Below, one piece after another: positions 1 to 64,000 of a DNA stretch of 64,000 bases. The notes beneath the pieces are model-generated. The model was not told the origin of the DNA. It did not search any database and was given only the letters and a program-made list of their open reading frames with translations. Within the stretch, counting starts at the first letter, position 1, and the number at the start of each line of letters is the position of its first letter. The stretch is taken from the NCBI GenBank assembly GCA_002702065.1, contig NZXX01000009.1, positions 186,001 to 250,000 of the forward strand. Direction: 5' to 3'. This DNA is from Anaerolineaceae bacterium (GTDB lineage Bacteria > Chloroflexota > Anaerolineae > Aggregatilineales > Phototrophicaceae). The position numbers and the translations under genes are program-made.

Positions 1-465
1 CGACAGCGGCAGAATCACCTGCTTTTCATCGGCGGAGATGGTGGGATAGCCCACTTCGTACTCGCGGCCCACATCGGCGATCAGCGTCTTTTCTTCCAGT
101 GTGTCGAGATGGACCGCCTTCAAGGCGCGATTCTCGGTGTAAGCCAGCCAGCGGCTTTGCGGCGCGAGGCACATGCGCGGGTAGGGCCCGCCCTGAATAT
201 GCGGCTCGAAGCCATAATCCGGCGTAGGTTCGGTCAGCTGGGTAATATCACCGGTGGACACATGCACCTTGCAGACCGCGCCCTGACCTTCGCGCAGCGT
301 CCAGAATGTCAGAAACTCGCTGTCGGCGGTAAAACCGATATTGGTGTGATAGTTCGGTGTCTGGTTGATCTCACCATAGGGTGTAAGCCGGCGGCAGTCG
401 CGCAGCGTCCAGGCATCTTTGTAGGCTTCGGATTCGTTCCAGGTTTCACCTTTGCGGGGCGGCAT
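1..465 (-). CDS. Oligogalacturonate lyase-like protein (5' part only)
   Basis: The gene runs off the left edge, so only about 155 N-terminal residues are visible. The protein has PD40-like propeller blades and phrases such as CRRLTPYG, YHTNIGFTADSEFLTFWT, GDITQLTEP and VHLDTLEEKTLIADV, which match the N-terminal half of oligogalacturonate lyases (PL22), enzymes that cleave pectin-derived digalacturonate by beta-elimination. No signal peptide is visible, in line with cytoplasmic family members. The ATG at 465 is preferred to the in-frame ATG at 471 because AAAGGA lies seven bases before it. The catalytic histidines lie beyond the edge and cannot be checked. It may instead be another PD40 or TolB-like propeller. 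Confidence 0.6.
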   Translation of the reverse strand, partial: MPPRKGETWNESEAYKDAWTLRDCRRLTPYGEINQTPNYHTNIGFTADSEFLTFWTLREGQGAVCKVHVSTGDITQLTEPTPDYGFEPHIQGGPYPRMCLAPQSRWLAYTENRALKAVHLDTLEEKTLIADVGREYEVGYPTISADEKQVILPLS

Positions 466-589
466 AATCATGTCCTTTGGCGTTGAGAATAAATTCTTGT
501 CAATGCAATTTTAAAAAAAGCGATTGCTTATCCGAGTGTAACGCACATAGCCCATCGCCACAGCAGACCGTAGACCATTGCCAGCATTT

Positions 590-1714
590 CTAGGGCTGCC
601 ACGCCGGGTACACACTGATGCGGTCAGACAATTTATCGACGGCACCAGTCGCGACATCGACCACATACAACCCCGGCTGATTGCGGCGGGAATAAACGAT
701 GAACCGGCTGTCCGGCGACCACATATGCCAGCGTTCGGCGTAGGCGTAAAACACATCATCCACCAGCTTGCGCGGGGCCTGATCCTGCTGGCTGTCCAGC
801 ACAAAGATCGTATCCGAACGGTCGATCGCGGTTTGCCCCACAAATGCCACGTAGCGGCCATCGGGTGACCACTGCGGCATGCCCTGAAAGCGAAAACCGG
901 GATAGGGCATGTACGGCTCACATGGGGCAGCCTCCATACAGGCGGTGTCGATCATGAAAATAAAATGCCCGCTGCCGCTGTTGGTCAAGCCGACAAAGGC
1001 GACATGCCGACCATCCGGCGACCAGACCGCATTCCGGTCGTTGCGCGGCCCGGCGGTGATACGGCGCAGGCTGCTGCCATCCGCATTCATCAGGTACAGA
1101 TTGCGCCTGCCCGTAGCAGTGAACATGATCTGCGACCCATCCGGCGACCACGTCGGCAGCATCGCTTCTTCGGTGGTCATGCGCGTCAGATCGCTGCCAT
1201 CCGGGTTGATGCCATACACCTCGAACTGGCCGCTGCGGTCACTGTAAAACAAAAGCCGAGAGCCATCCGGTGACCACGTCGGGTAACGGTCACCCGCGAA
1301 TGAACGGGTCAGGTTCAGCGTACTGCCGGTATTCAGTTCGTAGATGTAGATGTCACTCTGGGAAGAAACCGTCGCATAGGCCAGGCGGCTGCCATCGGGC
1401 GACCATTCCAGCGGCAGCGCGATACGCCAGCCATAACTGCCTGCGCGGTAGATCACCCGGGTCCGCACATCCAGCAGCATAATATCCCATTCGTTGCGCG
1501 GGTCCGACGGGGAGGAAAAAGCCAGCACGCCCCCAGCCGGCAGCACCGGCCCTGCTGCAACCGCCAGCGCCGTCAGGCTGGTGAACACAATCGCAGCCAG
1601 CGCAGCGATGATAGAAATGTGATGAACGTAGGGGTAGCGAATGACCATCATATCCCGCAGGAACCACCGGCCATCATCTAACAGCATTATATCGAGGTTG
1701 ACGCTGTAACGCAT
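590..1714 (-). CDS. Membrane-anchored PD40/TolB-like beta-propeller protein
   Basis: A 374-residue protein with one hydrophobic segment (about residues 33-55, ISIIAALAAIVFTSLTALAV) followed by at least six repeats carrying the WSPDGS/WSPDGR signature of PD40 (WD40-like beta propeller, TolB C-terminal type). The propeller is probably displayed outside the membrane. Its role is unknown; such proteins usually bind proteins or sugars. It follows the YwiC-like gene by 6 bases on the same strand, so the two are likely cotranscribed. The exact start is uncertain: an alternative ATG pair lies about 20 codons in. Confidence 0.75.
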   Translation of the reverse strand: MRYSVNLDIMLLDDGRWFLRDMMVIRYPYVHHISIIAALAAIVFTSLTALAVAAGPVLPAGGVLAFSSPSDPRNEWDIMLLDVRTRVIYRAGSYGWRIALPLEWSPDGSRLAYATVSSQSDIYIYELNTGSTLNLTRSFAGDRYPTWSPDGSRLLFYSDRSGQFEVYGINPDGSDLTRMTTEEAMLPTWSPDGSQIMFTATGRRNLYLMNADGSSLRRITAGPRNDRNAVWSPDGRHVAFVGLTNSGSGHFIFMIDTACMEAAPCEPYMPYPGFRFQGMPQWSPDGRYVAFVGQTAIDRSDTIFVLDSQQDQAPRKLVDDVFYAYAERWHMWSPDSRFIVYSRRNQPGLYVVDVATGAVDKLSDRISVYPAWQP

Positions 1715-1720
1715 CCACCT

Positions 1721-2545
1721 TCAAAGCGGCATCATGTACCCGGCAGCCGTCAGCAGCACCACCAGCAGCCCGAAGCAAATCTCCTGAATGCCGATCTGTT
1801 TGGGCAGGGCCGGGCGGCGATAGCGCGACAGGCCGTAGAGCGCCCGCAGCAGCAGCACCAGCACAGCAATCACCGATAGCACCGGAGCCAGCCGGAGCCA
1901 GACCAGCAACGCGATCACCAAAATTGCCAGTACATGGGCCAGCGTAGCGGGTGCGGCCTGAACAGTCTGCCCTTTTTCCAACCGCAGCCGGGCCCGCACG
2001 TAGATAATAGTTGGCACCGCGCGGCAGATCAGCACGGCAGACAGCGCCAGCGCCGGGGCCAGCGACCAGCCACCCGCCAACGCCATACTGGCCGCCACCG
2101 CCGTCAGGGTAACAGCGGCGAACACTTCAGGCAGCGCATGGCGGCTGTCATGGCGCAGGTCAAAATACAGGATGGCAGCGGCCAGCGGACTGACCAGCAG
2201 CACAGGCAGCAGAAACGCCAGCGACGGCGCCGTGAGGATCGACAGGGCCAGCGCGACAACCGCACCCAACCCATAGATCAGCACCATGCGGCCTGCCAGC
2301 CGGGTACGCTGGTAAATGCGCCCGCGCTGACGGTCGATGACGTAGATTTTCAACGGCTGATGCACCAGAAACACGCCGAAAGAAGCCAGCGCCAGCCACA
2401 AACCCGGCACCGACACCGCGACCAGCGCGCCGAGCAGAACCGGTTCCAGCCAGAAGCTCCAGCTGCCATGCTCGGCAGGCAAAGCGACCGCCCGCCACTG
2501 CCGCGCCGTAACCGTCGGAGCCGTTGTCTGTTCTCGTGCCGACAT
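1721..2545 (-). CDS. YwiC-like family membrane protein
   Basis: A 274-residue, very hydrophobic protein with about eight membrane segments. The N-terminal PAEHGSWSFWLEPVLLG stretch matches the conserved PxEHGxW...P..LG opening of YwiC-like proteins, and LVHQPLKIYVIDRQRGR fits the following cytoplasmic loop. The function of the family is not established. The ATG at 2545 is chosen over an upstream in-frame start at 2596 because GGGGTGG sits six bases before it and the extra residues are Arg/Lys-rich and unlike the family. First gene of a probable two-gene minus-strand operon with the PD40 protein. Confidence 0.75.
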   Translation of the reverse strand: MSAREQTTAPTVTARQWRAVALPAEHGSWSFWLEPVLLGALVAVSVPGLWLALASFGVFLVHQPLKIYVIDRQRGRIYQRTRLAGRMVLIYGLGAVVALALSILTAPSLAFLLPVLLVSPLAAAILYFDLRHDSRHALPEVFAAVTLTAVAASMALAGGWSLAPALALSAVLICRAVPTIIYVRARLRLEKGQTVQAAPATLAHVLAILVIALLVWLRLAPVLSVIAVLVLLLRALYGLSRYRRPALPKQIGIQEICFGLLVVLLTAAGYMMPL

Positions 2546-2847
2546 TGTTATCCACCCCTTGCATGGTTTAGATCGGCGGCGTCTGTGTGCATCCACATCT
2601 GGCCGGCAGACGAACCCATCTGATTATGACGGGCTGGCATCCACGTGTCTATGATACTGTACAACTCGTTCAATTCTGTGTTGTGCCGCAGCAGCAACAG
2701 CCAAACGCGCCAAGCAACTTCACGCACGTTCCTGCGTATAGAATCACAGAAAACACTGAATCTTTAGGGGAGCGCGCTGCTGTTTGCCCCGATAATGGTA
2801 AAATGAGGGCGTTAACGATCAGCAGTTAATCGACAGGAGTGCGCCTC
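2546..2847. other. Divergent intergenic region
   Basis: About 300 bases between the YwiC-like gene (minus) and the E2-like gene (plus). No convincing coding region; short open frames here have no recognisable features. It must hold the promoters for both directions. A possible extended -10 element for the plus operon is listed separately. Confidence 0.6.
2796..2804 (+). promoter_or_regulatory. Candidate extended -10 element for the E2/JAB/E1 operon
   Basis: TGGTAAAAT (TGN plus TAAAAT, five of six bases of the -10 consensus) lies 44 bases upstream of the E2 start. No good -35 is seen 17 bases further upstream, as can be the case for extended -10 promoters. The same TGGTAAAAT string precedes the M16 peptidase gene near 40878. 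Confidence 0.35.
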
Positions 2848-3318
2848 ATGGCAGCATGGTGGGGATCACGCAGCAATGTATCCTCGCGTTTGCGGTTAGA
2901 AGTCGAAGCGATGCGTGCGGCGTTTGGGAATACGTTCAAACTGGTCGTACCGCAGTTCGGGTTGTTGCACTGGGAAGGCATTGTGGAAGTGAACCTGTCC
3001 ACCATCACCCAGCCAGAACATCGCCTGAAAATCGTGTACCCGAATGAATATCCCAACCGCCCGGCAGAAGCCTATATCCTGAAGCCGCGCATCTACAGCG
3101 AGAAGCACCAGTATGAAGACGGTCAGCTGTGCCTGTTTAACCCCAAAGATGGTGAACAGTATGGCTGGAATCCGGGTCGCTCTACCGCGGTGACGGTCAC
3201 AGGATGGGCGGTGCAGTGGTTGTACGCCTATTACACCTGGCGGTCAACCGGTGACTGGCCGGGCATCGAAGAACGTGTGCGGGCGGATACACCCCTCCCG
3301 CGCCGACGGAGACGATAA
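2848..3318 (+). CDS. E2-like (ubiquitin-conjugating fold) protein
   Basis: A 156-residue protein with the order of landmarks of a UBC-fold E2: a beta region with YPNEYPNRPAEAYI (residues 64-77, the YPxxPP loop), then DGQLCLF with the candidate catalytic Cys95, then a Trp-rich stretch ending in helices (GWNPGRSTAVTVTGWAVQW and YYTWRSTGDWPG). In E2 enzymes this cysteine receives a ubiquitin-like protein as a thioester from an E1. The ATG at 2848 has CAGGAG eight bases before it; a GTG at 2839 is less likely. JAB and E1-like genes follow with a 4-base gap and a 4-base overlap, which strongly supports the assignment. No ubiquitin-like protein gene is adjacent. The C-terminus ends in a run of five arginines. 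Confidence 0.85.
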   Translation: MAAWWGSRSNVSSRLRLEVEAMRAAFGNTFKLVVPQFGLLHWEGIVEVNLSTITQPEHRLKIVYPNEYPNRPAEAYILKPRIYSEKHQYEDGQLCLFNPKDGEQYGWNPGRSTAVTVTGWAVQWLYAYYTWRSTGDWPGIEERVRADTPLPRRRRR

Positions 3319-3322
3319 CGTC

Positions 3323-4420
3323 ATGATACGAAGTTTGAATTTCACCCGCAGTGGTGTGCCCAACCTGGTGGTGGCACGGCGGGGTCTGGAAAAGATGGCG
3401 GCAGCCGCCAGCCACTTTATCGAAGACGAAACCGGCGAAGCGATGGTCGGGCTGGTCGTGCCCGGTGAGCGTACCGGCATCGACACGATTTATATCCTGG
3501 ACACCATCTCACCGGACGACAGCGCCGTGCGCATGCTGCATACCTTCCAGCAGGGCGATGAACGGCAGGATGAAATTATCTGGTGGTTGCAGGAAAACTG
3601 GCGCGCCGCCCGTGAAAAACAGCGTGGCAGCGCGGCAGCACCGGCCAAATGGGATGTGCCGCTGCGTTATCTGGGTGACTGGCACAAGCAGCCCGGTTAC
3701 ATGATCGCCCCCAGCAGCGGCGACCAGCGAACTGCGCTGGACTGGCTGGACGACGAAGAAAACGGCATGGCAGCCCTGCTGGCCCCGATTGTCACGCTGG
3801 GGCATCCGTCGACCACCGTCAACGCCGGGTCGAGCGCCAATTTTGTCACGATGCCGCAAAGCGACGGTCAATACCTGCGAGTTGATTTCTGGTACATCAG
3901 CCGCGAGGTACGCCTGTTCCAGCCCATCATCCCGGCTATTTACCCGGACGATCAACTGCCAGCGTTATCCGCCTATCCCTGGCATCTGGTCAACCAGCAG
4001 CGGGTGAATGAGGAATTTGCCCGGCTACGTGAGGACGAACTGTTTACCTCGATTGTGTTGTGGGACGCGACCGAGCAGCCACCGCTGGAAATCTGCCTGA
4101 TGACCGCGCGGATGGGGTCCGACCGGGTGTTACTGATCGTCACGCCCTGGAATTACCCGGAAGCACCGCCAAGTGCGCGGGTCGCACCATTTACCCAGTT
4201 GGATGCCGGCGACGATATGTATGAAGTCTTCGAGGATATGTGGGCAGAATCCACCCCGGTAGACGACCCGCCCGGCTGGACATGGTCGGCGGACAAGTAC
4301 CTGACCGACTATATCCGGGCACTGGAAAACGCCCTGGGCATGACGCCAGCATCCCAACCCAGCAGCACGGATGATGAACCGGTGCTTTCGCCTGCGCCAT
4401 CAGAAGAGGAAGAAGTATGA
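3323..4420 (+). CDS. JAB/MPN-domain protein with C-terminal UBC/RWD-like region
   Basis: A 365-residue protein. The N-terminal 160 residues fit a prokaryotic JAB/JAMM fold, the isopeptidase type that removes ubiquitin-like tags: Glu39 in ETGEAMVGLVV, and GDWHKQPGYMIAPSSGD with His121, Ser131 and Asp134 at JAMM spacing. The second zinc histidine (expected at 123) is Gln, encoded CAG, so zinc binding may be altered. Residues about 232-340 contain LLIVTPWNYPEAPPSARVAPF and then Trp residues and a long helix, resembling an E2/RWD fold without a catalytic cysteine; this is inference. The tail is acidic. The ATG at 3323 follows the E2 stop by four bases with GGAG upstream. Confidence 0.75.
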   Translation: MIRSLNFTRSGVPNLVVARRGLEKMAAAASHFIEDETGEAMVGLVVPGERTGIDTIYILDTISPDDSAVRMLHTFQQGDERQDEIIWWLQENWRAAREKQRGSAAAPAKWDVPLRYLGDWHKQPGYMIAPSSGDQRTALDWLDDEENGMAALLAPIVTLGHPSTTVNAGSSANFVTMPQSDGQYLRVDFWYISREVRLFQPIIPAIYPDDQLPALSAYPWHLVNQQRVNEEFARLREDELFTSIVLWDATEQPPLEICLMTARMGSDRVLLIVTPWNYPEAPPSARVAPFTQLDAGDDMYEVFEDMWAESTPVDDPPGWTWSADKYLTDYIRALENALGMTPASQPSSTDDEPVLSPAPSEEEEV

Positions 4421-5325
4421 GCTGGGATCGCGTCGAGAATTTGATCGGCAGCGAGAATCTGGCCTTGCTGGCCCACAAACGCGTTGCCATCGTTGGTCTG
4501 GGGTCCGGCGGGGGGCAGGTCGCCATCAGCCTGGCGATGAGCGGCGTTGGCAATTTTGTGCTGATCGACGATGATGTGCTGGAAGAAGGCAATGTCGTAC
4601 GCCATGTTGCCGACCGGCGGTACATCGGCCAGCCCAAAGCCGAAGTCGTGGCCGAACTGATCCGCCTGCGCAACCCGAACGCCCAGGTCGAAACGCATGT
4701 CGGGCGCATCGAACAGCACATGGACACGCTCGACCATGTCGATATGCTGGTCGTGGCGGTCGATGGCGAAAATGCCAAGTACGTGCTTAATCAGGCGGCG
4801 CTGGACCGCAACCTGCCAGCGGTGTACGCCGGGGTGTACGAACGCGGCGAGGGCGGCGACGTCGTAATGATCTACCCGTATGACGGGCCCTGTTATGCCT
4901 GCTGGGCTGCCGAACTGCGCGACGAACAGGCGGTCACGGCCAACCCCGGCGAGGAACTGGACTATGGCATGATTGGGGCCGATGGTACACTGGAAGCAGA
5001 ACCGGGCCTGTGGCTGCATGTCACGCGTGTCGCATCGGTTCAGGCGCATCTCGTGCTGAACGAACTGCTGAAAGGGACAGATGTCTACGAACCGATGCCG
5101 GGCAACACGGTTATTCTGGCCAACAGTGCGCTGGAGATTATCACCGGGCAGGTGACGCCCCCGCACAGCGCCGTGTGGGTCACCATCGAACGCGACCCGG
5201 ATTGTCTGGTATGTGGCAGCAAGCTGCGTCACGAACAGGCGCTAAAGGACGCGCCGCTGTCGCTGGATGACCTGATGGATGCCACAGGGATTGTGATGCA
5301 GGACGAGAACGAGGATAAAGCGTAA
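4417..5325 (+). CDS. E1-like ThiF/MoeB-family adenylating enzyme
   Basis: A 302-residue E1-like enzyme expected to adenylate the C-terminus of a ubiquitin-like or sulfur-carrier protein. Visible motifs: the ATP-binding loop VAIVGLGSGGGQVA (residues 23-36), Asp51-53, Asn59 and Arg62 in EEGNVVRH, Lys74, Asp116 in VVAVDGENAK, and two zinc pairs CYAC (159,162) and CLVC (263,266). These four are the only cysteines, so there is no free cysteine for the thioester step of ubiquitin-type E1s, as in MoeB-like adenylation. The start ATG overlaps the JAB stop by four bases (ATGA). Position after E2 and JAB makes a protein-conjugation role more likely than molybdopterin or thiamine synthesis. Confidence 0.9.
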   Translation: MSWDRVENLIGSENLALLAHKRVAIVGLGSGGGQVAISLAMSGVGNFVLIDDDVLEEGNVVRHVADRRYIGQPKAEVVAELIRLRNPNAQVETHVGRIEQHMDTLDHVDMLVVAVDGENAKYVLNQAALDRNLPAVYAGVYERGEGGDVVMIYPYDGPCYACWAAELRDEQAVTANPGEELDYGMIGADGTLEAEPGLWLHVTRVASVQAHLVLNELLKGTDVYEPMPGNTVILANSALEIITGQVTPPHSAVWVTIERDPDCLVCGSKLRHEQALKDAPLSLDDLMDATGIVMQDENEDKA

Positions 5326-5615
5326 TGGAAGAGAATCAGAACCCGGTGGAAAACAACGTCGACAACCATACCGCATCCACGCCGGACGAAACACGCCAGC
5401 CCCCCACACCACCGGAGGATGAAAGCATGGAAGATCGACTCGAACGTCTGGGCGGCGAACCAGCCCCGGTCATCACACCGGAGGAATTCGCCCGGTTGCA
5501 ACAGGCCGGGCAGGTACACATTGATTCGCGCGGACGCGTACGCACCACCCGCCGCAGCGATGCCGAAGCTGGTGTCTCGCTGCGCAAGCGCCGGGCATGG
5601 TATGACACCGAATGA
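5325..5615 (+). CDS. Small acidic hydrophilic protein of the E2/JAB/E1 operon
   Basis: A 96-residue protein I do not recognise. The first 45 residues are Pro/Thr/Glu-rich and probably disordered; residues 50-66 (ITPEEFARLQQAGQVHI) could form a helix-strand unit; the C-terminus is basic then ends AWYDTE. It has no ubiquitin-like C-terminal GG, although RLGG occurs inside at 41-44. The start overlaps the E1 stop by one base and its end overlaps the next gene by 14 bases, so it is translated with them. It could be an adaptor, a substrate or a divergent modifier; none of these can be shown from the sequence. Confidence 0.65.
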   Translation: MEENQNPVENNVDNHTASTPDETRQPPTPPEDESMEDRLERLGGEPAPVITPEEFARLQQAGQVHIDSRGRVRTTRRSDAEAGVSLRKRRAWYDTE

Positions 5616-6783
5616 CGAAACGATAGGGCTGCGGGCGGACATGGTTCGCAGTCTGAAAGAAAAAGGCGAACTGAAGGACCCACGCCTCGAAGCGGCCTTT
5701 CTGAGCGTGCCCCGTCATCACTTCCTGCCGGAACTCACGCCGGAACAGGCCTATATGGATGAAGCCCTGCCGGTCAAACAGGACGAGGCAGGCAACGCGA
5801 TCAGCTCATCCAGCCAGCCCACCATGATGGCGATGATGCTGCGCCAGCTCGACCTGAAGCCCGGCCATAATGTGCTGGAGATCGGCACGGGCACGGGTTA
5901 TAACGCGGCCATTATGCAGCATGTCGTCGGCGATAACGGCAAGGTCACGACGCTGGAACTCGACCATGATCTGGCACAGTCCGCCGAAAAAGCCCTGCAA
6001 CGGCTGAGCTTGGGCAGTATCCGCGTGGTCCAGGCCGATGCCGCCGGGGGTTACGCGCCCCGCGCCGCCTATGATCGGATTATCGCCACCGCAGGCATGT
6101 GGGATATACCGGCTATCTGGAAGCGGCAGCTCAAGCCACGCGGGTTAATCGTCGCCCCGATCTGGCTGGACGCGATGCAGGTCAGCGCCACGCTGCGCCC
6201 GGAAAAAGGCGATACCCTGTATAGCAACGTGAACCTTCCTTGCGGCTTTATTCGCCTGCGCGGCGTCAATGCCGGTCCCATCGTCACCCAGCGCGTCGGT
6301 CACTCCGGCCTGATACTGACCTCCAACGAAGTGCCGGCCCTGGACAGCGCGGCGCTTCATGCCCTGTTGTCCGAGGAAGAAGACCATACGCTGCTGGATA
6401 TTCGGCTGGCTGGCTCGGATTATTTCCACAGCTTCCTGACTTATTTGATCCTCAATTTGCCGCCGGGGTTCACCTTCGCGGCCTGGCAGGTCAGCGCCAA
6501 TCAACAGCTCTATGGCCTGGGTGGCGCCGGGTTTGCGTTGATTGGAACCGGAAGCGCCTGTTTTGTGCCGTTTCACGGTCACGGCGAAGCCCATGCCTAT
6601 GGTTCATCTGATGCTTTTATGACGTTACAGAGTATACTGGCTGCATGGGATGCTGCCGGACGGCCTGACTGGCGCGTGCTGCGACTGCGGATGCACCCGA
6701 AAACAGGGCCGCCCCCCACCATCAACAAAGGCTTGCTCTATACACGTCAGGATCATTATATTCACGCATGGCTGAAAGATTAA
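5602..6783 (+). CDS. Protein-L-isoaspartate O-methyltransferase family protein with long C-terminal extension
   Basis: A 393-residue protein. The first ~220 residues match isoaspartyl methyltransferase (PIMT): LSVPRHHFLPE, then ISSSSQPTMMAMML, and SAM motif I LEIGTGTGYNAAI (about 92-104). The enzyme methylates isoaspartate or aspartate carboxyls using SAM. Typical repair PIMTs are about 210 residues; this one has about 180 extra residues, as in longer homologues that include RiPP-tailoring members. ATG 5602 overlaps the preceding small gene by 14 bases; a later ATG at 5641 is possible. Its place behind the E1-like gene and the small protein suggests a linked substrate, which is inference. Confidence 0.85.
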   Translation: MTPNDETIGLRADMVRSLKEKGELKDPRLEAAFLSVPRHHFLPELTPEQAYMDEALPVKQDEAGNAISSSSQPTMMAMMLRQLDLKPGHNVLEIGTGTGYNAAIMQHVVGDNGKVTTLELDHDLAQSAEKALQRLSLGSIRVVQADAAGGYAPRAAYDRIIATAGMWDIPAIWKRQLKPRGLIVAPIWLDAMQVSATLRPEKGDTLYSNVNLPCGFIRLRGVNAGPIVTQRVGHSGLILTSNEVPALDSAALHALLSEEEDHTLLDIRLAGSDYFHSFLTYLILNLPPGFTFAAWQVSANQQLYGLGGAGFALIGTGSACFVPFHGHGEAHAYGSSDAFMTLQSILAAWDAAGRPDWRVLRLRMHPKTGPPPTINKGLLYTRQDHYIHAWLKD

Positions 6784-7421
6784 TCACCCTCAACACCATA
6801 CAGGCAGCGCTCGACCTGCGACACTTTGACGCCGCTGCCGCGCAGGAACCGATGATGCCCGGCAGTCGTTCGCGCAATCTGCCCTCCAACGGTAAAAATT
6901 CGCGGCAGGCAGGGGTGCTGCTGCTGTTGTATCCCCTGGCGGACGAACTGCATTTTGTCCTCACCCGCCGCACCGAAACGCTGCGCGGCCACAGCGGTCA
7001 GGTCAGCTTCCCCGGCGGCAGGCGCGACCCGGAGGACGATACACTGATCGACACGGCGCTGCGTGAAACCCACGAAGAACTGGGCATCTGGAACCCGGAC
7101 ATGCATATTCTGGGCAACCTGACACCGATCTATATTCCCCCCAGCAACTTTGAAGTGTTCCCGACCGTCGCCGCGCTCGATGAAGTCCCCGAATTTCAGC
7201 CTAACCCGGCAGAAGTGGCCCAGGTCTTCAGTGTGCCGGTGGGTGCGCTGCTGGATGATGATTTTAAGCGGGTTGAACACTGGCCGTTTAATGGCAACCA
7301 GGTGCGTATCCCGTTTTATGCCTTCAACGACCATAAAGTATGGGGGGCAACCGCCATTATGCTCAGCGAGTTCGAGGGCCGCCTGCGGGCCGTTCTGCCA
7401 CAGGACATGCCGCAAAAATGA
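6768..7421 (+). CDS. Nudix hydrolase, CoA pyrophosphatase type
   Basis: A 217-residue Nudix protein. The signature LRGHSGQVSFPGG followed directly by the Nudix box GGRRDPEDDTLIDTALRE...HEELG is the combined motif of the CoA diphosphatase (NudL/YeaB-like) group, which cleaves CoA or acyl-CoA to 3',5'-ADP and phosphopantetheine. The start overlaps the methyltransferase gene by 16 bases and its stop overlaps the next start (ATGA). An alternative within the family is another nucleoside diphosphate substrate. Confidence 0.85.
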   Translation: MAERLITLNTIQAALDLRHFDAAAAQEPMMPGSRSRNLPSNGKNSRQAGVLLLLYPLADELHFVLTRRTETLRGHSGQVSFPGGRRDPEDDTLIDTALRETHEELGIWNPDMHILGNLTPIYIPPSNFEVFPTVAALDEVPEFQPNPAEVAQVFSVPVGALLDDDFKRVEHWPFNGNQVRIPFYAFNDHKVWGATAIMLSEFEGRLRAVLPQDMPQK

Positions 7422-8389
7422 AAACAAGCACAATCGGATACGGGCTGATCAGCCTGCTCGTGGTCGCCGTGTTCACCAGCGCGGCGTTGGCGCAGGATGC
7501 CGATCAACAATCGTTCAGCTTCGAGTTTGAGGGTCACCAGCGCACATACAGCCTGCATATCCCGGATGATGTACAAGGCGCGGCCCCACTGGTGTTCGTG
7601 CTGCATGGACGCGGCGGCACCGGCCAGCAGATGCGCGCTTACACGGGCTTCGATGCGGTGGCGGATGAAGCGGGATTTATAGTCGCCTACCCGGATGGCA
7701 TCAACGGCGAATGGAATTATGTGCGTGGCATCCCCGGCTATCCCAACACCCATGACGATACCGCGTTTCTGGTGGCCCTGACCAACGAGATCGCGCTCAC
7801 ACAGCCGGTTGACCTGAGCCGCGTTTATATCACCGGTTTTTCCAACGGCGGCTTTATGGCCCAGCGGGCCGCCTGCGACGACCCGGCCCGGTTTGCGGCG
7901 TTCGCGTCAGTAGGGGCGGCGGGCTTCGGTGGCATGCCGCGCATTTGCCCGGCGATCGGCGAGATACCCTCGCCCATGCTGCTGATGCATGGCACCGATG
8001 ACCGTATTGTCCCGTGGGATGGCGAGAGTGTAACGCGTGGCGACCAGACCGTTTTTATCACCTACCCGGTGCCAGAGACATTCGGCTTCTGGGCGGCTCA
8101 TAATGGCTGCGCCGCCAATGCGGAAACCACCGATTTACCGCAGCTTGGCCTCTCGCCCCAGACCAGCGTGCGCACCCTCGAAGTCGACTGTCCGGACAAC
8201 GCCTCCGTCGTGCTGTACGCCATCATTGGCGGCGGACACAACTGGCCGGGTCAGCCGGATGGCATTCCCGCGCAGATTGCCGGAAACGTCAGCCTGGATA
8301 TCGACGCCTCGCGGGTGATCTGGGCATTCTTCGAGCCGCATCACAGCGCCCAGCCTGAAACTGAAACCACCCCCGAAGCAGCCGGATAA
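7418..8389 (+). CDS. Secreted esterase, polyhydroxybutyrate depolymerase / LpqC family
   Basis: A 323-residue secreted alpha/beta hydrolase. A signal peptide is clear (MKTSTIGYGLISLLVVAVF... ending ALAQ, cleavage near residue 26). The fold landmarks are LVFVLHGRGGTGQQM (oxyanion loop), GFSNGG (nucleophile Ser), HGTDDRIVPW (Asp) and GGGHNWPG (His). Family members hydrolyse short-chain polyhydroxyalkanoate oligomers or carbohydrate-linked acetyl and feruloyl esters. The start ATG overlaps the Nudix stop by four bases, making this the last gene of the seven-gene operon. The C-terminus is a short Thr/Glu/Pro tail. Confidence 0.85.
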   Translation: MKTSTIGYGLISLLVVAVFTSAALAQDADQQSFSFEFEGHQRTYSLHIPDDVQGAAPLVFVLHGRGGTGQQMRAYTGFDAVADEAGFIVAYPDGINGEWNYVRGIPGYPNTHDDTAFLVALTNEIALTQPVDLSRVYITGFSNGGFMAQRAACDDPARFAAFASVGAAGFGGMPRICPAIGEIPSPMLLMHGTDDRIVPWDGESVTRGDQTVFITYPVPETFGFWAAHNGCAANAETTDLPQLGLSPQTSVRTLEVDCPDNASVVLYAIIGGGHNWPGQPDGIPAQIAGNVSLDIDASRVIWAFFEPHHSAQPETETTPEAAG

Positions 8390-8397
8390 AGCAGAAA

Positions 8398-8417
8398 GGG
8401 GCACAGTATCATGCCCC
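8398..8417 (-). terminator. Hairpin between convergent genes, possible terminator
   Basis: GGGGCA and TGCCCC pair around an 8-base loop between the esterase stop and the hydrolase stop. On the minus strand it is followed by CTTTCTGCTTT, a weak T-rich tract, so it could terminate the minus-strand gene. Confidence 0.4.
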
Positions 8418-8435
8418 ATATGCGATCAATAAATT

Positions 8436-9290
8436 TTATGCCAGTGCCGCCGGCAGCCAATCCCGCAGCAGCGGCACTACCGCGTTCGCCTGCATCGCCT
8501 GCATGTGATCGAGTCCGTCGAGCACCCGCACGTCCCAGCCAAGCGCTTCGAGTTCCGCCTGACCCTGCACGACTGGCCCGGCCAGACTGACCAGCACATC
8601 GCCCCACTTCTTGTCATACGTAATCTCATCCGCCGACCCGACAAAGCAGAGGCGCGGGCAGGTGATCTGCGACTGAACTGCCCGGTCATTGAAGGTTTGC
8701 AGCGTCTGGTAGAGAGTCTTGTATTGTTTCGTCTGGTCTTTGGACAAGCGGGCTGTTGACCACTCATCGTCGTCTGTGTCTACTACCGCTTGATCAGCAC
8801 CCGACTGCTCGTAAGCGGCGGTCGTCACGCGCATTAGGGCCGCGTATGGCCCATCAATCGGTGGAAAGCCGCCCATGACGAGCGCGGCAAGTCGATCCGT
8901 GCGCATAGCAAGTTGCAACCCGATCATCGCCAGCCACGAATAGCCGTAATAAGCGAATTGGTCCGCCCCAACAGCGTCGGCAATCGTCAGCAGGTCATCG
9001 ACCACGTTATCCGGCGTGAGTGTATCCGCCCTCGGTGACTGCCACAAATGCCCTTCATAGTCGAACGCGACGACGCGAACAATGTCACTGAGACCATTGA
9101 TCAGATTCTGTCCCAATGCCGGGTCAGCGCCATACTGACGGATTTGTTCGGCCTGGGGCCCTTCAATGGGTTTAGGATTCACCGGCAGCAGCAGGGTCGG
9201 CCCATCGCCAACGATGTCGACGGTCAGGCGGCTGCCGTCCACTAAGGTCACGTCATTGATTTGATGCGGTTTGGCTGGTGAATGGCTCAC
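8436..9290 (-). CDS. Alpha/beta hydrolase
   Basis: A 284-residue alpha/beta hydrolase. The nucleophile elbow is YYGYSWLAMIG, with Ser in G-Y-S but leucine instead of glycine at the fifth position, and LDGLDHMQAM supplies the likely catalytic His. Substrate unknown. I prefer the GTG at 9290 (protein VSHSPAKPHQIND...) because GGGAGAG precedes it by six bases; the in-frame ATG at 9338 gives 16 more residues with no clear ribosome-binding site. The gene is single, downstream of a MerR regulator on the same strand that may control it. Confidence 0.75.
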   Translation of the reverse strand: MSHSPAKPHQINDVTLVDGSRLTVDIVGDGPTLLLPVNPKPIEGPQAEQIRQYGADPALGQNLINGLSDIVRVVAFDYEGHLWQSPRADTLTPDNVVDDLLTIADAVGADQFAYYGYSWLAMIGLQLAMRTDRLAALVMGGFPPIDGPYAALMRVTTAAYEQSGADQAVVDTDDDEWSTARLSKDQTKQYKTLYQTLQTFNDRAVQSQITCPRLCFVGSADEITYDKKWGDVLVSLAGPVVQGQAELEALGWDVRVLDGLDHMQAMQANAVVPLLRDWLPAALA

Positions 9291-9382
9291 TGGTTTCTCT
9301 CCCTGATTGGGTAGTAAAAATGGCGGTGTGAACGCCATCTCTATTCATCATAGGCGGTTGGTGAGCAAGTGGAGGGTTTGTC

Positions 9383-10132
9383 TCACTCGAGCGCGGCATC
9401 AATCATGGCCGCAATCTGCCGGATAATCGCCTGAGCGCGGGTTTCCTGCTCGGCCAGATGCGCCTGCCAGCGATCCGCCACGGTTTCCAGCATTTCATCA
9501 GCGCCGGGGGTATCCAGCACCTCTCGCAAACGCTCGGTCTGCCCGGCATCGAACTGGCGCAGCATCCGCAGAATAGCCATCAGGCTGTAGCCAGACTGCC
9601 GCAGCATCCGAATCACGCGCAGCCGCCCGATTTCGGCAGCGCCATACTGGCGATAACCGGTGACCGGGTCGCGGGGTACATCCAGCAAACCGCTGCGGTC
9701 CCAGTTGCGCAGTTGATCGGCAGACACGCCCAGACGATCAGCCGCCTGCCCAATGCTCAATAAATGCCGGGTCGTGTCCAGAACCTGCCCCTGCGCCCAG
9801 CGTTCAAGAAATTCCACAGCGGCTTCGGCGCGGGTGATTTCCACACGCACTATTGTGAGGTATTCATACGCCAGTTCCAGCGCCATGCCCAGGTCACCGT
9901 CCGCCGCACATGTCACCAGATCCTGCACCACCTGCCGCCCAATGAGGTAAGCCCCACCTAATGCCAGCAGCGCCAGCCGCATTTCCACCACATGGCGGGG
10001 CGTAAACATGCGATAGCCATTTTTGCTGCGCGGCACCGGCGACAAGTAACCCCTGGCCTCGTACAGACGCACCGTGTTCGGGTGTACCCCAAACAGGGTC
10101 GCCATATCGGATGTTCTCAGATGCGATGGCAT
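9383..10132 (-). CDS. MerR-type regulator with two MerR DNA-binding domains
   Basis: A 249-residue regulator. Residues 4-60 (LRTSDMATLFGVHPNTVRLY..RGYL) and residues about 117-180 (LSIGQAADRLGVSADQLRNWDR.GLL...GYRQY) are both MerR helix-turn-helix domains with wing motifs. Ordinary MerR proteins have one such domain and bind as dimers; a tandem pair could bind as a monomer or bridge two sites. No cysteine metal-sensing motif is seen, so the effector is unknown. AAGG lies eight bases before the ATG. It is upstream of the alpha/beta hydrolase gene on the same strand, a plausible target. Confidence 0.85.
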   Translation of the reverse strand: MPSHLRTSDMATLFGVHPNTVRLYEARGYLSPVPRSKNGYRMFTPRHVVEMRLALLALGGAYLIGRQVVQDLVTCAADGDLGMALELAYEYLTIVRVEITRAEAAVEFLERWAQGQVLDTTRHLLSIGQAADRLGVSADQLRNWDRSGLLDVPRDPVTGYRQYGAAEIGRLRVIRMLRQSGYSLMAILRMLRQFDAGQTERLREVLDTPGADEMLETVADRWQAHLAEQETRAQAIIRQIAAMIDAALE

Positions 10133-10240
10133 GACAATAGCCTTGTTTCAGCGGTCACAGGCAGGTCGACAAGCGCCCAGGCCTCCATAAGCATACCAGG
10201 GCATTTTACAAGCGGTTCGAGGAAAATGCGGCGAACACAA

Positions 10241-10280
10241 AATAAAAACAGGTGAGCAGCCTGATGGGTTACTCACCTGT
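10241..10280 (-). terminator. Intrinsic terminator of ssb
   Basis: Inverted repeat ACAGGTGAG (10248-10256) and CTCACCTGT (10272-10280); on the minus strand the stem is followed by TTTTATTTT. It lies about 30 bases after the ssb stop codon. Confidence 0.85.
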
Positions 10281-10310
10281 CGCAAGAGCCAGTATGGGTT
10301 TTGCGGTGGT

Positions 10311-10718
10311 TTAGAACGGAATATCGCCTACATCGTCCGGCGGTGCGCCATAATCGCCGCCGTAATCGCCACCCTGCGAACCACCATCACGCCCGCCAAT
10401 GAAGCGAACATCACGCGCCCGCAGTTCGAGGCTGGCCGCTGATTCGCCGGCGTTGTTCACATAGCCGCGCGCCTCAACGGTGCCAACGACCATCACCTGA
10501 CGTCCTTTTGCCAGATACTGGTTGCAGGTTTCGCCAAGCTGGTTCCAGGCCGAGACGCGGTACCAGGTCGTCTTATCCCGACGTTCATTGGACTGCCGGT
10601 CGGTCCAGGTTTCGTTGACCGCCACGTTAAACGAGCAAACAGCCGCCCCGCTCTGCAAATAGCGCAGTTCCGGGTCGCTTCCCAGATTGCCGACGATGAT
10701 TGTCTGATGCCAGGTCAT
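10311..10718 (-). CDS. ssb: Single-stranded DNA-binding protein
   Basis: A 135-residue SSB. The OB fold spans about residues 1-110 with family motifs IIVGNLGSDPELRY, FNVAVNE, TTWYRVSAWNQLGE and YLAKGRQVMVVGTVEARGY. A short Gly/Asp-rich linker (GGSQGGDYGGDYG) leads to the acidic tip DVGDIPF that recruits replication and repair proteins. It stands alone rather than beside rpsF/rpsR, which suggests a second or dedicated copy; this cannot be tested here. A LexA-box-like palindrome lies about 100 bases upstream. Confidence 0.95.
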   Translation of the reverse strand: MTWHQTIIVGNLGSDPELRYLQSGAAVCSFNVAVNETWTDRQSNERRDKTTWYRVSAWNQLGETCNQYLAKGRQVMVVGTVEARGYVNNAGESAASLELRARDVRFIGGRDGGSQGGDYGGDYGAPPDDVGDIPF

Positions 10719-10818
10719 ACTCTACGTCACTCCTCACTCTGCATATTTATGCGCCTGTTATAACACGTTGTGAGATTTTCTGCTTTTGGCTGGTCTGTGC
10801 CAGTGGCTTGCCTCATGT

Positions 10819-10834
10819 TAGAACATATATTCTA
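10819..10834. promoter_or_regulatory. LexA/SOS-box-like palindrome between ssb and methyltransferase gene
   Basis: TAGAACATATATTCTA contains GAACATATATTC, one mismatch from the GAAC-N4-GTTC box bound by Gram-positive-type LexA. It lies in the 221-base divergent region between ssb (minus) and the methyltransferase gene (plus) and could control either. Confidence 0.4.
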
Positions 10835-10939
10835 CCCCAGAATACACGAAAAAGCCAGACCCAGACCGATATGAGCCACCCCACTCATGCGGGGTTTATA
10901 CGTCCTCCCGTACAATGCGCAAAACAGGAGCATGAACCT

Positions 10940-11530
10940 ATGTTGAAGGAACAACTGCGTCGCCCCAGCGGTCTGATCGGTCGGCTGGTCGGCCTCTTTC
11001 TGGCACACGAAAATGATGAGCGCATTGAATGGGCTATTCAACAACTGCGTATCCGGCCCGAAGACCGGGTACTGGAAATTGGATTTGGACCCGGCGATTG
11101 TATCGAGGAGGTTGCCGCGCTGGCATCCTGCGGCTATGTTGCCGGAGTCGAAGTGTCCGACGTGATGATTGAGCAGGCGCACAGCCGCAACGCCACCGCC
11201 ATTGAGGCCGGGCGGGTTGATCTGCGCAAGGGCGATGTGTGTGATCTGCCTTTCGAAGCGGCGCAGTTCGATAAAGTATTTACCATCAACTCGATCAACA
11301 TCTGGGATGATGAGCAGCAGGGTTTGCAGGAAATCCGCCGGGTGCTTTGTGAACATGGCACCATCGCCATTATCGAGCATCCCCCCAGCCATATCACCGA
11401 AAGAGCTGAAATAAGAGAGCGCGGCGAAGCCATAGTGCAGGCGGTCAAGCAAGCCGGGTTTCGGGCTGTGCGGCCTGTGTATGGCGATCTCGATCAGGGT
11501 CTGGCGGTGTGCGTCCACGCGCGCAAATAA
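10940..11530 (+). CDS. Class I SAM-dependent methyltransferase
   Basis: A 196-residue methyltransferase of the Methyltransf_11/25 type. SAM motif I is RVLEIGFGPGDCIEE, followed by GVEVSDVM and the acidic loop GDVCDLPFEAAQFDKVF. Substrate unknown. The ATG at 10940 has AGGAG nine bases upstream; the longer open frame upstream does not resemble the family. It faces the MocR gene with a strong terminator between. Confidence 0.85.
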   Translation: MLKEQLRRPSGLIGRLVGLFLAHENDERIEWAIQQLRIRPEDRVLEIGFGPGDCIEEVAALASCGYVAGVEVSDVMIEQAHSRNATAIEAGRVDLRKGDVCDLPFEAAQFDKVFTINSINIWDDEQQGLQEIRRVLCEHGTIAIIEHPPSHITERAEIRERGEAIVQAVKQAGFRAVRPVYGDLDQGLAVCVHARK

Positions 11531-11559
11531 GGGTCGACCATCTCCGGGGAAGTCGTGTC

Positions 11560-11595
11560 AAAAAAAAGCAGGGACACATCGCTGCATCCCTGCTT
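11560..11595 (-). terminator. Strong intrinsic terminator between convergent genes
   Basis: Stem AAGCAGGGA (11566-11574) pairs with TCCCTGCTT (11587-11595); on the minus strand the stem runs straight into eight T residues. It terminates the MocR-type gene and may also stop plus-strand transcription. Confidence 0.9.
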
Positions 11596-11618
11596 GGTGG
11601 TCTTTCGTAAAGGCTGGT

Positions 11619-13115
11619 TCAGAGCAGCATGGATTTGTCGATGTCGGCATAATCGCAGGCCAGTTCACGCCAGGCGCGCCCCAGCCGCTTAAATCCTTCT
11701 TCGATTTCCGCCGGGCCATGCGTGCTGTAATTAAGGCGGATTCGATAGCTGCCACAGCCATTGGTATAAAAGACATTGCCGATAGCATAAGCCACGCCCA
11801 TATGCACCGCCGTAATATACAGTTCAGCCGCGTTGGGGCCAGATTTGGGCAGTTGCACCCACAGATACATACCCCCTTCCGGCGAATTCCAGCGACTGCC
11901 GGGCGGCAGGTAACGCTTGGCTGCTTCGATAGCCACGTCGCGGCGACGGCGCAGTTCGCGGTTGTTGCGTTCGAGCTGCTGGGCCAGCACTCCGCGTTCC
12001 AGCAAGATATGAATCGCCCGCTGATTCAGGCCAGGGGTTGCCACGTCAGCAGCCTGTTTGACCCGCACCAGCCGTTCGTAATGACGCGGATCGGTAATCA
12101 CATAGCCGATGCGCAGGCCGGGCAGCATCATCTTGGTAAAAGCACTCACATGAATCACAATGCCGGTATCGTCGAGTGCCTTCAGCGGTGGTTCGTTTTC
12201 GCCTTCAAACCGGAACTCATGATAAACGCCATCTTCCAGAATCGGCACTTTATAATCGTTCGCCAGATTCAGCAGCTGCCGACGACGATGTAACGGCATC
12301 ACCGCGCCGGTCGGGTTATGAAATGTGGGCATGACGTAGATCAGCTTGGGGTTGTTATCGATAATGAAGTTTTCCAGATGATCCAGTCGTATGCCTTCAG
12401 AGTCCATGTCGATGCCATGAATCTGAACACGGCGCGTCCGGGCGGTGTCGATAATGCCGAGATAGGTCGGGTTCTCCGTGACGATCACTTCGCCTTCGGT
12501 CAACAGCGCCTGCACCACCAGGTCCAGCCCCTGCTGCGCGCCACCGGTCACCAGCACCTGATCACTGCTGCACCGAATGCCGAGCGCACTGACATAATCG
12601 CGCACCGCCGCCCGCAGCGGCCCATAACCTTCAGGCGGTTCGTAGCCGAGCGCTTTCGCGCCATCGCGATCCAGCACCATATTCAGCGCATCGCGCAGAT
12701 GATGGACCGGGAAAAAATCTGACGAGAGCGAGCCATGACTGAAGCTGATGACACCCGGTTTGCGCCCCAGCCGCATCATTTCCCGAATCGAGCGATCCGG
12801 CGTGGTGGGGGTTTCCTCAATATTGGGGGCATGATGCCCATTGGATGCCGGTGTCGTGGCCGTATCCCCTGCCACAAAGGTCCCGCGGCCAGCATGAGCA
12901 CTCAGGAAGCCCTGCGAGCGCAGTTCAGCATAAGCGTTGACCACGCTGATGCGGCTGATGTTGAGCTGCCGCGCAAGGTCACGGCTGGCCGGCAGGCGTA
13001 CACCCGCAGCCAGATTGCCGCTTTCGATCTGCATCCGAATATGCCGGATCAGTTGTCGATAGATGGGCTCTTCCCCATCACGGTCCAGCGGGATACTGAG
13101 ATTTACCTGATTCAT
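11619..13115 (-). CDS. MocR-type regulator / PLP-dependent aminotransferase
   Basis: A 498-residue fusion. Residues about 10-80 are a GntR winged helix (EEPIYRQLIRHIRMQIESG, LPASRDLARQLNISRISVVNAYAEL). The rest is a fold-type I aminotransferase: GGAQQGLDLV, NPTYLG, PTFHNPTG, EDGVYHEFRF, and the PLP lysine in SAFTKMMLPGLRIGY. MocR regulators often control pyridoxal or amino acid metabolism, but close relatives act as 2-aminoadipate/aromatic aminotransferases. ATG 13115 is chosen (AGGAG 11 bases upstream; protein begins MNQVNLSIPLD) over an upstream in-frame start at 13163. No divergent metabolic gene is adjacent to reveal a target. Confidence 0.85.
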   Translation of the reverse strand: MNQVNLSIPLDRDGEEPIYRQLIRHIRMQIESGNLAAGVRLPASRDLARQLNISRISVVNAYAELRSQGFLSAHAGRGTFVAGDTATTPASNGHHAPNIEETPTTPDRSIREMMRLGRKPGVISFSHGSLSSDFFPVHHLRDALNMVLDRDGAKALGYEPPEGYGPLRAAVRDYVSALGIRCSSDQVLVTGGAQQGLDLVVQALLTEGEVIVTENPTYLGIIDTARTRRVQIHGIDMDSEGIRLDHLENFIIDNNPKLIYVMPTFHNPTGAVMPLHRRRQLLNLANDYKVPILEDGVYHEFRFEGENEPPLKALDDTGIVIHVSAFTKMMLPGLRIGYVITDPRHYERLVRVKQAADVATPGLNQRAIHILLERGVLAQQLERNNRELRRRRDVAIEAAKRYLPPGSRWNSPEGGMYLWVQLPKSGPNAAELYITAVHMGVAYAIGNVFYTNGCGSYRIRLNYSTHGPAEIEEGFKRLGRAWRELACDYADIDKSMLL

Positions 13116-13303
13116 TGCCCAAATGGCTCCTGGCTGTTTGCTGTGAATTTTAAACAGCACCACCTCGAAATTATACCATATAGTACCAAATTGGTTCGAT
13201 AAATTGTGCCCCGGATTACCACTGAAAAACCAACTTTTGTTCTCCGCTATGTTGGCATATCATTGAAATAGCGGTTTGTACCTTAGATGCCGGAGTCCCG
13301 TTT

Positions 13304-14125
13304 ATGTCTGAGCTTGATGCCTTTGAAGCGAAAGTCCGCCAGAATATCAAATTACTGTCGTCGTCCGATGCGCAGATTCGCCGGCAGGCAGCGACATGGC
13401 TGGGTGAATCCGGAGAGCCAAGCGCTATCACCCGGCTGAAACAGGTCTACGAGAATGACCCGGATGCCAAGGTGCGCCAGGCCGCCGCCTACTCCCTCAG
13501 CATGTTCCGGGCGCTGGAACGTGATATGAACGGCCCCAACAGCGAACGGGTGTACGAACTGCTGGAAGATGTGCAGATGCGAGGCAAAATGGGCCGCCGC
13601 GTGCCGGTGCCAGTGGGTTGTCTGGCGCGGCTGGTTATGGGGCTGCTGGTGTCGCTGCTGATTCTGATCGCCTTCAATTTTGTGATCTGGCCGCAGTATG
13701 GCGACCAGATTTCATCCATGCTTGGGCTGGCCCCGGCAGCACCGGCGGAGGCTGCCCCTATGTCGCGCGACGAGATTGTGGATGAATTAGACGCCAAACT
13801 GACAGCAGTACGCGCCGATACGACCACGTTGCAAACGGTTTATAGCAGCCCATCGGCCATTGACTGCCAGGCCGATTTCAGCAACCCCACCTCGTTCACG
13901 GACTTTGGTGCCCTCGACCCGTATGAGGGCCTGCTCGACATTGCCAGCCGCCTCAACCTTCAGATTGTACAGCTCGTCACGGCCAAAGCCCCCTTCAACG
14001 AAGCCTGTGCCGCCGGTAATACATCACTGCCAGAAGATCGACTGGTCGCGCCGTTAGCCACCCTCGAAACCATGCAAGGGGAGCTCGACACCCTCGCCAA
14101 TGATCTCGCGGCGCTGGAAGGCTGA
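13304..14125 (+). CDS. HEAT-repeat membrane protein
   Basis: A 273-residue protein of unknown role. Residues 20-75 look like one or two HEAT repeats (SSDAQIRRQAATWLGESGEPSAITRL and DPDAKVRQAAAYSL). A transmembrane helix follows at about 104-127 (CLARLVMGLLVSLLILIAFNFVIW). The C-terminal 140 residues are probably outside, with helical segments and two cysteines that could pair. First of three same-strand genes spaced by 2 and 3 bases (DinB, glyoxalase), so cotranscribed. Confidence 0.7.
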   Translation: MSELDAFEAKVRQNIKLLSSSDAQIRRQAATWLGESGEPSAITRLKQVYENDPDAKVRQAAAYSLSMFRALERDMNGPNSERVYELLEDVQMRGKMGRRVPVPVGCLARLVMGLLVSLLILIAFNFVIWPQYGDQISSMLGLAPAAPAEAAPMSRDEIVDELDAKLTAVRADTTTLQTVYSSPSAIDCQADFSNPTSFTDFGALDPYEGLLDIASRLNLQIVQLVTAKAPFNEACAAGNTSLPEDRLVAPLATLETMQGELDTLANDLAALEG

Positions 14126-14127
14126 GG

Positions 14128-14622
14128 ATGAATATCGACTATTTTCGCCGGATGTTTGCGTATAATGACTGGGCGCACCGCAAGGTGTGGGCCTGCGCCC
14201 GTGCGCTAACCGACGAACAATATTATCGCCCCTGCGATTATTCCGTCGGCTCGGTACACGATCAGCTGGTGCATACCTACGGTGCCGAGCGATTGTGGCT
14301 GGGCCGGGTGCGCGAAGAAGCCAACCCTGTTTTCCCATCGAGCCAGGATTACCCGAATCCGGCAGCCCTGCGCCCCGCGTGGGACGAACTCACCACCGAG
14401 TGGCAGGCCTTTGTTGCGGGACTCAACGACGCAGATTTAAGCCGGGACATCACCTATACCAGCATCAATGGCAACGCCCGCCGGGTCACGCCGATATGGC
14501 AGGCGCTGGCGCAAATCCTCAATCACGGCACCGACCATCGCGCACAAACCCTGTCGCTCATCCATCAGGTCGGTGGCGAAACCGTTGCTCAGGACTTTAT
14601 CTTCTATAACTGGGAGCAGTAA
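14128..14622 (+). CDS. DinB family protein
   Basis: A 164-residue four-helix bundle protein of the DinB/YfiT superfamily. It begins MNIDYFRRMFAYNDWAHRKVW, has His in SVGSVHDQLVHTYGAERLWL and the second metal site in ILNHGTDHRAQTL, a typical three-histidine metal arrangement. Relatives are thiol-dependent transferases or of unknown function. It lies two bases after the HEAT gene with GGAAGG upstream. Confidence 0.85.
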   Translation: MNIDYFRRMFAYNDWAHRKVWACARALTDEQYYRPCDYSVGSVHDQLVHTYGAERLWLGRVREEANPVFPSSQDYPNPAALRPAWDELTTEWQAFVAGLNDADLSRDITYTSINGNARRVTPIWQALAQILNHGTDHRAQTLSLIHQVGGETVAQDFIFYNWEQ

Positions 14623-14625
14623 CGC

Positions 14626-15012
14626 ATGACAGGGAAAATTGTCGGACAGGCAGGCGTGCTGCTGGTGGCCGATGTGGTCAAAGCAGCAAACTACTATCGT
14701 GACAAACTGGGCTTTCAGTATGACCGGCTGTGGGGCGATCCGCCGAACTTTGCCATTGTGCAGCGTGATGGCTGCTCAGTCATGCTCAGCCAGGTAGAGG
14801 ACGCGGCCAAAGTGGTCCCGAACTGGACCGTCGTCGACAAAATGTGGGACCTTTACTTCTGGGTCGATGATGTGGACGCCATCTATGCGGAAATGCAGGC
14901 CAGCGGCGCGATCATCGACTACACGCTGGGAGTCAAGAATTACGGCGTTAAGGAATTCGGCGTGCAGGACCTTGACGATCACGACATCGCCTTTGGGCAG
15001 ATTCTCGAATAG
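14626..15012 (+). CDS. Glyoxalase/bleomycin resistance/dioxygenase superfamily protein
   Basis: A 128-residue VOC-fold protein made of two beta-alpha-beta-beta-beta units: VLLVADVVKAANYYRDKLGFQYD in the first and LYFWVDDVDAIYAEMQASG in the second, ending with EFGVQDLDDHDIAFGQ. The substrate is unknown; relatives include glyoxalases and antibiotic-binding proteins. It is the last gene of a three-gene operon after DinB. Confidence 0.85.
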   Translation: MTGKIVGQAGVLLVADVVKAANYYRDKLGFQYDRLWGDPPNFAIVQRDGCSVMLSQVEDAAKVVPNWTVVDKMWDLYFWVDDVDAIYAEMQASGAIIDYTLGVKNYGVKEFGVQDLDDHDIAFGQILE

Positions 15013-15016
15013 CGCC

Positions 15017-15052
15017 GCTGGCAAGGAACCATCTGTCAGACGCCTTGCCAGC
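15017..15052. terminator. Hairpin between convergent genes
   Basis: GCTGGCAAGG (15017-15026) pairs perfectly with CCTTGCCAGC (15043-15052) between the glyoxalase stop and the SH3-protein stop. There is no T run on either side, so termination is only likely. Confidence 0.45.
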
Positions 15053-15069
15053 AACGCCAGATGCTACCG

Positions 15070-16686
15070 TTATGGGACGGTGATCGTGCAGGTGCCACCG
15101 TCGTTGATGGTCGAGGTGCCGATGACCGTGTGTGTCCCGGAGGACGCAACCCAGTTCGCCTGCACCTTTACGCCCCAGTCGTTTTCGCCCCACTGATGCT
15201 GCCCCGCAAATGTCGACAACGCGGTGCCATTGACCGTAATCGTGCCAGAATGATTGCTGGCGTTCTGGCGCGCTTCGGCCTGGGTGGGCCAGGTTCCGCC
15301 CGCCATGTACACATTCACCACGTCGCCCGCTTCGATTCCGCGACCGGGGCTGCCGCACTGGTCAATCCGGTAACTGATCGTCGCCACCTGAGCAGCAGCC
15401 GGGGCCGATGGTGCCTCGACAACCGGGACCGATTCGCAGCCTTCACGGCTGGTGACAATATCGGACCGCACCCACGATGCATCCGCAAGCTGCCACCAGG
15501 TGATCTGGTCCGTACCGAGTGCCTGCCCGATGACACTGGCGGTCGCGTCGGCTTCGAGATTACCGGCCAGTGCAAAGTTCGTGCCCGGCCCTTGCCGCAG
15601 GTTGACATTGGTGTTTGTCGTCACGGTACAGGTGCCAATATTCGCCAGCGCTTCCTCAGTCAGCGCCGGGACAATCGTCACAGACCGCCCCAGCAGATTC
15701 AGCGGCAGGGCATGCAGCAGGTCTTCGTCGTATGCTTCCGGTGCGCCGGGAACATCCGCAACCGAACCATCATCGTCCAATGGCACCCTGACCTGACTGC
15801 CGGGGAACAGCGGCTGTGTTTCATCCGCCGCCAAGATCGAGCCGGTGCCTTCCAGCATCTGAATCGTCAGTTGATCGCCCGACTGAGCAAAAACAGTACC
15901 ATCCAGCGTCAGCACCGCACCGTTAATCACCAGGGTGATCGGGTCTGCATCCGGCGGCGACTGGACGAGAATACCGTTTGCCTGGGCCTCAGCGCAGTCG
16001 AGGTCGCTGCCCGCAGTATTCAGGAAAACATTTTGCAGCGAAACCTGAGAATCAGTTTCGAGTTCGGTCACGACGTCCAGGCCCATCACATCCTCGTCCG
16101 TGGTCGCCAGTTCGGCAAACAGCCAACCGCTGTCCCCATCTTCCGGCTGGACGCGCAGCCATGTCCCGTCGTCGCTGCGGCCATTGGCCAGAACCGTCTG
16201 CCCGGCAGCTAAACCACCGACAATGGCATCCTGCGTCGAAGGGCCAGAACGCAGATTCGCGCCACCAGCTACCGAGACTTCAAAGCCGGAACCATCAGCC
16301 CCAAATGCCTCATTGCGCAGCACGGTGTCGCCAAAAACAAGGACCTGTGTCTGTTCCATTGAGGCAGGGTCCAGCTGCAAGCGAATCACCGCTATCCCCC
16401 AGGTGCCGTTTTCAGGATCGAATGCGCCAGTGCTGACCAGTTCAACCTCGCCGGTGTCGGCCATCATGCCGGGCGACACAAAATCGAGATTACTGCTTGT
16501 GATCGCCGTAACGTCCTCGTGCCCATAACAAAGCTGGCTCTCGCCCATCATCGCGCACGATGTCCGCACGCTTTGCGCCGCCTGCTCCGCTAATGCCGGA
16601 CACGTCAGCGTATCCTCCTGTGCAAAAGCCGGGGCCACGATTACCAGCAATAAGCCGATCAGAATCAAAGCAAGGCTTCTCGTCAT
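15070..16686 (-). CDS. Secreted protein with bacterial SH3 domains
   Basis: A 538-residue secreted protein with a signal peptide (MTRSLALILIGLLLVIVAPAFAQ). Two SH3b-like domains are recognisable by VAGGANLRSGPSTQDAIV...GDSGWLFAEL and TNTNVNLRQGPGTNFALAG...ASWVRSDIV; such domains bind cell-wall peptides or other surface ligands. The middle and C-terminal regions (ending in a Cys-containing domain with GTGIE/VNVYMAGG-like turns) are not recognised. The ATG at 16686 has GGAG six bases upstream. It is transcribed alone or with the radical SAM gene upstream, but a hairpin lies between them. Confidence 0.75.
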   Translation of the reverse strand: MTRSLALILIGLLLVIVAPAFAQEDTLTCPALAEQAAQSVRTSCAMMGESQLCYGHEDVTAITSSNLDFVSPGMMADTGEVELVSTGAFDPENGTWGIAVIRLQLDPASMEQTQVLVFGDTVLRNEAFGADGSGFEVSVAGGANLRSGPSTQDAIVGGLAAGQTVLANGRSDDGTWLRVQPEDGDSGWLFAELATTDEDVMGLDVVTELETDSQVSLQNVFLNTAGSDLDCAEAQANGILVQSPPDADPITLVINGAVLTLDGTVFAQSGDQLTIQMLEGTGSILAADETQPLFPGSQVRVPLDDDGSVADVPGAPEAYDEDLLHALPLNLLGRSVTIVPALTEEALANIGTCTVTTNTNVNLRQGPGTNFALAGNLEADATASVIGQALGTDQITWWQLADASWVRSDIVTSREGCESVPVVEAPSAPAAAQVATISYRIDQCGSPGRGIEAGDVVNVYMAGGTWPTQAEARQNASNHSGTITVNGTALSTFAGQHQWGENDWGVKVQANWVASSGTHTVIGTSTINDGGTCTITVP

Positions 16687-16725
16687 AATTTTCTCCAATT
16701 CTATTTGTGTTGATTCTACCAGAAA

Positions 16726-16757
16726 GCGCAAACGCCGGCGGTTTGGCCGACGTTTGC
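16726..16757 (-). terminator. Hairpin after radical SAM gene
   Basis: GCAAACG (16728-16734) and CGTTTGC (16751-16757), extended inward by CGGC/GCCG pairs. On the minus strand it is followed by GCTTTCT, a weak T tract. Confidence 0.45.
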
Positions 16758-16777
16758 ATAGTGGAGGGTTGGTAATC

Positions 16778-18532
16778 TCAGTGAGCAGCGTTGGGGAACA
16801 AGGCCCAGCGTGCCTGTTGAAAGCCGATGTTGAGCAGCGATTTGATCGAGGCCACGTTGGTCATCGAACGGGCGAACGTGAGGATAGGACCGGGTCGGAA
16901 CATCCATTCGCGGGTTGCGCGTTGAGCCTCTTTCTGGAGGTCTTCGGCACTGAGATTCGCGTATTGCAAAACGGTTGATTTGTCCATATCGACCTGTTCC
17001 CACTTCGTGCCCGGCTTGAACCAGTTGTTCTCCATCACCTGGAAGAAGAACGGTGTACCGGGATACGGCGCAGCGATATGGAAGATAGCCAGATCAAGCG
17101 GCAGCTGCTTGCTGAAGGTGATCGTCTCCTGGATTGATTCACGGGTTTCGCCGGGCAGCCCAATGATGAAGTAGCCGAAGTTACGAATGCCGTACTTCTT
17201 CGACCAGGACAGGCTGCGGCGAGCGCGTTCTGCGGTAGTCCCCTTGCGCGCATTTTTGAGGATTTCCTCGTTCGCGCTTTCGATACCCCAGGAGATCGTA
17301 TCGCAACCAGCCTGCGCCATCTTTTTCAGCAGTTCTTCGTCGACGTAATCGACGCGGCTGTTGCAGGTGAACTTCAGGCCCAGGTCGGCCTTGATCATCT
17401 CATCGCAGATACCCATCACCTGATCGCGGTTGATGGTGAACAGGTCGGCATACATGTGAATATCGCGGACGCCGAGTTCGTGCAGCATCCGAATTTCCGC
17501 CATGATGTTTTCCGGGCTGCGCAGACGCAGGGCATGCTGATAACTCACATGCTTGATGCAGTAGATGCAGCCTGCCGAGCAGCCCCGGCTGGTGACGATA
17601 AACTGGTAGGAGCCACGCAGCACCGGCGTACGGTACTGGTCCAGCGGCAGCAGGTGATGCATGGGCAGTGGCAGATCATCAAGGTTGGGAATAAACGGGC
17701 GGTCCGGGTTGCGGATAATTTCGCCCTTATGACGCCACACCAGCCCCTTGACATGATGCATGTCGTAATGGCCGGTCCCCAGGTCGATCTCCGCGGCTTT
17801 GGGTTCCCATTCCGGGTCGGTGCTGCGGTACAGATGCTCAATTTCTGCGCTGAATTCCGTCCGGCCATTGGTGGTATCGACCACTTCACGCAGGGTCAGG
17901 TCTGGCTCGCCACGCAGGATATAATCCAGCGCCGGATGCGGGCGCATGGTTTCGACCGCCAGCGGCGTCACGTGGGTCCCGAACGTAATTGTCGTCGCCC
18001 CAAGCGACTTGGCCAGAAAGCAGCCAAACATATCGTTGGTCAGCGTTGGCGCGGTGACGTGCGTCACGTAAAAGCGCGGTTTCAGCTCGTTGAGCTTGGC
18101 CTCGAATTCGGCCCAGGTCATGCGCTCGGCAATGGCGTCGATAATCGCCACTTCGTAATCCGGGTACAGGATCGCGGCCATCTGCGCCAGTTCAACCTGA
18201 CCCCAGATCATGTTCTCGCGGCTGCGGCGGCCCACCCGGTGCTGAGTCCGGATCCAGATGCTGCGGCCATCCGGCGCTGGCGGGTTCACCAGCAGAACAT
18301 CTACCTTATGTTTTTCGTTTTCCTCGATGAAGCGCCCCACAATGGGGTCCGCATCCGGAAAGCGCACATTGGATACTTTGGGTACGCGGCGCGTCCCCAG
18401 GTTTTCGCGAAGCGGCTCCGGCAGTTCTTTGCTGCCAGTCATCTCGCCGCCAGCGTAGCCACCGGGATTGCGGAAAGCGGCTTTACGGGCAGCGTCATAC
18501 ATCGAATTGGTGAACTTACTTGTGTCAGCCAT
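16778..18532 (-). CDS. B12-binding radical SAM protein
   Basis: A 584-residue enzyme. Residues about 75-220 form a cobalamin-binding domain (VDVLLVNPPAPDG, YEVAIIDAIAE, LGATTITFGTHVTP). The radical SAM core follows, with the iron-sulfur cluster motif TSRGCSAGCIYCIKH and DTISWGIESANEEILKNARKG, and GYFIIGLPGETRES. Class B relatives methylate or rearrange unactivated carbons of lipids, pigments or antibiotics. AGGAGG lies just before the ATG. It sits 20 bases downstream of the GT2 glycosyltransferase gene, so it may modify a glycan or its lipid carrier; this is inference from context. Confidence 0.9.
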   Translation of the reverse strand: MADTSKFTNSMYDAARKAAFRNPGGYAGGEMTGSKELPEPLRENLGTRRVPKVSNVRFPDADPIVGRFIEENEKHKVDVLLVNPPAPDGRSIWIRTQHRVGRRSRENMIWGQVELAQMAAILYPDYEVAIIDAIAERMTWAEFEAKLNELKPRFYVTHVTAPTLTNDMFGCFLAKSLGATTITFGTHVTPLAVETMRPHPALDYILRGEPDLTLREVVDTTNGRTEFSAEIEHLYRSTDPEWEPKAAEIDLGTGHYDMHHVKGLVWRHKGEIIRNPDRPFIPNLDDLPLPMHHLLPLDQYRTPVLRGSYQFIVTSRGCSAGCIYCIKHVSYQHALRLRSPENIMAEIRMLHELGVRDIHMYADLFTINRDQVMGICDEMIKADLGLKFTCNSRVDYVDEELLKKMAQAGCDTISWGIESANEEILKNARKGTTAERARRSLSWSKKYGIRNFGYFIIGLPGETRESIQETITFSKQLPLDLAIFHIAAPYPGTPFFFQVMENNWFKPGTKWEQVDMDKSTVLQYANLSAEDLQKEAQRATREWMFRPGPILTFARSMTNVASIKSLLNIGFQQARWALFPNAAH

Positions 18533-18552
18533 GATTCCTCCTCAGAAGGCGC

Positions 18553-19800
18553 CTAGACCAGCGCCTTGTCGCCTACCGGCATGATAAGCGTTTCGTCTTC
18601 AATAATGTTGTTGTTCATGCCCAGGTCGGCCTCGGCTTTTAATTCACGCTTGCTCAGTTCAGTCAGCAGGTATACCAGCAGCCAGCTTGTCAGCAGTTGA
18701 ATACCAGTCATGACAAACATTGCGCTCGGTACGAGCAGGAACCAGGCCGGTTCCGCCCCACCCACAGACGCGGCGACACCGAACATCACCACACCGACCA
18801 CCAGCAGCGCCACACCAAATGAGCCAAAACGATGTTCCAGCGGCTGCCGGAAGACCGGGCGACCAAACAACCCCTGCCGGATCGGGCGGCGGTGGAACAA
18901 CGACACGATGTAATTAAAGACCGTACCAATACTGAACAGGTTGACCGCCACGATCGAGAGCGTCATCGCTACAAACAGCAGGTTGGCATAGCCGCTGCGA
19001 TCATCAATACCGTTCGAAACAGCCAGCAGCCAGGGCAGGATTGCCAGACCAGCCAGCGCCACCGCGCCCAGCGAAAGCGCACCCAACAGGCGAACCGGGT
19101 TGTAAACAGCTGCCGTGCCCAGAATGCTGAACAGGAAACGCAGCCCGTCGTTCACAACGCTCAGCTTGCTCTCGCCATCGCGTTCTTCATACTTGATCGG
19201 CACTTCGATCATTTTGATGTCTTCGTGCAGCGCACGGGTGCTCATCACCGGCGTGAAGTTCAGACCATCCGGCAGCGGATAGAGCTTTTCCAGCACCTGC
19301 CGCTTGAGAATACGCTGGCCGCTGGCGCTGTCGGTGATGCGGGTGTGCGCAATCGCGCTGATGAGGCCAGCAAAAATGGTGTTGCCCACGCGGCGGGTCA
19401 GGGGCATCTGACTTTCGATGCCTGCCATACGCGACCCAATCACCAGGTCGGCGTTCTGAGCCTTCAGCGCGCTGAACATCTGCGGATAATATTCGGGAGG
19501 ATAAGTACCATCGGCATCCATGAATGCCAGATAATCGCCCTTTGCGTGCTGGAACCCGGTTTTCAGTGCGCCACCATAGTTGCGATTCACTTTATGGCGG
19601 ATCAGGCGTACGCCCCTATCAGCGTAGCTGGCGACAATTTCGGCGGTACGATCTTTGGAGCAATCGTCCACAATGATAAGTTCGAGCCCATCCAGACCGG
19701 CTTTTTTCAGTTCCGGTTCGACAGTCAGCACGCGCTCGATGACCTCGGCAACGCCTGACTCCTCGTTATAAGCGGGGATAACCACCGACAGGACATTCAT
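18553..19800 (-). CDS. GT2 family glycosyltransferase with C-terminal membrane domain
   Basis: A 415-residue membrane glycosyltransferase of the polyprenyl-phosphate (DPM1/GtrB-like) kind. The GT-A catalytic part covers residues 1-235: VVIPAYNEE, LELIIVDDCSKDRT, NRNYGGALKTGFQHAKGDYLAFMDADGTYPPEYY (DxD-type), and SGQRILKR. About four membrane segments follow (235-390). It would transfer a sugar from a nucleotide donor to undecaprenyl phosphate or a surface glycan. Upstream genes for an acyltransferase and heptose synthesis point to the same pathway. Confidence 0.9.
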   Translation of the reverse strand: MNVLSVVIPAYNEESGVAEVIERVLTVEPELKKAGLDGLELIIVDDCSKDRTAEIVASYADRGVRLIRHKVNRNYGGALKTGFQHAKGDYLAFMDADGTYPPEYYPQMFSALKAQNADLVIGSRMAGIESQMPLTRRVGNTIFAGLISAIAHTRITDSASGQRILKRQVLEKLYPLPDGLNFTPVMSTRALHEDIKMIEVPIKYEERDGESKLSVVNDGLRFLFSILGTAAVYNPVRLLGALSLGAVALAGLAILPWLLAVSNGIDDRSGYANLLFVAMTLSIVAVNLFSIGTVFNYIVSLFHRRPIRQGLFGRPVFRQPLEHRFGSFGVALLVVGVVMFGVAASVGGAEPAWFLLVPSAMFVMTGIQLLTSWLLVYLLTELSKRELKAEADLGMNNNIIEDETLIMPVGDKALV

Positions 19801-19988
19801 GTTGTTCCAACCCTCATACTTGTGTTGCGAAGTGTTTCTACCTTGCCATGCACGCCTAACGCAGTCCTAAACCCCGGCCTAACAGAATTTCGTTGATACG
19901 GATTTATTTAATTGAGGGGATTTGATGTTTGTAAGGTGAGCTTGCAGAGGTATGGCAATGTAAAAGTTCAAAACGCCCGTTAGGCGAC

Positions 19989-20747
19989 TTACGAGCGCAT
20001 CTGCTCCAGATCACCATAATGGACCTGGGCGGCGACCTGCTGTTTCACGGCATCGGCATTCTGCCGGTTCTTGATGACCCGGGCCGGCATTCCAACAGCC
20101 ACGCTGTAGGGCGGCAGATTTTTGGTGACCACGGCGCCCGCGCCGACTACACAACCTTTGCCAATGGTGACACCGTCGACGACGACCACATTGGAGCCGA
20201 GCCATACATCATCTTCGATGGTGATGCCTTCAGCCGTGATGCCCTGATCCTTGATCATTTTGTCCGGGTCGCTGTAGACATGGTTCACAGCCGCGATCTG
20301 AACCTGCGTGCCGGTATAGACACCATCACCAATGGAGACTCCGCCTTGCCCACGAATGCAGGTGTACTCGCCAAAAAAGCAGTTTTTGCCGACACGAATG
20401 CCAGCCTGGGGCATATTGCGATAATTGAATACATGAAAGATGGTGCCGTGCATCAGGCTGGTGCCTTCGCCAATGCTGATGCCAGAAGGGAGCGCGTGCA
20501 GATACACATGGCTGTCGAGATAAACCTGCTTCCCCAGCCGGATATTGGCCGGGCACAACAAACGCACGTTATGCTCGATCAGCGGCACACCATCGGCTTT
20601 CAGCAGCAGCTTGTAGGCGATACCCCGCAGCCCCACACCAATCAGGCTCGGCAGCCCACCCAGCAGCGTCATTACACTCTGCTCCAGGATGTAACGCGGC
20701 AGGCTGGTGGACTGGCTTTTGAGGTAATAGTTTAATTCGCGGAGCAT
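19989..20747 (-). CDS. Hexapeptide-repeat acyltransferase
   Basis: A 252-residue left-handed beta-helix protein. From about residue 65 it carries repeating isoleucine-led hexapeptides ([91 protein letters not shown]), the WbbJ/maltose O-acetyltransferase signature. It likely O-acetylates or N-acetylates a nucleotide sugar or a glycan. Located between the glycosyltransferase and heptose genes, with about 190 non-coding bases separating it from the former. Confidence 0.85.
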
Positions 20748-20795
20748 CGACTTAATCCCGATTGAAAGCGAGCAGATGAGGTGTGACTGTCAACG

Positions 20796-21443
20796 TTATA
20801 GCACGGTCAGTTCGTTGGGCGAGAGCGCCATATGGAAGGCACGCCGCAAACGCGGTGTCGCCGTCATGGGTTCGCCGTTGAGCACATTCAGGATAATGGT
20901 CGTGGCGTCTGCCAGATCACAGGCCGCGCCGATGCGTACCGCAGCATGCGCGAGAAGGCGCGCAAAATTGCCCTGCCCACGCCCGCGCCCGGTCATCACC
21001 AGAATACCCGTCGCCCCCACAGCAAGCCCGGCTTCCATATCCGTCCAGGCATCGCCCACGATAAAGCTTTTCGTCAGGTCGATGTTATGTTCTTCGGCGG
21101 CCAGCTTCAACATGCCCGGCTGCGGCTTGCGGCACGTGCAGTTTTCTTGCTTGTCGTGTGGGCAATAGTAAACTTTTTCGATATGTCCACCGGCCTGATT
21201 CACCAGCGACAGCATCCGGGTATGAATGTCGTACAGCGTCATTTCGGAGATTGTGCCGCGATTGACGATGGCCTGATTGGTCACTACGAAGATCGGCAGC
21301 CCGGTTTCGGTGAGCTGGCGAATACTCGTCAGCACATTCGGCAGCCAGTCAAATTCTTCCCAGCATTTGACGTGATCAGGGCGATTTTCATTAATCACCC
21401 CGTCACGATCCAGAAAAATCGCCCCGGTTGCGGCCACGGCCAT
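20796..21443 (-). CDS. gmhB: D-glycero-D-manno-heptose 1,7-bisphosphate 7-phosphatase
   Basis: A 215-residue HAD phosphatase. It shows the nucleophile motif FLDRDGVIN, motif II VTNQ, the zinc site CPHDKQENCTCRKPQPGM (two Cys/His pairs) and motif IV GDAWTDMEAG, all diagnostic for GmhB, which removes the 7-phosphate from heptose bisphosphate. AAGGA lies seven bases before the ATG, and the gmhA stop is ten bases upstream. It works with GmhA and the HddA-type kinase in the same cluster. The ~25-residue C-terminal tail beyond the core is not typical. Confidence 0.9.
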   Translation of the reverse strand: MAVAATGAIFLDRDGVINENRPDHVKCWEEFDWLPNVLTSIRQLTETGLPIFVVTNQAIVNRGTISEMTLYDIHTRMLSLVNQAGGHIEKVYYCPHDKQENCTCRKPQPGMLKLAAEEHNIDLTKSFIVGDAWTDMEAGLAVGATGILVMTGRGRGQGNFARLLAHAAVRIGAACDLADATTIILNVLNGEPMTATPRLRRAFHMALSPNELTVL

Positions 21444-21453
21444 CGCACTATCC

Positions 21454-22047
21454 TTAAGCGTTTAATTCGGCAACGACCGGCATTTCGGCTGCTGCCAGAC
21501 GCAGCGCCCGCAGCTTCTCGCAAATGGCGTGTTCCAGCATCAGGTGGATATCTTCCACCATGGCCATATCGTTGTGGTTCACATGTACTGGCAGGTCCAC
21601 CATTGCATCCAGCTTGCCACCGTCAAAACCGCTGAAGCCAACGGTCACAGCACCGGCATCATGCGCGACGGTGATGGCATTGAGGACATTGCGGCTGTTA
21701 CCGCTGCCGCTGATGCCGATCACCACATCGCCAGCACGGACCAACGGCTCAAGCTGTTCGGCAAAAACCTGGTCGTAGCTGATGTCATTGCTGAGGGCGG
21801 TCATCAGCGCGTTGTTATCCGTCAGGCTGATCACACGGAAACGCGGCTGACCATCGACATTGGTGCGCTTCGCCAGATCACAGCCGAAATGGGTGGCGGT
21901 TGCAGCGCCGCCGCCATTGCCGAAAATGTAAACGGTATTCCCCGACTGCGCGGCTTGCATCAGTGCGTCGACAACAGCATCGACGGCTGCATAAGGAACC
22001 GTATCAATAACGGCCTGAACAGTGGCAAAGTATTGACGAATATCCAT
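21454..22047 (-). CDS. gmhA: Phosphoheptose isomerase (SIS domain)
   Basis: A 197-residue SIS protein: IFGNGGGAATATHFGCDLAKR, SLTDNNALMTALSNDISYDQVF, GDVVIGISGSGNSRNVLNAI and the C-terminal MVEDIHLMLEHAICEKLR match GmhA, which isomerises sedoheptulose 7-phosphate to D-glycero-D-manno-heptose 7-phosphate. The ATG at 22047 has AGGAG upstream and matches the usual length; an upstream in-frame start at 22116 would add 23 unusual residues. Ten bases separate it from gmhB, and hddA is upstream. Confidence 0.9.
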   Translation of the reverse strand: MDIRQYFATVQAVIDTVPYAAVDAVVDALMQAAQSGNTVYIFGNGGGAATATHFGCDLAKRTNVDGQPRFRVISLTDNNALMTALSNDISYDQVFAEQLEPLVRAGDVVIGISGSGNSRNVLNAITVAHDAGAVTVGFSGFDGGKLDAMVDLPVHVNHNDMAMVEDIHLMLEHAICEKLRALRLAAAEMPVVAELNA

Positions 22048-22198
22048 TAGCGAAAACGACTCCTGAATAATGTCTGCAATGAAAACAAACCGCACTCGGT
22101 TCGATGCTATTACCATAGCGTTCGCGCCTTGCGCAGTCCAAACATGAGCCTAACAAGCCGTTTTCTATGAGATTTTCACGAAAAATTCACAAACGATG

Positions 22199-23209
22199 TT
22201 AGCGGTTATGCAACAAAATCTGTGGCCCTTCGAAGTCAAACCGGAAATCCATGCGACTGAGGCCCATCGCCTGCAAGGTTTCGGTGACCACAGGCTGCTT
22301 GTCTTCATGACAGTAAAGCATCATAAAGCCACCCCCGCCCGCCCCGGCGATCTTGCCACCCAGCGCCCCATGATCGCGCGCAGCGGCGTAGGCCTGGTCG
22401 ATCAGATCGTTGCTGATGCTGTTGACGACACCGCGTTTTTGCAGCCACGATTGGTGCAGCAGATCGCCAAAGGAATCCAGATCATGCCGCTGGAGGGCCT
22501 CGACCATTTGCTGGCCAAGGGCCTTGATCTGGTGCATGCGCTCCAGCGTAGCGGGGTCCTTATCCTGGCTGGCGTTCGATTGTTTTTTCAGGATGTCGCC
22601 AGAATTGCGGGATTTGCCGGTGAAGAAAAGCATCACCCGCTGCTGAAGGCTTTCCATAACCGTTGAAGGCAGGTCAAGCGGATGGACGCGGGTTTCGTCT
22701 TTGGTAAACACAATCTGGTTCAGCCCGCCCATCGCCGAGCCATACTCATCCTGTTTGCCGCTGGGGAGCTTCATCTTATTGATGCCAATATCACACGCCA
22801 TCTCGGCCATATCAATCTTGGACAGGGTACGCCCCTGCCACGCCGCCAGCGCCGCCACCATACAGACTGCGACCGCGCCCGACGACCCCAGCCCGGTTCC
22901 CGGCGGCACCTGGGACGACAGGAACAAATCAATGCCTTCATAGTCGCCAAATTCTCGCAGCACGGCTTTCGCCAAACCCAACTCACCGTCGGCTGTCATC
23001 TCTGCCGCGCCGGTGTGGCGATAAAAAACACGAAAGTCCGACGAGATCACTTGCAGGGCTTCAGTTGCGCCGCTGGACATGATGGCATATACGTAACGAT
23101 TGATTGCGGTGTTGAGGACAGCACCACCAAATTGATTGAAGTAGGCGGGGAGGTCGGTACCGCCGCCGCCAAAGCTGATCCGAACGGGTGCACGGGCAAT
23201 TAAGAGCAA
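22199..23209 (-). CDS. hddA: GHMP kinase, D-glycero-D-manno-heptose 7-phosphate kinase type
   Basis: A 336-residue GHMP kinase. The N-terminus LIARAPVRISFGGGGTDLPAYF, the ATP loop PPGTGLGSSGAVAV and the C-terminal GGKIAGAGGGGFMMLYC are characteristic of HddA, which phosphorylates C1 of heptose 7-phosphate in the GDP-heptose route. Mannose-type GHMP kinases of similar sequence are the alternative, but gmhA and gmhB directly downstream favour HddA. No HddC nucleotidyltransferase lies in the window. Confidence 0.85.
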   Translation of the reverse strand: MLLIARAPVRISFGGGGTDLPAYFNQFGGAVLNTAINRYVYAIMSSGATEALQVISSDFRVFYRHTGAAEMTADGELGLAKAVLREFGDYEGIDLFLSSQVPPGTGLGSSGAVAVCMVAALAAWQGRTLSKIDMAEMACDIGINKMKLPSGKQDEYGSAMGGLNQIVFTKDETRVHPLDLPSTVMESLQQRVMLFFTGKSRNSGDILKKQSNASQDKDPATLERMHQIKALGQQMVEALQRHDLDSFGDLLHQSWLQKRGVVNSISNDLIDQAYAAARDHGALGGKIAGAGGGGFMMLYCHEDKQPVVTETLQAMGLSRMDFRFDFEGPQILLHNR

Positions 23210-23250
23210 AATGCGTCTCCTGACTTTTTCTGTATCATAGCGTATGAGTC

Positions 23251-23279
23251 ATTAAAATGTTGGAAAAAAGACCTTGCAA
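23251..23279 (-). promoter_or_regulatory. Candidate promoter for hddA
   Basis: On the minus strand TTGCAA (23279-23274) and TTTAAT (23256-23251) are spaced by 17 bases, four and five matches to the -35 and -10 consensus, about 40 bases upstream of hddA. Confidence 0.45.
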
Positions 23280-23303
23280 TTCCCTTGTATGACAATTGAA
23301 GAA

Positions 23304-23332
23304 TTGACAGCTTTAGGAATTGTGTTCAGAAT
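23304..23332 (+). promoter_or_regulatory. Candidate promoter for the LysM/DUF4397 operon
   Basis: A perfect TTGACA (23304-23309), 17-base spacer and CAGAAT (23327-23332), 31 bases before the LysM gene start. It is back to back with the hddA promoter candidate. Confidence 0.4.
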
Positions 23333-23362
23333 GATGGGGCAGTGCAACCTGTGAGATAAGGC

Positions 23363-23899
23363 ATGTATCGACTCTATTATCGTTTGCGCATTCTGTTAAC
23401 CATTGCTGTCGCCCTGGGCATCGCCGCCGCGATTTTCTATTACATCAGCTACCGCGATTATGAATCCAATGTGGAGCATTATCATTTACAGATAACTGCT
23501 GCTGTAGCCACGGCGGTACAAAGCGCCGTTTTTGATGTTACACGCACCGCCGAAGCGCCGGGTAACGTCTTTCGCATTGTTCGACTCGGTCAAAACGAGG
23601 ACCTGGAAGCGCTGGCAGCGCAACACGGCACCACGCTCGAAATTCTTCAGGTGGTCAACAGCCTGGGCGCTGATGTCGTGACGGGCAATGGCGAAACGAT
23701 TGTCGTGCCAGTTGGCTTGCAAGAGCTGGAGCCACTGCGGACGATTGTCGTCTATACCGCCGAGCAAGGCGATACTTTGGAAAGCCTTGCTGACCGTAAC
23801 CGGGTGCCCCTGGAACAGCTTCAGGCAGATAATCCGATGTTGGCCCAACGCGGCCTGCGCCCTGGTGATACCGTGTTTATCGGGCTTCAAATATTGTAG
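23363..23899 (+). CDS. Membrane protein with two LysM domains
   Basis: A 178-residue protein with an N-terminal membrane anchor (residues 10-28, LLTIAVALGIAAAIFYYIS) and two LysM-like modules: FRIVRLGQNEDLEALAAQHGTTLEILQVVN and VYTAEQGDTLESLADRNRVPLEQLQADN...LRPGDTVFI. LysM binds peptidoglycan or other GlcNAc-containing polymers. First gene of an operon with two DUF4397 surface proteins, so it may help hold the cell surface structure together. Confidence 0.8.
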   Translation: MYRLYYRLRILLTIAVALGIAAAIFYYISYRDYESNVEHYHLQITAAVATAVQSAVFDVTRTAEAPGNVFRIVRLGQNEDLEALAAQHGTTLEILQVVNSLGADVVTGNGETIVVPVGLQELEPLRTIVVYTAEQGDTLESLADRNRVPLEQLQADNPMLAQRGLRPGDTVFIGLQIL

Positions 23900-23909
23900 G
23901 AATTGCATC

Positions 23910-26117
23910 TTGAGAACAAAAACAGGACTGTTGTTAACGCTGTTAGTTGGGTTGGTCAGTTTCGCCTGTGTGCCTACCGTACCCGTTTCTCCTCAGGTAC
24001 AGGTCGCCGTTACCGTCATCGATGCCGATATGATGAACAATGCGGTTGCGGATGCACTGACAGGCACAGCGTCTTCCAGCGTGGCGCTCACCGAGACAGC
24101 GTTGGCTGACGCCGGAATCACGCTCACCCCAACGGCAAGCCCGACGATCACACCAACGCCACTACCGCCCACGGCGACGACTTACGTTTCGCCCACTTCG
24201 ACCCCCACGCCCCTGCCTACTTTTACGCCATCGCCCACCCTGTTCCCAACCAACACGCCTTCCAGCGATGTCGAGCAAGTGGACGGGCAGATCCGGGTTG
24301 TCCATGCGTGGCGCACGAATAACTCTGTACCGGTCGATGTCTTTATCGACGACATGCCGATTGCATTCGGGCTGAACCTGGGCGAATCGACGCCGTTCAT
24401 TGCCGTCAGCGGGGCGCGGACCGTACGAGTCATGCTGGTCCCACCGGCAACCCGCCAGAATGACCCCATCAATAATACCGAGCTTGTCAACATGCAGGCG
24501 CCACTTATTGATCAACTGGTCGAAGTGACGCCGGGCAGCAGCATTACACTGGCCCTTATTCACACGGGTGAGGATCTGGAAGGGATGGTGATTGAAGAAG
24601 ATATCTCCTCCCTGGAAACCGGGCAGGCACGTTTCACGATCGCGCATGCCAACGGCAACCTGATCCGGGTCGATGCCCTTGAACCGGGCCGCGATATGAC
24701 CCTTGCCCGTAACTTTGCGCCCGGTGACACAATCGGACCATTTGACATGCCGGTGGGCAGCCTGAATATCGAACTGGTCGACACGGAGTCCCCTGAACAG
24801 GTGGTGGTACCAGCCGTCAATGTGGAACTGACCAGCCACACCAACTACCTGCTTCTCTTTATCCCAAGCGTCAACTACCAGCTTCAGACCTTCGCGACCG
24901 AGTTGCTGGTTTTTGAAAGTGGCACGCGCATGTCGCGTACAGATACGCCAATTCAGTTTATCAACGCGGCACCACGTGCTGGCGCGATCAGCATTCTGTA
25001 TAACAACGTTCGCTTTGCGTTGAATCTGCCAGTTGGCGAATCAACCGTTGCACTGCCGATTTCGCGGCAAAGCGGCAGCCTGGTCGTGCTCGATACGCAG
25101 GACCGCGACATCCTGGTCACCAGCCTGGGGCCATGGAACGAAAATGAAGTTCGCGCCGACAAATATGTGGTGATATCCGACCTGCCAGAAGAGCAGATCG
25201 ACCTGCAAGCCGCTCGGCCCACCACTGTCGAAGCGCTCCTGTATGTGAAAGATGCGCCGTCATCGCCGGTTTTGTCCAATATCCGCCTCATTCACGCGCT
25301 GACCGGGGCGACCCAGACACTTGACCTTGAAATTCGGGCGACCAATCCGCGCCAGATCGATAATCCTATTGGCGTACCGCAAGTTGCCGAGACAGACCTG
25401 AGCTGGTCGCGCATCATCCGCAATGTCAGCTTCGGCGAAGCGTCGAATTATGTCACGCGGGCGGCCAATATTTTTGACCTGAGAGTGGTCTTGTCATCCA
25501 GCGGCGGTGTACAGGCGACCTTGCAGCGGCAGGCCATGCTGCCCGGCGGGGTTTATGACCTGCTGGTTGTGCCGGGAACGGGCGTTGGGGCGACCCGTCT
25601 GCTGATGATGGAACCCAGCCCGCAGATCTCTATTCTCGGCTCGCGGCAGGGTGATCCGGAAATCGTCCAGGCAATCGTCAATGCTACCCTGACTGCGGCG
25701 GCACCAGATGAAACCGCAACAGTGAGTGCGCCGCGCTCGCCCACGCCCACGATCTCGCCCGTGCCGACCAATACGCCGCGCCCAACGAATACGCCGCGAG
25801 TCAAACTGCCGTCGGTGCAAGTGGACCCGGCACCACCGGCCACTGTGCGCGAATCATTCATCCTGTTTGGCGAGAATTTCGCGCCAGATTCACGCTATAC
25901 CATCAACCTGGACTCCGAGCCAACGATGTTAAGTGGGCAGGTCAATACACGGGGCGAAATCGCATTGACGGTACAACTGCCATCGAACATTTCACCCGGC
26001 CCCCATGTCGTGCGTGTCTGCGTCGACTGCCGGAGTGGTGGCGCCCAGCAAGAAGCGGTTGCGGCTTTCATTGTGGCTGATCCGCAGATTGCGCCATCGT
26101 CAACGCCACAGCCGTAA
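23910..26117 (+). CDS. Large DUF4397 lipoprotein with IPT-like C-terminus
   Basis: A 735-residue lipoprotein. The TTG at 23910 is the likely start (AGGA eight bases upstream) and yields a lipoprotein signal ending VSFAC (Cys20). A Thr/Pro-rich linker (TPTASPTITPTPLPPTAT and more) follows at about 70-110. Then come DUF4397-type beta modules with the phrases IRVVHAWRTNNSVPVDVFIDD, FTIAHANGNLIRVDALEPG and IQFINAAPRAGAISILYNN. A second Pro/Thr linker precedes a C-terminal module (FILFGENFAPDSRYTINL) like IPT or Ig folds. Probably an exported cell-surface protein. Function unknown. Overlaps the next gene by one base. Confidence 0.8.
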   Translation: MRTKTGLLLTLLVGLVSFACVPTVPVSPQVQVAVTVIDADMMNNAVADALTGTASSSVALTETALADAGITLTPTASPTITPTPLPPTATTYVSPTSTPTPLPTFTPSPTLFPTNTPSSDVEQVDGQIRVVHAWRTNNSVPVDVFIDDMPIAFGLNLGESTPFIAVSGARTVRVMLVPPATRQNDPINNTELVNMQAPLIDQLVEVTPGSSITLALIHTGEDLEGMVIEEDISSLETGQARFTIAHANGNLIRVDALEPGRDMTLARNFAPGDTIGPFDMPVGSLNIELVDTESPEQVVVPAVNVELTSHTNYLLLFIPSVNYQLQTFATELLVFESGTRMSRTDTPIQFINAAPRAGAISILYNNVRFALNLPVGESTVALPISRQSGSLVVLDTQDRDILVTSLGPWNENEVRADKYVVISDLPEEQIDLQAARPTTVEALLYVKDAPSSPVLSNIRLIHALTGATQTLDLEIRATNPRQIDNPIGVPQVAETDLSWSRIIRNVSFGEASNYVTRAANIFDLRVVLSSSGGVQATLQRQAMLPGGVYDLLVVPGTGVGATRLLMMEPSPQISILGSRQGDPEIVQAIVNATLTAAAPDETATVSAPRSPTPTISPVPTNTPRPTNTPRVKLPSVQVDPAPPATVRESFILFGENFAPDSRYTINLDSEPTMLSGQVNTRGEIALTVQLPSNISPGPHVVRVCVDCRSGGAQQEAVAAFIVADPQIAPSSTPQP

Positions 26118-28000
26118 TGAAGGATAAGAAACCCATGCGCAAGGCTTTATTGCTGCTTACGCTGTTTACCATAATCGCTGCTGGCACCGTGCTGGCGCAG
26201 GTCGATCCGCAGGACAACACGCTGGAACTCAGCGGGGAACTGCGGGTGATCAACGCACTGGTCGGGATTGGCCCGGTCGATGTTTATCTGAATGACCGCC
26301 TCATTGGCACACAACTGGCGCCAGAAACCGCAACGCCCTATCTGGCGCTGCCACCGGGGCGCTATATGATTACCGTGTACCCTGCCGGTGCCGACCCGCT
26401 GATCGTGCCAATCGCTGATTTCCTGATAGATTTGCCGACCAATCACAGCAAAACGGCGGTCGTGTATCAGACCCAGTTTGCCACACCGGGCGCAGACACC
26501 GCCAATGATGTCGTCAACGCGCGTCGTCCGGCGCTGGCGCAGTCCGGCCAGATCATGGTGCTGGATGATAATCGCAGTCCGGTGCAGCTGGGTAAAACCC
26601 GCCTGACCGCGCTGCATCTGGCGCCCGGCACCCCCGGCAACCTGAGCATTGCGTATCCATCGCGGGCTTCATTGCTGCACGAAATCAGCCTTGAACAGCC
26701 GTATGGCGATATTGACATCAATGCGGGTGTCTACTCGCTGACGGTGGTTGATGCTGATAGCCCGGAACTGCCGCGTCTGGCATTCGCCGGAGAACAGGTC
26801 TTTCAGGGGAATGTACACTACACCCTCATCATCGTGCCCGATATTCGGCCTTTGCCGGGCGTCACGGTGCCGCTGGTGCGGGAACTGACCAGCCGCCCGC
26901 GCATGTTCGTCGTCAGCGCGCCTGTCCAGCCGACTGATGACAGCATCGAACTGCGGCTGATCCATACCGCGCACAGCACCGCCGTCGTGGATGTGTACAT
27001 CGATAACCGTTTGATCGTGCCGCGCCTGAGTTATGGTCAGTACACCGAATATATCGGTCTGCCCACCTACAGCCACCTGATCGAACTGCGCCGCCGTGAT
27101 GCCGCGCCCGATTCGGAACCGTTGGTGACAGCCGAATTCGACATCACCCAGCGGAACCGCACCCAGCCACACTGGTCGCTGCTGCTGATGAATGCCACCG
27201 GTCAGGAAGTGGCATCGCTGGAGCTGACACAGGTGCAGGAACAGGCGGTAGTCAACACGGGTCCAGCCACCGGCCCTGCCCGGACCTTTAATCTGGGAGA
27301 CAACACGGCCACGCTGGTGCTGCTGCCGGACAACATCGCCCAGACACCGCGCGGTGCGGCACGGGTACGGGTGCTGCATACCATCGACGGCGCGCTGGAA
27401 ATCAGCATGTTCGCCTCCAGCTACCCGCCGGACCCAAGCCTGCCGACACCCACACCGGGTACGGGGCCAACACCGGCACCACAGCCCCCCGTTCGTCTGG
27501 TTGAGCCGGTCCTTTACGGCGCAGAGGCCAACGAAAATGAAGTACCGGCAGGCTTGTATGAAGAACTTGAATTTGTCGCCGGCACCAGCAGCGATATTGT
27601 CAGCCTGACCAACCATCAACTGCTGCCCGGCATGGTTCACACCTTCGTGCTGATCGGCCAGCCATCCGGCGAGCCGCCTATCCGGGCATTGGAAATCCGC
27701 GATTTTGGCCGGGGGCTGCCGCAGGAACGCCTGTATGTCGGAACCATCACCATTATTTCCGATGTCAGCATTGCCAATGTGCGCCGCCAACCCTCCAACG
27801 GGGCTAATGTCGTGATGCAGATCGAAAACGGCACCGAAGTGGAAGTGCTGGGCCGCAACTTTGATGGCACCTGGGTGAAAATCCGGGTTGCGCCACCGGG
27901 CAGCAATATCCCGCAGGATGGGTGGATTTTTGCCCCGCTGATCAATGTCACGCGCCTGGGTGATCCGGTCAACCAGCTTTCGCTGCCACAGGTGAGCTAG
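26117..28000 (+). CDS. Secreted DUF4397 protein with SH3-like C-terminus
   Basis: A 627-residue secreted protein. A signal peptide (RKALLLLTLFTIIAAGTVLAQ) precedes DUF4397 modules (LRVINALVGIGPVDVYLNDRLIG, LRLIHTAHSTAVVDVYIDNRLIV, VRVLHTIDGALEISMFAS), a Pro/Thr linker (PTPTPGTGPTPAPQPP) and a C-terminal bacterial SH3 domain (VSIANVRRQPSNGANVV...DGTWVKIRV...DGWIFAPL). The ATG at 26117 overlaps the previous stop; a start at 26135 with AAGGA ten bases before it would trim six residues and is equally likely. Paralogous in architecture to the upstream gene, with which it is coupled. Confidence 0.8.
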   Translation: MKDKKPMRKALLLLTLFTIIAAGTVLAQVDPQDNTLELSGELRVINALVGIGPVDVYLNDRLIGTQLAPETATPYLALPPGRYMITVYPAGADPLIVPIADFLIDLPTNHSKTAVVYQTQFATPGADTANDVVNARRPALAQSGQIMVLDDNRSPVQLGKTRLTALHLAPGTPGNLSIAYPSRASLLHEISLEQPYGDIDINAGVYSLTVVDADSPELPRLAFAGEQVFQGNVHYTLIIVPDIRPLPGVTVPLVRELTSRPRMFVVSAPVQPTDDSIELRLIHTAHSTAVVDVYIDNRLIVPRLSYGQYTEYIGLPTYSHLIELRRRDAAPDSEPLVTAEFDITQRNRTQPHWSLLLMNATGQEVASLELTQVQEQAVVNTGPATGPARTFNLGDNTATLVLLPDNIAQTPRGAARVRVLHTIDGALEISMFASSYPPDPSLPTPTPGTGPTPAPQPPVRLVEPVLYGAEANENEVPAGLYEELEFVAGTSSDIVSLTNHQLLPGMVHTFVLIGQPSGEPPIRALEIRDFGRGLPQERLYVGTITIISDVSIANVRRQPSNGANVVMQIENGTEVEVLGRNFDGTWVKIRVAPPGSNIPQDGWIFAPLINVTRLGDPVNQLSLPQVS

Positions 28001-28007
28001 GCGCGAG

Positions 28008-29162
28008 ATGATGTCAACCATAGTCGTGAAGCCCGTCGAAAACCGGGAAGAGTATTTTGCTGCCCGAGAACTGGCTGCGCATATCTTTTCGCGCGGCAAT
28101 CTTCCCGATGAAGCGGCGCGTATGGATCGCGCCAACCGTTACCTGAGTCTGCCCGGCTTTGCCTTTGACTGGCATCGTATCGCTCTAAAAGGTGATCAGG
28201 TTGCCGCCCATGTGGTGGCGCTGCCACTGCGGCTGCGTTACGGCAGTGTCGAACTGCGTGTCGGCGGCCTTGGGGCTGTCTGTACCGACCCGGCATGGCG
28301 CAAACAGGGGCTGGCTGCTGCTGTGTTGCAGGACGCGATCCACTATATGCAGGCACGTGGCGATCACATTTCGCTGCTCGACGGTATCCCCGGTTTTTAT
28401 CACCAGTTTGGTTACCATACGGTATGGCCGGGGTCATCGCTGGAATTTTCCGCCGAAGCAGCGGCAGCGTTGGATGCTCCGCTGCAATCGCGTCCGGCAT
28501 CCATTGCGGATGCGCAGGCGATGGGCGACCTGTATGACCGGTGCTGGGGTCATCGTGTGGCCATCGTCCGCAGCCATGCCCTCTGGCACTGGCGGTTGGA
28601 AACCATGCCGCTGCCCAGTATGCGCGTGATTGAGGACCGCACCGGGTGCATGGTGGGTTATTATGTCGGCGCGGATGAAGTCCTGGAGGTTGTGGCCGAA
28701 ACCGAGGCCGCTGCCCTGACGGCGATTGCCGAAATTGGGCGGGCCTATCTGGCGCACAATCGAGAAACGGTCTCGCTGGTGGTGCCGCCGGACGACCGGT
28801 TGGTCTTTACGGCACGCCGCTGGTTAACCACAACCCTGCACACGCGCTATGTCCCAAATGGGCACTGGATGGGGCGTATCGTGGACCCGGTCGGCTTGCG
28901 CGACATCATGCTGCCGGAGATGATGCAGCGGGCCGGGCTGGACGGGCGTGGCCTGATCTTTGATATTCAGCCGGATGCGGTCCATATCGGGCTGCGCGGG
29001 CAGGATTCAACCAACGTCCAGATCGAACCGGGCGATTTTCTGCGGCTGATGTTCGGCACGCTGCCTGCCAGTCAACTGGATTTTCATGCCGACGCCACCC
29101 ACCTGCTGGAGCGTTTGTTTCCGCCTCGCACAGCGATGATCGCCCCCTGGGACTGGTTCTAG
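28008..29162 (+). CDS. Eis-like GNAT acetyltransferase
   Basis: A 384-residue three-part protein of the Eis type. Residues 1-150 hold a GNAT domain with the acetyl-CoA loop VCTDPAWRKQGLAAAVLQ and GIPGFYHQFGYHTV; a second GNAT-like middle part follows (LWHWRLE); the C-terminal ~110 residues resemble the sterol-carrier-like domain (FDIQPDAVHIGLRG, LRLMFGTLPASQL). Eis enzymes acetylate amines including aminoglycosides and protein lysines. Starts eight bases after the DUF4397 gene, so it may be in that operon. Confidence 0.85.
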   Translation: MMSTIVVKPVENREEYFAARELAAHIFSRGNLPDEAARMDRANRYLSLPGFAFDWHRIALKGDQVAAHVVALPLRLRYGSVELRVGGLGAVCTDPAWRKQGLAAAVLQDAIHYMQARGDHISLLDGIPGFYHQFGYHTVWPGSSLEFSAEAAAALDAPLQSRPASIADAQAMGDLYDRCWGHRVAIVRSHALWHWRLETMPLPSMRVIEDRTGCMVGYYVGADEVLEVVAETEAAALTAIAEIGRAYLAHNRETVSLVVPPDDRLVFTARRWLTTTLHTRYVPNGHWMGRIVDPVGLRDIMLPEMMQRAGLDGRGLIFDIQPDAVHIGLRGQDSTNVQIEPGDFLRLMFGTLPASQLDFHADATHLLERLFPPRTAMIAPWDWF

Positions 29163-29217
29163 GACACCACCTTACAGCCACTTACTTCGCTCGCATGAGT
29201 CTGCGTAAGCGACTGAC

Positions 29218-29517
29218 TCACCCCCACAGAGAGGGTAGGTTATCGATCTGCGCCCAGCCCTCGCCGGATGTGACGGTTTGGGTGGTCAGGTCGGTAAAGT
29301 GCTCATCCAGCACGCTGCGTTCCTGCTTGAGAGGTGGTGTGCAGTAGCAGGTTTCTTCCCACATCGCCCAGCCATCCGGCGTAATGCGCGCATCCAGCAG
29401 CACGCGGTTCATCTCGTGGCCGAAGGGTTGCAAGGCGTTAATTTCGCCGCTGTCGAGGCGCTGGCGCAGGGCCTCCAGATTTTCCGGCGGGCGCGCCTTC
29501 ACAAGATAATGGGCCAT
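29218..29517 (-). CDS. Small conserved-looking hypothetical protein
   Basis: A 99-residue soluble protein I do not recognise (MAHYLVKARPPENLEALRQRLDSGEI...CYCTPPLKQERSVLDEHF). AGGAG sits eight bases before the ATG at 29517. The EETCYCTPPLKQER piece, a CxC with charged neighbours, and an alpha-beta-alpha look recall small ferredoxin-like monooxygenase folds, but this is only a resemblance. Upstream is the solute-binding protein on the same strand. Confidence 0.6.
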   Translation of the reverse strand: MAHYLVKARPPENLEALRQRLDSGEINALQPFGHEMNRVLLDARITPDGWAMWEETCYCTPPLKQERSVLDEHFTDLTTQTVTSGEGWAQIDNLPSLWG

Positions 29518-29599
29518 CACAACAACTCCTGACTTGCTGTCGGATGCCCACATCCTAACACAGGGCAATACCCGGTCGATACTGGTCACAGGGACAGGT

Positions 29600-30697
29600 T
29601 TAACGCGCCGTATTGGTAAACCACTGCAACAACGCGGCGGCTTCGGTGCGCGATGGGGCCTGTACCGGCGTGCTTCCAGCCGGTTCCAGCACAATGCCAT
29701 AAGGTGCTGCGGCGGCAAACAACGATGCGGTTTCATCCGGCTCGCTGGTTGGGGGTCGCAAACCATGCGCCACAGCACGGTTCTGCTGTTCCGGCTGCGC
29801 CAGCCAGTCCGCCAGCGCCTGCACTGCCAGCGGCTCGATCTCACTCGCCGGGCTGCGCCATCTTGCCAGCGGAAAATCAAGCTCGAACTGATAAGCGGGA
29901 TAACTGAAAATGAAGCTGTCACCCCCCTCGTCGATCAGACCACGCAGGTTATTGAGCCATTGGCTTTCGGGCAGCAGGGCCATCTCCGCTGTCGAAGGGC
30001 CACGTGTCATCGCGGCGGCGGGGTCTGTGCCCAGTGTCTGAAAATTGGGAACCGCATCGATCATGGGCGCCATCCAGTTACGAAAGGCGCCATCGCGCGT
30101 TGCCCCGCCAGAAATATCGCCGTTTTCGGCATAGGTGGCCGTACCGCTGAACAGCACCGCCAGCCCACTCATGTTCATGTCAGCCTTGGGGAACGCCAGC
30201 TTGAGGAACTGCCAGTTGCGCGGACCACCGGCGCTCGACCAGGCTTCAGCGTCAGCCACCTGCTGCACGGCCTGCCAATCGAACGGCATAGCGCCTTCAT
30301 CCGTCGCTACATCGACCCGACTGGTGTAACCACCCCATACCAGCGGTGTACGTGCCAGCGATGGAATCAGCGGATCAAACCGTTCGGCGTAGGTAACAGA
30401 TGCGCCAGACGACGCCAGCCACGCAGCCGGGTGATTTTCCAATGTAAAATTCGGCGTGTTTTGCCAGATCGCTATATCATCCATCACCGTGACGTTAAAA
30501 CGAATGCGCTGGGTAGCGTTGACCACCGGCTGCGAATCGTTAAAGCGGGCCACCGCATCGCGCAACCAGTCCTCTGCCAGCGGGTTGACCACGACCGTAA
30601 ATTCGGCAGGCGGCTGGTTTTGCAGGAACTGGCTCACGCCGACAACAGCGGCAGCGACCAGCACAAAAATAATCACGATGATGGTTCCGGCTCTCAT
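29600..30697 (-). CDS. Membrane-anchored extracellular solute-binding protein
   Basis: A 365-residue protein with one N-terminal membrane segment (residues 4-26) and a periplasmic-binding-protein fold outside: EFTVVVNPLAEDWLRDAVARFNDSQPVV, AAWLASSGASVTYAERFDPLIPSLARTPLVWGG and QALADWLAQPEQQNRAVAHGLRP fit ABC-type class II binding proteins of the kind fused or linked to von Willebrand A proteins. No permease or ATPase gene lies beside it. Ligand unknown. GGAAG lies six bases before the ATG. Confidence 0.75.
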   Translation of the reverse strand: MRAGTIIVIIFVLVAAAVVGVSQFLQNQPPAEFTVVVNPLAEDWLRDAVARFNDSQPVVNATQRIRFNVTVMDDIAIWQNTPNFTLENHPAAWLASSGASVTYAERFDPLIPSLARTPLVWGGYTSRVDVATDEGAMPFDWQAVQQVADAEAWSSAGGPRNWQFLKLAFPKADMNMSGLAVLFSGTATYAENGDISGGATRDGAFRNWMAPMIDAVPNFQTLGTDPAAAMTRGPSTAEMALLPESQWLNNLRGLIDEGGDSFIFSYPAYQFELDFPLARWRSPASEIEPLAVQALADWLAQPEQQNRAVAHGLRPPTSEPDETASLFAAAAPYGIVLEPAGSTPVQAPSRTEAAALLQWFTNTAR

Positions 30698-30863
30698 AGG
30701 ATTCTTCCATGTGGATAGCGTACTAATCTCTAGTTTACCCCGACCTTCAGCACCACGCTCCCCTAATGATTGAGGATTCCACCAGCGACCATTGCGGTTG
30801 ACATCCGGCAGGCGTTATAGCATCATTCCTCATGCAAATAGATGTTAAAGGCACACTCCTCAT

Positions 30864-32150
30864 ATGATGCACATCCCCCGTAACCGGCTGTTCTGGGCGG
30901 TCTCGCTGGGACACTTTATCAACGACACCTTCATGAGCATGGCGACCGTTCTGCTGGCATTCATCAGTGTCAATATTCTGCCGCTGAGCAAAGGGCAGAT
31001 CGGCGTCATTCTGGGCATTTCGGCGCTGGTGGGTTCGCTCACGCAGCCGGTGTTTGGCCTGCTGGCAGACCGCAATGGCGGGCGCTGGCTGGGGGCCGGG
31101 GGTGTAACCTGGACCGTGGGCGTGTTTACCCTGGCGATGCTGGCGGCAGAAAGTGGCATCCTGCCCCTGATGGTCCTCGCCTTTGTGGTGCCGGCAGTGG
31201 GCAGCGGCGCGTTCCACCCTGTTGGGTCGAAATATGCCGCCGAAAGTGACAAAACCCATGCGGCCAGCAACATGTCCTACTTTTTCCTGATGGGGCAGCT
31301 GGGGCTGGCGCTGGGCCCGGCGCTGGCAGGCCGCCTGCTGGACCATGCCGCGACGTTTAACTATGTCTTTACCGACCCGCTCGGCCCGGCCTTCAAGGGA
31401 ACGCTGACCGAACATGGCACCCTGTCGCCTGTGCTGCTCGTCGGGCTGGTGGCGCTGCCGGTCATCGGGTTGATGTTCCTCAGCATTCCGGGCAACCGCA
31501 AACACCGGCAGCAAAAAGCCATCGAAGACGCCCTGCCCAAATCCGCTTCGCCATCCGCCACCATTCCGCTGCTGGCCTTCGCCGTTCTGATCTCGATGGT
31601 GACACTGCGCAGCCTCGCCCAGCCCGGCGTGGTCAATTTTATTCCCGTGTTGTTCCAGGACAAAGGCTGGAGCCCGGCGGAATATGGCCTGATCACCAGT
31701 TCATTCTGGGTCGGGTCGGGCATCGCGGGCGTGTTGTTCGGCAACCTTGCCGATCACTTTGACCGCCGCTGGATTATCGGCATCAGCATGATGGCGTCTG
31801 CCCCGGCGTTTTTCTTCCTGCCGGCGGTTGATGGCGCGCTGGCATTCGTGCTGGCGATTGCTGCGGGGGCACTCAGCGGTGCCTCGCACAGCATCATCGT
31901 GGTGCTGGCGCAGGACCTGCTGCCGGGCAGCCGGGCGTTGGCCTCCGGCCTGATTCTGGGCCTCATCTTTGGCATGGGGGCGCTCGGCAATTTCCTGATC
32001 GGCTGGATGGCGGAAACCATCGGACTGCCGGTCGCGTTTCAGGTGGTGGCCGGGGCGATCGTGGTCGCCAGTCTGCTGGCACTGGCCCTGCCCAAACAGC
32101 AGCGCGAAACGGTTGAACTGGTTTCCGAACCCATGCCAACACGCGCCTGA
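30864..32150 (+). CDS. MFS transporter, fosmidomycin-resistance (Fsr)-like
   Basis: A 428-residue permease with about 12 membrane segments. The N-terminus GHFINDTFMSMATVLLAF, the motif LTQPVFGLLADRNGGRWL and AVGSGAFHPVGSKYA match Fsr-type MFS exporters, which pump out fosmidomycin and other small acids. The substrate here is unknown. It is flanked by a divergent binding protein gene and by coaE downstream. Confidence 0.85.
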   Translation: MMHIPRNRLFWAVSLGHFINDTFMSMATVLLAFISVNILPLSKGQIGVILGISALVGSLTQPVFGLLADRNGGRWLGAGGVTWTVGVFTLAMLAAESGILPLMVLAFVVPAVGSGAFHPVGSKYAAESDKTHAASNMSYFFLMGQLGLALGPALAGRLLDHAATFNYVFTDPLGPAFKGTLTEHGTLSPVLLVGLVALPVIGLMFLSIPGNRKHRQQKAIEDALPKSASPSATIPLLAFAVLISMVTLRSLAQPGVVNFIPVLFQDKGWSPAEYGLITSSFWVGSGIAGVLFGNLADHFDRRWIIGISMMASAPAFFFLPAVDGALAFVLAIAAGALSGASHSIIVVLAQDLLPGSRALASGLILGLIFGMGALGNFLIGWMAETIGLPVAFQVVAGAIVVASLLALALPKQQRETVELVSEPMPTRA

Positions 32151-32177
32151 CCATTAAGATAATTCACACAATTTGGT

Positions 32178-32207
32178 TTGCCGTTTGAAATAAATTCAGG
32201 CTACAAT
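32178..32207 (+). promoter_or_regulatory. Candidate promoter for coaE
   Basis: TTGCCG (32178-32183), an 18-base spacer and TACAAT (32202-32207), 64 bases before the GTG start. Each hexamer matches the consensus at four or five positions. Confidence 0.4.
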
Positions 32208-32270
32208 AAGAAATAATAGTCTGAACTCATTGTCCATTATTCGGGCAGTACATTATCTGGAGGTGCCACC

Positions 32271-33455
32271 GTGAGTCGTTGGCCCAACAAATACGTGATT
32301 GGCCTCACGGGAAACATTGCTGTCGGCAAAAGTGTCGTGCGGCAAATGCTGCAACACCTCGGCGCATATACAATTGATGCCGACGGATTAACCCATCAGG
32401 CGATGCAGCCGGGCGCACCTGCATACAAACCTGTTGTCGAAACCTTCGGGCAGTTTATCCTGGGGCCAGACAAACGTATTAACCGGGCATTACTGGGGCA
32501 GATCGTATTTTCCAACCCGGTGGCGCTGGAAAAGCTGGAATCGATTGTGCACCCCATTGTACGGCAGGCGATTGGCACCCTGGTGTCACGTTCCAAGCAA
32601 CGCGTGGTCGTCATCGAGGCCATCAAGCTGCTGGAAGGCGGACTGGCAGAGACGGTGGATGCGGTGTGGGTTGTCGACGCGACGCCCGAAACGCAGATCA
32701 AACGGCTGATGCAAAAACGCAAATTAGCCGAAGCCGACGCACGTCAGCGCGTGACGGTGCAAAACCCACAGGCGGACAAGCTCGCGCGGGCCACTGTGAT
32801 CATCAACAATGACGGCAATGTTGAGGAAACCTGGAAGCAGGTACAGGACGCCTGGAGCCAGGTGCGTCAGGCCGTAACCAACCAGCCTGCTGCTGCCGCC
32901 GCACCAGCACCCGCCACGCCCAAACCCGCCGGTGCGCCACTCGCCAAAGATATTCAGGTACAGGTTAAACGCGGCATGCCGGGCAACGCCGAAGCCATTG
33001 CCAATTTCATCAGCAGCGTCAGCGACCATCAGGTATCGCGCATGGATATCATGCTGGCATTCGGCCAGAAAAGTTACCTGCTGGCCCAGGATCAAAACGG
33101 CAATCAGGTTGGCGTCATCGGCTGGCAGGTCGAAAACCTGATCACCCGTACCGACGAGTTCTACCTGCGGCCCGATGCCCCGCCCAAACCCATCATCGCA
33201 GCGCTGATCGCGGCGATTGAGGAAGCGTCGACGGACCTGCAAAGTGAGGTAAGTTTTATCTTCCTGCCCACCAACACCACCGATGCGGTTGTCCAGCCGT
33301 TTCTCAATCACGGCTACGAAGTGACGACCGTCAAGGACATCAAGATCCCTGCCTGGCGGGAAGCCGTGCAGGAAATCGTCAACACATCCAATGAAGCCGG
33401 GTTCCGCATTCTGACCCGTAAACTGCGTGAAGACCGCGTATTACAACCGCTTTAG
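32271..33455 (+). CDS. coaE: Dephospho-CoA kinase fused to a GNAT-like domain
   Basis: A 394-residue fusion. Residues 1-200 are dephospho-CoA kinase, the last step of CoA synthesis: P-loop IGLTGNIAVGKSVV, YTIDADGLTHQ, ALEKLESIVHPIV and VVIEAIKLLEGG. An Ala/Pro linker (residues about 204-225) leads to a C-terminal domain with acetyltransferase-like features (GMPGNAEAIANFIS, NQVGVIGWQVENL, DEFYLRPDAPPKPIIAAL, FLNHGYEVTTV). The usual CoaE is about 200 residues. The GTG start has GGAGG seven bases upstream. A strong terminator follows, so it is monocistronic or the end of its operon. Confidence 0.9.
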   Translation: MSRWPNKYVIGLTGNIAVGKSVVRQMLQHLGAYTIDADGLTHQAMQPGAPAYKPVVETFGQFILGPDKRINRALLGQIVFSNPVALEKLESIVHPIVRQAIGTLVSRSKQRVVVIEAIKLLEGGLAETVDAVWVVDATPETQIKRLMQKRKLAEADARQRVTVQNPQADKLARATVIINNDGNVEETWKQVQDAWSQVRQAVTNQPAAAAAPAPATPKPAGAPLAKDIQVQVKRGMPGNAEAIANFISSVSDHQVSRMDIMLAFGQKSYLLAQDQNGNQVGVIGWQVENLITRTDEFYLRPDAPPKPIIAALIAAIEEASTDLQSEVSFIFLPTNTTDAVVQPFLNHGYEVTTVKDIKIPAWREAVQEIVNTSNEAGFRILTRKLREDRVLQPL

Positions 33456-33480
33456 CCCTTCAGGCTCAGCCTTGTAAGTT

Positions 33481-33519
33481 ACCAGCAGGCGCTTTATCAT
33501 GTTGCCTGCTGGTTTTGTT
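33481..33519 (+). terminator. Intrinsic terminator of coaE
   Basis: ACCAGCAGGC (33481-33490) pairs with GCCTGCTGGT (33504-33513), followed by TTTTGTT. Confidence 0.9.
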
Positions 33520-33533
33520 GCAGGTAGAAAACT

Positions 33534-33812
33534 ATGTTGAGTCAGCTTAAAAACATTCCTCCGGTACAGTGGGCCATGCGCCATCCCCGGTTGGCTGCCT
33601 GGATTGTCCTTGCCGCAGGCATGGTGATCTTACTGGCAATCGAGGCACGGGACGTCGGTTTGCTGCCGTCACAGTGGATCGCCCTGATGGTCGCTGCGGT
33701 CCTGGTGGCGGGTGCCTGTGTCTGGATCATCAGCTGGGAAGACGAGGACGAAATCGAGGACACAGACTCCACAGAGACACCCCCACCGTCAACCAGCCAG
33801 ACCAAAGAATAG
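33534..33812 (+). CDS. Small two-helix membrane protein
   Basis: A 92-residue protein with two membrane helices (AAWIVLAAGMVILLAI and WIALMVAAVLVAGACVWII) and an acidic Glu/Asp-Thr/Pro tail (EDEDEIEDTDSTETPPP). Not a recognised family. It begins 15 bases after the coaE terminator and ends before another strong terminator, which makes it a separate small unit. Confidence 0.65.
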   Translation: MLSQLKNIPPVQWAMRHPRLAAWIVLAAGMVILLAIEARDVGLLPSQWIALMVAAVLVAGACVWIISWEDEDEIEDTDSTETPPPSTSQTKE

Positions 33813-33842
33813 CCAAAACCAGCGCTCAAGCACACACAATCA

Positions 33843-33881
33843 AAAAGGGTCTGCCCGCAACATACACAGGCAGACCCTTTT
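33843..33881 (+). terminator. Strong intrinsic terminator, probably bidirectional
   Basis: AAAAGGGTCTGCC (33843-33855) and GGCAGACCCTTTT (33869-33881) form a 13-bp stem, with T or A tracts on both ends, between a plus and a minus gene. Confidence 0.9.
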
Positions 33882-33915
33882 GTTTCCTTACAGATTATCG
33901 TAACAACTGATTCGC

Positions 33916-35418
33916 TTACATCCCGGCATGAAACAGCGTGACCGATTCGGCCTTGGGCGCTTCGATGCTCATCGTCGCAGCCCCATCCATCATGCCCATT
34001 GTGTCGAGCAGATCGGCATAGTACAGCACCATGTCGTTCGCTTTCTCTGCCACGTAAATGCCGCTGCCATCCCACACAACGTCGACCGGATTACCAAGCA
34101 TTGATTCCGGTCCGCCGATTGCGAGATCAACGGGCACGTTGCCATTCGCCATGCTTACCCCGGAGATGGTGAAAAGTTGCCCGTCGGTGGCGTCATCAGC
34201 CAGACCGACGTCACTCAGGATAACCGTGTCGCTGGCGGCATCGTAGTCCACACCATGCAGATTCACAGAAATCTGGTTGCCGTCCATATCGCTGGGGATA
34301 ATCTGGCTGGTGGGGCCGCTGGCGCCCAGATCTTCGGAGAAGCCGGCATACAGCAGCAGGGTTCCACCGGTGTTGGCAACAAACAGCGTATCGGTTTCGG
34401 CATCGTAATGCACGTCCCAGATACTGCCACTCACGCCGCCAAAGTCATCAATGAAGACAGTTGGTTCGACATCACCCTCAGCGCTCAGACTGAAGCCCTT
34501 GATATTGGTCGCACCAAAGTTGGCAACCAGCACGAGGTCCAGGTCTTCGATGATGTCCAGACCTTTCGGAGCCACCAGACCAGCTGCCATCGTGCCGCCA
34601 ATCATACGGGTACCCATGCCCACACGCATGCTGTCGGCCATACCCAGACCCTCGACAACGAGAATACTGCCCATATCTTCACCCGTATCAACTGTGATAT
34701 AGGCGTCGCCATTGCTGGCAAATTTGATACTCTCGACGCTGGTAATGCCGTCAAAACCGTCAAACGTGCTGGTCATCTCGCTCAGGTCGCCGGTCAGGGT
34801 CACGACGGCATCGTCAGCCAGTTCAGCAGGGTTGAGGCTGGTGAACAGCGTCGCATCCATCATCATATCGCCGTCCATCATCATGCTTTCCTCGAGCATG
34901 GCGGCGATCTCCGGCGGCACAAGCACGCTGTCGATCACATGAATAACCCCGTTGCTGGCCAGAATATCCGCCGTTACAACGGTCGCGTCGTTGACCATCA
35001 CGGTGCCGTCATCACCAACCGTCACGTCCAGTTCGCTGCCCATCAGCGGCGCACCGGGCGCGGTCATTTCCATCGACGGAGCCATCATGCTCGTCAGCAT
35101 ATCCGATGTAACCGTGCCCTCCACCACATGGTAGGTCAGCACACGAGTCAGCAGTTCGGTATCTGCCAGCAGCATATCCAGCACACCTTCCGGCAGTGCT
35201 TCGAATGCGGCGTTGGTCGGCGCAAAAACGGTCCATTCAGCATCCGGATCGGCCAGAACATCCACCAGCCCGGCGGCCTCAACAGCAGTGACCAGTGTGG
35301 AAAAATCGTCGTTGCTGGCTGCAATCTCGACAATCGTTTGATCCTGTGCCTGTACACCACCCAGGCTGAGTGTTAACAGCCATAGTAGTCCCAATAGAAT
35401 ACTCAAATACTTTTTCAT
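33916..35418 (-). CDS. Secreted fasciclin-domain protein with propeller-like C-terminus
   Basis: A 500-residue secreted protein. Signal peptide MKKYLSILLGLLWLLTLSLGG...AQ, then one fasciclin (FAS1) domain (residues about 28-168: FSTLVTAVEAAGL, WTVFAPTNAAFEALP, LTYHVVEGTV, NGVIHVIDSVLVPP). FAS1 mediates adhesion. The remaining ~330 residues have repeated blade-like phrases (GLDIIEDLDLVLVANFGATNIKGF, DVHYDAETDTLFVANTGGTLLLY, GVDYDAASDTVILSDVGLADD), suggesting a beta-propeller. Met-rich patches (SMMAPSMEM, EESMMMDGDMMMD) separate the parts. GGAG precedes the ATG. Confidence 0.8.
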   Translation of the reverse strand: MKKYLSILLGLLWLLTLSLGGVQAQDQTIVEIAASNDDFSTLVTAVEAAGLVDVLADPDAEWTVFAPTNAAFEALPEGVLDMLLADTELLTRVLTYHVVEGTVTSDMLTSMMAPSMEMTAPGAPLMGSELDVTVGDDGTVMVNDATVVTADILASNGVIHVIDSVLVPPEIAAMLEESMMMDGDMMMDATLFTSLNPAELADDAVVTLTGDLSEMTSTFDGFDGITSVESIKFASNGDAYITVDTGEDMGSILVVEGLGMADSMRVGMGTRMIGGTMAAGLVAPKGLDIIEDLDLVLVANFGATNIKGFSLSAEGDVEPTVFIDDFGGVSGSIWDVHYDAETDTLFVANTGGTLLLYAGFSEDLGASGPTSQIIPSDMDGNQISVNLHGVDYDAASDTVILSDVGLADDATDGQLFTISGVSMANGNVPVDLAIGGPESMLGNPVDVVWDGSGIYVAEKANDMVLYYADLLDTMGMMDGAATMSIEAPKAESVTLFHAGM

Positions 35419-35588
35419 ACGTTATGTCTCCAATTTGCATCTTATCCGTTAAGTCAATCGCACACAGTTGCCGGCAGTGTGTCTCGATTTCTCTTTCGCG
35501 GGTTATGCCGACATTGGATGGGTAGTCTCATGCGACACTCATCAAACGGATAAAGCGATGCAATGGAAGGGGTGGATGCAGCCAGCGG

Positions 35589-36656
35589 CTAACGGCGCTG
35601 GGCGATATACATATTGAGGAACACCAAAGCTTCTTCGATATTGCCCAGCCGGTAGAGCGAGATACCCAGATTGCGCAGCATCAGCCGATGGATGCGGGGT
35701 GGTAAATCCGTCCTGTGATAGAGCTGGCGAAACAGCGCCGCAGCCTCGCCAAAATTTTCGGAATCATGGGCCTGCTGTGCCCGCCGGAACAAAGCACGCG
35801 CCTCTGCCTCGCCGGCTGCATCATCGCTGGCTGTGTCGGGGTCCGTTTCAGCGGCTTCGCTGCGGTCGAGCCGGCTGTACAAATCCGCCAGCGTGGCGAT
35901 GGCATTGGGCGGCACCGGTATACCCGCCCCCTGTGCCCGTATCAAAAATTCTTCCAGATAATGAATCGCCATCGGGCGCTGACCCAGGTGAAAGTGGCAC
36001 TGGCCGATGTTATACAGCATCATAATGTGCGTGCGCGGCGGCAGGCCACCCATCGCGGCGACCTGCTGGTAACCGGCCAGCGCTTCCGTATAGGCTTCCT
36101 GGTCGAAATGCTCGCGTGCCTGGTCGAAAAGCTGCTGCGCGTTCTGATCCTGCGCTTCGGCCACGGCTTGTTCAGCGGCATCCGGCGGCCCGTCCGCTTC
36201 GACCTGTTCGCCCATCCGTGCCTGCACATTCTCCAGCCCGCGCAGCACCTGGGCATGAGCCTGTGTCTCACCCTGTTCTTCAGCCATCCGCACCGCGTTG
36301 CGCAGATAGGTCTGGGCGGCGATCAGGTTATTGAGGTGAAGCTGCGACATGCCCATGTTGTACAGCATAAACAGATACTGCCGGTCGTTGAGGCCGGGCA
36401 TCTGGGCGACACGCTGAAATGCCTGAAACGCACCCGCATAATCATGGCTGTCATACAGTGTTTGTGCTTCGCGGAAAGCGGACTGCGCTGGTGAGGTTGT
36501 GGTGTCGTCATCCCGCTGGATCAAACGAGCCACTGCCTGGTTACCGATGAGGCTTTGCAAACGCAGAATGCCGCTGTGCTGCGGGGCCCGCCCGCTTGAC
36601 GGGTTCGCGCGTACTGCCTGTCGATTCGGGCTTCGTCGTTTTTCTGGCGGCGTCAT
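35589..36656 (-). CDS. TPR protein with N-terminal GNQAVARLIQR motif
   Basis: A 355-residue protein. Residues 33-48 read LQSLIGNQAVARLIQR, a motif of the L-Q-x3-G-N-x2-x-x-x-L-x-Q type often found near the N-terminus of proteins linked to extracellular contractile injection systems. The rest is TPRs (AQTLYDSHDYAGAFQAFQRVAQM, QLFDQAREHFDQEAYTEALAGYQQVAAM, FRRAQQAHDSENFGEAAALFRQLY). No signal peptide. The ATG at 36656 is chosen over 36695. No injection-system genes are visible here. Confidence 0.7.
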   Translation of the reverse strand: MTPPEKRRSPNRQAVRANPSSGRAPQHSGILRLQSLIGNQAVARLIQRDDDTTTSPAQSAFREAQTLYDSHDYAGAFQAFQRVAQMPGLNDRQYLFMLYNMGMSQLHLNNLIAAQTYLRNAVRMAEEQGETQAHAQVLRGLENVQARMGEQVEADGPPDAAEQAVAEAQDQNAQQLFDQAREHFDQEAYTEALAGYQQVAAMGGLPPRTHIMMLYNIGQCHFHLGQRPMAIHYLEEFLIRAQGAGIPVPPNAIATLADLYSRLDRSEAAETDPDTASDDAAGEAEARALFRRAQQAHDSENFGEAAALFRQLYHRTDLPPRIHRLMLRNLGISLYRLGNIEEALVFLNMYIAQRR

Positions 36657-36806
36657 GTTCCATAGCGCTCTCCGCTTGCCTGACCTGACCAACATAGCAT
36701 ATTTCGAGCGACGCTGTCGAGTATTCGGCGTTTGACCTGCGCTCGCGTGACGCAGCCCGAAGCCATGTTATGATGCGCCTGTGCGATAGACACGATGAGG
36801 TGGGCC

Positions 36807-38417
36807 ATGCGAAAGTACATCGTCCTGCTGGGGCTGTTGATCGTCAACATGGGATTAACCGGACCAGCATTTGCGTGCAGTGGCGGCGTCACATCGACAG
36901 TAGATATGCTGGTCGAAAACGCCGAGGTGATCGTCTATGGCGAGTTGCTGAACGTCGATGACGCGGGACAAAATGCCGTCATGCGCGCCGATTCCTATGT
37001 GGCAGGTGGGCCGGGGCCGCAGCATATCGTCCTGTCGTTGTATGAGCCAGCGCGGGTACACCACAGCCGCGAGCGTTTTTCCGGCGGTGGTTGTTTCTAT
37101 GGTGTCAGCCCGCTGCTGGAACCCGCGCAGGAAATCCTGATCTTTCTGACACGCAAGCTGGACGGCGGTTATCAACTCGCGCCGCGCCATTTTTCCAACC
37201 CGGATTATTATCCTTTCCCGACCGATCAATCGACAGTTACGGTGCATGTTGACACCAACCCGACCGACGACACGCCCGCCGAAGCCCGCGATGTAACCCT
37301 GGACCAGTTCACAGCCCTGATCCGGGATGCTGCCGGAACCGGCCCGACCGAGCCGCATACTGATGCAACTTATCCGCTGCTGGCCCCGCTGCTGATCACA
37401 ACCGAATCTGGCACCCACTATCTACTCCCGGTGGATGGCGCCGACCCGGTGATCGTCACGGATGAAGACTGGCTTTTTCGGCTGCGGCGGCACAAACCGG
37501 CCTGCTGGCAGACCGACTGCAAGGCATGGTCGCCCAACGGCATCGATCAGGCGGCGTTGAGCACAGACGGCATCATTACCATGACATACGGCGCACCCAT
37601 CCCCGGTGAAGCCCTGCTGTTTTCGGCCACCAGCGACGCGATGGCGATCTGGCAACGCACACCAGACGGCATCCAGCTCCAGATTCACACGCTGATGTAC
37701 CGCCGCCTGAATGCTATGCAGGATGACAACGTGGCGCTGTTCCAGACGTTTGACCTCGAACTGGAACAGATCGCACCTGAGAGCGCAGCCTGGAGTCCCG
37801 ATGGAAGAATGCTGGCCTTTCGGGATGATCGCGGGGTGTGGCTGTGGGATGCGCTCAACCCGGATGCGGAACCGGAGTTACTGACTGATGTACCGCAGCC
37901 AATTCGCGGTTTTTCGCCAATGGGACGCTATCTGGTGTTGGGTGAGGGGAGCGCGGGGTACTCGCTTGATCTGGTGACGGGGGAGCACCTGCCACCGGGT
38001 TTATTTTCTGCGGATGACCGGCTGCTGCTGACGTATGAGCCAGCATTCCAGTTGATTCAACTGACCCCATATTTCGCTAATGATAACCAACCACCAGTAG
38101 GCGATCAGGTCCTGAAAGCGGCGTGGAAAGACAGCCATACCTACATCACCCTCATCTGTCCGGATGCAACGGATCAGACCAGGTGCCGTGTGCTGAGTCA
38201 GGGGCAGATCATGATTGAAGGCAACGGCATTTATCCGGGCTACGATTTCGCTTACGAAGCACAGACAAATATGCTGGCAATCGTCAAGGACCCGCAGACC
38301 ATCACGTTGCAGATTAATCGTCCGTATGGGGTTTATGATCGGGAGTTGGGGGATATTCTTGACGGGCCTATTCGCACGGTCGAGTGGCTGCCAGCGCTGT
38401 TTTGGGAAAAACCGTAA
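36807..38417 (+). CDS. Secreted protein of unknown function
   Basis: A 536-residue secreted protein with a signal peptide (MRKYIVLLGLLIVNMGLTGPAFAC), Cys then Gly-Gly after cleavage. The N-terminal third has Cys residues and a beta-rich look (VIVYGELLNVDD, EILIFLTRKLDGG); the later part contains propeller-like stretches (AAWSPDGRMLAFRDDRGVWLWDA, FSPMGRYLVLGEG). Two or three blades of PD40/WD40 type are therefore likely. Function unknown. ATG 36807 is favoured with GAGG six bases upstream; 36795 is possible. A repeat palindrome follows the stop. Confidence 0.65.
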   Translation: MRKYIVLLGLLIVNMGLTGPAFACSGGVTSTVDMLVENAEVIVYGELLNVDDAGQNAVMRADSYVAGGPGPQHIVLSLYEPARVHHSRERFSGGGCFYGVSPLLEPAQEILIFLTRKLDGGYQLAPRHFSNPDYYPFPTDQSTVTVHVDTNPTDDTPAEARDVTLDQFTALIRDAAGTGPTEPHTDATYPLLAPLLITTESGTHYLLPVDGADPVIVTDEDWLFRLRRHKPACWQTDCKAWSPNGIDQAALSTDGIITMTYGAPIPGEALLFSATSDAMAIWQRTPDGIQLQIHTLMYRRLNAMQDDNVALFQTFDLELEQIAPESAAWSPDGRMLAFRDDRGVWLWDALNPDAEPELLTDVPQPIRGFSPMGRYLVLGEGSAGYSLDLVTGEHLPPGLFSADDRLLLTYEPAFQLIQLTPYFANDNQPPVGDQVLKAAWKDSHTYITLICPDATDQTRCRVLSQGQIMIEGNGIYPGYDFAYEAQTNMLAIVKDPQTITLQINRPYGVYDRELGDILDGPIRTVEWLPALFWEKP

Positions 38418-38441
38418 TCTTCGCTTTAAAAACCGAAACTC

Positions 38442-38470
38442 GTAGGGGCGCAGCGTGCTGCGCCCTTTAC
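38442..38470. repeat. Short intergenic palindrome, copy A
   Basis: GTAGGGGCGCAGC-GT-GCTGCGCCC followed by TTTAC, between the secreted protein and the Bax inhibitor gene. The stem GGGCGCAGC/GCTGCGCCC is perfect. Same family as copies at 60801 and 62605. It may also act as a terminator. Confidence 0.65.
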
Positions 38471-38488
38471 GATGTCATATTTTGCGCG

Positions 38489-39205
38489 TTAGTCCCTGCC
38501 GCCACCGACCAGACGAAGGATGAACAGGAACAGGTTGATGAAGTCCAGGTAGAGTGTCAGCGCACCGATGATCGACAGCTTGGTCAGCAGCGTGGCTTCC
38601 TGGCCTTGAATAGTCGGGTCCGCCGCCATGCGGTGCAGCTTCTGCGTGTCATAGGCCGTCAGCGCGGTGAAGATAATCACCCCAGCGAAGCTGATGAGGT
38701 AATCCAGCGGGCCGCTGCCGATGAACATGTTCAGCACCATCGCAATCACCAGCCCGATCAGCCCCATCATAAAATAGGTGCTGTACTTCATCAGGTCGAT
38801 CTTGGTTGTCAGGCCGATCATTGTCATCACGAAGAAGAGAATGACCGTTGTGCCGAACGCCAGAAAGATGCTGCCCAGTTCATAGCCCATGAAGATAAGC
38901 GACAAGGTAAAACCATTCAGCCCGGCATAGGCGAAGAAACCTGCCGTCGCTACGCCTGCCGACATCCGCCGGATACCGAGGCTGAGCGCGAACACCAGCA
39001 CCAGTTCGCCAATGATAGCGGCGATGAAAATGGCCGGGTTGAGCGCCAGTTGCAACAGAGCGGGAATATTATAAACGGCAATGCTGACACCAGTAGTCAG
39101 CAGCAGACCGAGCGTCATCCACATATAGACCTGCCGCAACAGGGGACGAATCTCGACACGTGGCTCGGCGGCCACCTGCGGTAAAGTCCGTGAAGCATTG
39201 AACAT
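38489..39205 (-). CDS. Bax inhibitor-1/YccA family membrane protein
   Basis: A 238-residue seven-helix protein of the BI-1/YccA family (COG0670): LLRQVYMWMTLGLLLTTGVSIAVY near the start, GLNGFTLSLIFMGYELGSIFLAF, FTALTAYDTQKLHRM and SIIGALTLYLDFINLFLFILRL. Bacterial members form calcium-leak or regulatory complexes with FtsH; the function in this organism is inferred. The ATG at 39205 has GGAGG upstream; an in-frame start at 39235 adds ten residues. Confidence 0.9.
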   Translation of the reverse strand: MFNASRTLPQVAAEPRVEIRPLLRQVYMWMTLGLLLTTGVSIAVYNIPALLQLALNPAIFIAAIIGELVLVFALSLGIRRMSAGVATAGFFAYAGLNGFTLSLIFMGYELGSIFLAFGTTVILFFVMTMIGLTTKIDLMKYSTYFMMGLIGLVIAMVLNMFIGSGPLDYLISFAGVIIFTALTAYDTQKLHRMAADPTIQGQEATLLTKLSIIGALTLYLDFINLFLFILRLVGGGRD

Positions 39206-39251
39206 GGGGATATTCCTCCGCACCGTAATTTTCAAGACGATATTTTACTTT

Positions 39252-39257
39252 ATTATA
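39252..39257 (-). promoter_or_regulatory. -10 box of the Bax inhibitor gene
   Basis: Minus-strand TATAAT, perfect consensus, about 47 bases upstream of the start codon; no good -35 found. Confidence 0.4.
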
Positions 39258-39343
39258 CGCTGAATTGCACTGAAAGTTCCCCATTTCCCGGGTTTCTATG
39301 CAATAATTTACGTTGTTGACCAGGCAGTCGTGAAAGGGCCATC

Positions 39344-40009
39344 ATGTACGAAGATGCCTTGCCATCCAAACGGAAGCATGACGACTATGGCGACGCATGG
39401 GTCGTCGCACTGATGAAGTTTCTGGGCCGGGTGCTGGCGTTCTGCTTTCGCATCTTCGTCAAGGTGCCGCTGCGCGGGTTGTGGCGGCCGACCCTCTGGA
39501 CGGTCAAAGCGCCGTTTCGCCTGCTGCGCTGGACATGGCGCGGCCTGAACCACTTGATGAATGGACGCGTGCCGGAGTTCGAGACGGTGCGTGAGCGCGA
39601 AATCTACCGGCGCATCAAGCGGCGTTTTCGGCGGCGCAACCGGCTGATCACGCACCTGTTTATCTTTGTGCTGGTTATGGGCACGACCTGGGTAAGCTGG
39701 CTCACGAGCTTGAATGACTGGGATTATCGCTGGCGTGGTCCTTATACCGGCCAGATTATCGCGTTTACGCTGCTGTGGCTCTTTTTCCTGATCTTCCATT
39801 ATGTGCGTTATCGCATGGGCGAGAGCGAAGACAACGCGCTGGAAGCGGCGCTCGAACGGGAATATGAACGCGAAGCCCGCAGCCAGCCACTTTACTATGA
39901 AGAAGTCGATGAATACTACGACCCGGCAGCTTACGATCATCTGGCCGATGCCGGGCACGCGCGTAACCCTGAACCGTCAAAGGCCAAGCGCCGCCAGCGG
40001 TATACATGA
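39344..40009 (+). CDS. 2TM-domain membrane protein
   Basis: A 221-residue protein. An amphipathic basic N-terminal part (residues 1-90) is followed by a 2TM domain: NRLITHLFIFVLVMGTTWVSWL, then GQIIAFTLLWLFFLIFHYVRYRMG, a motif typical of small bacterial 2TM proteins often attached to kinases or alone. The C-terminus is Glu/Arg/Tyr-rich (EYEREARS...YYEEVDEYYD), perhaps disordered. Function unknown. AAAGGG precedes the ATG. Its stop overlaps the hydrolase start by four bases. Confidence 0.7.
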   Translation: MYEDALPSKRKHDDYGDAWVVALMKFLGRVLAFCFRIFVKVPLRGLWRPTLWTVKAPFRLLRWTWRGLNHLMNGRVPEFETVREREIYRRIKRRFRRRNRLITHLFIFVLVMGTTWVSWLTSLNDWDYRWRGPYTGQIIAFTLLWLFFLIFHYVRYRMGESEDNALEAALEREYEREARSQPLYYEEVDEYYDPAAYDHLADAGHARNPEPSKAKRRQRYT

Positions 40010-40863
40010 GCAACACAGCAATACTGTCACTGAATCAGTGGCGAGAAACGGGCACATGGGTTGATGTTGACGGCCAGCGCATTTTTGTGTCGGTGCAGGG
40101 CGAGGGCCCGCCACTGCTGGTGCTGCATGGCTTCCCGACGGCCAGCTACGATTACGCCCGCCTCGCGCCGCTTCTCAGTTCGCATTACCGGCTGATCCTG
40201 TTCGACTACCTCGGCTTCGGCTTTTCCGACAAACCCGTAACGCACCATTATTCCCTGTTCGAGCAGGCCGACATCGCACAGGCCATCTGCAAGCACTATG
40301 GCGTCGAGCAGGTGAGTATTCTCACGCACGATATGGGCAACTCGATTTCGCTGGAACTGCTGCGACGGGGCAGCCCGGTTGTTGATCAGGTGTTCATGCT
40401 CAATGGCAGCGTGCTCTTAAAATACTACCGCCCGCTCATCACCCAGCGCCTGCTGCTTAATCCCGTAATCGGCCCGCTGATGACCCGACTGCGGCTCGTC
40501 AATCGGCGCGCCTTCGGCCAGCAGTTCGGCAGCCTGTTCGCGCAGCGTCCACCCGATGCCGAGATGGATGATTTCTGGGCGCTCATCAACCACCATGATG
40601 GCGCACGCATCTATCACCGGCTGATCCGCTACCTGAATGAGCGCAAGGTACATGAATACGCGTGGCTCGACGCGCTGCAAGCGCATTCCGCGCCGCTGAC
40701 CGTCATCTGGGGTCAGCGTGACCCGGTGTCTGTGCGGCAGATCGCGCAGGCCGTGCTCGAACGCCGCCCCGATGCCGCTTACTTCCCGCTGGAAAACATC
40801 GGCCATTACCCGCAGTGGGAAGCCCCGGAGCAGGTTGCGGAAATTCTGCTGAACCAACAGTGA
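40006..40863 (+). CDS. Alpha/beta hydrolase with aspartate nucleophile
   Basis: A 285-residue hydrolase. Oxyanion motif LHGFPTASYD (40-49); the nucleophile elbow is SILTHDMGNSIS with Asp109 in place of the serine, the arrangement of epoxide hydrolases and haloalkane dehalogenases; VIWGQRDPVS gives the acid and NIGHYPQWEAPE the histidine. A substrate cannot be named. The start overlaps the 2TM gene stop (ATGA), so they are co-translated. Confidence 0.8.
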   Translation: MSNTAILSLNQWRETGTWVDVDGQRIFVSVQGEGPPLLVLHGFPTASYDYARLAPLLSSHYRLILFDYLGFGFSDKPVTHHYSLFEQADIAQAICKHYGVEQVSILTHDMGNSISLELLRRGSPVVDQVFMLNGSVLLKYYRPLITQRLLLNPVIGPLMTRLRLVNRRAFGQQFGSLFAQRPPDAEMDDFWALINHHDGARIYHRLIRYLNERKVHEYAWLDALQAHSAPLTVIWGQRDPVSVRQIAQAVLERRPDAAYFPLENIGHYPQWEAPEQVAEILLNQQ

Positions 40864-40877
40864 TCTTACACAGACAG

Positions 40878-40886
40878 TGGTAAAAT
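40878..40886 (+). promoter_or_regulatory. Candidate extended -10 element for the M16 peptidase
   Basis: TGGTAAAAT, identical to the string before the E2-like gene, 39 bases upstream of the ATG. No clear -35. Confidence 0.35.
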
Positions 40887-40924
40887 GGCACCTAGTCACT
40901 TTAACGGGTAGTAAGGATAAGTTC

Positions 40925-43843
40925 ATGACGACGATTCATGGTTTCGAGTTGATCCGCGAACAGGACATCCCGGAAATCAATACCCGTGCGCGCATCTTCC
41001 GTCACGTGCGCACCGGCGCAGAACTGGTCTCGATGGAAAACGACGACACCAACAAGGTTTTTGGCATCACCTTCGCCACCCCGCCGACCGATTCCACCGG
41101 CCTGCCGCACATTCTGGAACATTCGGTCCTGTGCGGGTCGCGCAAGTACCCGGTCAAAGACCCGTTTATCCAGCTGGCCAAGGGTTCGCTCAACACCTTT
41201 CTGAACGCCTTTACGTTTTCGGATAAAACCTGCTACCCGGTCGCCAGCCAGAACTTGCAGGACTTCTACAACCTGATCGACGTGTATCTGGATGCGGTCT
41301 TTTACCCGCGCATCACGCCGGACATCCTGCAACAGGAAGGCTGGCATTACGAACTGGAACAGGCGGACCAACCGCTGGCCTATAAGGGTGTGGTCTTCAA
41401 CGAGATGAAAGGGGCCTTCAGTTCGCCGGATAGTGTGCTGTCGCGCTGGTCGCAGCAGTCGCTGTTCCCGGATACGGTCTACGGGGTCGAATCCGGCGGC
41501 GACCCGAAATTTATCCCGGACCTGACCTACGAGCAGTTCAAGCAGTTCCACGACACCTACTATCATCCCTCCAACGCCAAAATCTGGTTCTACGGTGACG
41601 ATGACCCGGACGAACGCCTGCGCATCGTCGATGAATTCATCGCTGATTTTGACCGTCTGGATGTGCAGCCGGAAATGGCCCTGCAACCGCGCTTCAGCGA
41701 ACCGCAGGTGATCCGCCGGGGTTATGCTGGTGAAGAAGACGAGGAAGGCGGCAACCGGGGCATGGTCACGGTCAACTGGCTGCTGACCGAAAACACCGAC
41801 CCAGAGCTGACGCTGGGCCTGAACATGCTGGAACATATCCTGCTGGATACGCCGGCCTCACCGCTGCGCAAAGCGTTGATCGACTCCGGTTTGGGCGAAG
41901 ACCTGACCGGCGGCGGCATCGACGAACAGGTGCGCGAAATGTACTTCACCGCCGGGCTGAAAGGCATCGACGCCGACGACGCGCCCAAAGTCGAAGCACT
42001 GATCTTCGATACGCTGACCAAACTGGCGGAAGAGGGCATCGAGCCAGAGATGATCGAAGCGGCGGTCAACACCGTCGAGTTCAGCATGCGCGAGTACAAT
42101 ACCGGCGGCTTCCCGCGTGGTCTGGCAATGATGGTCAGTTCGCTGACAACCTGGATTTACGGCCACGACCCGCTGGCACCGCTGGCCTTTGAAGCGCCGC
42201 TGAATGCGATCAAGACGCGGCTGGAAAATGGCGATCGCTACTTTGAAGACCTGATCGGCAAGTTCCTGCTGGATAACCCGCACCGGACAACCGTCATTCT
42301 GGAGCCGGACCCGACAGTGCGCGAACAGGACGAAGCTGAAGAACGTGCCCGTCTGGACGCCGTCGCATCTACACTGAGCGAGGCGGATGTACAGGCCTTC
42401 ATCGAGAACACCGAAAAACTGCGCATCATGCAGGAAACGCCGGATACGCCGGAAGACCTGGCGAAAATCCCGATGCTGACGCTGGACGACCTCGACAAAG
42501 AGAGCCAGACCATCCCCATTGACCTCAACGAGGCGCATGGCAGCCAGCTCCTGTATCACGATTTGTTCACCAACGGCATCACCTATCTCGATCTCGGCAT
42601 GAACCTGCACGCCCTGCCGCAGCACTATCTGCCGTATGTCGGTTTGTTCAGCCGCGCCCTGCTGGAAATGGGCACCGAAACGGAGGATTATGTCAAATTG
42701 TCGCAGCGCATCGGGCGTAAAACCGGCGGCATTCGCCCTTCATCGCTGACCAGCACGATCAGCGACGGCGTGAACACGACCGCGTGGCTGTTCCTGCGCG
42801 GCAAAGGCACCATGACGCAGACGCAGGACGTGCTCGACATCCTGCGCGATATTCTGCTGACGGTCAATTTTGATGACCGAGAACGGTTCCTGCAAATCGT
42901 GCTGGAGGCCAAAGCCGGTAAAGAAGCGGGGCTGGTGCCCGGCGGGCATGGCGTGGTCAATTCACGGCTGCGGGCACAGTTCAGCGAAGCCGACTGGGTA
43001 GCGGAGCAGATGGGCGGGGTCAGCTACCTGTTCTTCCTGCGCAACCTGATCAAGCAAATCGAAACCGACTGGCCATCGGTGCTGGATGTGTTGCAGCAAA
43101 TGCGGTATCTGCTGGTCAACCGCAACACCATGATCGCCAATGTCACGCTCGACCAGGACAACTGGGCCGCCTTCCAGCCGCAGCTCGATGGCTTCCTCGA
43201 GTCCCTGCCGACAGGCTCCGGTGATCTGGCGATGTGGACGCCGGAATATGGCGCGGACAACGAAGGCCTGACCATCCCGGCACAGGTGAACTATGTGGGC
43301 AAGGGCGCGCCGCTGTACGATCACGGCTACACCATGCACGGCTCGGTGCAGGTGATTCGCGGCTTCCTCAACACGGCTTACCTGTGGGAGAAAGTGCGTG
43401 TTCAGGGCGGTGCATATGGCGGGTTTGCCACGTTTGACCGGCATACCGGCGTGTTTAATTTCCTCAGCTACCGTGACCCGAACCTGCTCGGTACGCTGAA
43501 GAATTATGACGCCGCCGCACAGTATCTGCGCAACCTCGACCTGCACCCGGACGAGCTGACTAAGAGCATCATCGGCACCATCGGCAGCATCGATTCGTAT
43601 CAACTGCCGGACGCCAAGGGCTACACCTCGATGGTGCGGCATTTGGTCGGCGTCAGCGATGAAGAACGGCAGCAGCTGCGCGAAGAGGTGCTGGGCACGA
43701 CCGCCGCGCACTTCCGCCAGTTCGCCGATGCGCTGGACGCTGTCCGGGATAACGGCCATGTCGTCGTGCTTGGTTCGGCGGATGCCATCAACAAGGCCAA
43801 CCCCGAACTGAACAATGCACTGAAAGTGACCAAAGTGCTGTAA
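40925..43843 (+). CDS. M16C insulinase-family metalloprotease, PreP/Cym1-like
   Basis: A 972-residue zinc protease. The inverted zinc motif is HILEHSVLCGSRKYPVKDPF (H62-x-x-E65-H66), followed by LAKGSLNTFLNAFTFSDKTCYP and VVFNEMKGAFSSPDSVLSR with the distal Glu, all highly typical of presequence-peptidase-like M16C enzymes, which degrade peptides inside a closed two-half chamber. No signal peptide is visible, so it is probably cytoplasmic and degrades free peptides. ATG 40925 has AAGGA seven bases upstream; a longer start at 40877 lies inside the candidate promoter. Confidence 0.95.
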   Translation: MTTIHGFELIREQDIPEINTRARIFRHVRTGAELVSMENDDTNKVFGITFATPPTDSTGLPHILEHSVLCGSRKYPVKDPFIQLAKGSLNTFLNAFTFSDKTCYPVASQNLQDFYNLIDVYLDAVFYPRITPDILQQEGWHYELEQADQPLAYKGVVFNEMKGAFSSPDSVLSRWSQQSLFPDTVYGVESGGDPKFIPDLTYEQFKQFHDTYYHPSNAKIWFYGDDDPDERLRIVDEFIADFDRLDVQPEMALQPRFSEPQVIRRGYAGEEDEEGGNRGMVTVNWLLTENTDPELTLGLNMLEHILLDTPASPLRKALIDSGLGEDLTGGGIDEQVREMYFTAGLKGIDADDAPKVEALIFDTLTKLAEEGIEPEMIEAAVNTVEFSMREYNTGGFPRGLAMMVSSLTTWIYGHDPLAPLAFEAPLNAIKTRLENGDRYFEDLIGKFLLDNPHRTTVILEPDPTVREQDEAEERARLDAVASTLSEADVQAFIENTEKLRIMQETPDTPEDLAKIPMLTLDDLDKESQTIPIDLNEAHGSQLLYHDLFTNGITYLDLGMNLHALPQHYLPYVGLFSRALLEMGTETEDYVKLSQRIGRKTGGIRPSSLTSTISDGVNTTAWLFLRGKGTMTQTQDVLDILRDILLTVNFDDRERFLQIVLEAKAGKEAGLVPGGHGVVNSRLRAQFSEADWVAEQMGGVSYLFFLRNLIKQIETDWPSVLDVLQQMRYLLVNRNTMIANVTLDQDNWAAFQPQLDGFLESLPTGSGDLAMWTPEYGADNEGLTIPAQVNYVGKGAPLYDHGYTMHGSVQVIRGFLNTAYLWEKVRVQGGAYGGFATFDRHTGVFNFLSYRDPNLLGTLKNYDAAAQYLRNLDLHPDELTKSIIGTIGSIDSYQLPDAKGYTSMVRHLVGVSDEERQQLREEVLGTTAAHFRQFADALDAVRDNGHVVVLGSADAINKANPELNNALKVTKVL

Positions 43844-43858
43844 GCCTCACGAATCATC

Positions 43859-43895
43859 AGGGGCGATTCCGCTGCAACCAGCGAGAATCGCCCCT
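43859..43895. repeat. Intergenic hairpin overlapping the TIR gene stop codon
   Basis: AGGGGCGATTC (43859-43869) and GAATCGCCCCT (43885-43895), an 11-bp perfect stem between convergent genes; its right arm forms the TAG stop of the minus-strand TIR gene. Resembles intergenic palindromic elements and can also terminate transcription. Confidence 0.6.
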
Positions 43896-46812
43896 ACTCC
43901 GCAGGCGGCGTCACCGTCGGCAGCAGGCCCTCGGCATCGCAGGGCGGGTTGACGTTATACTGGTCACGCTCGGCGCAGGATAATTCCGGCACATAGCGGT
44001 TGGCGTGTGCCCACGCGACCAGACCATCCAGCGAACTTTCCACACGCCACAGCCGCACCGTATTATCCTCGGCACCAGAGATGGCAAAGCGCCCGTCCGA
44101 GCTAAACGCCACGCTCAATGCCCAGTTGGTGTGCCCCAGAAAACGCCGAATCTCCTGCCCGGCCTCGACATCCCACAAGCGCAGGGTCAGGTCGGACGAT
44201 GCAGTCAGCGCATTCAATCCGTCGGGGCTGAAGGCCACGCCAAACACCGCCCCGGTATGCCCCACAAACTGGCGGATTTCCTCGCCGGTTGTCACGTCCC
44301 ACAAGCGCACGCTGGTATCCCACGACGTAGACAGCATCTGTGTGCCATCCGGGCTGAAGGCGACGTTGTTCACGCGGTCGCTGTGGCCGATGAACTGACG
44401 CACTTCCGTCCCGGCGGCAATATCCCACAACCGCACCGTGCGATCATCCGATGCCGTCAGCAGATACTGGCCATCCGGGCTGACCGCCACATAGTTCACG
44501 GCTGCCGTATGGCCCTCAAACCGCTTGATCTCCTGCCCGCTTGTCACGTCCCATTGATGCACCGTTTTATCGCGCGAGGTCGAAAAAGCCGTCTCACCAT
44601 CCGGGCTAAACGCGACGCTCAGCACCCGGTCGGTATGGCCGTCATAGGCAACATGGCCTTCCCATGTCTCGACATCCCAGAAGCGCACGGTGCCATCCCA
44701 ACTGGCCGACGCAATCGTCTGGCCATCCGGGCTGAAAACCACCGTTTGCACCGTATCGGTATGGCCTTCCAGTTTGCGCAGCTGCTGGCCGGTCGCCACA
44801 TCCCAAATGCGGATGCTGGTATCCAGCGCCGGGGGGCGCAGCGGGCCCGCACCAGACGCCGCCAGCGTGTCATCGGGGCTGAGCACGGCACTCCATACCC
44901 AATCGTCATGCCCCTCCATCAACCGGATTTGCGCCCGGCTCTTGAGGTCCCAAAGCCAGACCACCGGGTCCGCCGCACGGTCGATCTGCGGGTCGGGGAC
45001 ATCGTTGCCCGCATTGCCCGTGCCCGTCATCACATATTCACCATCAGGGCTGAGGGCCATCGCCAGTACGCGGTCTTCATGGCCGACAAACCGCTGCACC
45101 TCCAGCGCGGTACCGACATTCCACACGCGCAGCGTCCGGTCCCACGAGGCCGAATAAAGCTGACGACCATCGGCGCTGAAATCAACGGCGGTGACAATGT
45201 CCGTATGGCCGTAGAACGTGTTGACGACCTCGCCCGTTTCGGCGTTCCACAGATGCAGCCGTCCGCCACTATCCTGATTCCAGGTGCCCGCCACCACTTG
45301 ACGCGCATCCGGGCTGAAGGCCACCGCCCGCACAAAACCGGAATTCGGTTCAAATCGCTGCAACTCGTCGCCGGTCTCCAAGTCCCAGATGCGCACCGTG
45401 CGGTCGATAATCAGGGGGTCGGTGCGTCCGGTCAGGTCGCTGTCGCCCGAACTGGAAACCGCCCGCAGGCCATCCGGCGACACATCAAGGTTCAGGATCG
45501 CGCCGGGGCTGCTGATATGCAGCACCTGTTCACTGCTGGCAACGTCCCATAAGCGCAGCGTCCGGTCCAGCGAACCAGACAGCAGTTGGGTGCCATCCGG
45601 CGTGTAACGCAGCCGGGTCACCAGCCCTTCATGGCCGGTCAGTTCCGCCTCAGTTGCGCCAGTTGCCGCGTTGAGCAGCCGTACCGAGCCATCGAACATC
45701 CCAACCGCCACCTGACGACCATCTGGGCTGACCGCCACACTACCCGCAATGGCGTTCTCAAACGTCCACTGCTCGGCCTGGGTGCCATTCAGCGTATTCC
45801 ATGTGATCAGCGTGCCATCCGACGACACCGAATAGGCGCGTGTTCCACCGGGGTCAAAAGCGACATCCAGCACAGATTTGCCGTGTCCTTCCAGCCGGTA
45901 GCGCGCACCGGGGCCATAGATCGCCCGTGCCAGCGTCTGCTGCACATCAGCCAGCGGGTCATCATTGGCGTCATAGGCCGCAATCGCCAGCGCCAGCCCC
46001 AGATTGGTCTGGGCATCGTTGATCAGGTTACGGGCATTCGCCGCCAGCGCCAGACTGTTCGATTCCTGACCGCGTTCCTCAGCAACCAGCCGCAGCCGTT
46101 CTGCTTCCTGACGACGTGTTTCGGAAAGCTGATACAAAAACAGCGACACAATAGCCAGCCCTACCGCCACCACCAGTGCCACCGATACCCCGGCCAGAAT
46201 GCGACGCTGGCGGGTGGTTTCGGCATTGCGGCTGGCGATGATGTACTGCGTGTGCAGGTCGGTCGGCTCCGGGTGCAGGTCCATGCTGCCGGTCAGCCAC
46301 GCTTCTGCCCGCGTGATCTCGTTACCGTTCAGCAGCAGGCTGGAATCCCGCCCGGACTGGTCCCATTCCAGCGCACGCAGCAGCAGCCGTGTGTGTTCGC
46401 GGGTGTGGTCCAGGTCGGTGTCCAGTGACTCGCGCAGGCTGTCAAACGCCCGGTCAAAATCGTCATGCTTTCTGAAAAAAATCCAGTTATGGGAACTGAT
46501 GGTCGGATGCAGCGCGTCTTTGTCGGGGGTCTCGACCAGCTCGCGGAACAGGATCGGCACAATGCGCTTGTTGTTGGCGACCGCATAGTTGATCTCGTCC
46601 CGGCAAATCTCGGATCGCACCGAATCCGGGCTGATCACAAAGATGAAGGAATCCGCCTTGTTGATGCCTTCCTGAATTTCGCGCCACCAGTCGGCGGTCA
46701 GCGGGATATCTTCCCAATCCACCCAGATGTCACGCTCAAGGCCGATCAGCCGTTCGTGCAGACGGCGAACAAATTCAATATCAACACGAGAATAAGATAT
46801 AAATTCAGTCAA
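43894..46812 (-). CDS. TIR-domain membrane protein with 14 WD40 repeats
   Basis: A 972-residue fusion. Residues 1-130 are a TIR (TIR_2-type) domain: FISYSRVDIEFVRRLHERL, VDWEDIPLTADWWREIQEGI, FIFVISPDSVRSEICRDEINYA with candidate NAD-cleaving Glu73. A membrane helix lies at 205-228, a coiled segment follows, and 14 WD40 repeats (GHTDxVxxVAFSPDG...RLWD) fill 300-940, enough for two seven-bladed propellers. Likely a signalling or defence sensor that hydrolyses NAD when the propellers bind a target; this is inference. The start is TTG with AGGAGG five bases upstream. Confidence 0.9.
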   Translation of the reverse strand: MTEFISYSRVDIEFVRRLHERLIGLERDIWVDWEDIPLTADWWREIQEGINKADSFIFVISPDSVRSEICRDEINYAVANNKRIVPILFRELVETPDKDALHPTISSHNWIFFRKHDDFDRAFDSLRESLDTDLDHTREHTRLLLRALEWDQSGRDSSLLLNGNEITRAEAWLTGSMDLHPEPTDLHTQYIIASRNAETTRQRRILAGVSVALVVAVGLAIVSLFLYQLSETRRQEAERLRLVAEERGQESNSLALAANARNLINDAQTNLGLALAIAAYDANDDPLADVQQTLARAIYGPGARYRLEGHGKSVLDVAFDPGGTRAYSVSSDGTLITWNTLNGTQAEQWTFENAIAGSVAVSPDGRQVAVGMFDGSVRLLNAATGATEAELTGHEGLVTRLRYTPDGTQLLSGSLDRTLRLWDVASSEQVLHISSPGAILNLDVSPDGLRAVSSSGDSDLTGRTDPLIIDRTVRIWDLETGDELQRFEPNSGFVRAVAFSPDARQVVAGTWNQDSGGRLHLWNAETGEVVNTFYGHTDIVTAVDFSADGRQLYSASWDRTLRVWNVGTALEVQRFVGHEDRVLAMALSPDGEYVMTGTGNAGNDVPDPQIDRAADPVVWLWDLKSRAQIRLMEGHDDWVWSAVLSPDDTLAASGAGPLRPPALDTSIRIWDVATGQQLRKLEGHTDTVQTVVFSPDGQTIASASWDGTVRFWDVETWEGHVAYDGHTDRVLSVAFSPDGETAFSTSRDKTVHQWDVTSGQEIKRFEGHTAAVNYVAVSPDGQYLLTASDDRTVRLWDIAAGTEVRQFIGHSDRVNNVAFSPDGTQMLSTSWDTSVRLWDVTTGEEIRQFVGHTGAVFGVAFSPDGLNALTASSDLTLRLWDVEAGQEIRRFLGHTNWALSVAFSSDGRFAISGAEDNTVRLWRVESSLDGLVAWAHANRYVPELSCAERDQYNVNPPCDAEGLLPTVTPPAE

Positions 46813-46914
46813 GATGGCCTCCTGATTATGGGCCGTTCTGCTGTCAGACCGTTTAAATAACAGCCGGTGCTATCTTCGAGCTTAATACGATAACCTCTCT
46901 AGCACCAAAAAAGA

Positions 46915-47784
46915 TCACTCCACCGCCGCCAGCGCACACAACCGGCTGTATGTCGCCTGAATGGTCAGCGCGTCCGACGTATGAAACGGAACTGGCGCTT
47001 CAATGGCACAGGTCCCGGCTACATCAAAATCGACCCACGCCTGCAACAGGTCCCGGTAGCGAATATCGGCTTCGTTCAGCGGCAGATGGGCCCTCTCGCC
47101 TTTCGGGCTGTAATCAATGCCGCTCATATGAAAATGCAGCCGGTGCAAACCAGGGTCGCCCAGCATATCCCGCACGAGAGTCAGCGCGGCGGCAAATTCG
47201 TCATAGCTGTTAAAGGTGCCATCGCCTGCGCGGGCATGCAGGTGCGCCCAGTCGATGCAGGGGGCGACCCCCGGCACGTCACGGCTGAGGGCCACGACCT
47301 CGTCCAGATTGCCGAACATGGCCCCTTTGCCCATCGTTTCCGGGCGCAGCATCACGTCGACGCCTTCCTCACGCAGTATCCCCGTCAGTTCAAGCAGCTT
47401 CTGGCGGGCACGTTCGTATACCTGTTCCGGTGGCTGCCCATGATAGCTGCCGGGATGAAAGATGATGTCCTTCGCCCCGGCCAGCCAGCCTTTGCGGGCC
47501 GCCATCAACAGGCGTTCATCGCTCTTTTCCATCAGTTCGGCGGTCTGGCTGTTCAGATTGATGAAGTAAGGCGCATGCACGCTCAGCGACACGTTGAACT
47601 TTTCCGCCGCTGCTTTAATATCGGCACACGACTGATCACTGACGCGGACACTGCGCACCCATGCGATCTCCAGATGATCCAGCCCTAACTGGCGGATATG
47701 CTCAATCGCCGCCACAGTGCCGCTGCCGGGTGTGGTTTGGGGTACCCCTACGGTGCCAAACCGAATCTGCGTATTGTTAGTCAA
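46915..47784 (-). CDS. Endonuclease IV-like TIM-barrel protein
   Basis: A 289-residue TIM barrel of the AP endonuclease 2/xylose-isomerase-like superfamily. LSVHAPYFINLNS, RPETMGKGAMFGNLDEV, CIDWAHLHARAGDG and ACAIEAP-like CAIEAPVPF correspond to endonuclease IV metal-site motifs, which cut DNA at abasic sites, though this copy is divergent. A sugar isomerase is the alternative. The start is TTG with GGGAG five bases upstream. Confidence 0.75.
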   Translation of the reverse strand: MTNNTQIRFGTVGVPQTTPGSGTVAAIEHIRQLGLDHLEIAWVRSVRVSDQSCADIKAAAEKFNVSLSVHAPYFINLNSQTAELMEKSDERLLMAARKGWLAGAKDIIFHPGSYHGQPPEQVYERARQKLLELTGILREEGVDVMLRPETMGKGAMFGNLDEVVALSRDVPGVAPCIDWAHLHARAGDGTFNSYDEFAAALTLVRDMLGDPGLHRLHFHMSGIDYSPKGERAHLPLNEADIRYRDLLQAWVDFDVAGTCAIEAPVPFHTSDALTIQATYSRLCALAAVE

Positions 47785-47935
47785 GACTGCTCCCTAGAAA
47801 TGCTCTTGTTAGTTGCGATCTCTATACTATACTGAACCTAAACATCCTTGCGAGGTGTTTCGTTCAGGTCTCATCGGGGTTATTAGAGATAGCGGACATC
47901 TCAATCAAACTTTTTGAAAGATACAACTACGTATT

Positions 47936-48568
47936 ATGGAACACGTAAACGACACCACACATCGCCCGACTATTTCCACCCGGACTCGTCAAAGCGGGCT
48001 GCCCTATCCGGCTGGCCTGTCACGCTCGCTGGTGCGCCTGCCGATCTGGCTGTACCGGCTGGGCTTTGGCTGGCTGATGGGCAGGCTGGGCCTGATGGTA
48101 CTGACGACATGGGGCCGAAACAGTGGTCTGCCCCGCCATACCGCCATCGAATACCGGGTGCATGGCAGTAAAATCTATATTGTATCCGCCTGGGGCCGCA
48201 GACCAAACTGGTATCGCAACCTGATCGAACAGCCAGTGGTGCGGGTGCGCATGGGCGGGCGGGTGTGCAGCGGTCGGGCCGAGGTCATCAGCGATGCCGG
48301 GGAAGCGCTGCGGGTACTGTATCTGTTTCGCAAGCGCGCGCCTTTCATCTACGATCCGATACTGGCCTATCTCAGCGATCACCAGTCGGTCAACTCGCGC
48401 ACGCTGCCGAACGTCTCGCACAAATTCACCATTGTCCGCATCAGCCCTTCGGATAACGTCGTGGGTCCCCCCACGGTTCAGCCCGACCTGCGCTGGATCT
48501 GGCCGCTGGGCGCGCTGATGCTGACCGGGATGTGGGGTATCGGGCGGCTGATTGGGTCGCGGAAATAA
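47936..48568 (+). CDS. Deazaflavin (F420)-dependent nitroreductase-family protein
   Basis: A 210-residue protein of the Ddn/FDOR split-barrel family: RLPIWLYRLGFG, VLTTWGRNSGLPRHTAIEYRV, YIVSAWGRRPNWYRNLIEQPVVRVRMGG match the F420-dependent quinone reductase signature (LxTxGRxSGxxR, WxxNL). A C-terminal helix follows. If so the organism makes cofactor F420, which relatives use to reduce quinones and nitro compounds. Heme or flavin as cofactor are alternatives. Confidence 0.8.
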   Translation: MEHVNDTTHRPTISTRTRQSGLPYPAGLSRSLVRLPIWLYRLGFGWLMGRLGLMVLTTWGRNSGLPRHTAIEYRVHGSKIYIVSAWGRRPNWYRNLIEQPVVRVRMGGRVCSGRAEVISDAGEALRVLYLFRKRAPFIYDPILAYLSDHQSVNSRTLPNVSHKFTIVRISPSDNVVGPPTVQPDLRWIWPLGALMLTGMWGIGRLIGSRK

Positions 48569-48573
48569 CCCCC

Positions 48574-49500
48574 ATGTCGGATGCCGTTCAGTTGCACCGG
48601 CGGCTGCGGGTGGCGCTGCAAAACAACGACCACCAGGAAGCCATCGCCTGCCTGAAAGAAGCGGCGGCACTGGCCCGAACAGAAGGCGACCACGCCGCGG
48701 AAGGCCGTCATCTGGGCAACCTGGCCCTGATCTACAACCGGCTGGGCAAGCCCGACCAGGCCCTGCGCTGTTTCGAAAAGGCGCTGCGGCTGGTGCGCGC
48801 CGAAGGAGACCGGGTCAGCGAGGATGGCCTGCTGGGCAACATGGGCAATATCCTGCGTGAACAGGGACGCTACGATGAAGCACAGGAGTACCTCAACGCC
48901 GCGCTGCGCATCGCCGGGGAGATCGGCGACAGCCGCGGGCGGGGAATCTGGCTGAGCAATCTGGGTCTGGTGTACGACGATCTCAAACAGTCGGAGCGCG
49001 CCATCGAATGTCACAGCCAGTCGATCACCGTGGCCCGCCAACTGCGCGACCAGCGTGGCCTGGCAGCCCGTCTGCGCAAACTGAGCGACTCGTTTCTGAG
49101 CGCCGGTAACCCCACCGAAGCACTGAAATGTTTGGGCGAGGCCCTGACGATCTATACCGAAATCGGCGACCAGCAAGAGCTGCTGGCCGGGTTGATGGCC
49201 GGAGCGGGTGTGCATACGGCGCTGGCGCAAGCGGCAGCGTCACCGGGCGAAAGTCATCTGTATTATCACAATGCACTGGAATATGATCGACATGCGCTGG
49301 TGCTGGCTCGTGCGGAGGCGAACCACACCGCCGAAGCGGACTTGCTGGCGCATGTGGGTGAAGTGCTGGTGAAAACGGGCCGCCTGCCGGACGCGCAGGA
49401 TTATCTGCGGGCTGCCCATCAGCTTTACGGCATGCTCAACCGGCCCGACGGACAGGCAGCCGTCAACCGGTATCTGAAGTATCTGGCGGAGACAGACTGA
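48574..49500 (+). CDS. TPR-repeat protein
   Basis: A 308-residue all-helical protein made of about six TPRs (HLGNLALIYNRLGKPDQALRCFEKALRLV, LLGNMGNILREQGRYDEAQEYLNAALRIAG, WLSNLGLVYDDLKQSERAIECHSQSITVA). Probably a protein-interaction scaffold in the cytoplasm. It begins 5 bases after the Ddn-like gene and ends 3 bases before the sortase gene, so these three are cotranscribed. ATG 48574 is used; a longer start lies inside the preceding gene. Confidence 0.8.
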   Translation: MSDAVQLHRRLRVALQNNDHQEAIACLKEAAALARTEGDHAAEGRHLGNLALIYNRLGKPDQALRCFEKALRLVRAEGDRVSEDGLLGNMGNILREQGRYDEAQEYLNAALRIAGEIGDSRGRGIWLSNLGLVYDDLKQSERAIECHSQSITVARQLRDQRGLAARLRKLSDSFLSAGNPTEALKCLGEALTIYTEIGDQQELLAGLMAGAGVHTALAQAAASPGESHLYYHNALEYDRHALVLARAEANHTAEADLLAHVGEVLVKTGRLPDAQDYLRAAHQLYGMLNRPDGQAAVNRYLKYLAETD

Positions 49501-49503
49501 TCT

Positions 49504-50142
49504 ATGTACAGACAACAGCGTTCGGGTGGCATACTGACGATTGTGTTTATCGGCTTGCTGGGGCTGGCGATAGGGGTCGGCTATCTGGCCTATGATAACG
49601 GCTGGTTTTCGCCACAGGCGGCCCCCACCCCAACAGCCGTACCGACACAGGCCCAGGCACCCGACGTCACTGCCGAGGCCATTGCCAGTCCCACCGTGCC
49701 ACCTGTACAAGAGATCACGCATGGTGCACGCTTTTACGCGCCAACCGCCGGCATCGCCGGGGACATCGTGCAGAGCTACCTCGATGGCACCAGCTGGGAT
49801 GTATCGCAGTTAGGGCCGAATGTGGGCCATCTTCAGGGCACGGCCTGGATGAACGACACCGGAAACATTGTGCTGGCCGGGCATGTTGAGTTATCCGACG
49901 GGCGACAGGGAATCTTCGCCCGGTTGTCCGAGCTGCAAATTGGCGACTCGATTTCGCTCAGCCAGGACGGGCAGGAGCATCTGTATCAGGTCAAGCAAAA
50001 GTTCACCACAGAACCAACGGATATGTCGGTGGTGTATCCGTCTGAGACGAACCGGCTGACGCTCATCACCTGCTCGGACTACGATTTCTTTCAGGACACC
50101 TATCTGGAGCGTCTCGTCGTCATTGCAGACCGCGTGAGCTAA
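49504..50142 (+). CDS. Sortase (class D/E-like)
   Basis: A 212-residue membrane-anchored transpeptidase. An N-terminal membrane helix (residues 9-30), an Ala/Pro/Thr linker to residue 72, then the sortase barrel with catalytic His127 (NIVLAGHVE), Cys190 (LTLITCSDY) and Arg203 (LERLVVIADR). It attaches secreted proteins to the envelope or cross-links pilins. No LPxTG-like substrate was noticed nearby. In a three-gene run with Ddn-like and TPR genes. Confidence 0.85.
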   Translation: MYRQQRSGGILTIVFIGLLGLAIGVGYLAYDNGWFSPQAAPTPTAVPTQAQAPDVTAEAIASPTVPPVQEITHGARFYAPTAGIAGDIVQSYLDGTSWDVSQLGPNVGHLQGTAWMNDTGNIVLAGHVELSDGRQGIFARLSELQIGDSISLSQDGQEHLYQVKQKFTTEPTDMSVVYPSETNRLTLITCSDYDFFQDTYLERLVVIADRVS

Positions 50143-50198
50143 CGTATCGTTCCGGCGTCACTTCAATCTGTGCGGCTGAAGCAGTCTCGTATAAAGCG

Positions 50199-51203
50199 TT
50201 AAAGCCCCGGCGCGAAAAAATCGTCGTACAGGCGCTGAGCCACATGCCGGTTGAAGGCCGCGCTGGGGTGGGCATCGCGGCTGGAAACCACGCGTGCCGC
50301 CGGGTCCCATGCCGCCACATCATCGAACAGCTTGAGTATATCCGTATAACCGCGTGCTTCGATGGCCTGAGCCACCCGATCCACATAGGGGATGCTGCCT
50401 GCCGGGTCGTCCATGTTGGGGAAAATCACCGTAACCAGGCGTGCATCCAAACGCTCGACATAATCAAGCAGGCGATCAATCTCGTTATGGTGAATACCCC
50501 AGATGTAGCTGTTGTCGTAGGCGTTAAATAACCATTCCCACTGGGACAGGCCGGTCTGCGGGTCGCGGTACAGGTTCGGGGTGTAAAAACGCCAGTAGAT
50601 GAAATTCGCCAGATACGACTCCTGCGCCAGCGGCGGCACTTCCGGCACGGGGATATTCCAAGAATACCCGTTGCTTTCGGCGGCCACGTAAATATCGTTG
50701 AGCAGATACTGCCAGATAATCATGTTCGGCTGCTGATAGGGGTAGTCCTGCAACATATTCAGGTGATCCAGGGTGGATGTCCCACCGAGGCCCAGGTTGA
50801 CAACCGCATAATCGTCGCCCAGCATCTGCCCCAGCACATCACTGAAGCGGTCCGCCGGATTGTCGATGCCCCAGCCTTCGGTAAATGAATCGCCCACCAC
50901 CAGCACCGTCTGCCGCGCTGCCAGTTCTTCCAATGACCATTCCCGGTCCCGATAGCCGAGGCTGTTGCGCTGGATATAGCGGTCAATCCAGTTTTTCCCG
51001 GCCAGGGTCCACTGCATCGGCGTGGCAGAATCCGCCACCGCATAACGCATGAACAATTCCGTTCCGCCGAGTAAGAAAATCACCGCCACATAACTCACCA
51101 GCAAATTACCGGCAATGCGTCTGGCGCTGGACCATCGTTTCTGAACCACCAGCGCGATCAGCAGAACCCCAACACCCGCCAGAACAACAGTGATCAACCC
51201 CAT
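50199..51203 (-). CDS. SGNH/GDSL-like hydrolase with N-terminal membrane helices
   Basis: A 334-residue protein with two N-terminal membrane helices (residues about 5-25 and 32-50) and an outside SGNH hydrolase domain: VLVVGDSFTEGWGIDN (nucleophile Ser block), NLGLGGTSTLDHL, IWQYLLNDIY and C-terminal SSRDAHPSAAFNRHVA with the Asp-His pair. It may remove acyl groups from cell-surface polymers. ATG 51203 has GAGG upstream. Confidence 0.8.
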   Translation of the reverse strand: MGLITVVLAGVGVLLIALVVQKRWSSARRIAGNLLVSYVAVIFLLGGTELFMRYAVADSATPMQWTLAGKNWIDRYIQRNSLGYRDREWSLEELAARQTVLVVGDSFTEGWGIDNPADRFSDVLGQMLGDDYAVVNLGLGGTSTLDHLNMLQDYPYQQPNMIIWQYLLNDIYVAAESNGYSWNIPVPEVPPLAQESYLANFIYWRFYTPNLYRDPQTGLSQWEWLFNAYDNSYIWGIHHNEIDRLLDYVERLDARLVTVIFPNMDDPAGSIPYVDRVAQAIEARGYTDILKLFDDVAAWDPAARVVSSRDAHPSAAFNRHVAQRLYDDFFAPGL

Positions 51204-51308
51204 GAAAACTGCCTCACCCAAAGATTGCGGCGCTTATTATAGGAACTTTTGGGTTTGACGACGAGGCCGCTTTGGGCTTTTGAACCACAAGTTGCCAATC
51301 CGACGAAT

Positions 51309-51343
51309 CAAAAAGGCGCGGCCTGATACAAGCACCGCGCCTT
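51309..51343 (-). terminator. Intrinsic terminator of the ABC exporter operon
   Basis: AAGGCGCGG (51313-51321) and CCGCGCCTT (51335-51343), with TTTTT following on the minus strand. Confidence 0.85.
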
Positions 51344-51363
51344 ATCTAGACGTTGGTTAGCCG

Positions 51364-53166
51364 CTAATCGCTGGCGGTCACCTGTGGTTTTTGTTCTTCA
51401 GTCTTGATCTCGCTGCTGTCGTCCTGCCACAACTGGCGCATTTCCTCGCAGCTTTCCAGCAGGTCTTCCAGTTTGCCACGCGCCAGAATCTTGCCGTCAT
51501 GCATGACAATGATCTGGTCGGCCCGGCGCAGGGCTGCCTTACGGTGCGACACCGCCAAACAGGTTGTCCCTTCGCGCGAGAACACGCGCTTCCACAGTTT
51601 CTGCTCGGTTTCGACATCCAGCGCACTGGACAGATCATCGAAGATCAGCAGTTCCGGTTCGCGCACGAACATACGCGAGGCCGCCGTGCGCTGCATCTGC
51701 CCACCGGACAAACGCACCCCACGCGGACCCACGAGCGTATCCAGCCCATGATCGAGTTCTTTCAGGTCACGTTCCATGACGGCGGATTTGATCGCTTCGT
51801 TGACATCCGCCTTGTCTTCGGGGATACCCATCAGGATATTGTTCCGCAGCGGGTCGCTGAACAGGCGTGGCACCTGCGGCGTGTAGGCCGTGTGCGGCGG
51901 CACGAAGAACTCATCCGGCTCGTCGATCAAGTGGCCGTTCCAGTAGATTTCACCGTTTTCCTTCGGCAGCAAGCCCTGAAGCGTGCGCAGCAGGGTGGTC
52001 TTGCCACTGCCGATACGTCCGGTCACGACGGTAAACGACCCGCGTTTCATCGTCAGGTCAATACCTTCGATACCGCGTCCGGAATCCGGGTGAATATAGG
52101 TCAGGCCGCGTACATCCAGCGCGTCGAGCTTGTCTTCTTCGCGCTTGGGCACATACGGCACTTCCGGCAGATTACCATCCAGAAAGACTTCGCCATGCTC
52201 CACCATGATTTCGCGGGGCGCGCCACCCAGCAGATATTCGACACGTTCCATCGACACGCCAATCTGCCTGTACTTGGACATCGCCATGCCAAAGGTGCGC
52301 ATAAACTGGGTGATCCGTTCCAGGTAGAAGATGAACAGCGCAAAGTCACCCACCGTAAACGATCCGGTCCGCATGGAGCTTGCTGCCAGAATCAGGATGA
52401 CGCCGGTGCCGATGTTCACAGCATTAAAGAAGATGGACCGCAGAATTTCTTCGAACACACGGTCCTTGAGCGCAGCGGCACGACGCACGTCGTTGAGGCG
52501 TTTGAATTCCTCGATGACGGTTTCTTCGCCAGTCGCCACTTTGATCGTCTGGACCGCGCCGAACGTTTCTGCCACAAAGCCGATCACGCGCGAGGCAGCC
52601 CGGCGGCGGGCTTCGCGGTATTGCTGCACCTTGCTCATGGTGAGGCTGGCAACCACAGCCACCAGCACCAGCGGCGCAAAAGCCACCAGCGTAATGGTCG
52701 GGTTGATGCTGACCATGAAGGCAATCGCCACCAGCGACGAAATTGAATGACCGACCAGCATCTCGATCCACTGGAAGAACTGACCAATTTCATCGAGATC
52801 GCCACCAAACCGGCTGATCGACTCACCCGGAGAGGTCGGCATCGGGCGCGCGCCCGGTTGGTTGAGCACGTGATTGAACACGTTCTTGCGCATCAGCGCC
52901 AGCGAGGTGAAATGGAACGTCACACGATTCCAGATCAACCCGTAACGCACCGATGCCTCGGACAGCCCGGCAACCACCATCAGGGCCACCAACGCCCACA
53001 GGTCAAACCGCGCCTGCACCCCATCCGTCAGATAGTTAAAGAACTCGCGGGTGAGCAGCGCCGGGGCCTGCATGGCAAGCTGCAACAGGGTGGCAAAAAA
53101 GATGCTGCCGAAAAACAGCTTAGGCCGAAACTTGATCAGTGCCCATAATACCTGCCAGTTTTTCAT
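51364..53166 (-). CDS. ABC exporter half (catalytically degenerate subunit)
   Basis: A 600-residue fused permease-ATPase. Residues 1-310 form the six-helix exporter membrane domain; the nucleotide domain follows with Walker A GRIGSGKTTLL, a canonical signature LSGGQMQR, and Walker B LLIFDDLSSALD, in which aspartate replaces the catalytic glutamate; the His switch is AVSHRK. It pairs with the upstream gene, whose stop overlaps its start by four bases. Substrate unknown; drugs, lipids or peptides are usual for the family. Confidence 0.9.
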   Translation of the reverse strand: MKNWQVLWALIKFRPKLFFGSIFFATLLQLAMQAPALLTREFFNYLTDGVQARFDLWALVALMVVAGLSEASVRYGLIWNRVTFHFTSLALMRKNVFNHVLNQPGARPMPTSPGESISRFGGDLDEIGQFFQWIEMLVGHSISSLVAIAFMVSINPTITLVAFAPLVLVAVVASLTMSKVQQYREARRRAASRVIGFVAETFGAVQTIKVATGEETVIEEFKRLNDVRRAAALKDRVFEEILRSIFFNAVNIGTGVILILAASSMRTGSFTVGDFALFIFYLERITQFMRTFGMAMSKYRQIGVSMERVEYLLGGAPREIMVEHGEVFLDGNLPEVPYVPKREEDKLDALDVRGLTYIHPDSGRGIEGIDLTMKRGSFTVVTGRIGSGKTTLLRTLQGLLPKENGEIYWNGHLIDEPDEFFVPPHTAYTPQVPRLFSDPLRNNILMGIPEDKADVNEAIKSAVMERDLKELDHGLDTLVGPRGVRLSGGQMQRTAASRMFVREPELLIFDDLSSALDVETEQKLWKRVFSREGTTCLAVSHRKAALRRADQIIVMHDGKILARGKLEDLLESCEEMRQLWQDDSSEIKTEEQKPQVTASD

Positions 53167-54962
53167 GCCAGCGCCTCCTCTAACCCGGTGCGCAGGAGAT
53201 GGTAAAAGTGCGAGTTCGGGTCGCTTGCCAGTTTTACCCGGTCGTCGTGTTCGGTGATGGTGCCCTTGTCGATAATCATGATCTCATCGGCCCGCTGCAC
53301 CGTTGCCAGCCTGTGGGCAATAATGATGCCTGTGCGGTTATGCAGCAGCTTGTCAATGGCCCGTTCGATGCGCTGTTCCGTTACCGGGTCAAGCCGTGAG
53401 GATGCTTCATCCAGAATAACCAGACCAGGGTCTTTGAGGAACACGCGGGTAAAGGCCAGCAGCTGTGCCTCGCCAGCAGACAGGCCGCTGCCGCCAGACC
53501 GCAGGCGTGAATCCAGCCCTTCTGGTAACGAGTCCAGCCAACCGGACAAGCCGAGATCATCCAGTGCTTCGAGGATACGTTCATCGGGAATGCTCGGATC
53601 AAAGAACGTCAGGTTATCGCGGACCGACGCACGGAACAACTGGACATCCTGTGTCACGATGCCGACACGCTGGCGCAGATCGCGGATCGTCGCATCACGA
53701 ATATCCGTACCACCCAACCGGATGGTGCCATGCTTCACGTCGTACAGGCGGAACAACAGGCGGCTGATCGTGGTCTTGCCACTGCCGGTGCGGCCCAGTA
53801 ACCCGATCACCCTACCCGGTTGCAGGTGGAAATCGAAATTCTTGAGGACCGTTTCGTCATTATTGTAGCTAAAGGTCACATCATCAAAATCGACTGTGAG
53901 CGCGCCGGATGGAATCGGTTTGCCAGGGCCTTCGGGGATTTTGGTTTCAATGTTGAGCAGCTCGTAAACACGCCCGATGCCCGCGCCCGCTTTTTGTAGT
54001 TCCTGAATTTGAATCGTGATTTCACGCATGGGGCGGAACAACATATTGGTGTAGGTGACGAACATGAACACCGTACCAATCGTCACCAGACCTGTCTGGT
54101 TGAGCGCGAAACCCAGGATGAACGACAGGATCGTCCCCACAGTCACACACATCACGATGACCGACAGAATAGTCACGTTCATCATGCCCGCGTGCTGTTC
54201 ACTTTTCAGCCGGTCGTACAGCAGCCGGTAAAAATTGCGCAGGGTGTAGGGCACTGCGCCGCTGGCACGCGTATCTTCGGTACCGGAAAGCTGCTCCTCC
54301 AAGAAGCCATAGAATTGGGCACTGGCTTCGCGTGAGGCAGCCCACGCCGGGATAGCGTAACTGCGAACCTTGTTGAGCGCCCACATGGTCAACAGGGCAA
54401 ACCCTGCCATCACAAGGCCAACAACCGCATGTTCGCGGAACAGCAGCACCAGCACGCCAACCAGCAGCAGGATATTCGCCAGCACCATAATGACGAACTG
54501 CGAGAAAAAGTTGGCGATCTGCGTGACGTCCGTGTCGACTCGCTCGATCATTTCGCCGGGTGTGCGCACGTGATGAAACGACATATCCAGTTTCATACAG
54601 TGCATGGCGAGATCAGCACGCAGCATATTGGTCGCTGTCCAGCCGACATTTTCGCTGAAGTACACCGCCACAATAGAGACCCCTTGCTGGAACAAGGCAA
54701 CCAGAATAAAAATGATCGCCGCAAGCAGCAGTTGGTCTTGTGTGGTATCCGGTTGATACGGGTATGGAAGGGTAGGTGTCAGATAAGGTTGTGTACCGCT
54801 TTGAACGGCGGTATCAATGAAGAACCGCAGGATTTGAGGGCTGACGAGTTGCAGACCGATACTGCCAAACAGCAGTACCGCCAATATAAGGACACGAGAC
54901 CGTTGGGGTTTCAGGTACTTGGAGAGCATCTCCCGGTATTGGGCGATTTTGGGAATGTTCAT
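53163..54962 (-). CDS. ABC exporter half (degenerate signature subunit)
   Basis: A 599-residue fused permease-ATPase. The membrane domain covers residues 1-320; the ATPase has Walker A GLLGRTGSGKTT, signature altered to LSAGEAQ, Walker B LVILDEASSRLDP with the catalytic Glu, and His switch IIAHRL. It pairs with the following subunit as a heterodimer. The ATG at 54962 has GGAGG six bases upstream. Confidence 0.9.
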   Translation of the reverse strand: MNIPKIAQYREMLSKYLKPQRSRVLILAVLLFGSIGLQLVSPQILRFFIDTAVQSGTQPYLTPTLPYPYQPDTTQDQLLLAAIIFILVALFQQGVSIVAVYFSENVGWTATNMLRADLAMHCMKLDMSFHHVRTPGEMIERVDTDVTQIANFFSQFVIMVLANILLLVGVLVLLFREHAVVGLVMAGFALLTMWALNKVRSYAIPAWAASREASAQFYGFLEEQLSGTEDTRASGAVPYTLRNFYRLLYDRLKSEQHAGMMNVTILSVIVMCVTVGTILSFILGFALNQTGLVTIGTVFMFVTYTNMLFRPMREITIQIQELQKAGAGIGRVYELLNIETKIPEGPGKPIPSGALTVDFDDVTFSYNNDETVLKNFDFHLQPGRVIGLLGRTGSGKTTISRLLFRLYDVKHGTIRLGGTDIRDATIRDLRQRVGIVTQDVQLFRASVRDNLTFFDPSIPDERILEALDDLGLSGWLDSLPEGLDSRLRSGGSGLSAGEAQLLAFTRVFLKDPGLVILDEASSRLDPVTEQRIERAIDKLLHNRTGIIIAHRLATVQRADEIMIIDKGTITEHDDRVKLASDPNSHFYHLLRTGLEEALA

Positions 54963-54977
54963 CGAAGTCCTCCCCAT

Positions 54978-55242
54978 GACGCATATTTCCCAACATATCG
55001 AAGACGGGTGCTCAAGTCAGAATCATCTGTTGTCATTTGCATGGTCACGAACCAGCCGGAACGGTGGGACAACCTCCTTTTCTATACTTCCGGAATGAGA
55101 GAAAATAAAACCACCTACATAAGTGGTGGCCCATCAAGGTACAATTCCTTATTAAACCTGAACCGGCAATCAACCGTCAACCCGTAATTGGCACTAAATG
55201 GTTATAAATTATAAAAATCTCATGAGTGCGTGGCGACAAGGC
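54978..55242. other. Non-coding region upstream of the ABC operon
   Basis: About 265 bases without a supported gene; AT-rich near 55200. It should hold the promoter of the ABC exporter genes. No specific motif is assigned. Confidence 0.5.
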
Positions 55243-55295
55243 AAATAAAAATCCTCTCCGCATTTCGATACAATCGACTGGATGCAAAGAGGATT
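55243..55295 (-). terminator. Intrinsic terminator of the C39-like protease gene
   Basis: AATCCTCT (55250-55257) pairs with AGAGGATT (55288-55295); on the minus strand the stem is followed by TTTATTTG. Confidence 0.7.
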
Positions 55296-55326
55296 AGGTT
55301 ACCGCAATTTGGGGTGAATAGCCGCG

Positions 55327-56391
55327 TTAGTTGCTAGCGGTCTGGGTCTGGAGGTTGTCCAGAGCAATGCGGGCCTCGTCAAAATTGCGGTTGAGAAAAA
55401 CCGCTTGCTTGTAGTTCTCCAATGCCTGCGCCGATTCGCCCATCGCCTCGCGTGCGACAGCCGCATAGTAGAAGGTCTCCTCGACCCACTGGCCGCCGCC
55501 ATCGTTGAGATTCGCCCGTGTCAGCGCCAGCGTGTCTTCATAGCGACCGACCGCATTATACGCTTCCAGCGGCCCGAACTGATACCACATCATGCGCCAG
55601 GGCAGCCCATACTTGCGCGCCTCGTCGTAGGCGGAAGCCGCATACTCATACGCCTGCTGCTGGTAAACATCCGCCAGCGCAACATAGCTGGTGCCGATAT
55701 TAAACCAGGCGTAGGGGTCCTGCGGGTTGCGGGTGGCTTCATCACGGGCCTGCTCAAGCGCGTTCAGCGCATTCTGTGTCTGGTCGGCGTCGCTGCCCAG
55801 CAGTTCCAGCAGTTCCGGTTCGCGCCCGCTTTCATAAACCACGATGTAGCGCCGGTTGAAGTGCCGCCAGTATTCGTTGATGTGATCGTAGGTGTACAGC
55901 TGATTGGGGCCTTCGTAGCTGTCCAGCGTGGAGAAATGTCCCTGCGCGTCGTCGTAACCACTCAGCAGCAGATAATGCCCCATCCAGCCCAGATCATGCG
56001 GCGGCGGATCATATCCCTGTTCGATAATGACCGGAAACTCGTTTGCAAGCAGTAGTTTCAGCAGGTCGAGCGTGCCGCCCATACGGGTCAGCGCGAACAC
56101 CGGGATTTCCGGCACCTGCGAATTCACAAATCGGATCATTTCATTCGGGGAGACATTCTTGTCTTCGCCATTCGGCTTCAGGAACTGCGCCGCACGCGTC
56201 TGGTTGTCGGTATAACCAAAGTAAGTCAGCGCATTGGTGAGCGTGGCCGGACCACAGTTGTTCCAGCCCTGATATTCAAATCGAAAACCATCCAGTTGGA
56301 CCGCACTCGGCAGCGACTGATCCGATTGGGCGAGCGCACCAGCAGCGGGGAAGGACAGGAGTAACAACAGAAAAATAAGATAACGTCCCAT
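55327..56391 (-). CDS. Secreted C39-like cysteine peptidase with TPR region
   Basis: A 354-residue secreted protein. Signal peptide MGRYLIFLLLLLSFPAAGALAQ, then a papain-like C39 fold with catalytic Cys in GWNNCGPATLTNAL and His in MGHYLLLSGYDD, followed by SYEGPNQLYTYD. The C-terminal half is tetratricopeptide-like (NPQDPYAWFNIGTSYVALADVYQQQAYEYAASAYDEA, YYAAVAREAMGESAQALENYKQAVFLN). C39 peptidases of this kind process secreted leaders or cell wall peptides; the TPRs may select the target. ATG 56391 is chosen; 56403 is possible. A terminator follows. Confidence 0.8.
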   Translation of the reverse strand: MGRYLIFLLLLLSFPAAGALAQSDQSLPSAVQLDGFRFEYQGWNNCGPATLTNALTYFGYTDNQTRAAQFLKPNGEDKNVSPNEMIRFVNSQVPEIPVFALTRMGGTLDLLKLLLANEFPVIIEQGYDPPPHDLGWMGHYLLLSGYDDAQGHFSTLDSYEGPNQLYTYDHINEYWRHFNRRYIVVYESGREPELLELLGSDADQTQNALNALEQARDEATRNPQDPYAWFNIGTSYVALADVYQQQAYEYAASAYDEARKYGLPWRMMWYQFGPLEAYNAVGRYEDTLALTRANLNDGGGQWVEETFYYAAVAREAMGESAQALENYKQAVFLNRNFDEARIALDNLQTQTASN

Positions 56392-56650
56392 ATTGAACCT
56401 CATCCCGATTGATTCGGTCTACAGTATGGCATATTTTACAGGGCAGGTCTATGACTGCGAAGCGACGATTACCCAACGGTGCCCGAAGCGGCTACAATAG
56501 ACATCCGCAAGCCGAGTAAATCAGGTAATCTCCAGCCTGTTTGTGCAAATTCACTTTAGTATATTATAAAAGCGGTTGATCACCTGATTGCCAGGGCACT
56601 TGCGCGGTATACTAGGAAGAAGCATCTTCCATGTCAGACAGAGGCACAGC

Positions 56651-58633
56651 ATGCAGCCGGACAGCCTGATCGGCAGACAACTGGGGGACTATCAGATCGA
56701 GGCCCGTATCGGGCGCGGCGGCATGGCGAAGATTTATCGTGCTTATCAGCCGTCTGTACAGCGTTATGTCGCCGTCAAGATCATTGCGACTGACCTGGCT
56801 GATGAGAACGATCTGGTGGTTTTTCGCGAGCGTTTCGCCCGTGAAGCCAAAGTCGTTGCCAGCCTCGAACACACCCATGTGCTGCCCATCTACGATTATG
56901 GCCTGATCGACGATACCGCCTATCTGGTCATGCGGCTGCTGGATGGCGGTTCCCTCAGCGACCTGATTTCCGATGGACCGGTCCCGCTGGAACGGACGCG
57001 CAACATCTTCAGCCAGGTTGCACGCGGTCTGGCCTATGCGCACAGCAAGGGCATTATTCACCGCGATCTCAAGCCGGCCAACATCCTCTTTTCCAGCACC
57101 GGCGACGCCTACCTGACCGACTTCGGGCTGGCAAAATGGGTGGAAGGATCGCCGGACCTGACTCAAAGCGGCAAGATCGTGGGCACGCCCGCCTATATGT
57201 CCCCTGAACAACTGCGTGGGGACCCGATCGACCAGCGCGCCGACATCTATGGCATGGGCATCATTCTTTATCACATGGTCACGGGGGAGCTGCCGTTCGA
57301 CAGCGACACCGGCGATGTCGTGTCGATCATGTACCAGCATCTCGAACGCGATCCGCAACCACCCCATATTATCAACCCGGACGTGCCGCCAGCCGTTGAA
57401 GCGGTGATTTTAAAAGCGCTGCGCAAAGAACCGGGCGAACGCTATCAGACCGTGCTGCAAATGGCCGACGAACTGGATATGGCACTGGGGCACAAACCCA
57501 CCAGCGGCACCGGTGATCTGTCGGCAACACCGGCTATCCTGCGCACGGACGCGCTGTATCAGGCGCGGCGAAAATCGCGCAACCGCGCACTGATCGTCGG
57601 GGCGATGACTATCATCGCGGTGGTGATCGTTTCGATTCTGTTGATCATCCTGCGCTCGCAAACGTCACCCGTGCCAGACCCCACCGTCGAACCGGGCGTC
57701 GCGCGGGCTGCCGCAGAGCTTGTGCCGGATAATTATGTGATCGCCCTGGCGCAGCAGGCGCTTGGTGATGCCTTTATCGCCTATATCACCTGCAATCAAA
57801 GCAGTGAGTATCACGCTACGCAGGCCCGCGAAATGGGCGATTTTGCCCGTGCCTACGGACTCGGCTATCGCGTCTATGACAGTGATACCAACCCCTATGA
57901 ACAGCTGACGCAGATCGAGCGTGCGCGCACGGATGGCGCACAGGCGTTCATTATTTGCCCGCTCGACATTGATCTGCTGGCAGAATCCCTAAAGTCGGTT
58001 CAGGCGGCTGGCATTCCGCTGGTCATCTTATCCGGCAATGTCCCCAGCTACGGGGGTGTGCTGCTGGCAGGCGACGAATATCAGATGGGCTTCGAAGCAG
58101 GCCGCTTGGCGGGTCAGATCATCGCTCAGGAAATGGGGGGCACAGCAGACGTGATCATCCTCGACTTCCCCGACCTCAGCCAGATTGTCACCCGCGCCAA
58201 TGGCATCGAGGAAGGCATCCTGTCCGAAGCCCCCGAAGCCAATATCATCGGGCGCTACCGCGGCGCCACCCGCGAATTTGGCCAGGAGTCCGTGTCCAGG
58301 CTGATCAACGATGGGGTCAGGTTTAACGTTATCGCCAGCATCAACGATGCGGGTTCGTTCGGCGCCATTGACGCCCTGGAAGCGGCGCTGGTTCCGCCTG
58401 AAGACGTCATCATATCCAGCATTGATGCCGAACAATTGGCCCGGCGCTATATCCGCGAGGGCTATTATATGGTTGGCTCTGTCGATGTGGGGCGCGTCCA
58501 GTTTTCACACGCGGCGGTCGATGCCATCACGCAGCTGCTGGCAGGGGGTACGCTGCCGGAAAATGTGCTGGTTCCGCCGGGCGAGGTCATTACCGCGCAG
58601 GTGTTGGCGGCAGAAGCGGAAGCCGAAGAATAA
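56651..58633 (+). CDS. Serine/threonine kinase with extracellular sugar-binding domain
   Basis: A 660-residue transmembrane sensor kinase. Residues 14-275 form a Hanks-type kinase: glycine loop RIGRGGMAKIY, catalytic Lys43, HRDLKPANIL with Asp139, DFGLAKW with Asp157, GTPAYMSPEQLRG. The membrane helix is at 313-335. Residues about 358-640 are a periplasmic-binding protein type 1 (ribose/galactose-like) domain (VIALAQQALGDAFIAYITCNQS, GAQAFIICPLDIDLLAESLKSVQAAGIPLVILSGNVP, GRLAGQIIAQEMGG). It would sense a sugar or similar small molecule outside and phosphorylate proteins inside. GAGG precedes the ATG. Confidence 0.9.
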   Translation: MQPDSLIGRQLGDYQIEARIGRGGMAKIYRAYQPSVQRYVAVKIIATDLADENDLVVFRERFAREAKVVASLEHTHVLPIYDYGLIDDTAYLVMRLLDGGSLSDLISDGPVPLERTRNIFSQVARGLAYAHSKGIIHRDLKPANILFSSTGDAYLTDFGLAKWVEGSPDLTQSGKIVGTPAYMSPEQLRGDPIDQRADIYGMGIILYHMVTGELPFDSDTGDVVSIMYQHLERDPQPPHIINPDVPPAVEAVILKALRKEPGERYQTVLQMADELDMALGHKPTSGTGDLSATPAILRTDALYQARRKSRNRALIVGAMTIIAVVIVSILLIILRSQTSPVPDPTVEPGVARAAAELVPDNYVIALAQQALGDAFIAYITCNQSSEYHATQAREMGDFARAYGLGYRVYDSDTNPYEQLTQIERARTDGAQAFIICPLDIDLLAESLKSVQAAGIPLVILSGNVPSYGGVLLAGDEYQMGFEAGRLAGQIIAQEMGGTADVIILDFPDLSQIVTRANGIEEGILSEAPEANIIGRYRGATREFGQESVSRLINDGVRFNVIASINDAGSFGAIDALEAALVPPEDVIISSIDAEQLARRYIREGYYMVGSVDVGRVQFSHAAVDAITQLLAGGTLPENVLVPPGEVITAQVLAAEAEAEE

Positions 58634-58705
58634 CCCGGCTGGTGTCCGCGGCCCGTGATGATTCCTCTGAAGTCTGTTGGTGGTGTGGGATAGCGCTAAT
58701 GGCGG

Positions 58706-59383
58706 TTATTTGACCGCTTGCACGCGAATCAGTTCTGCCAGATTGTAGCCGATAATGCGATACTCGCTGCCGACCCTTAGCTGCATCGGGCCGTGAAAAG
58801 GCGCCACGTGCAGCACTTCCAGTTCCGTACCCGGTGTCAGCCCCAGCGCGGCCATATATTCCAGGCGGTCCGCTTCGCGCGTGAGCACACGGGTAATGCG
58901 CACCCGCCCGCTTTCTGCATCGGCTAGCAGGAAATCCTCTGGAATACGAATGTTGCCATCGGCATCCGGGATGGGTTCACCATGCGGGCAATGGGTGGGG
59001 CTGCCAGCCATTTCGGCCATGCGATCCGCCAATGCGTCGCTCAGGGCGCGGCCCATGCTGTCGGCTTCCTCATGGACTTCATGCCACTCGAAGCCCATCA
59101 CATTGACCAGAAACACCTCAGCAATACGATGACGGCGCAGTTCTTTCAACGCTTCGCGGCTGCCAGCATCCGTCAGGCGAATGCCGCGATACGGCTCATG
59201 TTCGAGCAGGCCCAGTTCCTTAAGACGTGTCACCATACGGTTGACAGCGGGCGCGCTGACATCGAGCAGATCAGCAAGCATGGAGGTGCTGACAAAATAC
59301 TGGTCGGCTTCCGAGTTCCGGTCGCTCAACCGGTAGATCTCTGCCAGATAATCACGCATGGTAGGGCTGAGATCTTCAACCAT
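58706..59383 (-). CDS. DtxR/MntR-family metal-dependent repressor
   Basis: A 225-residue regulator. The N-terminal winged helix (LSPTMRDYLAEIYRLSDRN, VSTSMLADLLDVSAPAVNRMVTRLKELGLLEHEPYRGIRLT) and the dimerisation domain with metal ligands (HRIAEVFLVNVMGFEWHEVHEEAD, THCPHGEPIP) match DtxR/MntR, sensors of iron or manganese; the C-terminal ~75 residues are an SH3-like FeoA domain. Likely represses metal uptake genes. ATG 59383 has AGAGG five bases upstream. It follows the metallophosphatase stop by 10 bases, suggesting an operon. Confidence 0.9.
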   Translation of the reverse strand: MVEDLSPTMRDYLAEIYRLSDRNSEADQYFVSTSMLADLLDVSAPAVNRMVTRLKELGLLEHEPYRGIRLTDAGSREALKELRRHRIAEVFLVNVMGFEWHEVHEEADSMGRALSDALADRMAEMAGSPTHCPHGEPIPDADGNIRIPEDFLLADAESGRVRITRVLTREADRLEYMAALGLTPGTELEVLHVAPFHGPMQLRVGSEYRIIGYNLAELIRVQAVK

Positions 59384-59393
59384 AAGCACCTCT

Positions 59394-60125
59394 TTACCAG
59401 CCATGCTCAAGGCGTGTCACCAGCCGTTCCGGCATATCAAACTGGCGCATACGCTGCTGAACGGCGGCGATGTCATATGCAATGCGGCGATGTTCCCATG
59501 TCTTGTTTTCGACGTCGAGCAGGGCATAGGCGGCCTGTGGGTTCTGGTCGCGCGGCTGGCCGACGCTGCCCGGATTGATGATCTGACGATGGCCGTTCAG
59601 AAAACGCTGCTGGCGGTAGTGCGGCATAATCGCCTGGGTGTCGCCAGCGTCGTTGACCTGTTCGTAAATGACAGGCTGGTGCGTGTGGCCAACCAGACAG
59701 TAGGGTGTTTCAAAATAGGGGAAATTCAGCGTGGCGATCAGCGGTTCGAGAATATATTCCCATACCGGTTCGCGCGGGCTGCCATGTGCCAGGGTATAGT
59801 CGCCGATCACGAATGTTGTCGGCAGGTCTTCCAGGTAGCGGGTGTTATCCGCCGTCAGCGTATCGCGCGTCCAGTTGACGGCTTTGCGGGCGTCGGGGTT
59901 AAAGGTGCGAATATCCAGCCGGCCCAATGCTGCCCAGTCATGATTGCCAGCCAGGCACAGGTGCGGCATACTGCGCAGCAGTTCCACACACTCATTCGGG
60001 TCTGGCCCATAGCCAACCACATCCCCCAGACACCAGACATACTCCCACTGATTCTTCGCGTCTTCCAAGACCGCTTCGAAGGCGGTAAGATTGGCATGAA
60101 TATCGGAGATGATGAGTACCTGCAT
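59394..60125 (-). CDS. Metallophosphoesterase, YfcE/PrpA-like
   Basis: A 243-residue calcineurin-like phosphatase. Motifs LIISDIHANLTAFEAVL, CLGDVVGYGPDP, CLAGNHDWAALG, LAHGSPREP and VGHTHQP supply the dinuclear metal site. Members hydrolyse phosphodiesters or phosphoproteins. ATG 60125 is used because the protein begins right at the first motif; a longer start at 60215 has no family support. Followed closely by the dtxR-type gene. Confidence 0.9.
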   Translation of the reverse strand: MQVLIISDIHANLTAFEAVLEDAKNQWEYVWCLGDVVGYGPDPNECVELLRSMPHLCLAGNHDWAALGRLDIRTFNPDARKAVNWTRDTLTADNTRYLEDLPTTFVIGDYTLAHGSPREPVWEYILEPLIATLNFPYFETPYCLVGHTHQPVIYEQVNDAGDTQAIMPHYRQQRFLNGHRQIINPGSVGQPRDQNPQAAYALLDVENKTWEHRRIAYDIAAVQQRMRQFDMPERLVTRLEHGW

Positions 60126-60249
60126 AGATGGAACCTGCTTTAACATGGGCTTAAGATTCGACTCTGCCTGCATCTTACCATGCTTTGCATTGTGAGGCGA
60201 GTTACATTCCCTCAAAATATATAAATTATCTGTGAAAGGCGTATAGAGG

Positions 60250-60780
60250 ATGCGGCGAGGCCTAATCGCGCTCTGTCTGCTGCTGCTGACGGGGTGCTAT
60301 CTCAGCGGCGATCTGCCCCCCACACTGCCGATTTTATCCACCCCGGAACCCCCAACCGCAGCGCCGACTCTGCCAGCGGCCTACCTTCATGACGCCGCCG
60401 AAACCATGCGCGGCATCTGCTTCGAAGCGGCCTATGATGCCGCCGGGCAGGTGTTTGTGCTGCGCAGCAGCGGCGACTATATTGCCTTCTACGATCTGGC
60501 GGATCACAGTGAATTGTGCAGTCGCCCGGTAGAGCGCGTCCCGTTTGATTTCAGCAATGGCAGCATGCTGGCCGGCCTGTGGAGCGCGGGCACAGGCTGC
60601 ACCGCCCACCACGATATTCAGTCTGTTTCGCGCGACGACGCAGCCCGGTCCATCACGATAGACGTGCAGTTCAGCACCGACGGTGATTGCCCTTACGAGC
60701 TGGTGCGCCCGTTCTGGCTGGCGCTCGACGGTGTGCCGGATTACGCCATCGACATCCGCGTCACCTCAGCAACAGACTAA
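60250..60780 (+). CDS. Lipoprotein of unknown function
   Basis: A 176-residue lipoprotein: signal MRRGLIALCLLLLTGC with lipid-modified Cys16, then a Pro/Thr/Ala linker (STPEPPTAAPTLPAA) and a globular region with four cysteines that could form disulphides (GICFEAAY, SELCSRPV, GTGCTAHH, GDCPYEL). Not a recognised family. Divergent from the metallophosphatase gene; a palindrome follows its stop. Confidence 0.7.
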   Translation: MRRGLIALCLLLLTGCYLSGDLPPTLPILSTPEPPTAAPTLPAAYLHDAAETMRGICFEAAYDAAGQVFVLRSSGDYIAFYDLADHSELCSRPVERVPFDFSNGSMLAGLWSAGTGCTAHHDIQSVSRDDAARSITIDVQFSTDGDCPYELVRPFWLALDGVPDYAIDIRVTSATD

Positions 60781-60800
60781 ATCGCTATCCACAACCCAAT

Positions 60801-60828
60801 GTAGGGACACAGCGCGCTGTGTCCGGCA
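60801..60828. repeat. Short intergenic palindrome, copy B
   Basis: Contains GGACACAGCGCGCTGTGTCC (60805-60824), a perfect 20-base palindrome preceded by GTAG. It differs from copy C by T-A for C-G pairs in the stem, a compensating change. Confidence 0.7.
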
Positions 60829-60838
60829 TGTTTGGCGT

Positions 60839-62410
60839 TCAGCGAACCGCCTCATACAGCCGCATCCCCGTCCCATAAAAGCTGGTGGGAATTTCGCGCG
60901 CCAGGCTATAACGGTCGTGAAATTCGGTTTCCTGCTCCAGCCCCAGCCGCACAAACGCTTCCATCGTCACCAGATAATCCGGCGCGGTGTCGTAAATCAA
61001 CTGTGGCGGGATGGCGTAATTCTGCTCGCTCACAATCAGCGCCGGGTCAACCGGATAATAGGCGCTCAGTTCCGGTGTGACCAGCCCTACCGTGTCGATA
61101 ATGGTGGCCTGGCTGAAGTAACCAACCGCGCCAATATCCGCCGATGCCACCGGGGTCTGCGCCGTCACGCCATATTCTTCATGCAGCTGCGTGCCGATCT
61201 GTTCGTAATACAGCTCGATCTGATGCCAGGCCATTTCGGGGGCGGGGCGCTGCGGGCCATGATCGGGGCGCAGTTCCCAGCCTGCCAGCGAGGTACTGAC
61301 CCACAGCAGCGATAATCCGGCAGCGGCAATCAGGGCAGGCAGCCGCCGCTGTTGGCCAATTGAATCCAGAATCCGCCATGCCCCGATCAGCAGGGTGACC
61401 ATCAACGCCGGCAGCGGCGGGGCCACATACCAGCGGAAGACCAGCGGGTTGGCGACCGAAAAAACGATGAGGTACAACCAGGGATACAGGACAAACGGCA
61501 GCAGGCGCGGATACTTGCGCAGTATGTAGAGCGCACCGCTGATCAGCAGCAGCATATAAAACACCAGCGCCACCATCACACCGACAGCGCCCATCAACTG
61601 CGACTCGGAAAATGGCACGACATACGCGCGCACAAATGCGATAAACGCCGAGCCGGGCGGCATAATATAAGCAACGGTCTTGGCCGACAGCGAATTGGGC
61701 ACCGGCGAACCAAAATAGGCCCAGGCGAACAACAACCAGGGCATGACCACCAGCAGCGCGGCCAGCCATGTGCGCCAGGGGATCATCGCCAGCCAGCCGG
61801 TTGATGCAGGCTGTGCGCGGCTCCGGCGTGCCAGCAGCAGGCTTTCGCCAAACTGGTACAACATCAGCGGCCCCCACCACAGCACCGAGTCGATTCGTGT
61901 CAGAAAAGCCAGCCCGATAAACACCCCCAGCCACACCCGGCGGTCTGCGACGAAAAACCAGGTCGCCCCAACCAGCCACAGGATATTGACAGCGGTTTCC
62001 ATGCCCCCCACAGCGAACGTCACGCTGGTCGGCGACACGCCCCACAACACGCCGCCGAGAGTCCCCAACCACAGGTTATTGCTGACGCGCACCAGCAGCA
62101 GAAACAGAAACGCCGCCGTCGCTGCCGCCGCGATGGCATTGATCGTCAGGGCATACCAGGGGAAATCCTGCCCGCCTGTTACGAGGCTCATGCCCGCCAT
62201 CAACACGGTATAAAGTGGGGTCGTCGTCCCCAGTGTTCGCACGCCGGGGTTGTAAACAAACCCCTCGCCCTCGACCAGATTGCGGCTGTAGCGGAAGGTG
62301 ATAAAGGCGTCATCAATGGTGCGCGGCGCGGGCAGCACATGCGCCACCAGCGCGACGATTATGACGAGCGCCAGCAGCAGGCGTGTTTGTGTCTGATGGG
62401 ACAGCTTCAT
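60839..62410 (-). CDS. GT39-like multi-spanning membrane glycosyltransferase
   Basis: A 523-residue membrane protein with about ten helices. The first loop after helix 1 carries DDAFITFRYSRNLVEGEGFVYNPG, with two adjacent acidic residues as in GT39/GT-C glycosyltransferases that take a sugar from a polyprenyl-phosphate donor. The C-terminal ~150 residues are outside. Likely modifies a surface glycan or protein. Single gene, divergent to nothing adjacent. Confidence 0.75.
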   Translation of the reverse strand: MKLSHQTQTRLLLALVIIVALVAHVLPAPRTIDDAFITFRYSRNLVEGEGFVYNPGVRTLGTTTPLYTVLMAGMSLVTGGQDFPWYALTINAIAAAATAAFLFLLLVRVSNNLWLGTLGGVLWGVSPTSVTFAVGGMETAVNILWLVGATWFFVADRRVWLGVFIGLAFLTRIDSVLWWGPLMLYQFGESLLLARRSRAQPASTGWLAMIPWRTWLAALLVVMPWLLFAWAYFGSPVPNSLSAKTVAYIMPPGSAFIAFVRAYVVPFSESQLMGAVGVMVALVFYMLLLISGALYILRKYPRLLPFVLYPWLYLIVFSVANPLVFRWYVAPPLPALMVTLLIGAWRILDSIGQQRRLPALIAAAGLSLLWVSTSLAGWELRPDHGPQRPAPEMAWHQIELYYEQIGTQLHEEYGVTAQTPVASADIGAVGYFSQATIIDTVGLVTPELSAYYPVDPALIVSEQNYAIPPQLIYDTAPDYLVTMEAFVRLGLEQETEFHDRYSLAREIPTSFYGTGMRLYEAVR

Positions 62411-62871
62411 GCGTGAATTGCCTTTTCGAGCCGTTTAGTGCTTCATCCGATACGTTGCCCAACTGAAATTCAAACCTTTGTCAGGGCAACCCGGTGTGGT
62501 CGCCCGGTGGGAGCGCACATTGGCCCTCCCCTACAATTTTGAATGTTTGCCGGATACAACATTTAGCGGGTTCGCCTTTAAATGCAACTGAATATGTTCT
62601 TTGGGACAGACGCAGCGCGCTGCGTCCCTACACTACCCCAATGGCTTTTTCGTTTGCACTTGGCGGATAGCTGCCTGAACCAACAAACTTCATAACGTTC
62701 ATGGCGTCATCAGAAGCTGATGGCTATCACGCCAAAATGCTATAAAGCTGATTCTATCCTACGTGCAATTGCTGGCACATGCACCTTAAGAAGCAACGCT
62801 ACACCATCCCTGCAATCTGCGCTACAATGGAACCGATTACAGACATCCACGCTTTTTTAAGGAACGACGAG
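62411..62871. other. Non-coding region before cysS
   Basis: About 460 bases without a supported gene. It contains repeat copy C (62605-62632). TACAAT (62823-62828) is a possible -10 for cysS, with no convincing -35. Confidence 0.6.
62605..62632. repeat. Short intergenic palindrome, copy C
   Basis: Contains GACGCAGCGCGCTGCGTC (62609-62626), a perfect 18-base palindrome, preceded by GGGACA and followed by CCTAC. Same family as copies A and B. Confidence 0.7.
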
Positions 62872-64000
62872 ATGGCATTGCAGATTTACAATGTCCTGGG
62901 GCGAGAAAAACAACCCTTCGAACCAATCAACGAAGGTCACGTAAACATGTACGTCTGCGGGCCTACCGTCTATGATCATGCCCATATCGGACATGCCAAA
63001 ACCTATGTGTCATTTGACGTGGTGGTGCGCTACCTGCGCTACAGCGGCTATGATGTGTTATACGTCCAGAACCTCACCGATGTCGGCCACCTGACCGATA
63101 CCGAATTTGGCGAAGACAAAATCCTGCGCAAGGCCCGCCAGACTCAGGCCATGCCGATGCAGATTGTCGAAACCTATGCCCGCAGCTACTTTCAGGATAT
63201 GGATACGCTGGGGGTGGTACGGCCCGATATTTCGCCGCGTGCCAGCGCGCATATCCCCGAACAGATCGAGATGATCGAAGAGCTGATCGCCAAAGACTAT
63301 GCCTACGTCGCCGATGGTGATGTGTACTTCGACGTCACAAAAGACAATGATTACGGCAAATTGTCGAACCGCACCCTCGATGAGCAGGAAGCGGGCACCC
63401 GCGAATCCGTGCGCACCGAAAAACGTCACCCGGCGGATTTCGCCCTGTGGAAAAAGGCCGAACCCGAGCATATTCTGCGCTGGAACAGCCCCTGGGGTTG
63501 GGGTTTCCCCGGCTGGCATATCGAATGCTCTGCCATGTCGCGCAAATATCTGGGCAAGACGTTCGATATTCACGGCGGTGGCATCGACAACATTTACCCC
63601 CACAACGAAAATGAGATCGCCCAGAGCGAATGTGCCAATGATGCCGAATTCGCCCGCTACTGGATGCTGGTCGGCAGCCTGATGGTGCCCGACCCCATCG
63701 AAGGCCATCCGGTAAAAATGTCCAAAAGCCTGGGCAATTTCGTGACGGTGAAGGACGCGCTGGCCGATTATCGCCCGGAGGTGATTCGCAGTTTTGTGCT
63801 CGGTGCCCATTACAGCAACCCGGTCGTCTACGGCAGCGAATCACTGTCTGCCGCCGCCGCAGGCTGGGAACGGTTGTATGGGGCGGTTCGCCAGACGCGC
63901 CAGCGCATGAACACCGCGCCCGAAGCAGCCGATGGCAACCCCTTCCAGGAACGGCTGGACAAAGCCAAAGCCGATTTCAAGGCTGGCATGGATGACGACT
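62872..64000 (+). CDS. cysS: Cysteinyl-tRNA synthetase (5' part, runs off window)
   Basis: The visible 376 residues cover the catalytic domain of the class I enzyme that charges tRNA-Cys: [23 protein letters not shown] (HIGH-type motif with a zinc Cys), [15 protein letters not shown] (second zinc Cys), [20 protein letters not shown] and [11 protein letters not shown] (KMSKS). The C-terminal anticodon-binding domain lies outside. AAGGA precedes the ATG by eight bases. Confidence 0.95.

Follow-up and report, generated by a model that had tools for sequence, protein, structure and literature searches.

A core E2-JAB-E1 operon in one order of Chloroflexota, with a small conserved companion protein and no recognizable ubiquitin-like modifier

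We found that an operon encoding an E2-type conjugating enzyme, a JAB/MPN protein, an E1-like adenylating enzyme and a 96-aa protein is a core module of a single bacterial order. The 96-aa product of 5325..5615 is designated here the AWY protein. The operon lies in a stretch of 64,000 nucleotides, referred to as the window, and its features are as follows.

2848..3318, + strand: gene for an E2 (UBC-fold) of 156 aa; Cys95 encoded at 3130-3132, within the motif HQYEDGQLCLF
3323..4420, + strand: JAB/MPN protein gene, 365 aa; probable C-terminal UBC/RWD-like domain
3356..3958, + strand: MPN domain, residues 12-212 of the JAB protein; E36, H121-K122-Q123-P124, S131 and D134; JAMM site without the second His
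3995..4336, + strand: probable UBC/RWD-like domain, residues 225-338 of the JAB protein; a helix, then four strands and further helices; E2-type active-site cysteine motif absent
4417..5325, + strand: gene for the E1 (ThiF/MoeB-like adenylating enzyme), 302 aa; its only Cys residues are C159, C162, C263 and C266
5325..5615, + strand: AWY protein gene, 96 aa; core 5436-5603, motif GVSLRKRRAWY 5571-5603
5602..6783, + strand: PIMT-type methyltransferase gene, 393 aa; extra C-terminal domain; WXXXGXP motif (WDAAGRP)
6768..7421, + strand: Nudix hydrolase (CoA pyrophosphatase-like) gene, by profile matches; neighbor of the AWY gene

The gene order and coordinates proposed in an earlier note on this DNA (2848-5615, forward strand) were confirmed. 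E2 and JAB genes are separated by a 4-base gap, JAB and E1 genes overlap by 4 bases, and the E1 and AWY frames by 1 base. All four genes listed in that note (E2, JAB, E1 and the 96-aa protein) were present, but the gene set is longer, as the operon runs on past the AWY gene into the methyltransferase and then the Nudix hydrolase gene, which overlap too.

Scanning the JAB protein against genome contigs yielded 66 loci, all from Chloroflexota, in which the E2-JAB-E1 order was intact wherever the contig covered it, mostly with overlaps or short gaps; conservation of gene order was a check that the earlier note had called for. Host names of these loci point to Anaerolineae, including Aggregatilineales. 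Within the window's order, E2 was found in 135 of 154 genomes (87 of the 90 good ones), and a sample of the class outside this order gave only weak, general E2 matches. The AWY protein was also detected in 135 of the 154 genomes. Both proteins occurred together in 130 genomes, neither was seen in 14, and either one alone in 5 and 5 (Fisher 4e-12, with kinship of the genomes ignored). The 10 genomes with only one of the two were mostly, though not all, fragmented, and three families (f57, f58 and f60; 12 genomes) lacked both. In genus g7, about 10 kb separate the E2 operon from the AWY gene, which still has its Nudix neighbor. The AWY gene has thus moved yet been retained, and E2-JAB-E1 and AWY-Nudix form two gene groups that both persist after separation. 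The Nudix gene adjoins the AWY gene even where the latter has left the E2 operon, and follows it in divergent members.

The operon is present in one copy per genome, without an effector gene and without mobile context. Pairwise identities of E2, JAB and E1 correlate (r 0.79-0.83), and E2 identity exceeds that of two housekeeping proteins, SSB and GatB, in close within-order comparisons, although not against the divergent genome G178. Near-universal retention, together with E2 conservation above GatB and SSB in these close comparisons, argues for a housekeeping role rather than mobile defense. The E2-JAB-E1 grouping is not due to chance, given the preserved order, its occurrence in nearly all good genomes and the purifying selection on the AWY core described below.

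The first gene product can be placed in the E2 (UBC) superfamily on the basis of a UBC fold recognized by profile and an active-site Cys. PADLOC E2 models matched it (down to 2.8e-16), its family profile retrieved UBE2L3 from the PDB at about 1e-5, and Cys95, previously noted as a candidate, was kept in 87 of 88 relatives, the remaining one being unreadable. The earlier note had staked its interpretation on the first gene encoding a UBC fold and on the genes staying together in relatives; the evidence agreed with it on both points.

The JAB protein was only weakly seen by the PADLOC JAB models, with partial matches to 1.3e-6. Its AlphaFold model (pLDDT 88.9) aligned with BRCC36 and Rpn11 over residues 12-212 (VIA-align; Z 15, rmsd about 3 Å, about 150 residues), which places the N-terminal part, as modeled, in the MPN fold near these two proteins. 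This structural comparison spanned the MPN part and is uninformative on UBC chains. While the MPN fold assigned earlier was thus supported by the model and the JAB profiles, the zinc site is altered: E36, H121, S131 and D134 are present, but Gln replaces the second His (H-K-Q-P), and the window protein therefore lacks the complete JAMM/MPN+ peptidase motif (E, HxH, S, D). Among 88 relatives, 83 have HKQP, 2 HRQP and 3 HKHP, i.e. 85 of 88 lack HxHP. The HKHP carriers are three divergent relatives, one of which (G178) is labeled as belonging to the window's own family. Because HxH survives in these divergent members, loss of the second metal-binding His looks like a derived state. The remainder of the protein probably contains a UBC/RWD-like domain. 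In the model, residues 225-338 form a helix, a four-strand meander and helices, an order of elements that fits RWD/UBC-like folds, and hhalign of this region against the E2 profile gave P = 3.6e-4, yet a probability of 37% (P = 0.26 for the MPN part). In 400 genomes of the phylum, no full JAB-UBC protein was found outside the window's own family, and partial matches to the JAB region occurred in 4.

The third gene product, regarded before as a ThiF-like E1, proved to match Pfam ThiF at 5.9e-33. Its adenylation domain, GxGxxG motif, R, K and D residues and CxxC pairs assign it to the ThiF/MoeB E1 superfamily. However, it has exactly four Cys, all within the two CxxC pairs, and none in a crossover loop or a Cys domain, where thioester-forming E1s carry theirs. 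The genome's own MoeB-like E1 has an extra Cys in the sequence SCAEGG, whereas the operon E1 family has no Cys there. Among the best PDB matches of the operon E1 was MccB, a peptide-adenylating relative of ThiF.

The AWY protein consists of a variable, low-complexity N-terminus, a core with almost no variation within the order (RLERLGGEPAPxITPEEFARLQxxGQVHIDxRGRVRxxRRxxAEAGVSLRKRRAWY) and a variable tail. It had been described as acidic, which is correct for the N-terminal half but not for the conserved core, which is basic. Asp67 is invariant, and K88 is invariant in 33 aligned orthologs. Between 0 and 10 variable residues follow the AWY motif, and the end residue is not conserved. Median pS and pN in the core were 0.60 and 0.048, respectively. 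Such strong purifying selection shows that this is a real protein. The structure prediction suggested earlier for a possible beta-grasp fold gave a model of modest confidence with three short helices and a single hairpin, and a beta-grasp fold is not predicted. With neither the model nor profile searches lending support, beta-grasp identity of the AWY protein was rejected.

Based on these sequence features and on analogy with Cap2/Cap3, we tentatively favor the idea that the operon is a ubiquitin-less conjugation module in which the AWY protein is the conjugated moiety. The E1 would adenylate the AWY protein at a carboxylate; in the simplest case this would be the C-terminus left once the tail behind ...RKRRAWY has been trimmed off. 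Cys95 of the E2 would take the protein straight from the adenylate. Direct transfer is proposed because the E1 has no thioester Cys; E2s normally receive their cargo from an E1 thioester, and transfer directly from an adenylate is unusual. The E2 would then join the AWY protein to amines of target proteins, and the MPN protein may scaffold or reverse the conjugation. The main weakness of the conjugated-moiety reading is the lack of conservation at the last residue of the AWY protein, which means that tail trimming must be assumed. The sole candidate peptidase in the operon, the MPN protein, has a degenerate site in most members. Of the three readings offered earlier, a non-canonical partner was the best supported (by its co-occurrence and conserved adjacency, by a predicted fold other than beta-grasp, and because no ubiquitin-like protein, Ubl, of matching lineage was found), whereas a modifier encoded elsewhere was weakened.

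The AWY motif is not restricted to the AWY protein. A search of the order with the core alone detected three further proteins (E 5.7e-5 to 4.4e-4). Two of them are prophage proteins that are encoded ahead of the capsid gene, at the place of the scaffold, and match scaffold profiles at 1.2e-8 and 0.0024; in the third, an Rhs protein, the motif immediately precedes the C-terminal domain. A profile including these three added a prophage with the motif on its scaffold and, in degenerate form, on its capsid protein, as well as a second Rhs-type C-terminus and a phage-like protein of 2,600 aa. In the carrier proteins the motif stands at the N-terminus or mid-protein, and in two Rhs copies its Lys is replaced by Arg or Gln. 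Scaffolds of two related viral contigs lacked the motif. No match below 1e-3 was found outside the order in about 318 genomes of the class, and direct search of sequenced phages and IMG/VR revealed nothing convincing. All motif carriers belong to families that have the E2 system (Fisher about 5e-4 to 2e-3, relatedness uncorrected). This confinement suggests that the motif is a recognition signal specific to these hosts, and we infer that it could be recognized by the E1/E2/MPN set.

Equally possible roles for the AWY protein are those of adaptor, regulator or, given its invariant K88, target. Under this alternative, it would serve as an adaptor, a substrate-recognition factor or a dedicated target of E1 and E2 (through Lys88, or by docking via the AWY motif), and the activated carboxylate would be on another molecule. 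Co-occurrence of the AWY protein with E2 fits this equally well, and the invariant Lys in the 33 orthologs and the unconserved C-terminal residue are in its favor, as is the N-terminal or internal position of the motif in other proteins, a placement more readily expected of a recognition motif than of a C-terminus that is activated. On the other hand, no second molecule was found to share this distribution, and the Lys is substituted in the two Rhs copies. We consider this alternative somewhat unlikely.

We also considered a modifier acting from elsewhere. No Ubl of the kind found in Bil or type 6d/6e operons was detected among the operon proteins by Pfam, NCBIfam or PADLOC, in agreement with the earlier remark that no beta-grasp modifier was visible in the operon. 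Nor did genome-wide searches reveal a dedicated beta-grasp modifier; these used PF02597 and PF14454 only, with which a divergent Ubl could be missed. Matches to PF02597 were a MoaD-MoaE fusion and a SAMP1-like protein (G000:C3:268022). Those to PF14454 were rejected as modifiers because of their setting in loci of PRTRC type, next to PRTRC-type ThiF; one of the proteins matches PRTRC protein C. The SAMP1-like protein, which would then be shared by two E1s, is the most likely candidate for a beta-grasp modifier encoded elsewhere, as it scored 65.3 with NCBIfam SAMP1 (cut-off 60), its cluster contains a desampylase-like JAB, and ThiS-family proteins occur in 153 of 154 genomes. However, this cluster has its own E1 with the usual Cys and a rhodanese domain, its own JAB and a sulfurtransferase, so that the SAMP1-like protein, like the MoaD-MoaE fusion and PRTRC protein C, is assigned to a separate system. 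In addition, ThiS-family proteins are just as present in families without E2, and in three E2-positive genomes (G163, G083 and G300) the sole ThiS-family match is a frame of MoaD-MoaE size. A modifier encoded elsewhere thus appears unlikely. Two further candidates were discarded: a proteasome partner, as PF00227 had no match in the genome and matches in only 18 of the 154 genomes of the order, nearly all from one genus; and the second E2 match in the genome (C1:915548), which lies in a CBASS locus together with cGAS and a SAVED effector.

The methyltransferase gene directly overlaps the AWY gene. Its product matched NCBIfam TIGR04364 at 2.4e-76, although below the cut-off of that model, and also Pfam PCMT, and WXXXGXP is present in nearly all of its relatives found beside the AWY gene. 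According to a 2026 review, an extra C-terminal domain and WXXXGXP are the marks of RiPP-associated PIMTs (PMC13001092), and a PIMT homologue with both beside a small protein is the gene arrangement of imiditides/pamtides. The type of methyltransferase therefore keeps alive the third reading of the earlier note, a role outside protein tagging, in the form of a peptide-modification reading, in which the AWY protein would be a RiPP-like precursor matured rather than used for tagging, the PIMT would act at Asp (aspartimide/isoaspartate), and E1 and E2 would contribute acyl chemistry. The overlapping PIMT gene, the MccB match of the E1 and the invariant Asp67 are consistent with it. However, no methyltransferase gene was detected next to the AWY gene in genus g7 or in the most divergent members, all of which keep AWY protein and E2; for this reason the methyltransferase is probably an addition. 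Besides, a core, invariant "precursor" would be atypical, and RiPP pathways are not known to include E2 or MPN proteins. Overall, peptide maturation seems quite improbable.

It is very unlikely that the operon is an antiphage system sensing or tagging phage proteins, with the prophage motifs as decoys or triggers: although most of the E1-E2-JAB modules studied in other settings act against phages (PMC10097602, PMC11153139) and phage head proteins with the grafted motif occur only where the host family bears the system, the operon is single-copy, near-universal in the order, above SSB and GatB in E2 conservation in close comparisons, and without effector gene or mobile context, unlike the CBASS locus of the same genome.

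A broader version of the conjugated-moiety reading, possible but speculative, is that the operon represents a second class of ubiquitin-type transferase, acting on a substrate that is not a beta-grasp protein: a core pathway in which an E1 without a thioester Cys would hand the AWY protein directly to an E2, and whose recognition motif would have been copied by prophages (scaffold, capsid) and by Rhs elements (beside their C-terminal domains) to use or evade the pathway. Unlike CBASS, the operon is kept as one copy by almost every genome of the order, which makes a cellular function probable. It offers a short list of proteins with exact testable residues, and the copies of the motif carried by phages and Rhs proteins open a separate route to finding out what is recognized.

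Judged by the features compared, the operon fails to fit CBASS, Bil or the operon types defined in 2006. It resembles BilABCD in having E1, E2 and JAB genes in one operon (PMC11354881), but has no ISG15-like Ubl, and its E1 comprises just one short adenylation domain and lacks a Cys domain. E1-like, E2-like and JAB genes also occur together in operon types 6a-6e (Iyer et al. 2006; PMC1779556), and type 6e contains RWD-like inactive E2 domains. However, types 6d and 6e carry Ubls, types 6a-6c mostly fuse E2 to E1, and all types were described as sporadic, in contrast to the near-universal presence of the module in one order; the combination of an MPN protein fused to a probable UBC/RWD-like domain with the AWY protein is absent from that description (PMC1779556). 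Imiditides (type I pamtides) likewise have a small Asp/Pro-rich protein beside a PIMT homologue with WXXXGXP (PMC13001092), whereas here E1, E2 and MPN genes are present and the partner has an invariant core and persists without an adjacent methyltransferase.

The parallel that guides our reading is CBASS type II, in which Cap2 (E2-E1) and Cap3 (JAB) act with a partner that is not a beta-grasp protein (PMC10097602, PMC11153139, PMC12355090). Cap2 conjugates cGAS without a Ubl (PMC10097602), which was called in 2025 the only known such case (PMC12355090). The premise of the earlier note that such clusters usually carry a beta-grasp modifier was therefore too strong, as Cap2/Cap3 works without one (PMC10097602, PMC12355090). 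Differences from CBASS are also evident: the operon has neither CD-NTase nor effector, its E2 and E1 are separate genes, and the E1 has no free Cys; the MPN protein, unlike Cap3, bears an additional, probable UBC-like domain and in most members has no second His; and the module is core and order-wide, whereas CBASS is mobile. Moreover, cGAS proteins conjugated by Cap2 end in a conserved Gly/Ala (PMC10097602), in contrast to the unconserved C-terminal residue of the AWY protein. Cap2/Cap3 provides a precedent for E1-E2-JAB chemistry on a non-Ubl protein, and by analogy the AWY protein is most likely the moiety or partner of this module.

The gene for the 96-residue operon protein whose core ends in SLRKRRAWY (the AWY protein) was overlapped by a gene for a PIMT homologue, which carries close to its C-terminus, as WDAAGRP, the WXXXGXP motif of RiPP-associated enzymes. 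In divergent lineages the AWY gene kept a Nudix hydrolase gene as its neighbor, and this adjacency persisted even when the E2-JAB-E1 operon was located elsewhere. The AWY motif also immediately preceded the C-terminal domain of Rhs-type proteins at two loci. In addition, an AWY-like motif was found at the N-terminus of scaffold-position proteins in three prophage loci, one of which also had it on the capsid protein; it was absent from the two related IMG/VR scaffolds compared (L133 and L134).

Window 5602-6783: PIMT homologue
Window 6768-7421: Nudix hydrolase (also in L091-L093, L094, L096, L098)
L088, around 2035-2169: Rhs-type protein
L113:4934-5578: Rhs-type protein
L116:10216-10920: prophage scaffold-position protein
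L117:7107-7796 (-): prophage scaffold-position protein
L114:6028-6756 (-): prophage scaffold-position protein
L114:4591-5580 (-): prophage capsid protein

Genome G178 (C19, L096) carries the label of the window's family; its module was as divergent as that of the distant family f59, and the JAMM active site of its JAB protein retains HKHP. G346 (C19:2415-2861) and 17 other genomes, nearly all of genus g7, gave hits to the proteasome family (PF00227), most of them within frames of 240-390 aa; in the rest of the window's order there were none, with the exception of one genome.

Several other loci with E1, E2, JAB or Ubl components were observed in the window's own genome, G000.

C1, L083:9524-12554: CBASS locus (cGAS-like enzyme, E2-only protein, nucleoside-phosphorylase-SAVED effector)
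C2 (L101, L111): PRTRC-type locus
C1 (L102, L112): PRTRC-type locus
C3 (L100, L108): desampylase-like JAB, sulfurtransferase, SAMP1-like protein, E1-rhodanese

Both PRTRC-type loci, one of which sits on a 47.7-kb contig, contain ThiF and Ubl-like protein C, and the C3 cluster is a second Ubl system, of the sulfur type.
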